Positions 1 to 33,707 of a stretch of 33,707 nt of DNA are shown here, one piece after another. Under the pieces are notes generated by a model that worked only from the letters and a program-made list of their open reading frames with translations, was not told the DNA's origin and did no database searches. Positions within the stretch are counted from its first letter, which is position 1, and each line of letters begins with the position of its first letter. The position numbers and the translations under genes are program-made. This DNA comes from Candidatus Woesearchaeota archaeon (GTDB lineage Archaea > Nanobdellota > Nanobdellia > Woesearchaeales > J072): assembly GCA_003695265.1 (NCBI GenBank), contig RFII01000037.1:1-33707 (forward strand), read 5' to 3'.

Positions 1-1
1 A

Positions 2-973
2 ACAGCACAAATCATCTACCTAAACCAAAACACAACCAACAACAAAACACCCCTAGAAATAACATACTCACAACCACAAAGCAAACAAGCAATATTCGTT
101 GCGCGGAAATCTGTAAGCTTTGAAGATGTTTGTGTGGAGACATGTGCTGTTAATTTCACTGACACAAATTATGAGGTGAGGTTTGAGGTTAGTAATGCCA
201 CTTTGCATATCATCAACATAAGCTACACAACAACACAGAATATTAGGGTTCCTGAAAACGTGACCTTAATAATCCAAGGCAACGAGACCATCTTCATAAA
301 CAACACTTTGCTAAACGCTTCCATAAGCGCGGGCTTAAAATCAATGCTGAATTACAGTGACATTGATGCCGGAAGCTTATGGGTCCTCTCAAAAATAAAT
401 GAGATTCAGCCTTCAAACGAGATAACCAGCAGAATAAATTATTATATGTATGATGAGTCGGATGAAGAGGCGCCGATTTTTAAGTTTATTAGGAAACAAG
501 AAATAACGAGTAGTGATGTTCCAGATAAGTTGTGGAGCATCCAATACACGTCCGACTTCCTAAAGGTGTGGATGTGCAGGTCTGAGCCGATTGATGAGAA
601 ATTCTTAGCAGGGCTTGAGCAGAGAACAGTAGAAAAGTTTGAGGAGTACAAGGACTTGCATGTCCTGCTCGCTTATGTTTGGGCAAAGGAGCTCGGATGC
701 TACGAACCAGAAGTGCTTGACCCGCTTATCAGTAAGAAAGTATCCGAGATACTGAGCAAGAGCACTGACGGCTTGTCGATTGACGTGGTTGCTGAGCGAG
801 CAGCTGTTGTTCAGTACGCAGGCTACCGGATACCACCAAGCCTTGTTGAATACCTGCTGGTAACGCAGAACATTGATGGCGGCTGGTCATCTGATATTGA
901 GAGCAGCTCAAATCCGCACACAACCAGCCTTGCTATTTGGGCTTTAGTACAATGGAGAGAGAATAATGAATAA
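2..973 (+). CDS. N-terminally truncated (window edge) secreted/surface protein with C-terminal alpha/alpha-toroid (terpenoid cyclase/prenyltransferase-like) repeat
   Basis: Frame is open from base 2 upstream of the GTG at 134 (TAQIIYLNQNTTNNKTPLEITYS...). C-terminus 'LVEYLLVTQNIDGGWSSDIESSSNPHTTSLAIWALVQW' resembles a QxxDGGW toroid repeat. Stop at 971-973 overlaps the next gene start. Confidence 0.7.
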   Translation, partial: TAQIIYLNQNTTNNKTPLEITYSQPQSKQAIFVARKSVSFEDVCVETCAVNFTDTNYEVRFEVSNATLHIINISYTTTQNIRVPENVTLIIQGNETIFINNTLLNASISAGLKSMLNYSDIDAGSLWVLSKINEIQPSNEITSRINYYMYDESDEEAPIFKFIRKQEITSSDVPDKLWSIQYTSDFLKVWMCRSEPIDEKFLAGLEQRTVEKFEEYKDLHVLLAYVWAKELGCYEPEVLDPLISKKVSEILSKSTDGLSIDVVAERAAVVQYAGYRIPPSLVEYLLVTQNIDGGWSSDIESSSNPHTTSLAIWALVQWRENNE

Positions 974-3900
974 GAGACTGGGAATATTTTGGATTATGGC
1001 ATTTTTTGTTCTGATTAGCTTGAAGAGTGTTATTCCCACGAACCCTACTTGTAATATTAATTCAGTTAGCATTTTATGCACGAACAGCTGCAAATGGAAC
1101 GTTGGTGAAGCAAAAAACGTAGGATGTTCTATAGATTGGGCCATGCCATTTCTTAGCATATGCACAGCTCCTGACGCAATTTGGACAGATAGAACTAGCG
1201 GGTCTTGGAGCATGATCCCATCTATTGACACGGACGTTGATTGCAACGGCGCATCATGCAAATATTCTCAAATACCGGACACAGCTTGGGAATACAAGTT
1301 GATTAAGTGCGAAAGCGCTGGCCAGTACCAAATAAGATGCAGTGATAAAGGAGGGGCTCATTACAGCAGCACTAAAACATTAACGTGCGTAGGAATCCCT
1401 AACGCAACGCAGGACAGTCCCCCAAATAGTTATATTGATACTGATGGCAATGTCACTTTTGTGTGTAATGCTTCAGCAACAAACAATCTGAAAAATATTT
1501 CATTAATCGGAAACTTTAGCGGCACTTTCGGCATTAACTCAACAAACATTGTGAGCGGAACTTTCAACACAACAAACTTCACCCTTGAAAACATTGCTGA
1601 CGGCGCGTATGTGTGGAACTGCAACGCTAGCGACAATGAGTCGAACTCAGACGTAGGGGACACGAATTACACCTTGTACGTTTACTGCAACCCACCTGCT
1701 GGAGGTGACTGGACGCCGCCTATTGGAGAAGGAAACGCCACTTGCCAAGATATTTCAGAAATGGTTAATTCCTTAACAATACCTTCAGGCCTCAAATTTG
1801 AGCTCATAAACGCTACAATAAACACGAAAAACCTTACAATCAAGCCAGGAGGCTCACTAATCATAAGAGATTCTCATAGCACTATTTGGCTTAACTCAAA
1901 CTTAACAGTGGAGGGAAACTTCACCCTTGACAATTCCACTATGCGCGTCAACAGCAGCTATAATGGTGAATACAACATAATTGTCCTGAGCGGCGGAAGA
2001 ATGATTGTTGCTAATAACAGCAACATAACAGAGGGCGAATTCACAAGCAATTACAGGTTCTGGGCTGAGTACGGCTCATACCTTGAAATAACAGATTCTG
2101 TTATTGAGGACGTGGGCTGGGATCAAAGCGGGTATCATAGGAATGAGAGCATATTCGTTAACTCGTCTGCTGTGATAAGAAACACGACTATCACAGATGG
2201 CTATGGCGGTGTGTATTTGGGACCCGGCTCAAATGGGAGCAACATAACAAACAACATTTTTGACCCGGGCTCAAGCGCTGGTATAACAGCAATTTTAGCT
2301 AACGGCTCCGGCTTCCACAACATTTCAAACAATTACATAACAGGATTTAATGCTGGAGGAAGCATCAGCATGCATTTCGTGAATTCTGACAACAACATTA
2401 TAAGTGAAAACACCCTCTATAATACAAGCAAGGCACCATCAGATGTTAAAGGGGTTGTATTCTTTAACTCAAACAACAACACATTTTTCAACAACAACTT
2501 AACTGATATTGGTGTCGGAGTATGTGCATCAGGGAACGGCTACGGCATAATAATAGACTCATCATACGGAAACCTAATAGACAACAACACGTTGTATGAC
2601 ATCAGCGAATGCAACGGAGTGTCATTCGGAATATTGGTTAATAACAGCGGCCAGAACAACACAATAAGCAACAACAACATAAACCAGACTGTTGATGATG
2701 GAATATACGTAACAAACTCAACATACACTTACATTTTGAACAACACTATTTTTAACACGAGCGATGACGGCATTGAGCTGATGCCGGGCTCTGACCACTC
2801 AAACATAAGCGGAAACACAATCATCTCGGCCAACATTTCAGGAATCGATATCTTGACTAATAATAGTGTAGTTTATAATAATTTCATTAATGGGGACAGT
2901 GACAGCACAAGCGGCTTAACCATCAGTAGCGGATCTAGTGTAGAGAATATTACCATAAGGGGCTTAACATTGGGCAATATAACAATTACGGCGATAAACT
3001 TGAGTGACAACAGCAATAACATAACAATAAGGGATGCGTATTATACAGATTCATCCGCAAATACTGGATTAAGTGTTAGAAGCAATGTATTAATGATTGA
3101 CTCAAACCCGACAGGATCGACAAACAACATAAGGTTTGTGTCTGGAACAGCAGCTAACCTCACCACAATTAATGTCACAGAAATCCCGGCTTCAGTTGAG
3201 GCAGGCCAGCACCACTGGAGGAAATGGTGGGTTTATATAACAGTGCAGGACGAGGCTGGAAGGCCGGTAGAGAACGCTAATGTGACTGTGTGGGACAAGG
3301 ACAATAACGAGGTTGAAAACTTCCTGACGCCGGCAGACGGCAGGAGAAATTTGAACCTTACAGAATACCATAGGTATTACAGCGGCGGAGAAGTTTACTT
3401 TTATTATTCTAATTACACAATCAATGCTACGAAGTACGGCTCGTTGGCATCTGAGAAAGTTAATCTTACTGGAAACATTAACTTAATATTGACTCTTCCA
3501 AATGATCCGCCATCAACGCCAACACCTTCATTAACAAGCGAGAACGGCACGAACACAACATTAGAATATCTCAACTGCTCAGCTTTGATAACAGATGCCA
3601 ATAATGATTCTATGAACGTAACAGTAAAATGGTATAATAATTCAGTTCTATGGATGACTGTTAACTACTTCAACAGCTACGCAAACGGCACACTATTCAA
3701 CGCAACACTCGCAAGCTCAAACACAACATTAGGAGACGTGTGGAGCTGCAGTATAATGCTTAATGACAGCATGAACGTATCAGCCTGGGGGAACTCAAAC
3801 AACGTGACAATAATAGACACAACACCACCAACAATAACATGGGAAAACCCAACACCAAACAACGCAACAATAACAAACAACAACTACGCATACCTAAACA

Positions 3901-6900
3901 CAACAATAACAGACACACACAACACCTCAGCATTCATCGACTGGAACAGGACATTGATCGGCTATTGGAGCATGGACGCATACAACTCAACAGGCATTTA
4001 CGACAACTCAACCTACACCCATTTCGCGGAATTCATAGGCATTAGCACAGCAAACATTACAGACGCGAAGTATGGGAAGGGGGTTGACCTAGACGGAACA
4101 TCTGATTACCTTAAAGTAAGTGAGGACAATTCCTTAGACCCTGGAACAGATAATTGGACCGTTGAAGTCTGGGCAAAACCCCCCAACTCAAACCAAAGAT
4201 CATTTATTATCTCAAAAAGAACACCTTCTGGCAGTTACGAGCAGTGGGGCATGGGAATATTTGACGCCACAACCAGCTTCCAAGCAGGGCAAAGGCTCAG
4301 ATGCTTGTGGTTAGGGCAGAGCGGTACAGGATACAGGTTTGCGCCTGCCTCAAACTCGGATGTTGCTGACGGCAACTGGCATCATTATGCCTGCGTCTTC
4401 GAGTATGGAAACACAATAAGAATGTACAAGGATGGTGTTGAATTAGCTTCAACGTTCCCTTATGGCGGAGGAACATGGGAATCTATGGACAATAGTGATC
4501 CGCTAGGAATTGGAAGTGATGGTTATGGCAATTATAAGTTTGCAGGCTCAATAGATGAGGTTAGAATTTACCGCAGAGCATTAAGCCCGGAAGAAATCAA
4601 CGCCTCCTACAACAACAACCTTCACAGGTTATACCACAACTTCACAGGACTAAGCAGTGGAACTTACAATTACACAGCATACGCGATAGACCAAGCAGGC
4701 AACCTCCAAATAACAGCAACGAGAAACATAACAATCGACACGACACCGCCAACAATAACCTGGGAAAACCCAACTCCAAGCAATGATGCCATAGTTACGG
4801 ATGAATATGTCTACCTAAACACGACAATAACAGACAGCACAAACACATCAGCATTCATCGACTGGAACAGGAGCCTTGTGGGGTACTGGAGCTTTGATGT
4901 GACCGATGCAACATATGTTTATGATAACTCATCATATGGGCACGACTTAACTTTTGAGGGAGGTCTTGGACAGGCAAATCTGACTCCGGGTGTGTATGGG
5001 AATGCGATAACGATGGATGGGGAAATCGGCATAAACGGCGACTACTTGAAAAGGCCGTTAAACCAAGACTTAAATCTTTCTAACACAAGTTTCACATTCA
5101 TGCTGTGGGTGAACCTGAGGGATACGGACGCTACAAGTTACGTCTTGACGTATGGAACTTCATCTCATACGTTTATGTACATTGGCGGCGGAGGAACGCC
5201 CGCCCTCAGAGTTGGGAACGGCACTGCCACGACAACGCTCGCGGCAGGAAGCGTGGCGAAGAACACGTGGACGCACCTTGCTTACCAGCTCGAGAAGGTA
5301 AGGGATAAGAATTTTACTATGAGAATATTCGTGAATGGAGTGCTTGCAGGCTCCAAAAGCACGACAATTGTGAACACCAACCCATATACTGAACCTTTAA
5401 GGCTCGGCTCTTATTATACTAATATTAATCATTTCAATGGATCTATGGATGAGGCCATGCTGTTCAGGCGCGCCCTCTCACCTGAAGAAATCAACGCCTC
5501 TTACAACAACAACCTTCACAGGCTCTACCACAACTTCACAAACCTTAGCAAAGGAACATATAACTACACCGCATACGCGATAGACCAAGTAGGCAACCTC
5601 CAAAAAACAGCAACGAGAAACGTGACAATTAACATTGTTCCTGCAACGCCAAGCCCAACATTAACAAGCGAGAACGGCACGAATTACACAACAGAGTATT
5701 TGAACTGCTCAGAAGTGCTAATTGATGGTGATGGGGATGCGATGAACGTTTCTGTCAAGTGGTACAACAACTCAGTTCTCTGGCTAACAGTTGATTACAA
5801 CAACAGCTACGCAAACGGCACACTATTCAACGCGACACTCGCAAGCTCAAACACTACAAAAGGCCAGAACTGGACTTGCGGAATGCAGACAAGCGACGGC
5901 TTAAACTCAAGCAGCTGGGCGAACTCAAGCGTTTTGATAATTGCGAATTCCCCACCAGTCATGCAGTCTCCAAGGATAGCGCCTGACCCTGCTTACACTA
6001 ATGACACCCTGCAAGGTTACTGTAATGCTACGGACGCTGACGGCGACACAGTCAATTATTATTATAAGTGGTTTAATGAAAGCGTGGAATTAAGCAGCGG
6101 CCGCGCAACGACAATGATAGAGGATGACACAGAAGACGCTGCTGCTTATGATGGTAATATCCAAAACCCAACTTATGCTTACGATGAAATATGGACTACT
6201 CGTGCAAAAGTATTAGGCCTTGGCGCTTCTGGAAACATTTACATCAATTACACAATCCCAAGCAATGTAATAAATGCGCAGCAAGAAGTCAAGTATACCA
6301 GCTCAGGCTGCAGCAACACTAATTATATATATTGTTATAATGGAAGCCAATGGATAATAATTGATTCGTGGTCAGGAATAATTAACACTATTAAGAATAT
6401 TTCATTAGACCAGAGCTGCATTGACAGCAATAACGGCGTTTTGGAGGAAAAGATTCATCTGGATTGTGATGTAAATCCAGGCCCAGAATCTTATTTCTTT
6501 GAGGAAAAGGTCTGGTGGAACAAATCAGTGTATTACACAGAGTCAGTAGAGAAGAACGTCAACAATTACACGCAAGCAGCGCAGCAGAAAGGCGAGAACT
6601 GGACTTATTCCTGCTTAGCATTTGATGGAACAGACAATGCGAGCAGCTGGGCAAATTATTCATTGATAATACAGAACCTGCCGCCAAACACAGTAACGCC
6701 TAGCATCACCAGCGAGAACGGAACTAATTACACGACAGAATACCTGAACTGCTCAGCCACTTTGCTGGATGGCGACGCTGATGCCATGAATGTCAGCGTG
6801 CTTTGGTACAACAACTCAGTTCTCTGGCTAACAGTTGATTACAACAACAGCTACGCGAACGGCACTCTTTTTAATGCAACGCTAGCAAGCTCAAACACCA

Positions 6901-7721
6901 CAAAAGGCCAGAACTGGAGCTGCGCTCTCAACGTAAGCGACGGCACGAACTACACATTGTCGCTTAACTCAAGCAACCTCACAATTGCTAATACGCCGCC
7001 CTCCAATGTCACTTTGATTTTCCCGAACAACGGCAATGACACACTGCTTGACAGGACTCCAACCTTTAACTGGAGCGCCGCAACTGACCCTGACAATGAC
7101 GTGATAAATTACACGCTAAATGTGACTTGCCCGACGTGCTCAGCAGAAATAAACGTAGTGGTATCAAACGACACTAATTACACACCTTCAATAGAACTTG
7201 ACCTTGACAAGGTGTATTATTGGAATGTAACCACTAATGACGGCACTGACTCGGGCGGAACTTCAGAGACATGGAATTTCACGATACTCTCAACGAGCAT
7301 AATAATGGTTAACGGATCGGTTAATTTCAGCAATATGCAGCTTTTGGAGTATGATAATACCTCAGATGACAATCCTCCTCCTTTTGTTGTTGAGAACAAT
7401 GGCAACGTATTAGTTAATGTTACTGTGTACGCTCAGAGCTCTCTTTGGGACACTGTTGGCTTGAACACCACTTATTTCATGGCAAAGGCTGACAACCACA
7501 CAGCAGAGCTCGGCTCGTTCAGGTACGACCTCTCGCAAACAACATACACTCCAATCCAGAACGTTACTTACAAGGAAAGGTACATCTCATACCTGAATTA
7601 TTCTGACTCGAACGACCTTGCCGAGCTAGACATTGCTGTCCAGGTTCCTGATGCGGAGCCTGCCGGCAACAAATCATCAGTACTAGTATTTGAGGCGACT
7701 GCCTCAGGCAATCCACCATGA
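966..7721 (+). CDS. Giant (2251 aa) secreted surface protein: parallel beta-helix (NosD/pectate-lyase-like) region, two LamG-like domains, three Ig-like repeats, C-terminal beta-sandwich
   Basis: Signal-peptide-like N-terminus; repeated NNTxSNNxI beta-helix rungs (about 1.8-3.1 kb); 'IGYWSMDAYNSTGIYDNSTY...VEVWAKPP...DGNWHHYACVF...IDEVRIYRRALSPEEINASYNNN' LamG signature twice; many N-x-S/T sequons. Confidence 0.9.
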   Translation: MNKRLGIFWIMAFFVLISLKSVIPTNPTCNINSVSILCTNSCKWNVGEAKNVGCSIDWAMPFLSICTAPDAIWTDRTSGSWSMIPSIDTDVDCNGASCKYSQIPDTAWEYKLIKCESAGQYQIRCSDKGGAHYSSTKTLTCVGIPNATQDSPPNSYIDTDGNVTFVCNASATNNLKNISLIGNFSGTFGINSTNIVSGTFNTTNFTLENIADGAYVWNCNASDNESNSDVGDTNYTLYVYCNPPAGGDWTPPIGEGNATCQDISEMVNSLTIPSGLKFELINATINTKNLTIKPGGSLIIRDSHSTIWLNSNLTVEGNFTLDNSTMRVNSSYNGEYNIIVLSGGRMIVANNSNITEGEFTSNYRFWAEYGSYLEITDSVIEDVGWDQSGYHRNESIFVNSSAVIRNTTITDGYGGVYLGPGSNGSNITNNIFDPGSSAGITAILANGSGFHNISNNYITGFNAGGSISMHFVNSDNNIISENTLYNTSKAPSDVKGVVFFNSNNNTFFNNNLTDIGVGVCASGNGYGIIIDSSYGNLIDNNTLYDISECNGVSFGILVNNSGQNNTISNNNINQTVDDGIYVTNSTYTYILNNTIFNTSDDGIELMPGSDHSNISGNTIISANISGIDILTNNSVVYNNFINGDSDSTSGLTISSGSSVENITIRGLTLGNITITAINLSDNSNNITIRDAYYTDSSANTGLSVRSNVLMIDSNPTGSTNNIRFVSGTAANLTTINVTEIPASVEAGQHHWRKWWVYITVQDEAGRPVENANVTVWDKDNNEVENFLTPADGRRNLNLTEYHRYYSGGEVYFYYSNYTINATKYGSLASEKVNLTGNINLILTLPNDPPSTPTPSLTSENGTNTTLEYLNCSALITDANNDSMNVTVKWYNNSVLWMTVNYFNSYANGTLFNATLASSNTTLGDVWSCSIMLNDSMNVSAWGNSNNVTIIDTTPPTITWENPTPNNATITNNNYAYLNTTITDTHNTSAFIDWNRTLIGYWSMDAYNSTGIYDNSTYTHFAEFIGISTANITDAKYGKGVDLDGTSDYLKVSEDNSLDPGTDNWTVEVWAKPPNSNQRSFIISKRTPSGSYEQWGMGIFDATTSFQAGQRLRCLWLGQSGTGYRFAPASNSDVADGNWHHYACVFEYGNTIRMYKDGVELASTFPYGGGTWESMDNSDPLGIGSDGYGNYKFAGSIDEVRIYRRALSPEEINASYNNNLHRLYHNFTGLSSGTYNYTAYAIDQAGNLQITATRNITIDTTPPTITWENPTPSNDAIVTDEYVYLNTTITDSTNTSAFIDWNRSLVGYWSFDVTDATYVYDNSSYGHDLTFEGGLGQANLTPGVYGNAITMDGEIGINGDYLKRPLNQDLNLSNTSFTFMLWVNLRDTDATSYVLTYGTSSHTFMYIGGGGTPALRVGNGTATTTLAAGSVAKNTWTHLAYQLEKVRDKNFTMRIFVNGVLAGSKSTTIVNTNPYTEPLRLGSYYTNINHFNGSMDEAMLFRRALSPEEINASYNNNLHRLYHNFTNLSKGTYNYTAYAIDQVGNLQKTATRNVTINIVPATPSPTLTSENGTNYTTEYLNCSEVLIDGDGDAMNVSVKWYNNSVLWLTVDYNNSYANGTLFNATLASSNTTKGQNWTCGMQTSDGLNSSSWANSSVLIIANSPPVMQSPRIAPDPAYTNDTLQGYCNATDADGDTVNYYYKWFNESVELSSGRATTMIEDDTEDAAAYDGNIQNPTYAYDEIWTTRAKVLGLGASGNIYINYTIPSNVINAQQEVKYTSSGCSNTNYIYCYNGSQWIIIDSWSGIINTIKNISLDQSCIDSNNGVLEEKIHLDCDVNPGPESYFFEEKVWWNKSVYYTESVEKNVNNYTQAAQQKGENWTYSCLAFDGTDNASSWANYSLIIQNLPPNTVTPSITSENGTNYTTEYLNCSATLLDGDADAMNVSVLWYNNSVLWLTVDYNNSYANGTLFNATLASSNTTKGQNWSCALNVSDGTNYTLSLNSSNLTIANTPPSNVTLIFPNNGNDTLLDRTPTFNWSAATDPDNDVINYTLNVTCPTCSAEINVVVSNDTNYTPSIELDLDKVYYWNVTTNDGTDSGGTSETWNFTILSTSIIMVNGSVNFSNMQLLEYDNTSDDNPPPFVVENNGNVLVNVTVYAQSSLWDTVGLNTTYFMAKADNHTAELGSFRYDLSQTTYTPIQNVTYKERYISYLNYSDSNDLAELDIAVQVPDAEPAGNKSSVLVFEATASGNPP
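3516..3816 (+). repeat. Ig-like module copy A (TPTPSLTSENGTN...SYANGTLFNATLASSNTT)
   Basis: Matches copies at 5646-5949 and 6696-6990 at protein level and partly at DNA level (aacagctacgcaaacggcacactattcaacgc). Confidence 0.85.
3831..4736 (+). repeat. LamG plus linker module copy A
   Basis: ITWENPTPNN...TSAFIDWNRTLIGYWSMD...SPEEINASYNNNLHRLYHNFTGLSSGTYNYTAYAIDQAGNLQ recurs at 4749-5628. Confidence 0.85.
4749..5628 (+). repeat. LamG plus linker module copy B
   Basis: ITWENPTPSN...TSAFIDWNRSLVGYWSFD...SPEEINASYNNNLHRLYHNFTNLSKGTYNYTAYAIDQVGNLQ. Confidence 0.85.
5646..5949 (+). repeat. Ig-like module copy B
   Basis: TPSPTLTSENGTNYTTEYLNCSEVLIDGDGDAMNVSVKWYNNSVLWLTVDYNNSYANGTLFNATLASSNTTKGQNW. 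Confidence 0.85.
6696..6990 (+). repeat. Ig-like module copy C
   Basis: TPSITSENGTNYTTEYLNCSATLLDGDADAMNVSVLWYNNSVLWLTVDYNNSYANGTLFNATLASSNTTKGQNW. Confidence 0.85.
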
Positions 7722-8944
7722 GCAGAACAACATTAAACAGGAATTGCATGCTTGTCTTGGCAGCTTTTGTTATGCTGTTTGCTCTGGCAGGCCAAAGCCT
7801 CGCCCTTGGCGTTGCGCCAACGCAGAAAGTCATTGACTTTGAGCCCGGCCAGACAAAAGAAGTTAAAATCCAGATAATCAATGACCAGCAAAAAGACTTC
7901 AAAGCCATAGTTTATGCCAGGGGTGAGATGGCAAATTATACTAATATTAGGGACAGCTTAGTAACAGTAAAGGCAAATGAGAAAATGAAGGAATTCAGGT
8001 TTAATGTGAGTATGCCAAGCAGCATAGACAAGCCCGGAGACCACGAAGTAGAGATAGTTGTTTTGGAATTTGGCGATGACGTGGAAGAAAAGGCTATTGT
8101 GACGGCAAGGGTCGCGGTTGTGTCAAAGCTTATTGTTCGCGTGCCCTACCCTGGAAAGTACGCAGACGCAAAGCTTTTCATAAACTCTGCAAATGTGAAC
8201 GAAACTGTCACTTTCAAGGTGCCTATTTATAATTTTGGCGATGAGGCAATTGAAGAGGCTTGGGCTGAGATACAAATATTGGGAGCAACGTATGAAGTGA
8301 TAGGTAAAGTTGAGACAAACAGAATAAGGCTAGAGCCAAAATCAGAGAACAGCGTCAAGGCTGGCTGGCTTGCGGATGTGAACGCTGGGGTTTATCATGC
8401 AGTTGCCATAGTTCATTATGATGACAAAACAGTGAGGGTTGAGGAAAACTTTGAGGTTGGGAACCTTCTTGTTGAGGTTGAGAACGTGATAGTTGATGAG
8501 TTCAGATTAGGGGAGATTGCGAAGTTTGATATAATTGTGAAGAACACGTGGAATGAGCTGTTAAAAGATGTTTATGGCGATGTTAAGGTTGTTGATGAGA
8601 AGGGAAGCATTTACACGAATTACAAAACAGCTTCTATTGACATTCCCGCTTATTCGAAAGGTGTGCTTGAGGCTTACTGGGATACAAAGGAAGCGCAGAT
8701 AGGCAAGTATGACCTTGACATAACACTGCATTACAAGGGAAAGACAAGCAGGAAAGTGATTGAAACCCATGTGAATATTGACTCAATAACAACGAAGAGG
8801 ATGCCGACAGCCGAAGTTGTTGGAGCAAAGAGTGGTGCAGGGCCAGAATTCATAAAGCAGAATTCAGTGCTAATAATTTCAGTGATAATCCTTATTATTA
8901 TCAATATTGGCTGGTTCATTTATTTTAAGAAAAGCAAGAAATGA
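7718..8944 (+). CDS. NEW3/COG1470-like membrane-anchored extracellular protein (408 aa)
   Basis: Signal peptide, beta-sandwich pattern, C-terminal TM (VLIISVIILIIINIGWFIYF) plus KKSKK; ATGA overlap with upstream stop; paralogous to 9935-11110. Confidence 0.8.
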   Translation: MSRTTLNRNCMLVLAAFVMLFALAGQSLALGVAPTQKVIDFEPGQTKEVKIQIINDQQKDFKAIVYARGEMANYTNIRDSLVTVKANEKMKEFRFNVSMPSSIDKPGDHEVEIVVLEFGDDVEEKAIVTARVAVVSKLIVRVPYPGKYADAKLFINSANVNETVTFKVPIYNFGDEAIEEAWAEIQILGATYEVIGKVETNRIRLEPKSENSVKAGWLADVNAGVYHAVAIVHYDDKTVRVEENFEVGNLLVEVENVIVDEFRLGEIAKFDIIVKNTWNELLKDVYGDVKVVDEKGSIYTNYKTASIDIPAYSKGVLEAYWDTKEAQIGKYDLDITLHYKGKTSRKVIETHVNIDSITTKRMPTAEVVGAKSGAGPEFIKQNSVLIISVIILIIINIGWFIYFKKSKK

Positions 8945-9049
8945 GGTTGCATATAAGGTTGTATAATAAGGTTTTTATTTTTATATAGAAGATATATAGA
9001 AAAATTTATATATTAAGCATAACAAAATTTTTAATTAAGCAGTAAAAAA

Positions 9050-9274
9050 ATGGTGAGTGAAATAAAAGACAGGGAGAAAAAGATATTTATTACTTTAATA
9101 ATTCTTACAATAATAGTTTCTGTCCTAGGAACAGTGATGCTTCTCGAAGTTTCAATGCAGCCTAAACCTAAGACAAACCAGCAGGTCGGCTATGTCACAA
9201 TAGAAATACTGCCTAATCCGAACAAAGCTCCAGACCAGAGAGTGGTTGAGAAAGAAAACCATCAGCCTGGATAA
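9050..9274 (+). CDS. Small N-terminal-TM (pilin-like) protein
   Basis: KDREKKIFITLIILTIIVSVLGTVMLLEV hydrophobic N-terminus similar to the next ORF; TATA-like sequence upstream (aatttatatatt). Confidence 0.65.
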   Translation: MVSEIKDREKKIFITLIILTIIVSVLGTVMLLEVSMQPKPKTNQQVGYVTIEILPNPNKAPDQRVVEKENHQPG

Positions 9275-9289
9275 AATGAGGTGTCATGA

Positions 9290-9910
9290 ATGAGAGAGTT
9301 TTCAAACAAGATGATTATTACCCTACTTATTGTCACAATAATTGTTTCTTTGGGCGGCACTCTTATCAGTATAAGTCGCTTGAGCCAGCTAGAGCTTATA
9401 ACTGGAAAGGTTACTGTTGGAAACGTAAGCGTTAATATTACAGAACAAGCAACTCTGAATCTTACCACACCAAACATTGATTTTGGCAATGGATATGTAA
9501 CAGGAGGGTCTAACTGCACTATTAACAGCCAAGATGGAACTGGCTCAAGCACGTGCTGGAGCAACACAGGTGTAGGTGCTAATAGTGGTATAGTAGTTGA
9601 GAACATAGGAAATGTTGGAATCAATGTTAGTGTAACATTTGCTAAGAACGGAACAGATTTTATAGGTGGAACAAACCCTGAGCTAAAATACAAATGCAGG
9701 ACTGATGGAAGCAGCAGTGGAACATCAAGGGCAAGCTCATTCACATTAGTTGACAATACATCCTTGACTTATGAGTGCTGGGCAAACCTCGCTCCAATGA
9801 GCAGTTCTGACTCTTTTTATTTTGATATTAGTTTAAACATACCAGACAATGCTCAGGGGTTAAAGAATAATACTATAACATTCACCGCTGCCAAGAATAT
9901 GACGGGTTAA
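9290..9910 (+). CDS. N-terminal-TM beta-sandwich surface protein, possibly a TasA/archaeal pilus-like subunit
   Basis: NKMIITLLIVTIIVSLGGTLIS N-terminus, then 'GKVTVGNVSVNIT', 'VVENIGNVGINVSVTF', 'FYFDISLNIPDNAQGLKNNTITFTAAKN'. The C-terminal part resembles the end of the 2251-aa giant. Confidence 0.6.
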   Translation: MREFSNKMIITLLIVTIIVSLGGTLISISRLSQLELITGKVTVGNVSVNITEQATLNLTTPNIDFGNGYVTGGSNCTINSQDGTGSSTCWSNTGVGANSGIVVENIGNVGINVSVTFAKNGTDFIGGTNPELKYKCRTDGSSSGTSRASSFTLVDNTSLTYECWANLAPMSSSDSFYFDISLNIPDNAQGLKNNTITFTAAKNMTG

Positions 9911-9934
9911 ACCCGTTAAATTCTGGGTGTTTGA

Positions 9935-11110
9935 ATGAAAAAGATTGTTTGTTTTATTGTATTTCTCATATTTGCTCAAACAGCTTTTGCAATAGGCATC
10001 GGTGGCTCAGAGCTTAATCCGAGTGTTGTTTTTGAGCCGAACCTGAATCTTAAGTATTCTTATCAAATCATAACAACTTTATCAGAGCCAAGCGATTATG
10101 AGGTTTATGTCAAGATGGGTAAAAATGATAATATTGACCTGACAAAATATGTTACTATAGAACCCACAACCCATTTTTCTAATGTTAAACCTGGAGATAA
10201 CCCTTATTTTACTGTTAAGGTAAATCTTCCCGAATCAATTGAGGAGCCAGGTTACCATTCCATTATTGTTGGCGTTGTGGAAGCGGAGACACAAGGAGGA
10301 GCACTTAATTCTAGGACAGCGGCAGAAACATACATAACAATACTGTCACTTTTCCCTGGCAAGCTTCTTAAGTCACAAGTTTCTGTTCGCAACACCAATG
10401 CTGATGAGGAAACAGAGGTAAAGGTTAATGTCCAAAACTTAGGAGAGGAAACAATCAATTCTGTAAAGGCAAAAATCCAGGTTTTTGACTCAGATAATAA
10501 TGTTGTGAGAGAATTAACAACGAAGTCAATATCATTGGGCCCTGGAAAGAAAGATGTCATAAAAGAGCCGCTTAGCGTTCAGGGCTTACAGCCTGGTGAG
10601 TACAGCGTAAAGGCTTTTATAACTTATGACGGGAGAGAGGATTCTGCAGAGAACACATTTAAGATAGGTGAGCTTTCTGTCAATATTGTTGATTATTCTA
10701 AGGTATTTTATTCAAACCAGATAAACGAGTTTAACATTCAGGTTGAAAGTGTTTGGAACCATCATATCAAGGATGTTTACGCAGAGGTTATTGTTGAGAA
10801 TAAAAGGGTAAAGACACCAACAACGAGCATTGATCCGTGGCAGAAAAAGATAATAACAGGGTACTTTGACACAAGAGGCATAAAGCCGGGCACTTACGCT
10901 GGACAAATTATAGTCCATTTTAATGGAAAGACAAGCTTAAAGGATATTCAAGTGCAGATAGTGCATCCAAGAGAGGTTGAAAGCCCAAGAGAATCTGCCT
11001 TAAAGAACATAAGCCTCACAGTGATTATGATTGCAGTTGTTGGAATACTCGCAATAATTGATTTGGTGTTTATTCTTGCAAGGAAGAAACAGGACAATAA
11101 GAAAAAATGA
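9935..11110 (+). CDS. NEW3/COG1470-like membrane-anchored protein, paralogue of 7718-8944
   Basis: Shares DVYxxV...PGxYxxxIxxHxxGKTSxK blocks and a C-terminal TM with the 408-aa protein. Confidence 0.8.
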   Translation: MKKIVCFIVFLIFAQTAFAIGIGGSELNPSVVFEPNLNLKYSYQIITTLSEPSDYEVYVKMGKNDNIDLTKYVTIEPTTHFSNVKPGDNPYFTVKVNLPESIEEPGYHSIIVGVVEAETQGGALNSRTAAETYITILSLFPGKLLKSQVSVRNTNADEETEVKVNVQNLGEETINSVKAKIQVFDSDNNVVRELTTKSISLGPGKKDVIKEPLSVQGLQPGEYSVKAFITYDGREDSAENTFKIGELSVNIVDYSKVFYSNQINEFNIQVESVWNHHIKDVYAEVIVENKRVKTPTTSIDPWQKKIITGYFDTRGIKPGTYAGQIIVHFNGKTSLKDIQVQIVHPREVESPRESALKNISLTVIMIAVVGILAIIDLVFILARKKQDNKKK

Positions 11111-11517
11111 GAAGGCTTGTTCTGATTTTTATAGTGGGTGTGCTTTCTATAATATTAACTCTTTTTCTTTACAGCTTTTACAGTGTTGCTTTTGTGAAGT
11201 ATGTTCCGATGAGTGTTGAAGTTGGCAGGGGGGTTGGGTTCAGCCTTGACACAGACATCCTGGACTTTGGGAAAACATTTCCAGGAGGCGTTCTGTCAAG
11301 GGAGATAATTGTAAGCCACAACGTGGATGAAAGGCTGAAAGCACGTATAATTCCCACAGGGGAGATTAAAGACTGGGTTTATTTGTCAGATAATAATTTT
11401 CATTTAGCAAAGAATGAGGTAAGAAAACTGGCTGTTTTTGTTTATGTTCCTAAGAACACATCCTTTGGGAATCATACAGGCACGCTTAGAGTGTTTTTCC
11501 AGAGAACAATAACATGA
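11107..11517 (+). CDS. Membrane-anchored small Ig-like surface protein
   Basis: N-terminal TM plus 'LDTDILDFGKTFPGGVLSREIIVSHN...GNHTGTLRVFF' beta-sandwich pattern; ATGA overlap with upstream gene. Confidence 0.65.
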   Translation: MRRLVLIFIVGVLSIILTLFLYSFYSVAFVKYVPMSVEVGRGVGFSLDTDILDFGKTFPGGVLSREIIVSHNVDERLKARIIPTGEIKDWVYLSDNNFHLAKNEVRKLAVFVYVPKNTSFGNHTGTLRVFFQRTIT

Positions 11518-11600
11518 TATATCTAAAACATATCATTATGATATATAGTTAATAGTTATTTAGTTCTATTTGGAAATATTTATATATCATTTTGATACTA
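11514..11600. promoter_or_regulatory. Palindromic operator cluster/promoter of RHH regulator
   Basis: ATATCAT-T-ATGATAT perfect palindrome at 11530-11544, plus ATGATATAT at 11514-11522 and ATATATCAT at 11582-11590. Confidence 0.6.
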
Positions 11601-11609
11601 ATAGGATAT

Positions 11610-11795
11610 ATGGATGAGCTTATTCACGTACGCGTTGGCAGAGAGTTAAAGAGGCAGATGCAAAAACTGATTGATTTGGGTCTTTTTTCCAATCAGGCAG
11701 AGATTGCACGCGAGGGCATAAGAAATCTTCTCTTAAAATATAACAAGGAAATAGTGGAAGCCTTAAAAAACAAAAATGGAAAGAATATCAAATAA
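11610..11795 (+). CDS. Ribbon-helix-helix (CopG-like) transcriptional regulator
   Basis: MDELIHVRVGRELKRQMQKLIDLGLFSNQAEIAREGIRNLLLKY matches an RHH pattern. ATG at 11610 is preferred over the TTG at 11592. Confidence 0.85.
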   Translation: MDELIHVRVGRELKRQMQKLIDLGLFSNQAEIAREGIRNLLLKYNKEIVEALKNKNGKNIK

Positions 11796-13488
11796 CCGCA
11801 TAGCTTTGATAGCAATAATAATAATGTTTATATCACTTTTAACTAATTGGATGATCATTTACACGACAAAACAGCAGATTCCTGTAGGAGCTGTCACTAA
11901 AGGAAAAGTAAGCATATGCATAAATGAGCCTCCGGAGCTAAGTGTTCCCTGCAACAATAAAGGGTATGTTGGTTGCAGGTATTATTGTGATGCTGATGCA
12001 ACAGACCAGTTCAGCACAGAGTTTTATTTTAATGATGACACTGATTTATTTGACATAAATGAGACAACAGGAATTATTGACTTCACTCCTGTTGAGAATG
12101 AGAGTGGGAATTATTCAATCAACATCAGTGTTAGCGAGCCTGCCAACTGCTCTAATAATGAGAGCTCACAAATATTAAACCTTTCAATTTCAGCCAATGT
12201 TTGCGGAGACGGAATTTGCGTAGCGCAATGCGGGGAAAACAGAAGAACGTGCTCTGCTGACTGCGGCAGCAGCTCAAACCAAGCAGCCGGAAGTGGAGGA
12301 GGCGGTGGGGGCGGTGGAGGAGCAATTCCCTCTCCTGACCAGTTGGACGCGCTTCCGTCATTTGACTTTGACCCAGAGCTTTTGAAAGTGTTCTTAAACA
12401 TTGGGGAAGTCCAGGAAAGGCAGGTTGTTATTTCGAACACAGGCACAAAAGACATTAACATAAATATTGAGTTAGAGCAGCTGCAAAAATATGTTTCCTT
12501 ATCAGAGAATGAGTTCTTCCTGCCAGTGGCAGCATCAAAAACAATCAGCATAAAATTCGATGCAAAAAACACCCAGCCAGGAGTATACACGGGAAATTTG
12601 GTTTTCACATCAGGCATTGTGAAGAAAAAGCTTCCCATAATTATTGAGATAGAGTCAGTTGGGATTAAGCTTGATTTAAGAGTTTCAATTCCAGAAGAAT
12701 TCCAGATGATTGAAAAAGGAGAAGATATTGCAGCAAAGATTGCGCTCTTCAACATGGGTGACAAAAAAGAGATTACTGTCAGCCTGAAATACGGCGTAAA
12801 AGACATGAATGATATGGTAATAGTGTCAGAGCAGGAAGACGTGCAGCTCACAACCTCGCTTGAATTGCTGAAAAGGCTTGATTTGCCGTATGACATCAAC
12901 AAAGGAAACTACGTTTATTTTGCAGAGGCCATTTACAAAGACAAGAAATCAGTAAATGGTAAAATATTTGAAGTGGTTGAGGAAACAATAAGGGAAGAAG
13001 TCCCATCACCTGTAAGAGAGGACCTTAACTCAGATAAGCTGCTATCAGACATTGAGCAAAGGTTCAGCAAGCAGATGCTATTGTTCTTATTAATTTTAAT
13101 ATTGATAATAATAAACGTGTCGTACTTCACGTACAGGAAGCTAACAAGCATTGAAAAAGAGCACGCAAAGCACGCAGGAGAAAAAGAGAAGGAAAAAATA
13201 AAAGATGAAAGGAAAGAGGCAAAAAAGGACAAAATAATAAGAATATTATCAAAAGCATCAGAAACAAAAGGCAAAAGGAAAGAAAGACAGGCAATAAGCA
13301 AGATAAAAATAAAAAGGAAAGTGAAAGAAAAAGAAGAAGCATTATTAGAAAAGAAGAAGCTTGAGAGAAAAGCCGAGACACTGAAGAAAAGCTTCAAATT
13401 AAGGTATATAAGCAAACAGTCGTACGAGAAAGGAATAAAAGAAATAAACGAGGAGATAAGAAAGCTGAACAGGAAATTAAGGCAGTAA
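11776..13488 (+). CDS. Surface protein: N-terminal TM, cadherin/Ig-like domain, CGDGxC Cys motif, poly-Gly linker, NEW3-like domain, TM, long charged coiled-coil tail
   Basis: N-terminal TM like the neighbouring small ORFs; CGDGICVAQCGENRRTCSADCG; G9 linker; TM MLLFLLILILIIINVSYFTY; Lys/Glu-rich C-terminus. Confidence 0.8.
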   Translation: MERISNNRIALIAIIIMFISLLTNWMIIYTTKQQIPVGAVTKGKVSICINEPPELSVPCNNKGYVGCRYYCDADATDQFSTEFYFNDDTDLFDINETTGIIDFTPVENESGNYSINISVSEPANCSNNESSQILNLSISANVCGDGICVAQCGENRRTCSADCGSSSNQAAGSGGGGGGGGGAIPSPDQLDALPSFDFDPELLKVFLNIGEVQERQVVISNTGTKDININIELEQLQKYVSLSENEFFLPVAASKTISIKFDAKNTQPGVYTGNLVFTSGIVKKKLPIIIEIESVGIKLDLRVSIPEEFQMIEKGEDIAAKIALFNMGDKKEITVSLKYGVKDMNDMVIVSEQEDVQLTTSLELLKRLDLPYDINKGNYVYFAEAIYKDKKSVNGKIFEVVEETIREEVPSPVREDLNSDKLLSDIEQRFSKQMLLFLLILILIIINVSYFTYRKLTSIEKEHAKHAGEKEKEKIKDERKEAKKDKIIRILSKASETKGKRKERQAISKIKIKRKVKEKEEALLEKKKLERKAETLKKSFKLRYISKQSYEKGIKEINEEIRKLNRKLRQ

Positions 13489-13553
13489 ATAGGTAAAATT
13501 TATAAAGGAAAAGACACAAATGTTTTTGTGAGGTCAGAAAAACAGGTGATTCA

Positions 13554-13874
13554 ATGGCAAAAAAAACAAGCATGTCAAAACCAGAGATGAGGAAAAAGGA
13601 AAAAATGCTTAATGAAGCGCTTCTTGACCTCGACAGAGAGATAGAGTCATTAAGAAGGAAAAAAGCAAATCTTGAAACAGAAGTAGAAAACATTGCTGAG
13701 GACATAAAGCAAACGCAAAGCGAAGAGCGGCGCTTAAGAAGGCAGATTTCTAGATTAGTCCAGAAAGAGGACGAGCTTAATACAAAGAAGGACAAGATAA
13801 AAGAAAAGTTAGAGCTGCTTAAAGAAAAAATGGCTCGCGTGGCAAAAATAAAAGATGAGCTGCGAGAAGTTTAA
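13554..13874 (+). CDS. Coiled-coil protein
   Basis: Heptad-rich E/K/L/R composition throughout; ATG start in a clean ORF. Confidence 0.65.
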   Translation: MAKKTSMSKPEMRKKEKMLNEALLDLDREIESLRRKKANLETEVENIAEDIKQTQSEERRLRRQISRLVQKEDELNTKKDKIKEKLELLKEKMARVAKIKDELREV

Positions 13875-13902
13875 TCCTAATAGTTCTTACGATATTTCTT
13901 GT

Positions 13903-14163
13903 TTATTGTTTGCCTGATTCTTTTTTTACGCGGTCTTCCAGCACAGTAATTTTGGAGTTAAGCTTCTTTTTTGTTTCAGACACCCATTCATCATGGCCTG
14001 AGCCAAAAATGTCTATCCTAATCCTGTGCCTTTTGCCGCAGGAGCACTGGACTGCTTTATAGTGGATTTCGCTCACAAACTCAGAAGTCCATGGACCTTC
14101 AAGAGGCCTGTTGCAGTAAATGCAGTTCTCAACTATTAATTCCTCACTAAGCAAATGGTGCAT
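13903..14163 (-). CDS. Small Zn-binding hypothetical protein
   Basis: CxxC...CSC motifs (CIYCNRPLEG...VQCSCGKRHRI). Confidence 0.6.
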   Translation of the reverse strand: MHHLLSEELIVENCIYCNRPLEGPWTSEFVSEIHYKAVQCSCGKRHRIRIDIFGSGHDEWVSETKKKLNSKITVLEDRVKKESGKQ

Positions 14164-14169
14164 ATTGAT

Positions 14170-14475
14170 TCACTCGTTTACCTGTTCTTTAACCCAGTTT
14201 TTGTATTCGCTGTTGCAACCAACCTCAAAAGAAGCGATGCAAGGCAACTCGTATGAATGAAGCCTTTTTATCTCATCCATTACCTTTTTAGCTCTGCTCT
14301 TTGTGGTTTTTATTAGGAGCACGTGCTCCTTGTCTTCAGTAAGCTTTTCTTTCCACATGTAAACGGATGTTATTGGGAAAATGTTGGCGCAAGCCGCAAG
14401 CCTTTTTTTTACAAGGGCTCGGCCTATTTCCTTTGCCTCTGAAACATCCTTGCATGGAGTATACAAAAAAATCAT
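14170..14475 (-). CDS. cutA: Divalent-ion tolerance protein CutA
   Basis: TPCKDVSEAKEIGRALVKKRLAACANIFPITSVYMWKEKLTEDKEHVLLIKT...LHSYELPCI is characteristic of CutA1. Confidence 0.95.
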   Translation of the reverse strand: MIFLYTPCKDVSEAKEIGRALVKKRLAACANIFPITSVYMWKEKLTEDKEHVLLIKTTKSRAKKVMDEIKRLHSYELPCIASFEVGCNSEYKNWVKEQVNE

Positions 14476-14601
14476 TTTTTGCTAAAAGGGTAACAATGAA
14501 AATAATTGAGGTTGCTTTTATATTTTTTGGTTATGAGCAGGTTTTAAGCCTCATAAAAATTAATTTATGAATAGATTATAAAAAATCATAGATTATAAGG
14601 T

Positions 14602-14720
14602 AAAGTCAACTTATGTGGGGTAAGTTTTGGTGGTGAATGGGTGGTGTGGGTGGGACTAAAAAATTTACATATTTACATAAAAACTTTTACAAGCTCACAG
14701 CACAATAAAATCGGCTTAAC
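14602..14720 (+). ncRNA. Copy 1 of two-copy intergenic element, candidate ncRNA
   Basis: Core AAAGTCAACTTATGTGGGGTAAGTTTTGGTG...GGGTGGTGTGGGTGGGACTAAAAAATTT is shared with 28625-28720; TATA-like gattataaa about 23 nt upstream. Confidence 0.45.
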
Positions 14721-14735
14721 CAGATTATAAAAAAA

Positions 14736-15215
14736 TTAATAAAACAAGAAGTCAGTAGGCGCTCTGCCATTTTCCACAGCCATATTGGGAGTAATATCCC
14801 ATATGTTTAAACCTTGGTAATGAGAGACTATGTCTTTGTCCCCATCTCCATCAAAATCCGTCAATTCTGGTTTAATCCTAAAAGGATCTCCACGCGGTCC
14901 ATAAATTGGCAATATGTAGTCTATGAATCTTTTCCCTGCTCCGCCGTCTATATAGATCGCTGTAAAGCCATAAAGGGTTTGTTGTGCAGTAACTCTTGGT
15001 TCCTCTGTAGGAGAAATGCTTACATGCTCATCTGCAGTTCTTATATGTAAATATGGTCTTCCTAATGCAGACTGATTTTTATCACTATGAGCATCACAAG
15101 CAAGTCCGCCTAAAGCTAGAGCTCCAACAAAAAAAGCTCGTGCTATATGATTTCGACTTATTTGTCTTATTTTATCTGTAAGTGAATTCATTTTGTCCAG
15201 CCTCTGATCAAACAC
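14736..15215 (-). CDS. Putative lipoprotein with Ca-binding (FG-GAP/EF-like DxDGDGDxD) motif
   Basis: LALGGLAC lipobox-like; 'LTDFDGDGDKDIV'. Likely start at the internal ATG at about 15191. Confidence 0.6.
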   Translation of the reverse strand: MFDQRLDKMNSLTDKIRQISRNHIARAFFVGALALGGLACDAHSDKNQSALGRPYLHIRTADEHVSISPTEEPRVTAQQTLYGFTAIYIDGGAGKRFIDYILPIYGPRGDPFRIKPELTDFDGDGDKDIVSHYQGLNIWDITPNMAVENGRAPTDFLFY

Positions 15216-15274
15216 AATTTTATTGTTTTTAATATATTTGTTATCACACAGTTATTACAAATAAGTATTTAAAT

Positions 15275-15301
15275 ATTTGCTGTAAATAATTTACGACAAA
15301 T
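15275..15301. promoter_or_regulatory. 27-bp imperfect palindrome upstream of TrmB-family gene
   Basis: ATTTG-CT-GTAAAT-A-ATTTAC-GA-CAAAT, followed by TATA-like ttttatatac at about 15309. Confidence 0.6.
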
Positions 15302-15337
15302 AGGAAGTTTTATATACTTTGAAGTTTTAGAAACCAT

Positions 15338-16078
15338 ATGGAAATTATCCAATCCTTAAAGAAATTTGGGCTTTCAGAAAAAGAAGGAAGCGTATATCTA
15401 AGTTGCTTAGAATTAGGAGAGACCACAGCAACGAATATTTCGATTAAAAGCAATCTGCCAAGAACATTGGTTTATGATATTTTGGAGAGGCTGATAAATC
15501 TTGGTCTTGTTTCTTATAATATAAAAGCAAATAAAAAGCATTTCATAGCAGCAGAGCCAAAAGAGCTACTTAGAATTTTGAAAGAAAAGGAAGAAGCAAT
15601 AAAAGAGATATTGCCTAATCTTGAAGAATTACAAAAATTAAAAGGGGTGAAGAGGCCTAAAGTTGAAATCTACGAGGGAAAAGAGGGAATGAAAACTGCA
15701 ATGAACAATATTTTACGCTCAAAGATAAAGGAATTCAGGGTTTATGGTAGCTCAAGGTCGTCTTTAGAAATAATACCTGCATTCATGGATGAATGGCATA
15801 AACAAAGAATAAAACAAAAAATACAGATGAAGGTTTTATATAATAACACAAAATCGGCAAGAGAAAAAGTAAAGGAAAAGCCAGAATCATTAAAATATGC
15901 GAGATACAAATTCATGCCCATAAAATTAGAGTCGCCTACAGCAATTGTTGTTTATAGCAACAAAGTGGCTTTGCAATCATGGACAAAAAAGCCGTTTACA
16001 GTAATGATTGAAGATGAGGAGATGGCAAAAAACCAGATGAGGTATTTTGAAGAATTATGGAAAATTGCAGAATTGTAA
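15338..16078 (+). CDS. TrmB-family transcriptional regulator
   Basis: 'LKKFGLSEKEGSVYLSCLELGETTATNISIKSNLPRTLVYDILERLINLGLVSYNIKANKKHFIAAEPKELLRILKEKEEAIKEILPNLEEL' is a classic TrmB wHTH plus coiled coil. Confidence 0.93.
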   Translation: MEIIQSLKKFGLSEKEGSVYLSCLELGETTATNISIKSNLPRTLVYDILERLINLGLVSYNIKANKKHFIAAEPKELLRILKEKEEAIKEILPNLEELQKLKGVKRPKVEIYEGKEGMKTAMNNILRSKIKEFRVYGSSRSSLEIIPAFMDEWHKQRIKQKIQMKVLYNNTKSAREKVKEKPESLKYARYKFMPIKLESPTAIVVYSNKVALQSWTKKPFTVMIEDEEMAKNQMRYFEELWKIAEL

Positions 16079-16237
16079 TCAAAAAAAACAGCATTATTCT
16101 GAAAATAAGGTTTGTTTTTCCTGCAAAAATCCGATAAATTTAAATAGAATCCATTTTTCCGTAGTGGGTAGTTCAGACGAGCAAACTAAAAATCAAAGGG
16201 GCTGTGGGGTAGCTTGGTCTAGCCTTTCTGGTTTGGG

Positions 16238-16255
16238 TCAGCATGACTGAAAAAA
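16238..16255 (+). other. Canonical tRNA intron (37/38), about 18 nt
   Basis: tcagcatgactgaaaaaa between G37 and position 38; relaxed BHB with TTT:AAA central helix, GGT/AAG bulges and CAG:CTG inner helix. Confidence 0.85.
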
Positions 16256-16276
16256 GCCAGACGACCCCGGTTCAAA

Positions 16277-16357
16277 TACAGGGTTCGGAGCGCGGCCATC
16301 GGTGTTCAGCGTTCAGAACTGAACACAGACCGCTGAGCACTGCTCGCTGATTGAAAG
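16277..16357 (+). other. Noncanonical tRNA intron in T-loop (59/60), about 81 nt
   Basis: T-stem halves CCCGG (16266-16270) and CCGGG (16359-16363) are separated by an insert; BHB-like TTCA:TGAA 4-bp central helix with AAT and AGT 3-nt bulges; excision gives the 7-nt T-loop TTCAAAT. Confidence 0.88.
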
Positions 16358-16379
16358 TCCGGGCAGCCCCATCAAAAAA

Positions 16380-16622
16380 ATGGTCAAGAAAAAAAAGTTT
16401 GGATCTGTCAAAAGGTTTGGTCCTCGATATGGAAGAAGAACAAAGGACAGAGTGTCAGAAGTCGAGGCGCTGAGGAAAAAAAAGCATTCCTGCCCTTTCT
16501 GCAAAAAAAACAAAGTAAAAAGATTGGCTGCAGGAATATGGTATTGCAGCAAGTGTAACTGCAAGTTCACAAGCAAGGCATATTCTGTAAGCTCAAAGAA
16601 GAAAGTCGTTTCGGAGGCATAA
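16380..16622 (+). CDS. rpl37ae: 50S ribosomal protein L37Ae
   Basis: MVKKKKFGSVKRFGPRYGRRTKDRVSEVEALRKKKHSCPFCKKNKVKRLAAGIWYCSKCNCKFTSKAY. Confidence 0.96.
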   Translation: MVKKKKFGSVKRFGPRYGRRTKDRVSEVEALRKKKHSCPFCKKNKVKRLAAGIWYCSKCNCKFTSKAYSVSSKKKVVSEA

Positions 16623-16623
16623 A

Positions 16624-16761
16624 ATGGTTAGCTACAAATGCTTTGAGTGCAACAGGGAAATCTCAGACACAATGCTAAGAAAAAAAGTGAGGTGCCCTTA
16701 TTGCGGAAGCAAAATGCTTTTCAAGCCGCGCCAAACCACGACAGTTGTAAAGGCAAGATGA
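16624..16761 (+). CDS. rpoP: DNA-directed RNA polymerase subunit P (45 aa, below the ORF-track cutoff)
   Basis: Manual translation MVSYKCFECNREISDTMLRKKVRCPYCGSKMLFKPRQTTTVVKAR*. Confidence 0.95.
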   Translation: MVSYKCFECNREISDTMLRKKVRCPYCGSKMLFKPRQTTTVVKAR

Positions 16762-16994
16762 GCTTCAGTGCTTTAATAAAATATCCGGAACCAGGATCAT
16801 ATGATTGCTTTTATCCCGAGTTTCAGGAGAAAAACAATGCTCGTGCAACAGTAGCGCTTTCAAAAGAAAAGAACAAGGTTGTATTCATGATAAATTCAAA
16901 AGACTTCACTGCTTTCAAAGCAAGAATAAATTCGGTAATAAAACTTATTGAGGTTTACGAAAAGGCAAAAAATGGCAATGAGCAAAGAAGTTGA
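16758..16994 (+). CDS. pcc1: KEOPS complex subunit Pcc1
   Basis: MSFSALIKYPEPGSYDCFYPEF...NNARATVALSKEKNKVVFMINSKDFTAFKARINSVIKLIEVYEKA. ATG at 16758 overlaps the rpoP stop; the 16647 start in the track is spurious. Confidence 0.88.
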   Translation: MSFSALIKYPEPGSYDCFYPEFQEKNNARATVALSKEKNKVVFMINSKDFTAFKARINSVIKLIEVYEKAKNGNEQRS

Positions 16995-17301
16995 GCAGAA
17001 AATAAGCCAACTGCAGTTGATTGAGCAGAACCTGCAAAATTACTTAATGCAAAAACAAAACCTCCAAAACCAGCTCATTGAGATTGAGAGCGCACAGAAA
17101 GAGCTGGAAACAGCAAAAAAGGCGTACAAGATTGTTGGCAACATAATGGTTTCTTCTGCAAAGGAAGATCTTGTGAAAGACCTCAACGAAAAAAAGAAAA
17201 TTGTAGAGCTCCGAATCAAAAACCTGGAGAAACAGGAGGACAAAATAAAGAAAAAAGCAGAAGAGCTCAAAAAGGACGTTTTATCAAACATGAAAGAGTG
17301 A
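16972..17301 (+). CDS. pfdB: Prefoldin subunit beta
   Basis: EVEQKISQLQLIEQNLQNYLMQKQNLQNQLIEIESAQKELETAKKAYKIVGNIMVSSAKEDLVKDLNEKKKIVELRIKNLEKQE. Confidence 0.94.
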   Translation: MAMSKEVEQKISQLQLIEQNLQNYLMQKQNLQNQLIEIESAQKELETAKKAYKIVGNIMVSSAKEDLVKDLNEKKKIVELRIKNLEKQEDKIKKKAEELKKDVLSNMKE

Positions 17302-17546
17302 TTGCAATGGCAGAATTTGATGAAGTGATTAAAGCGTTAAAAGAACTTTGTGAAGACCCATTAGTGCCTAAAAACGTTAAGGTAAAGCTCCAGAATACAA
17401 TAAATTCCTTAAATGATGACTGTGAACTATCAATAAAGGTTGACCGCGCCTTGAACGAGCTTGATGAGATCTCGTCTGACGCTAACATTGAGCCGTTCAC
17501 GAGAACGCAGATATGGAATATTGTTTCTTTACTTGAAAGCCTTTGA
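17298..17546 (+). CDS. UPF0147 family protein
   Basis: LKELCEDPLVPKNVKVKLQNTINSLNDDCELSIKVDRALNELDEISSDANIEPFTRTQIWNIVSLLE; conserved synteny after prefoldin beta. Confidence 0.92.
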   Translation: MIAMAEFDEVIKALKELCEDPLVPKNVKVKLQNTINSLNDDCELSIKVDRALNELDEISSDANIEPFTRTQIWNIVSLLESL

Positions 17547-17576
17547 TTGCTCAACTTTGGGCACCAACACCGCCCT

Positions 17577-18173
17577 TTAGTGTGATGTGGTTGATTTCTT
17601 GTTTCTCCTGTTAGGTATGATAACAACCTTCTCTTTTACCAAAAGGCTGTTAGGTATGAATATTTCATCCCCTTTTTTTGTTTCTACTTTTGTTTCAATA
17701 AGGTTGAGGTAGACTATTCTTCCTTCAGCATGCTTAACTTTTATTGTGTCTCCTATCTTCAAACGCCTTTTCTTATGCAGAATAAAGCCTGCTATTAAGT
17801 TAGGGATAAAATCTTTTATGCTTAGTAGTATGGACAAAATAATAACGAGCAAAAAAGCTCCGAAAAGAATATATAATATTATTGGGGCTAAGCTAAGGGT
17901 TTCTAAAGCCCAAACAACCGCAATAAAATAGATAAAATACGTTGATAAGTTACTTATTATTTCCTCTAGACTGATTGGTATTTTTGTCGCTTTTCTTAAA
18001 GACTTGTTTATTTCGAGTTCGTGCAGAACCCTAAGTATTAATTTTCCAACAAGCCTTCCTATTATTATGCCAACAAAGATTATGAGAACAGCCACTATCA
18101 GTTTGCTTAGGAACCCGCCTATTCTGATGTTGAGAAAATTGAACGCGTTAAGCATTACTGGATATTCCCCCAT
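17577..18173 (-). CDS. MscS-family mechanosensitive channel
   Basis: TM helices then 'IKDFIPNLIAGFILHKKRRLKIGDTIKVKHAEGRIVYLNLIETKVETKKGDEIFIPNSLLVKEKV'. Confidence 0.92.
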   Translation of the reverse strand: MGEYPVMLNAFNFLNIRIGGFLSKLIVAVLIIFVGIIIGRLVGKLILRVLHELEINKSLRKATKIPISLEEIISNLSTYFIYFIAVVWALETLSLAPIILYILFGAFLLVIILSILLSIKDFIPNLIAGFILHKKRRLKIGDTIKVKHAEGRIVYLNLIETKVETKKGDEIFIPNSLLVKEKVVIIPNRRNKKSTTSH

Positions 18174-18270
18174 AGTATAAATGAGGTAAAAAGATTAGTT
18201 TATAAAAGTGTCGGTAAAAAATAAATACTGATTCTTAATACATGTTTTTGCGCATTGGTAAGTACATAAA

Positions 18271-19386
18271 ATGGCAAAAGAAGCAACGTCAAAAAAAGAT
18301 GCTCAAAGCAGGATAAAGGAGCTTGAGGAAGAGCTCAGGAAAACGCCTTATAATAAGAGAACCCAGCATCACATAGGTCTTATAAAAGCGCAGATAGCAA
18401 AGCTTAGGGAGAAGCAGGAAAGGCAAGGAAAAGGTAAGGGAAAGCATGAAGGTTACTCAATAAGGAAAACAGGGGATGGCACAGTAGTTTTAGTCGGCTT
18501 TCCATCATCAGGAAAATCAACTTTATTAAACAAAATTACTAAAACAGAGTCTCGCACCGGCAATTACGATTTTACAACGTTGAATGTTGTGCCAGGACTT
18601 TTGGAGTATAGGCATGCGAAGATTCAGGTTTTAGACGTTCCAGGGATTGTTAGAGGTGCTGCCTCTGGCAAGGGAAGAGGAAAAGAGGTGATTTCTGTAA
18701 TCAGGAACGCTGACCTCATTGTTGTGCTTATAGATGCAACCCAGCCAAAGCAGCTTAAATTCCTGAAAAAAGAACTTTTTGACGCTGGGATTCGAATGAA
18801 TGAGAAGAAGCCTGATGTGAAAATTACGAGAACTTCTAAAAATGGAATTGTTATTGGCACAACAAAAAAGCTCACACGTCTAAGCAAGGAAACAATAAAA
18901 GGGATTATGAAAGAATTTAAGATAATAAACGCTGATGTTGTTATAAGGGATAACATAACTGACGACCAGCTGATTGACTGTATTGAGGGGAACAGAGCAT
19001 ACATTAAAGGGGTCATAGTTGTAAACAAGATTGATTTGCTGGACAAGGAGAGATTGGATGAGGTAAAAAAGATGTTAAAGCCAGACCTAGTGATATCTGC
19101 TGAGCACGAAATTGGTGTTGAAGAGCTGAAAGAACTAATTTTTGAGAGGCTGGATTTGATAAGGATATACCTCAAGCAGCCTGGCAAGCCAGCTGACCTA
19201 AAGGAACCTCTAATAATGTTCAAGTCATGCACTGTGGAAGATGTTTGCAACAAGCTGCACAAGGATTTTGTGAGAAAATTCAGGTTCTGCAGGGTGTGGG
19301 GGAAAAGCTCAAAGTTTGACGGGCAAAGGTTCAATTTGAAGCATATCTTGGCAGATGAGGACATTTTAGAAATTCATTTGAGTTGA
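18271..19386 (+). CDS. DRG-family GTPase
   Basis: VVLVGFPSSGKSTLLNKIT...YDFTTLNVVPGLLEYRHAKIQVLDVPGIVRGAASGKGRGKEVISVIRNADL...NKID; C-terminal TGS-like domain. Confidence 0.97.
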   Translation: MAKEATSKKDAQSRIKELEEELRKTPYNKRTQHHIGLIKAQIAKLREKQERQGKGKGKHEGYSIRKTGDGTVVLVGFPSSGKSTLLNKITKTESRTGNYDFTTLNVVPGLLEYRHAKIQVLDVPGIVRGAASGKGRGKEVISVIRNADLIVVLIDATQPKQLKFLKKELFDAGIRMNEKKPDVKITRTSKNGIVIGTTKKLTRLSKETIKGIMKEFKIINADVVIRDNITDDQLIDCIEGNRAYIKGVIVVNKIDLLDKERLDEVKKMLKPDLVISAEHEIGVEELKELIFERLDLIRIYLKQPGKPADLKEPLIMFKSCTVEDVCNKLHKDFVRKFRFCRVWGKSSKFDGQRFNLKHILADEDILEIHLS

Positions 19387-19442
19387 AATTAATGAAATAA
19401 AACCCAAAAAGTTTTAAATAAAAAGAGTTTTCTTACCATAAA

Positions 19443-19838
19443 ATGATAACAGCCTCAAGGGATTCTGGGAGGCCGACTCTTTTGCTTGTGGATGATGATG
19501 ACAGCATTAGAAATGATTATATGCTTCAAATTGGTGAGAAGTTTCAGATTATACCTTTTGCTGATTACGCGTCTACAATGAGTTATTTGTCGGGCCACAA
19601 ACCAGATGTTGTTCTTTCAGACATAGATCTCACTGGAGATGGCAGTGGAAGGCAAGGTGTTAATATTTGTGATTTTGCGCGAAAAAATTATGGAATACCA
19701 GCATTTTTGATGTCATCAGATTATAGCATGAGAAGCATTGCTGAAAGGAATGGTCTTAAATTTCACCTTAAAGGTGTTGAATCAGTCGCTGATTTGGTGG
19801 AAAGAATAAGTAATGCGATTGGATACCACAGCAATTAA
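19443..19838 (+). CDS. Stand-alone response-regulator receiver domain protein
   Basis: LLLVDDDDSIRNDY...DVVLSDIDLTGDG...AFLMSSDYS...KFHLKGVESV gives DD, phospho-D, S/T and K positions. Confidence 0.92.
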   Translation: MITASRDSGRPTLLLVDDDDSIRNDYMLQIGEKFQIIPFADYASTMSYLSGHKPDVVLSDIDLTGDGSGRQGVNICDFARKNYGIPAFLMSSDYSMRSIAERNGLKFHLKGVESVADLVERISNAIGYHSN

Positions 19839-19893
19839 TTTTTTCAGAAATCCTTAAATACTTTGTGTTCAAACACAATATATGGTGAGTGTT

Positions 19894-20166
19894 ATGGCAA
19901 AGAAAGAAGAAGTGAAGATGAGCAAGGAGGAGCAGATAGGGTTCCATAAAGGCTCATTAGCAACACTGGCGAAGGAGAGGCAAGAGCTAAGCAGAATACT
20001 GCAGATTGTTGAGCAGTTGATGCAGATGCACGTAAAAGCACTGCAAGAGCTTGGCGTTGATTTGACAAAAGAGATGAGCCCGCAAGAAGGCGAAGTAGAT
20101 AAAGCAAAGCCAGCTGCCAAAAAAAGCGCAGCAAAGCCAAAAAAGCCTATTGAGGACCTAATTTAA
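19894..20166 (+). CDS. Small coiled-coil protein with Lys/Ala/Pro-rich tail (prefoldin-like helix possible)
   Basis: Clean ORF adjacent to the DUF371 gene; coiled-coil composition. Confidence 0.6.
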   Translation: MAKKEEVKMSKEEQIGFHKGSLATLAKERQELSRILQIVEQLMQMHVKALQELGVDLTKEMSPQEGEVDKAKPAAKKSAAKPKKPIEDLI

Positions 20167-20556
20167 ATGGAATACTCATTTCATTTTTCTGGGCATAAAA
20201 ACATTTCTGCAACGCACAAAACAACATTTGAGCTCACAAAAGAACCAACCCTAACAGAAAAGGGTGACTGCATTATTGGCGTAAAAGCGGATTTTAAATT
20301 GTCAGAGTTAAAGAGATTCTTAAGAAAAGAAAAAGTTCTGATAATTATTATGTCAGGGGAGTTCTCTGAGGAAGTTGTGGCTGTGCCTAATAAAAGTTTT
20401 AGCTCAGAAAAAGAGCTTGTCGTCAGGACTTCTGGCTTCATCTCAAAGAGGACTTTTGCTGTTATGGCGGACAAGGCGTGCTCTGATTTCTCAAGGGAGA
20501 TTATCAAAAGCATAAAGGAAAACGGCGGAAAAGTTATTGTTAGAGAAAGCTCATAA
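20167..20556 (+). CDS. DUF371 family protein
   Basis: FSGHKNISATHKTTFELTKEPTLTEKGDCIIGVKADF is the DUF371 signature. Confidence 0.87.
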   Translation: MEYSFHFSGHKNISATHKTTFELTKEPTLTEKGDCIIGVKADFKLSELKRFLRKEKVLIIIMSGEFSEEVVAVPNKSFSSEKELVVRTSGFISKRTFAVMADKACSDFSREIIKSIKENGGKVIVRESS

Positions 20557-20809
20557 CTCCTTTATAAAGTAAGAATATTGCAATCGCTGCTGAAAAAGCT
20601 GGTGAGGCCAATCCAAAAGCGAGAAGAAGAAGGTATGCTCCTGCCAACACGTCGCCAATGCTCAAAAAATCAATGGTTGCTATCGAGAAAAAAACGCCTT
20701 TGAATATTAAGTACCATGCAGCAATAAACAAAAGTTTTTGCGGTAGGAAAATTGAGTACAAAACCAAAAGAGCTGCCAACAAATCCAATAATCCTAAGAG
20801 TTGAATCAT
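20540..20809 (-). CDS. Small multi-TM membrane protein
   Basis: Predominantly hydrophobic, about 3 TM segments. Confidence 0.65.
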   Translation of the reverse strand: MIQLLGLLDLLAALLVLYSIFLPQKLLFIAAWYLIFKGVFFSIATIDFLSIGDVLAGAYLLLLAFGLASPAFSAAIAIFLLYKGVMSFL

Positions 20810-21153
20810 TATAATGCACCTATTGCAAGAATGATTATTATAAGAATAAAGAGAAACTTCAAAATACGAAAAGGTCTTATTGTGTAATTATTTATTTCAT
20901 TTAGGGCCCAAGGAATTAGCGCTGCGAGAGCTAAAAATATTAGTCCTGCACCCAGAGTGAAGATTAATGCTGTTTCTTTCAAAACAAAGCTGATTATAAG
21001 CAAGAACAAAATAAATCCAAAAAGCTTAGTTATAAACTGCCTGGACGTTCCAAAAGTAAGAAAGTTTTTGTTGTTGGGCTCTGTCAAGCCCATTAGTATG
21101 TGTTCCCAGCTTTTGATATAGTAATCCTTGCTTACTATTTTAATGATTACCAC
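20809..21153 (-). CDS. Membrane protein (2-3 TM)
   Basis: FGFILFLLIISFVLKETALIFTLGAGLIFLALAALIPWAL and C-terminal TM; stop overlaps the next ORF start. Confidence 0.65.
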   Translation of the reverse strand: MVIIKIVSKDYYIKSWEHILMGLTEPNNKNFLTFGTSRQFITKLFGFILFLLIISFVLKETALIFTLGAGLIFLALAALIPWALNEINNYTIRPFRILKFLFILIIIILAIGAL

Positions 21154-21180
21154 CTGTTATGTCAGAAAAAAGGGGTTTAT

Positions 21181-21573
21181 TTAAAGATTGTCTTTTTTTG
21201 TTTTTGCAAGGCTGCTAACCTTCAGCCCTATTTTTGAGAACCCAAAGCGTCTGCTTAATTCACGGGCGAAGAAAGCCAAGTAAGTCATAGACAAGAGAAA
21301 GCTTATTGCAAGAAGGTTTGTTAATGCAATGTCAATTGCAGGATTCCTAATGACAAGAAGTCCTAGTTTTGAGAATATGCTCCACATAAAAAACAGGAAT
21401 CCTATGCTGATAGTTATTAATAATGCGCTGAGAAAATCACGCATATGGCCTGAAGTAAGCTCAGACCTGCCATTATGAACAAGGATTAAGGATATTACAA
21501 TGTGGAATATTCCAAAAACAGCGTATAATATTACCAAAAGAGTGTCTATGAAATCAAGCCCTAAGTTTGACAT
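21181..21573 (-). CDS. 4-TM membrane protein
   Basis: Four hydrophobic segments with cytoplasmic-type basic tail. Confidence 0.7.
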   Translation of the reverse strand: MSNLGLDFIDTLLVILYAVFGIFHIVISLILVHNGRSELTSGHMRDFLSALLITISIGFLFFMWSIFSKLGLLVIRNPAIDIALTNLLAISFLLSMTYLAFFARELSRRFGFSKIGLKVSSLAKTKKDNL

Positions 21574-21612
21574 TTTGAACCTTTTATTTTGAACGTTGCT
21601 ATTTTAAACATT

Positions 21613-22164
21613 TTAAACTGTTATAGTGGCATCGCAAAATTGGCTTACCTCTGATATCAGCCCAGGATCAGTGTCTTTTCTTAAGCAGATGATTATCCCA
21701 TCAACTTGATAATTTCTCATCTTGCCAGCTAAAAAATGCATGAACCTTGCCACTGTTTCCTGCGAAGAGTAAACAAGCAGCGTGTTTAAAGAGTCAAAAA
21801 AAACAAATTTTTCATCCTGGGATATTGCTCTGACAGCCTCTGTCATTGCTATTGATATGTCGCTTAAGTCGCGTGGACTTCTTAAGTAAAAGCAGTTTTC
21901 AGCATCAGGAATGTGTGACTGGTGCATATGAGACACAGCATCAATAAATATTATCATGTTTGTGTCAACGCCATTCCTTTTAAACGTGTCAGCAAGTGTT
22001 GAGAAAGGCTTGTTTATTGTTATATAAACGCCTGGAAAGTGCTTTATATTTGTAAAATATTTTACCAAGTTGACATTTGTTTCCTGATAATTGTCAATGT
22101 CAACGAGGAAAAGCGCTATGAACTTATCAAGCTTTTTAATGCTGTCCAAATACCTCTTTTTCAT
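21613..22164 (-). CDS. RecA-superfamily (KaiC/DUF835-like) domain protein lacking a Walker A motif
   Basis: Beta strands GVYITINKP, MIIFIDAVSH, EKFVFFDSLNTLLVY (Walker-B-like), GIIICLRKD; no GxxxxGK[ST]. ATG at 22164 is preferred over 22215 because of TATA-like sequence at about 22190. Confidence 0.65.
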   Translation of the reverse strand: MKKRYLDSIKKLDKFIALFLVDIDNYQETNVNLVKYFTNIKHFPGVYITINKPFSTLADTFKRNGVDTNMIIFIDAVSHMHQSHIPDAENCFYLRSPRDLSDISIAMTEAVRAISQDEKFVFFDSLNTLLVYSSQETVARFMHFLAGKMRNYQVDGIIICLRKDTDPGLISEVSQFCDATITV

Positions 22165-22249
22165 GAGATAGACTAACACAGAATGCTTTATAAAAGTTTC
22201 TTTTTTTGAAAGCAAAATTATTTATAGCAAAAGCTTGATTTGTATTGAT

Positions 22250-22471
22250 ATGGAAAAGAAGAGATTTTTTATAGGATTAGTGCTTGGCTGGATGCTGGTT
22301 TTATTTTTGTCAGTGTTGAGTGTTTTTTATGGAAATAATGTTTCAGGAGCTGTTGTGAAGCAGATAAAGCCGCTCTCGCAGAGTGTAAGCATTGTTCTTG
22401 TTACTACGCTCCTTGTTGTTGTATTGCTTAATGGAATACTTATAAGGAGTTATTTTAAAAAACAAGCTTGA
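22250..22471 (+). CDS. Small two-TM membrane protein
   Basis: MEKKRFFIGLVLGWMLVLFLSVLSVFYG...VSIVLVTTLLVVVLLNGILIRSYF; ATG at 22250. Confidence 0.6.
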   Translation: MEKKRFFIGLVLGWMLVLFLSVLSVFYGNNVSGAVVKQIKPLSQSVSIVLVTTLLVVVLLNGILIRSYFKKQA

Positions 22472-22518
22472 TTATTATTCTTAACTTTTTAGTAACAACA
22501 ATCAAAAAGATTTATATA

Positions 22519-22536
22519 TAACAAATGAATTTGTTA
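22519..22536. promoter_or_regulatory. 18-bp palindrome between TATA box and start of HD-hydrolase gene
   Basis: TAACAAAT-GA-ATTTGTTA directly abutting tttatata (22511-22518); ATG at 22545. Confidence 0.65.
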
Positions 22537-22544
22537 GGGTAAAA

Positions 22545-23807
22545 ATGAAAGGACAAAGTCAGGAGATTCCTAGGTATGAAGTAAAAAGCCAAGATGAAAG
22601 AAAATACAAGAAAATTGAGAGGCTATTAACATATAATGGAAAAGTTTCTAGAGACACGCCACTGTCAAGAGACCTTTCAAGGCTGGTTAGCCTGAAAGGA
22701 AAAACACCTCTTGCAAAGCAGCTTGGCAATGGTGTGAGTAGGCTTGAGGATTCTCTTGTAAGAAGAATGCTCAGAGGAGAGCACTTATTTGAGGAAGGAA
22801 GCGCTGAATGGCTTTTAGCTAAAGCTGCCTTATCAATAGCTGCTGAGGAACAGCAAGGAAAAAGAGACCTCGGAACGCCCGAGCTGATACACCCATTTCT
22901 TATCGCAAGAGCAGCAGTCGCGTATGATCTTGGATTAGTTGGGTTGGTTTCTGGCCTAACACATGACATTGGAGAGGAGGTTATCAAGGCAGAGCACTCA
23001 GACATAAACCCAGAGCAAATAATGAATGGTGTCAACAAAAGAATTCTGGAAGAAATGGAAAAAAATTTGGATAGATATATTCCTAGGAAGAAATGGGCTG
23101 AGATTTCTAAAGTGTTAGATGATGCAGCAACGATTTCGGCAAGACTAACAAGAAGATTAAGTGAGCCTTATCACAGTTACATAGTTGGAGCGCTACATAA
23201 TTATTATGAAGGAAACACGTTTAATCCGCGATTGGCTTATGTAGCTGCAGTCTTAAAATATTTTGATAGGTTATTTAACACCCTAGATGTTGATTCTGTC
23301 GGTGAAGAAAGCCTGCTTGACCCTAAAAAAAGGTTCAAGCTTATTGCAAAAAATATTTTACTGGAAAACGAGACGAGAGTGCTTAGGAATAGGAGGGATT
23401 TCAAAATAGAGGACCGGCTAAATAAGAATTTAGCTTTTTTAGGGCATACAATCTTATATTTTACTGAGTTAGAGGCTGCAAAGTGGATGGGGCATATAAG
23501 AAAGTATTTGCCAAGAAGTTATAATGCTGCAGAAACAGACGAGTGGATTCAGGAATTTGAGCGCAGGGGTGGCTTTGATAAAAGGACAAGGAAGAGGCCT
23601 GCAAAACTTGTTGCTAAGTACCCTTGGCTCAGATTTCATGGAAAGATGAATTATGTGAGGGGTCATTTCAGAGGAGAGCATGACTTGGAATTATTGGAAG
23701 ATAGCATTGAATTGTATGAGTCAGTTTATGCTATGCGAAGAGCAGCCCAATTAATGTATGTTGAGCCACATAGGATTATTGATAACCTAACAGGAGACAG
23801 TGGCTGA
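22545..23807 (+). CDS. SpoT/RelA-type HD-domain phosphohydrolase
   Basis: 'ELIHPFLIARAAVAYDLGLVGLVSGLTHDIGEEV' (H...HDxxEE) and 'VAAVLKYFDRLFNTLD' matching the RSH 'vLiKLaDRLHNmrtl' motif. Confidence 0.8.
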   Translation: MKGQSQEIPRYEVKSQDERKYKKIERLLTYNGKVSRDTPLSRDLSRLVSLKGKTPLAKQLGNGVSRLEDSLVRRMLRGEHLFEEGSAEWLLAKAALSIAAEEQQGKRDLGTPELIHPFLIARAAVAYDLGLVGLVSGLTHDIGEEVIKAEHSDINPEQIMNGVNKRILEEMEKNLDRYIPRKKWAEISKVLDDAATISARLTRRLSEPYHSYIVGALHNYYEGNTFNPRLAYVAAVLKYFDRLFNTLDVDSVGEESLLDPKKRFKLIAKNILLENETRVLRNRRDFKIEDRLNKNLAFLGHTILYFTELEAAKWMGHIRKYLPRSYNAAETDEWIQEFERRGGFDKRTRKRPAKLVAKYPWLRFHGKMNYVRGHFRGEHDLELLEDSIELYESVYAMRRAAQLMYVEPHRIIDNLTGDSG

Positions 23808-23851
23808 AACCCCACAATATTATTGCATAATTGCTAAAAAATAATAATAAA

Positions 23852-26380
23852 ATGGCAAGTGCTTTTTCAACACAGGAAGTAAGGGAATTCCTTGAACTTA
23901 CAGACATAATATTGGGGTGTTATGAAGACGGCAGGCCAGTGTCTCCTGAGCTCTTAGAGAAGACTCTTACTAGAGCGCGCCTAAAGGAGCTGCAGAGGTA
24001 TCTGGAAAACGAAGCATACCATAGTATGAACAATTTAAGAAGCGTATGTGGCAATATAAAAACAAGGTACATGAAGAGAAAAAGGGCGCAGAAAAGCACT
24101 TACCAAAATGTCTTTGACGGCGGAACATATGAGGTTTGGGATTTTGATCATGTTTCCCATGGAATAATATCATCTATGATTTTTGGATTAAAGTCAAGGG
24201 GCGGCTTCTGGCAGAAGTATCCAAAACACATAAAAGAGGGTAGAAGAAGAAGTGATTTTGCAAGGGCCACTGTAATTGTGAAGCATCCTGATGCTCCACA
24301 TCTGCCACGCGGAGTTCCTGATGTGGAGATAACAGCATTAACAAGAGAAGAGAGGGAAGCCTACAGGAAAAACAATGGTGCTGCTTGGGAGGAATACGAA
24401 AAAAAATGGGGGGAAAAGAATAAGAGGACAGCAGAAGAGCTTGTTATGGTTATTGAGAAAGGCATTTTTCCTTTTAAGGTTATAAACAGAAAAGACTTGC
24501 CCGTATTGTATAATGGAAGAAGGGTTTTGATGCGCGGACAAAGGTTCTCAATGTTTGGAGGAGGGCCGAGGGATTTTATTGACGCTGATTACTTAAGGTT
24601 TCCAACAGTGGAAGAAGCAAAGGAGTTTGTTGATGATTTACGGAACAAGAATATTACTGAGACCTTGGAGAATATTGTTGGGGCAAGAGAAGCTTTCTCG
24701 TATGAGAAAAATGATGAAATGTATTATGTTGCGAGAGACAGGAGTTCTGTTGCAGTTATGATCACGCCGATTAAGCATAGCAAAAGACAAGGCAAGGTTG
24801 CAACACTGCTTTCGAAAGTAATGACAAAATACACGTGCACGACCCATAGATGGGAAAGTGTAAGGGGTGCGGAAGAATACATGGACTATATCAGGAAGAC
24901 AGTAGATGCTAGGCCAGTAAAAAAAACAAAATTTTCGCATGACGTTCTGCTTTTTAAGAGAGGAAACAATTATCATATACTAGCGAGAAGGAATAATGAA
25001 ATTGTGGAGTTTGTTGGTAGTGGGAGAGAGAGCATCTTTTTTGATGCTGCAAAAAGGGTTGTTGACGATGCTCTCAACCCAAAAAACAAGGTTAAGAAAG
25101 AATACTGCGGAGCTTTTAAAGGTCTTGTTAAGTTTGATTTAAGCTCAATGCCTGGGCTAATATTAGAGGAAGGCTGTGTTTTAGAGGACAGGCTGTCACG
25201 ATATGATAACCTCGAAATTGACACTAGCTCAGGGGAGTTCATGTCTGACAATTATTTTAGGGAGCCGAAAGGCGAGAGAAAGTATGCGGGCAGTATTAAC
25301 ATGACAATAATTTTTAATGGTCAAGAGATCGAGCTTAAAATAATGACTCCAGAGCTTTATTACAAGTCTTTCTGCGGAAACCCAAAATGGGTTCCAAGAG
25401 AGTCTGGAGGTTACAAAGCAGGAGAGGAAACATTCAAGGATTTTATAGACGTCCTTGAAGTGTTTAGAAGAAGCCCTGAGCAGTCGCTTCGTGACATCAG
25501 GGATGATATTGAGATAAACTTGTATTTGAGAGAGATGAGAGAATTCCGTGAATTATTAGAATATGTGACTAGTTTTGATGAAGCATTAGATGTGTTTAAC
25601 GAAGCAAGAAGGATATATTTAAGAGCATGCACTGATCATCCTCCCCAAAAGACAGAGAGGTTAGGCAGATTGCTCTCATCATTTTTGAACCCTTATTTTT
25701 CAGAGAGAGGCCTTGCCATAATTGACGTTGCAGACCAGCTGCAATCACTGGAAGGGGAAATAATGGGGAAACCTATAAGCGTTGTTGTTAATGAATCATT
25801 GCATTTGTCAAGGTTAAATGAGATATTAAGAATCTTGGATGAAAAAACCCCTTTGATAAGCCAAACTGGAATTTCACATAATCATCGCCTGCAGGCTTAT
25901 GCTTTGCTGGAAATGGCAAGGCATTACGAAGAATTTTATGGAATATCGTTTCCTACAAGCTACAAAGAGGAAACAATGATGCCGAAAATCAACGGGTTTT
26001 TAGAGCATTTTGTTAAGGTAGAGCCGTCTAAATTATTAAGGAATCTGATAACGCCTGAAAGCCTTGAAAGACTGATGTTTGGGAGTGAAGAGCATCAGAT
26101 GGGATTAAATGAGGAAGGCAGGGCTTTCTTTAATAGTGGGGGGTATCATAGAATAACAGAGGTTCCTAAAGGATTAACCTTAACTTCCCGTCTTGGTAAG
26201 TACAAGAAAAGCGTTATAGAAGATGATTTTAATAATGTATTTCGCCCTCTTGGATTTTCAGATGATGAGATTTCGTTTATGGTTAGTCGCGCCTGCGACT
26301 TAGTAAAAACATTGAAGATTAGGAGGTTTAACGAGCTTTATAATGGCATTCCATTACACAGAACAACATATATTACTTGA
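23852..26380 (+). CDS. Large protein with divergent RelA/SpoT-synthetase-like motifs
   Basis: 'SDFARATVIVKHPD' resembles DxxRxTvvv; 'SDNYFREPKGERKYAGSINMTIIFNGQEIELKIMTPELYY' resembles RSH 'DYIaxPKxNGYxSLHxxvxxxgxxvEvQIRTxeM'. ATG at 23852. Confidence 0.5.
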   Translation: MASAFSTQEVREFLELTDIILGCYEDGRPVSPELLEKTLTRARLKELQRYLENEAYHSMNNLRSVCGNIKTRYMKRKRAQKSTYQNVFDGGTYEVWDFDHVSHGIISSMIFGLKSRGGFWQKYPKHIKEGRRRSDFARATVIVKHPDAPHLPRGVPDVEITALTREEREAYRKNNGAAWEEYEKKWGEKNKRTAEELVMVIEKGIFPFKVINRKDLPVLYNGRRVLMRGQRFSMFGGGPRDFIDADYLRFPTVEEAKEFVDDLRNKNITETLENIVGAREAFSYEKNDEMYYVARDRSSVAVMITPIKHSKRQGKVATLLSKVMTKYTCTTHRWESVRGAEEYMDYIRKTVDARPVKKTKFSHDVLLFKRGNNYHILARRNNEIVEFVGSGRESIFFDAAKRVVDDALNPKNKVKKEYCGAFKGLVKFDLSSMPGLILEEGCVLEDRLSRYDNLEIDTSSGEFMSDNYFREPKGERKYAGSINMTIIFNGQEIELKIMTPELYYKSFCGNPKWVPRESGGYKAGEETFKDFIDVLEVFRRSPEQSLRDIRDDIEINLYLREMREFRELLEYVTSFDEALDVFNEARRIYLRACTDHPPQKTERLGRLLSSFLNPYFSERGLAIIDVADQLQSLEGEIMGKPISVVVNESLHLSRLNEILRILDEKTPLISQTGISHNHRLQAYALLEMARHYEEFYGISFPTSYKEETMMPKINGFLEHFVKVEPSKLLRNLITPESLERLMFGSEEHQMGLNEEGRAFFNSGGYHRITEVPKGLTLTSRLGKYKKSVIEDDFNNVFRPLGFSDDEISFMVSRACDLVKTLKIRRFNELYNGIPLHRTTYIT

Positions 26381-26828
26381 TAATCCTGGTTTTCGGCACA
26401 AAATTGGTTAGATTGTTATTCCTGATTTTTCCGCACCCTAGAAAATCGTTTCCTGACTTAACAATTTGAAATGATTGAGTATCTTGCTCTAAAGGTATGC
26501 TGTATCCTTTCATCCATAATATTTTTTGCTTTTCATCAAGCTCAACAACATTCTTTGTTGCTTCTTTGCCAAAGATTTGAGAGCCTTCAATGCTTAGCCT
26601 AATCTCATTATTTGTCAATTCGCCGAGATAAAGTCCGAGAGCATCAACTCTTAGTTTTTCCATATCAAATTTAAGAACTTCTTTGTTCACAACATACAAC
26701 CTGTTTTTCCTGTTAATCAAAAAAGCCATGTTTGTTTCTTTCTTGATTCCCCACTGCTTGTTGAGAATTTCAAGAATTCTTCTCACTTCTTTTTTATTCA
26801 GTATTTTAAGCTTCATCATATACCCCAC
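26373..26828 (-). CDS. PUA-like RNA-binding protein (NOL1/NOP2/Fmu-associated type)
   Basis: 'LRVDALGLYLGELTNNEIRLSIEGSQIFGKEATKNVVELDEKQKILWMKGYSIPL...FLGCGKIRNNNLTNFVPKTRII' PUA pattern. Confidence 0.65.
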   Translation of the reverse strand: MGYMMKLKILNKKEVRRILEILNKQWGIKKETNMAFLINRKNRLYVVNKEVLKFDMEKLRVDALGLYLGELTNNEIRLSIEGSQIFGKEATKNVVELDEKQKILWMKGYSIPLEQDTQSFQIVKSGNDFLGCGKIRNNNLTNFVPKTRIIK

Positions 26829-28573
26829 AATGGGTTGTCCTTGCGCATTATAGCAGCTATTTCTTTTAGCACTTCGATTTCTCCCTCTGAGAAGCAGTGC
26901 TTAAGGCTTTTCTGCTGCCTGAACTCTTCTTCGGATATTGCAGAGTAAAGAATGTCTCCCTCATGAATCTGCCTTCCGACTGTTGCGCCCTCGAGAGCTA
27001 CTGCGACCTGCTTGTTTTTCCCTGCTTCTGCAATGCTTTCTTTTTCCTGCTGAATATTTTTTACTTTTGCAATTGTTTTGCCGTTTTTCATTAGGTCAAT
27101 CCCTGTTTTTAATGTTCCCTCAATGATGTCGACTCCCACAATAGCTGGGTTGCTCTGCCTGAAAACATAACCTTTCATTACCTCAATTTTGCACGGCTTT
27201 GTAAACGCGCAAAGCATCTTTTCCTGCTCTGCCTTTTGTGTTTCCTCACGCCACTTCTCAAAATCCTCAATTAATTTGTAAATTACATTATTAGTTAAAA
27301 TCTTGACTTTTGATGATTTGGCGTCTGATTCTGCTGTGACATTAAATCCTAGTATTACAGCATTTAACGGGTCTGTTCCCAAGTTGCTCTCAGCCTCGAC
27401 AATGTCTTTTTTTGTTATTTTTCCTATTTCTGCCTTTCTTATAGGAACTAGTTTCTCGGCAAGAAGCTTTGAAAGCGCCTCTAACGAGCCGAGAGTGTCA
27501 GCCTTTATTATCACACCTTCTTTCTCAGTTTTTATTAGTACTTCCTCAACCTCTTTTTGGACTTCCTCTTTTGCCTTTTCAACATCAAGCGCAACCATCA
27601 AAGGCATTCCCGCCACTGCATTCTCAAGGCCGGGAGCAGATATTTTTACTCCTGTCGCAGCTATAACTTCTTTGACGTGGTTGAACTTGCTTTTTTTGTC
27701 CCGCATCTCTGCTAATGGTGCTGGCTCAAGCAATGCCCTCACTTTAGTAACAATCGGCTCATCCACTGAACCTATCACAACCGTGTCATTAACTTTTAGA
27801 ACGCCGTCAAATATTATGACATCAATTGTTGAGCCAAGCCCTTTCTCCTCCTTAACTTCGATTATTGTGCCTTTTGCAGGGCCTTCAACGCTGCAGTCAA
27901 GGCATTGATTTAAAAATTTCTGGGCGAGCCCTGCTATCATCATGAGTAGTTCTGGAATTCCTTCTTTTGTTACTGCAGAGCACGGCACAATAGCAACCTG
28001 TTTTGTGTAATCATCAACCCTGTCAAACCTTTCTGACTGAAAACCCAATTCATGTATTCTGCCAACCAGCTCGTATAATTTTTTTTCGATTTCTGTTCTT
28101 ACTTTTTCATCCTGCTCTTGAATTGCAGTGAGGATTGGCTTTTCTGATTTTTTCCATCCGGGTATTAAGTCAATCTTGTTTGCAGCTATGATAAATGGTG
28201 TTTTGTACTGTTTAAGTATTTCAATTGATTCTAGAGTCTGTGGCTTAAAACCCTCGTTGATGTCAACCACAAGAATCGCGATATCTGCTATGTTTCCGCC
28301 GCGTTTCCTTAAGCTGGTAAAGGCTGCGTGTCCTGGAGTGTCAATAAAGAGAAGCCCTGGAATTGTGAAGTCCATTTTCAATTGGCACAACAATTCCTTG
28401 CATATTCTCTTGATAGTCTCAATAGGAATAATGCTTGCACCTATAGCCTGAGTTATCCGTCCTGCTTCTTTCTCGATAATGGCAGTTCCCCTAATGCTGT
28501 CCAGGATAGAACTCTTTCCGTGGTCTACATGACCAACTACTACGCAGATGGGTGATCTGACTGCCATTTTCAA
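26816..28573 (-). CDS. infB: Translation initiation factor aIF5B
   Basis: RSPICVVVGHVDHGKSSILDSIRGTAI...AGRITQAIGAS...GLLFIDTPGHAAFTSLRKRGGNIADIAILVVDINEGFKPQT...ANKIDLIPGW. Confidence 0.98.
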   Translation of the reverse strand: MKMAVRSPICVVVGHVDHGKSSILDSIRGTAIIEKEAGRITQAIGASIIPIETIKRICKELLCQLKMDFTIPGLLFIDTPGHAAFTSLRKRGGNIADIAILVVDINEGFKPQTLESIEILKQYKTPFIIAANKIDLIPGWKKSEKPILTAIQEQDEKVRTEIEKKLYELVGRIHELGFQSERFDRVDDYTKQVAIVPCSAVTKEGIPELLMMIAGLAQKFLNQCLDCSVEGPAKGTIIEVKEEKGLGSTIDVIIFDGVLKVNDTVVIGSVDEPIVTKVRALLEPAPLAEMRDKKSKFNHVKEVIAATGVKISAPGLENAVAGMPLMVALDVEKAKEEVQKEVEEVLIKTEKEGVIIKADTLGSLEALSKLLAEKLVPIRKAEIGKITKKDIVEAESNLGTDPLNAVILGFNVTAESDAKSSKVKILTNNVIYKLIEDFEKWREETQKAEQEKMLCAFTKPCKIEVMKGYVFRQSNPAIVGVDIIEGTLKTGIDLMKNGKTIAKVKNIQQEKESIAEAGKNKQVAVALEGATVGRQIHEGDILYSAISEEEFRQQKSLKHCFSEGEIEVLKEIAAIMRKDNPLWGI

Positions 28574-28624
28574 TCATATTAGCAAGGAACAGCGTGTTGT
28601 TTTTATATTTTTTCTTTATGTAGC

Positions 28625-28720
28625 AAAGTCAACTTATGTGAGATAAGTTTTAGTGAAAGGGTGGTGTGTGTGGGACTAAAAAAATTTTATAATCTCTTAA
28701 CTCAACAAAATTAGCTTAAT
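28625..28720 (+). ncRNA. Copy 2 of two-copy intergenic element, candidate ncRNA
   Basis: AAAGTCAACTTATGTGAGATAAGTTTTAGTG...GGGTGGTGTGTGTGGGACTAAAAAAATTTT...ACAAAATTAGCTTAA; TATA-like ttttatattt about 23 nt upstream. Confidence 0.45.
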
Positions 28721-28746
28721 TTGTAATATGAGTTAAAAAAAAGAAA

Positions 28747-28798
28747 TGCGAGAGAGACTTAGAACGTCTGGAAAGGGGGGTTAAGTCTTTCTCTCGCA
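28747..28798 (-). terminator. Long hairpin plus T-tract at 3' end of Lrp gene, intrinsic-terminator-like
   Basis: TGCGAGAGA/TCTCTCGCA (9 bp) plus GACTTA/TAAGTC (6 bp), 2-nt bulge, 20-nt loop; on the minus strand followed by ATTTCTTTTTTTT. Confidence 0.65.
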
Positions 28799-28807
28799 AA
28801 AAAATGA

Positions 28808-29260
28808 TTATGCTTCGTGAATGACAGTAAAGCTTGTGGTGTTTTCTATGCCTTCAATCATTTGGATTTTTTGTAGGAGAACCTCATCATACTCCTTTAC
28901 ATCCTTGACGCGCACAATTGCTATTATGTCAGTTCCGCCTGTAACTATGTCTGTCCTTTCAACAAAGTCGAATTTCTTTATTTTTTTTGCAATATCATAT
29001 TGGGAAATTTTGTTTTGCTTGAGCAGCTTAAGGTCAACTTTTATCAGTACATACACTACAAAACCTTTCCCGATTTTTTCATAGTCGAGGTTTATGGTAA
29101 AATTTTTTATTACGCCGTTTTTCCTTAGCTTTTTGATTCTGTTGTGTATGGTTGTTGCCGGAAGCAAAGTTTTTTTTGCTATTTGCCTGGTTGTATAATC
29201 TCCGTTCTCTTTGAGCACTTCAAGTATTTTCAAGTCTTTGTCATCAATAATTCTTTCCAT
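28808..29260 (-). CDS. Lrp/AsnC-family transcriptional regulator
   Basis: LDDKDLKILEVLKENGDYTTRQIAKKTLLPATTIHNRIKKLRKNGVIKNFTINLDYEKIG + RAM domain (TDIIAIVRVKDVKEYDEVL). Confidence 0.97.
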   Translation of the reverse strand: MERIIDDKDLKILEVLKENGDYTTRQIAKKTLLPATTIHNRIKKLRKNGVIKNFTINLDYEKIGKGFVVYVLIKVDLKLLKQNKISQYDIAKKIKKFDFVERTDIVTGGTDIIAIVRVKDVKEYDEVLLQKIQMIEGIENTTSFTVIHEA

Positions 29261-29262
29261 TA

Positions 29263-29278
29263 TGGAACAAATGTTCCA
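29263..29278. promoter_or_regulatory. Palindromic operator of Lrp gene
   Basis: TGGAACA-AA-TGTTCCA between minus-strand TATA-like (aatttatataat) and ATG at 29260. Confidence 0.65.
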
Positions 29279-29367
29279 AATATTATATAAATTTTTCTAT
29301 TTTTTGCAATTTTTTTAATTATTTTTGGATTAAATTATTATATTTGTAATCATTTCTGATTAATAAA

Positions 29368-29889
29368 ATGGTATTCATAAGTGATATTATTGGAAGAGAA
29401 AAGCTGGACGAAGTCGTTGAAATGGTTTTAAGAAGCCCATGGCACATTATTGACGACTTGATGTCCAGTCTCTTAACAACAAAGCGGAACAGGACAAGAA
29501 TCCAGGCAATTGTCTTGCCGTATGACAGTGAAGTGCTTGTTTATTCATGCAGGATAAGGCATGATGACAGCTCATCTGCAATTGGCCGATTAAACAAAGT
29601 GGTTGAAGAAAGCAGAGATATTACAAAAATAAGAGTGGATGAATCAGTGTTTGAAGCATTGAGAGATGACTCGGCATACAACTTGTACCCCTTTGATGAG
29701 GAAGCAGGATTATACCTTAGAAGATGCGAACTGCCGGAAGGCGCTCAGAGAAGGGAAAGCAAACAGTTTTTTTGCATGGGAATAGCAGAGTTCGGAACGC
29801 TCAGAGGCTGCTGGGTTAACAAAATGGTTTACACTCCAGACCCGGAAAGATACAGAATAAAGTCAAAAAGCAAGCTCACTTGGGATTAG
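29368..29889 (+). CDS. Hypothetical protein
   Basis: Clean ATG ORF, normal composition, no recognised family. Confidence 0.65.
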   Translation: MVFISDIIGREKLDEVVEMVLRSPWHIIDDLMSSLLTTKRNRTRIQAIVLPYDSEVLVYSCRIRHDDSSSAIGRLNKVVEESRDITKIRVDESVFEALRDDSAYNLYPFDEEAGLYLRRCELPEGAQRRESKQFFCMGIAEFGTLRGCWVNKMVYTPDPERYRIKSKSKLTWD

Positions 29890-29894
29890 ATTAG

Positions 29895-30653
29895 TTAATG
29901 ATAGAGAGTGTTGTCTTGATCTAAACCATATTTTCTTTTTAATTCTTCAATCCTGGCTGAGAGCCTACTTATGCCAGCTGTGATTCTGCGCTTTTCTTCC
30001 GTGCTCTCAGCAGCTGTGAGCGCTTCAAGATTAGCGTCAATTCTTTTTTTGAGATCATCAATTTCGCCGATTGCATCCATGCTTTCTTGAAGAGCTGCGA
30101 AATCATGCTCTGTCATTCTTTCCAGCAGGTTAAGGTAATCCCCTCTCATATCAAACAACAGGTCCCTGTACTCTTTGAAGTATGTTGATAATTTCTGCAT
30201 CACTTCCGGCACTGCAGGATTTACTGAAGTCCTTTCTCCAAAGTTCACAGCCATTTGGTAGTATGATTTTCCGCGCTGAACTTGGGCTTCAAAACTTTTA
30301 CTAAGAAAGTCACCACCACAAACGCCTTCAGGAAATAATCCAAGCATGAACAGCAGGAAATCAGCGTTTACCCTGCAGATATCAAACCTTGTCCTGTAAC
30401 TTTTAGAACGGGCAATTCTTTCAAACACGTCTGAGTCGTAAGGAGAGACATATTGCAAAAACCTTCCTGAATTCCTCGACCTCATCGGGTCGAGAAGAAC
30501 TCCTGTGATATAAACATTCACATCCTCATCAAAAATGACACTGTTTGACGGAAAAGAGCTCATTCTTTCTTTAAGCAGACTGCTGATCAAGAAATATGAT
30601 GCCGGATTTGACTCATGAGGATCATTTAAGTCAGTGTAAACTAAATTTTCCAT
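29895..30653 (-). CDS. Hypothetical protein with C-terminal coiled coil
   Basis: Clean ORF; TATA-like cttaaatattt upstream on minus strand. Confidence 0.7.
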   Translation of the reverse strand: MENLVYTDLNDPHESNPASYFLISSLLKERMSSFPSNSVIFDEDVNVYITGVLLDPMRSRNSGRFLQYVSPYDSDVFERIARSKSYRTRFDICRVNADFLLFMLGLFPEGVCGGDFLSKSFEAQVQRGKSYYQMAVNFGERTSVNPAVPEVMQKLSTYFKEYRDLLFDMRGDYLNLLERMTEHDFAALQESMDAIGEIDDLKKRIDANLEALTAAESTEEKRRITAGISRLSARIEELKRKYGLDQDNTLYH

Positions 30654-30782
30654 TTGAATTTTTTCTCAGAAGAAATATTTAAGAATTTCTGTAAATTTGC
30701 TGTTAATAATCTTTTGCAGCACCAAAATGCTTAAATATTAGTTGTTATTGTAGAATGGTAATAACCAATGGGGTGGTTTTGT

Positions 30783-31163
30783 ATGAATCACAAAGCACTG
30801 TTTGTCACTTTAATTTTTGCGTTTTTGATGATGTCAGGGTTTAACCGCGGCGGATTAAACGTTGGAAGAGTTTATGGCAATTCTCTCAATGACGAATTCG
30901 AGATTTTAGTGAATTCTCACAGCGTGTCAAGAAACTTTGAGGATATGTCAATGCGAGTTTACATACCTGAGCTTGACCTTGTTTTTCCGAGGAGAATGTT
31001 CCGCTTCAGCTCGCACGACTGCTGTAATGGAGACAAAAGGCTTTCAACGCACTTCTTTTCTTATGATAAGAAGAAAACGCCTGACTGCTTTCATGTGAGA
31101 ATAAGCTTGAGGGACAGGAGAAGTTCAAAGCGCGACGTTGATTACGCGCTTGTCTGCCTGTAA
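30783..31163 (+). CDS. Hypothetical secreted protein
   Basis: MNHKALFVTLIFAFLMMSGFNRG signal-like N-terminus; internal CC and further Cys. Confidence 0.6.
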   Translation: MNHKALFVTLIFAFLMMSGFNRGGLNVGRVYGNSLNDEFEILVNSHSVSRNFEDMSMRVYIPELDLVFPRRMFRFSSHDCCNGDKRLSTHFFSYDKKKTPDCFHVRISLRDRRSSKRDVDYALVCL

Positions 31164-31202
31164 GTTTAAAGTTTAAATAGTATTTCTTTTTCTTTTACTT
31201 TT

Positions 31203-32216
31203 ATGAGATTAATCCAGGAAGGAAAGGCTGTTGTGTTCGTCGAAAGCTCAGACAATATTAGTAAAAAGCTTGCAGTGTTTTACAACCCTGTCATGAAGCT
31301 TAACAGGGACTTAAGCATCATATTATTAGATTCTCTCACTAAGAACCATCTTAATGTAGGGCTGCCTTTAGCAGGGTCCGGTATAAGAGGCATTCGATTT
31401 CTGAAAGAACTGCCTAGAAGAAAGATTAAGAGCGTTTCTTTCAATGATTACAAGGAAGGCTTCATAGAAATGATGAAAAAAAACTTAGTTGAAAACAGGT
31501 TAATCAATGACAAAAGAGTCCTCTTGTTTAATCAGGATGCGAATGAATTCTTAATGCAAAGCAAGGGCTTTGACTACATTGACATTGACCCTTTCGGCAC
31601 GCCAAACCCTTTCCTCGACTCTGCGGTAAAAAGGCTTTCAAGGAACAGCATCTTAGCAGTAACAGCGACTGACACCTCAGCACTTTGCGGAACACACCAA
31701 AAAGCTTGCGTGAGGAAGTACTGGGCAAAGCCGCTGCACAACGAGCTAAAACATGAAATAGGACTTAGGATTCTAATAAGAAAAGCCCAGCTTGTTGGAG
31801 CGCAGTATGACAAAGCCTTGGTGCCCGTCCTTTCTTTTTCAGTCGATCATTATTTCAGGGTTTTTTTCTCATGCACAAAAGGAAAAGAAGCAGCTGATAA
31901 AATATTAGAGCAGCACGGCTTTTTCAAGGATTCAGGACCTATGTGGCTTGGAAACCTAGGCGACAAAAAGCTGGTCAGCAAAATGCTTAAGAAAGCAGAC
32001 GGCAAAGCCCTTAAACTGCTGGAAATAATAAATGAGGAATTAAGAATTGGCACTGTCGGGTTTTACGACACGCATAAGCTTGGCAAAAGAATCCCTGTGC
32101 GCGATGAGTTAATTGCCAGAATAAGAAGAAAGGGTTTTAAGGCTGGCAGAACCCATTTTAACCCTGTTGGGATTAAGTCAGACATTCCAAAAGAAGAATT
32201 ACTAAAGATTATTTAG
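31203..32216 (+). CDS. trm1: tRNA (guanine(26)-N(2))-dimethyltransferase Trm1
   Basis: EGKAVVFVESS...VFYNPVMKLNRDLSI...YIDIDPFGTPNPFLDSAV...LAVTATDTSALCGTHQKACVRKYWAKPLHNELKHEIGLRILI. Confidence 0.97.
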   Translation: MRLIQEGKAVVFVESSDNISKKLAVFYNPVMKLNRDLSIILLDSLTKNHLNVGLPLAGSGIRGIRFLKELPRRKIKSVSFNDYKEGFIEMMKKNLVENRLINDKRVLLFNQDANEFLMQSKGFDYIDIDPFGTPNPFLDSAVKRLSRNSILAVTATDTSALCGTHQKACVRKYWAKPLHNELKHEIGLRILIRKAQLVGAQYDKALVPVLSFSVDHYFRVFFSCTKGKEAADKILEQHGFFKDSGPMWLGNLGDKKLVSKMLKKADGKALKLLEIINEELRIGTVGFYDTHKLGKRIPVRDELIARIRRKGFKAGRTHFNPVGIKSDIPKEELLKII

Positions 32217-32500
32217 CCAACCGCCCTTCTTACGTCTGTTACTTCAACAGATGCAACGCCCTCAATGCCGGAAATGTTTTTTTCCAGCTCGTCAGTCGAG
32301 CCTTTTGACTCATCCATGACAAATATGATTTGCAAAGCTTTAAGCCCAAAAGCAATTGGCTGCATTTCCTCCCTTGTCTCGGTTTCGCCGCAGAAATCCT
32401 TGATTTTCCCTTTAGCTTCTTCTTTCACTTTCTCAAGGTCTGTTTCCGGCGACTCAGGCATTATTTTCAGCGTGATTATAACATCAGCCATTTGCATCAC
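32213..32500 (-). CDS. ef1b: Translation elongation factor aEF-1 beta
   Basis: ADVIITLKIMPESPETDLEKVKEEAKGKI...REEMQPIAFGLKALQIIFVMDESKGSTDELEKNISGIEGVASVEVTDVRRAVG. Confidence 0.95.
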   Translation of the reverse strand: MMQMADVIITLKIMPESPETDLEKVKEEAKGKIKDFCGETETREEMQPIAFGLKALQIIFVMDESKGSTDELEKNISGIEGVASVEVTDVRRAVG

Positions 32501-32686
32501 TTAATTAGGGCCTTCAAATCCGCACTTAGGGCACTTGTACTTCGCAACTATTTTGCGACAGTCCAAGCAGCGCACAATCTCATATTTTAGGCAATTCGGG
32601 CATGGGAATACTGCGTTTCCTTTCTGGTTTGTTATTCTCTTCTTACATGATATGCAAACCAACTGTTTTTCCGGTTTCTCAGCCAT
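32501..32686 (-). CDS. Zn-ribbon RNA-binding protein (small archaeal zinc-finger family)
   Basis: CISCKKRI...FPCPNCLKYEIVRCLDCRKIVAKYKCPKCGFEGPN; conserved neighbour of EF-1 beta. Confidence 0.9.
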   Translation of the reverse strand: MAEKPEKQLVCISCKKRITNQKGNAVFPCPNCLKYEIVRCLDCRKIVAKYKCPKCGFEGPN

Positions 32687-32745
32687 TATGCCAACCTCCG
32701 AGAACAGGTCTTTGGAAGAAATTTATAAATCTTTTGTTTTTAAAT

Positions 32746-33707
32746 TTAAAGCAGAATTCTTGACGGCTTTAAAAACACAGTATCTATTATTCTTTGCATT
32801 GTATAATCATAAACACTAATGCTACAAGAATCTTCAGTGATGCTCATAATCATAAAATGATGCTCCTGCGATTTTGCAACCCTTAACTGTTTTAAATAAT
32901 TTGTCTCAGCGTTTGCATCTAAACAGTGCGCACCGTTAGGCTTGGTAGAACTGCATCCAAATCCTCCTCCACCACCGGCAACAATGAAATTTCTTTCATT
33001 ATTATCTTGAGTTTGGATTACGAATCTTTCATATGCGTGGATGTGTCCGCTTAATACTGCTGTTATGTCATATGAATTTAATAAAGAATTAATTGATTCC
33101 TTAACATTTTGGTAAGGCCCTCTTCCGGCAGTTGTGTAAGGTGGGTAGTGTAAGACTAAAAAATTAAATCTTTTTGATTTAGTATCTAGGGTTTGTTTTA
33201 TCCAATTTTCTTGGTCCTGAGATAATCTTACATTACTATGAACATCCATACAAACAAATAAAGCAAGAGGATCTTCAATGTAATAATAATTTCCATTTCC
33301 ATTTTGAGGTATATATCCGTCAAAGAAATCAAGATATTTTTCTAGGCCAACAAAAGAATCATGATTGCCAATTAAAGGATAAAAAGGAATTTTTGATCTT
33401 AAATCAGAAGTTATTTCATCAAATTTAGACCATTGGTTAGTTCCTAGATTGTGTACTTGATCTCCCATGCATATAACCATATCAGGAGATTCTCGTAACA
33501 AGTTATCTATTACTCTCCTATGATATACTTCAGATGGCTGAAATTCTTGTGAACCATCGTAACCTGCATGAGGATCACTATAAATTCCCACTCTCAATTT
33601 GACGGGTTTTTTATGCTTATTTTCCCAGTTATCAATAATTATTTCATCGTCACTACAACCCAGATTTATTGATGTAAATGTAAGTGGAACGAGCAATCCT
33701 GTTAAAC
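32746..33707 (-). CDS. Metallophosphoesterase (purple-acid-phosphatase-like), probable lipoprotein, N-terminus truncated by window edge
   Basis: GIYSDPHAGYDG...MVICMGDQVHN...PLIGNHDS...VLHYPPY...VLSGHIHAYER motifs; frame open upstream of TTG 33696 (LTGLLVPLTFTSINLGC lipobox-like). Confidence 0.9.
   Translation of the reverse strand, partial: LTGLLVPLTFTSINLGCSDDEIIIDNWENKHKKPVKLRVGIYSDPHAGYDGSQEFQPSEVYHRRVIDNLLRESPDMVICMGDQVHNLGTNQWSKFDEITSDLRSKIPFYPLIGNHDSFVGLEKYLDFFDGYIPQNGNGNYYYIEDPLALFVCMDVHSNVRLSQDQENWIKQTLDTKSKRFNFLVLHYPPYTTAGRGPYQNVKESINSLLNSYDITAVLSGHIHAYERFVIQTQDNNERNFIVAGGGGGFGCSSTKPNGAHCLDANAETNYLKQLRVAKSQEHHFMIMSITEDSCSISVYDYTMQRIIDTVFLKPSRILL

Follow-up and report, generated by a model that had tools for sequence, protein, structure and literature searches.

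The DNA analysed here, hereafter the window, is a stretch of 33,707 nucleotides that constitutes contig C86 of an archaeal genome of 1.06 Mb (103 contigs, 94.6% complete). A GTPase encoded at 18271 has its matches mainly among Candidatus Woesearchaeota relatives, and the assignment to DPANN made in an earlier sequence-only reading is supported as Woesearchaeota. The locus under study lies between two protein-coding genes and has the following organisation:

15338-16078, + strand: TrmB-type transcriptional regulator, upstream (PF01978, E=1.6e-14)
16198-16371, + strand: tRNA-Pro(UGG) with two predicted introns (from sequence, from ARAGORN after T-loop splicing and from orthologues)
16198-16237, + strand: exon 1, with the acceptor 5' strand, the D arm and the anticodon 5' half up to G37, anticodon TGG (from sequence and relative L092)
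16238-16255, + strand: canonical 37/38 intron, 18 nt, TCAGCATGACTGAAAAAA (from sequence and ARAGORN)
16256-16276, + strand: exon 2, with G38, the anticodon 3' strand, the variable region, the T-stem 5' half and T-loop TTCAAA (from sequence)
16277-16357, + strand: noncanonical 59/60 T-loop intron, 81 nt, rich in hairpins (from sequence)
16358-16371, + strand: exon 3, with T60, T-stem 3' strand CCGGG, acceptor 3' strand CAGCCCC and discriminator A (from sequence)
16380-16622, + strand: ribosomal protein L37Ae gene, downstream, 8 bases past the tRNA (PF01780, E=6.5e-23)

The tRNA gene reads GGGGCTG-TG-GGGTAGCTTGGTCTAGCCT-T-TCTGG-TTTGGG-[TCAGCATGACTGAAAAAA]-G-CCAGA-CGAC-CCCGG-TTCAAA-[81 nt]-T-CCGGG-CAGCCCC-A. 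The acceptor strand GGGGCTG (16198-16204) pairs with CAGCCCC (16364-16370), the T-stem strand CCCGG occupies 16266-16270 and is followed by TTCAAA at 16271-16276, and the discriminator A73 lies at 16371; CCA is not encoded. With both intron segments taken out all four of the four tRNA stems form, the acceptor, anticodon and T stems perfectly. The relative L092, which is devoid of the 37/38 intron, has TTTGGGGCCAGACGAC, and this sets the 37/38 intron at 16238-16255, with G38 opening exon 2; ARAGORN puts the 18-nt intron one base later. A tRNA-Pro(UGG) with two introns at the 37/38 and 59/60 sites had been read from the letters before, with coordinates that proved exact to the base. The segment 16198-16371 is thus very probably a functional tRNA-Pro(UGG) gene carrying a canonical 37/38 intron and a T-loop intron at 59/60, both of which would be spliced out.

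ARAGORN run on the raw sequence did not find the tRNA at 16198-16371, and an Rfam search of the window and its surroundings, including RF00005, assigned neither the tRNA nor its intron to an RNA family. Upon removal of the 81-nt T-loop segment, ARAGORN reported tRNA-Pro(tgg) with an 18-nt intron, in agreement with the earlier claim that excision restores a 7-nt T-loop. The behaviour is shared by 16 T-loop-intron genes of the same genome, none of which ARAGORN recognised unspliced (0/16) and 15/16 of which it recognised after removal of the 59/60 intron.

A genome-wide search with RF00005 gave 17 matches, 8 of them above the cut-off, and several broke off abruptly at the T-loop. In the matches that stopped there, a recurring pattern GGTTCRA...TGAAAGT could be read. 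A junction finder requiring this junction plus a matching T-stem and acceptor identified 16 good genes in the own-genome loci and at least 10 in 754 kb of loci from relatives. Since only 3 matches appeared in the control of reversed (not complemented) loci, 984,141 bases, the tRNA/T-loop intron structure is not a product of chance. Two patterns were rejected as markers when taken alone: GGTTCRANANCAG is too loose to inform, and GAAAGTCYS, whose matches were judged by eye, is no more frequent than in the reversed control.

Altogether, a 59/60 T-loop intron was found in at least 25 tRNA genes of the genome, a lower bound composed of the 16 genes of the junction finder, tRNA-Pro(CGG) (L200) and 8 genes added by reading. 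The finder genes have the anticodons Thr(GGU, UGU), Ala(GGC, CGC), Cys, Tyr, Asp, Lys(UUU), His, initiator Met, Glu(UUC, CUC), Pro(UGG), Val(CAC), Gly(CCC) and Leu; these labels are our own reading and disagree with ARAGORN where its intron placement is doubtful. Those added by reading are Gly(GCC) and Gly(UCC), each assembled by inference out of two contig ends, a second Lys-type gene, three Ser genes and two tRNA 3' halves at contig starts. Introns in the D-loop were noticed in several tRNA genes (among them L011, L014, L158 and L201), some of which also have T-loop or anticodon introns.

The T-loop junction of tRNA-Pro(UGG) had been described as a clean BHB, and on its outer side this holds. 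The T-stem forms the outer helix (5/5 pairs), the TGAA near the intron end pairs with exon TTCA in a central helix of 4/4 pairs, and AG^T is the 3' bulge. The inner side departs from that description: ACAG meets CTGAT one base out of register, so that this side is relaxed and the AAT lies within an asymmetric internal loop. The junction is accordingly of the BHB-or-relaxed (hBH / HBh') kind and does not form the strict hBHBh' motif (3-nt bulge, 4-bp helix, 3-nt bulge). The 81-nt insert is predicted to form a stable hairpin that stacks on the T-stem.

The same design recurs in a table of 56 distinct introns, from which intact tandem cases were filtered out. The exon contributes TTCR, the intron mostly ends in YGAA, next comes a 3-nt bulge, usually AGT, and the T-stem serves as outer helix throughout the set. 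Three or four of the four central-helix pairs are standard in 56/56 introns; a strict 3-4-3 BHB with an in-register inner helix is found in only 17/56 junctions. The introns range from 15 to 336 nt and their sequences are unrelated, the exon bases and the junction being constant. Base 57 and its intron partner covary (A-U 31, G-C 13, G-U 7, other 5; Fisher p = 1.4e-6, a value that is only a guide because related introns are non-independent). Among twelve neighbouring offsets taken as control, two reached p < 0.05 (0.010 and 0.035) and none approached 1.4e-6. The G-C pairs all occur in tRNA-Pro orthologues, and the genome's own share of the pairs is A-U 12, G-U 3 and one mismatch.

The 5'-end pattern of tRNA-Pro occurs in 135/147 genomes of the order. 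In many relatives tRNA-Pro(UGG) shares its locus with a homologue of the GTPase, so that the genes can be treated as orthologues. A convenience sample of loci from the order was assembled by neighbourhood or 5' pattern, irrespective of T-loop state. Of its 82 tRNA-Pro-like genes, 42 carry a T-loop intron, 37 are intact and 3 are unresolved. Elsewhere in the class, 14/14 tRNA-Pro genes of other orders are intact. Two pairs of near-identical tRNA-Pro genes (L051/L054 and L053/L205) differ in that the site is filled in one member and empty in the other, and between L051 and L054 even the region of the canonical intron is nearly the same. In these pairs the empty site is seen directly and the intron boundaries are fixed. 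In two further tRNA-Pro orthologues of the order (L225, L229) an apparent insert lies at about 53/54, at the foot of the T-loop, rather than at 59/60.

That the locus is a decayed tRNA pseudogene whose T-loop received a random insertion is very improbable: standard tools do miss the gene, but the acceptor, anticodon and T stems are perfect after excision, the site is filled in orthologues across the order with junctions that covary, and the two further tRNA-Pro genes seen in this genome, L200 and L201, have the anticodon CGG by our reading, which leaves no second tRNA-Pro(UGG) among those found and disfavours the pseudogene alternative that the sequence-only reading had allowed for. Equally hard to credit is a T-loop insert retained as an expanded T arm, for which the stable hairpin stacked on the T-stem might speak; inserts of such different lengths and unrelated sequences nevertheless keep the exon bases and the junction constant, near-identical orthologues without the insert exist, the covariation of TTCR with YGAA fits a splice junction, and a T-loop of at least 22 nt should disrupt the contact between D-loop and T-loop.

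Removal of the intron would proceed as follows. In the folded pre-tRNA the T-stem CCCGG:CCGGG would provide the outer helix, and the near-universal TTCR of the T-loop would pair with YGAA at the intron 3' end. This would leave a bulge, mostly AGT, on the 3' side and a bulge of the AAN type or an internal loop on the 5' side. The splicing endonuclease EndA would cut each bulge after its second base, and the ligase RtcB, one of which is present in the genome, would join the exons and give back the 7-nt loop TTCAAAT. As the outer helix and TTCR are present in every tRNA, YGAA and a hairpin should be all that an intron needs to be spliceable from any of them, and a single family of such introns could spread over the tRNA set.

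Comparison of the introns by BLAST is consistent with such a spread. In the genome itself, the introns of tRNA-Gly(CCC) and tRNA-Glu(CUC) are 89% identical over 94 nt, those of tRNA-Cys and tRNA-Leu 94% over 49 nt and those of tRNA-Ala(CGC) and tRNA-His 82% over 76 nt. Members of one group, family B, are 97-98% alike in three tRNA-Gly genes and 77-89% between tRNA-Gly(CCC) and tRNA-Glu, tRNA-Val or tRNA-Thr. When one family-B intron was searched against the genome, all matches (9/9) fell into T-loop-intron tRNA loci; several at 97-98% and four at contig ends are as expected of recent repeats. A tRNA-Ser(GGA) gene (L155/L252, G000:C76, about 2120-2230) has a family-B intron with its core inverted relative to the other copies. 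The intron at 16277-16357 is of another group, ACAG..GTTCGGAGCGCGG, and is weakly related to the introns of tRNA-Ala(CGC) and tRNA-His. Similar introns are thus found at one site in different tRNA genes, as in a mobile or transposed intron family, and their presence in different isoacceptors points to lateral spread. The T-loop intron of tRNA-Pro(UGG) belongs to this genome-wide and order-wide family; the direction and means of spread between tRNA genes are what we infer from these sequences.

The introns might instead be old in each tRNA gene, immobile and repeatedly lost, their similarity being due to tRNA gene conversion. The occurrence of the 59/60 intron in tRNA-Pro(UGG) of many families of the order, with diverged intron sequences, is in keeping with old inheritance. 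We nevertheless consider this account unlikely, as near-identical introns in different tRNAs and the inverted copy in tRNA-Ser(GGA) need recent intron copying, and a gene conversion restricted to introns would itself be a kind of spread.

A hairpin related to the family-B introns, in inverted orientation, was also found in the RNase P RNA gene (L143, G000:C44, about 19080-19450, minus strand; RF00373, 101.6 bits). It directly precedes the conserved GAGGAAAGTCC and is situated where helix P3 of RNase P RNA would be. The hairpin is therefore not confined to T-loops. The GAAAGTCCG match in this locus had been considered as another tRNA and was rejected, being part of RNase P RNA.

A single EndA gene was detectable in the genome. 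It encodes 190 amino acids with one N-terminal and one catalytic (C) domain. The closest solved relative is the Nanoarchaeum equitans alpha subunit (3iey_A, E=1.9e-39), the M. jannaschii enzyme is also among the closest, and the active-site region aligns with the solved enzymes at the Y, H and K positions. As to the Crenarchaea-specific loop (CSL) of crenarchaeal (alpha-beta)2 endonucleases, residues 8-94 of the query fragment (87 residues) align with residues 19-113 of chain 3p1z_B (95 residues), which, in terms of alignment extents only, makes the query about 8 residues shorter there and suggests that it has no insert of CSL size. A sample of the order showed one EndA match per genome almost throughout, mostly in an open frame of about 175-260 amino acids. 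By its sequence, the EndA detected looks to be of the alpha type. From the noncanonical intron the sequence-only reading had inferred an (alpha-beta)2 or a three-unit epsilon2 endonuclease; this was not borne out, as PF01974, PF02778 and TIGR00324 found no second EndA paralogue in the genome (about 95% complete, not closed) and, with only the 190-aa protein detected, no three-unit fusion of the epsilon2 type.

Endonucleases of the alpha4 and alpha'2 types are described in reviews as strict for the BHB, those of the (alpha-beta)2 and epsilon2 types as lenient (PMC4090602, PMC6379350). Either a diverged beta subunit would be hidden in this organism, or an alpha-type enzyme would handle relaxed junctions. 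The first option, an (alpha-beta)2 enzyme as in N. equitans with a beta subunit that has diverged beyond recognition, would explain the relaxed junctions; EndA's closest solved relative is itself the partner of a beta subunit, and the genome is incomplete. We judge it somewhat unlikely, however, as all three profile searches lack a second match, the order sample nearly always has one match per genome, and the N. equitans beta subunit matches this EndA (phmmer, 2.6e-14), so that a similar beta subunit should have shown. A hidden beta subunit is a proposition that touches the enzyme alone and would fit equally with the account of the functional, spliced tRNA-Pro(UGG) gene given above. Against that account count the 17/56 share of strict BHBs together with the out-of-register inner side of the tRNA-Pro(UGG) junction, the alpha-type look of EndA and the hairpin in RNase P RNA. 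A more far-reaching reading, which we put at somewhat short of an even chance, is that a Woesearchaeales family of T-loop introns has spread through most tRNAs by way of TTCR and that a lone alpha-type EndA, with neither a beta subunit nor a CSL-type loop, removes their mostly relaxed junctions. If true, this would contradict the rule that relaxed and noncanonical introns depend on an (alpha-beta)2 or epsilon2 enzyme. The Woesearchaeales offer a direct test of whether the endonuclease subunit type sets the permitted introns.

Several elements of this system have precedents. Publications on Thermoproteales, Nanoarchaeum, ARMAN and Asgard archaea already cover introns at 59/60, genes with more than one intron, the transposition of introns and very intron-rich tRNA sets (PMC4090602, PMC4033280, PMC8450103, PMC11291895). 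Noncanonical archaeal tRNA introns have been listed at 59/60 and other sites, and tRNA-Pro(UGG) of Pyrobaculum islandicum is reported to have a canonical and noncanonical introns together (PMC4090602). The introns described here share the 59/60 position and the BHB-type junction with those, but they occur in a DPANN order, at one dominant site in the tRNA genes found and together with a single detectable alpha-type EndA. The occurrence of similar introns in several tRNA species of a single genome, explained by transposition, was reported in 2010, according to later summaries (PMC4033280, PMC4090602). The present case is alike in this respect and differs in lineage, in that the related copies found are at one T-loop site where TTCR makes up half of the central helix, and in the related hairpin in RNase P RNA. 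The Asgard Atabeyarchaeia and Freyarchaeia have introns in 92-95% of their tRNA genes and resemble our genome in a very high intron load, noncanonical sites and several introns per gene; they are an unrelated lineage, and the accessible part of the source does not describe a comparable T-loop family (PMC11291895). N. equitans and ARMAN-1/2 are likewise small-genome archaea with noncanonical introns, and the EndA found here is closest to the N. equitans alpha subunit, yet neither the beta subunit of the former, (alpha-beta)2, nor the three-unit fusion of the latter, epsilon2, was found in this genome. No paper on tRNA introns of Woesearchaeota turned up in the literature searched, a scope that mostly excluded subscription papers.

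As a single orthologous gene has the site filled in some genomes and empty in others, the order offers a natural series for following intron gain, loss and movement. Many of the tRNA genes are invisible to ordinary finders, and DPANN genomes can consequently seem short of tRNAs; the missed tRNAs bear on claims of DPANN host dependence and on genome completeness. Contigs of this genome end in or near near-identical T-loop introns at L247 (C84, 3' end), L248 (C65, start), L249 (C26, end), L254 (C75, start), L153 (C72, start) and L159 (C91, start), so that these introns act as repeats, limiting the assembly and concealing tRNA genes.

Elsewhere in the window, positions 966-7721 encode a predicted surface protein of 2251 amino acids with laminin-G-like and beta-helix domains. 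Two neighbouring proteins of 420 and 849 amino acids, neither with a Pfam match, are encoded at 22545-26380.
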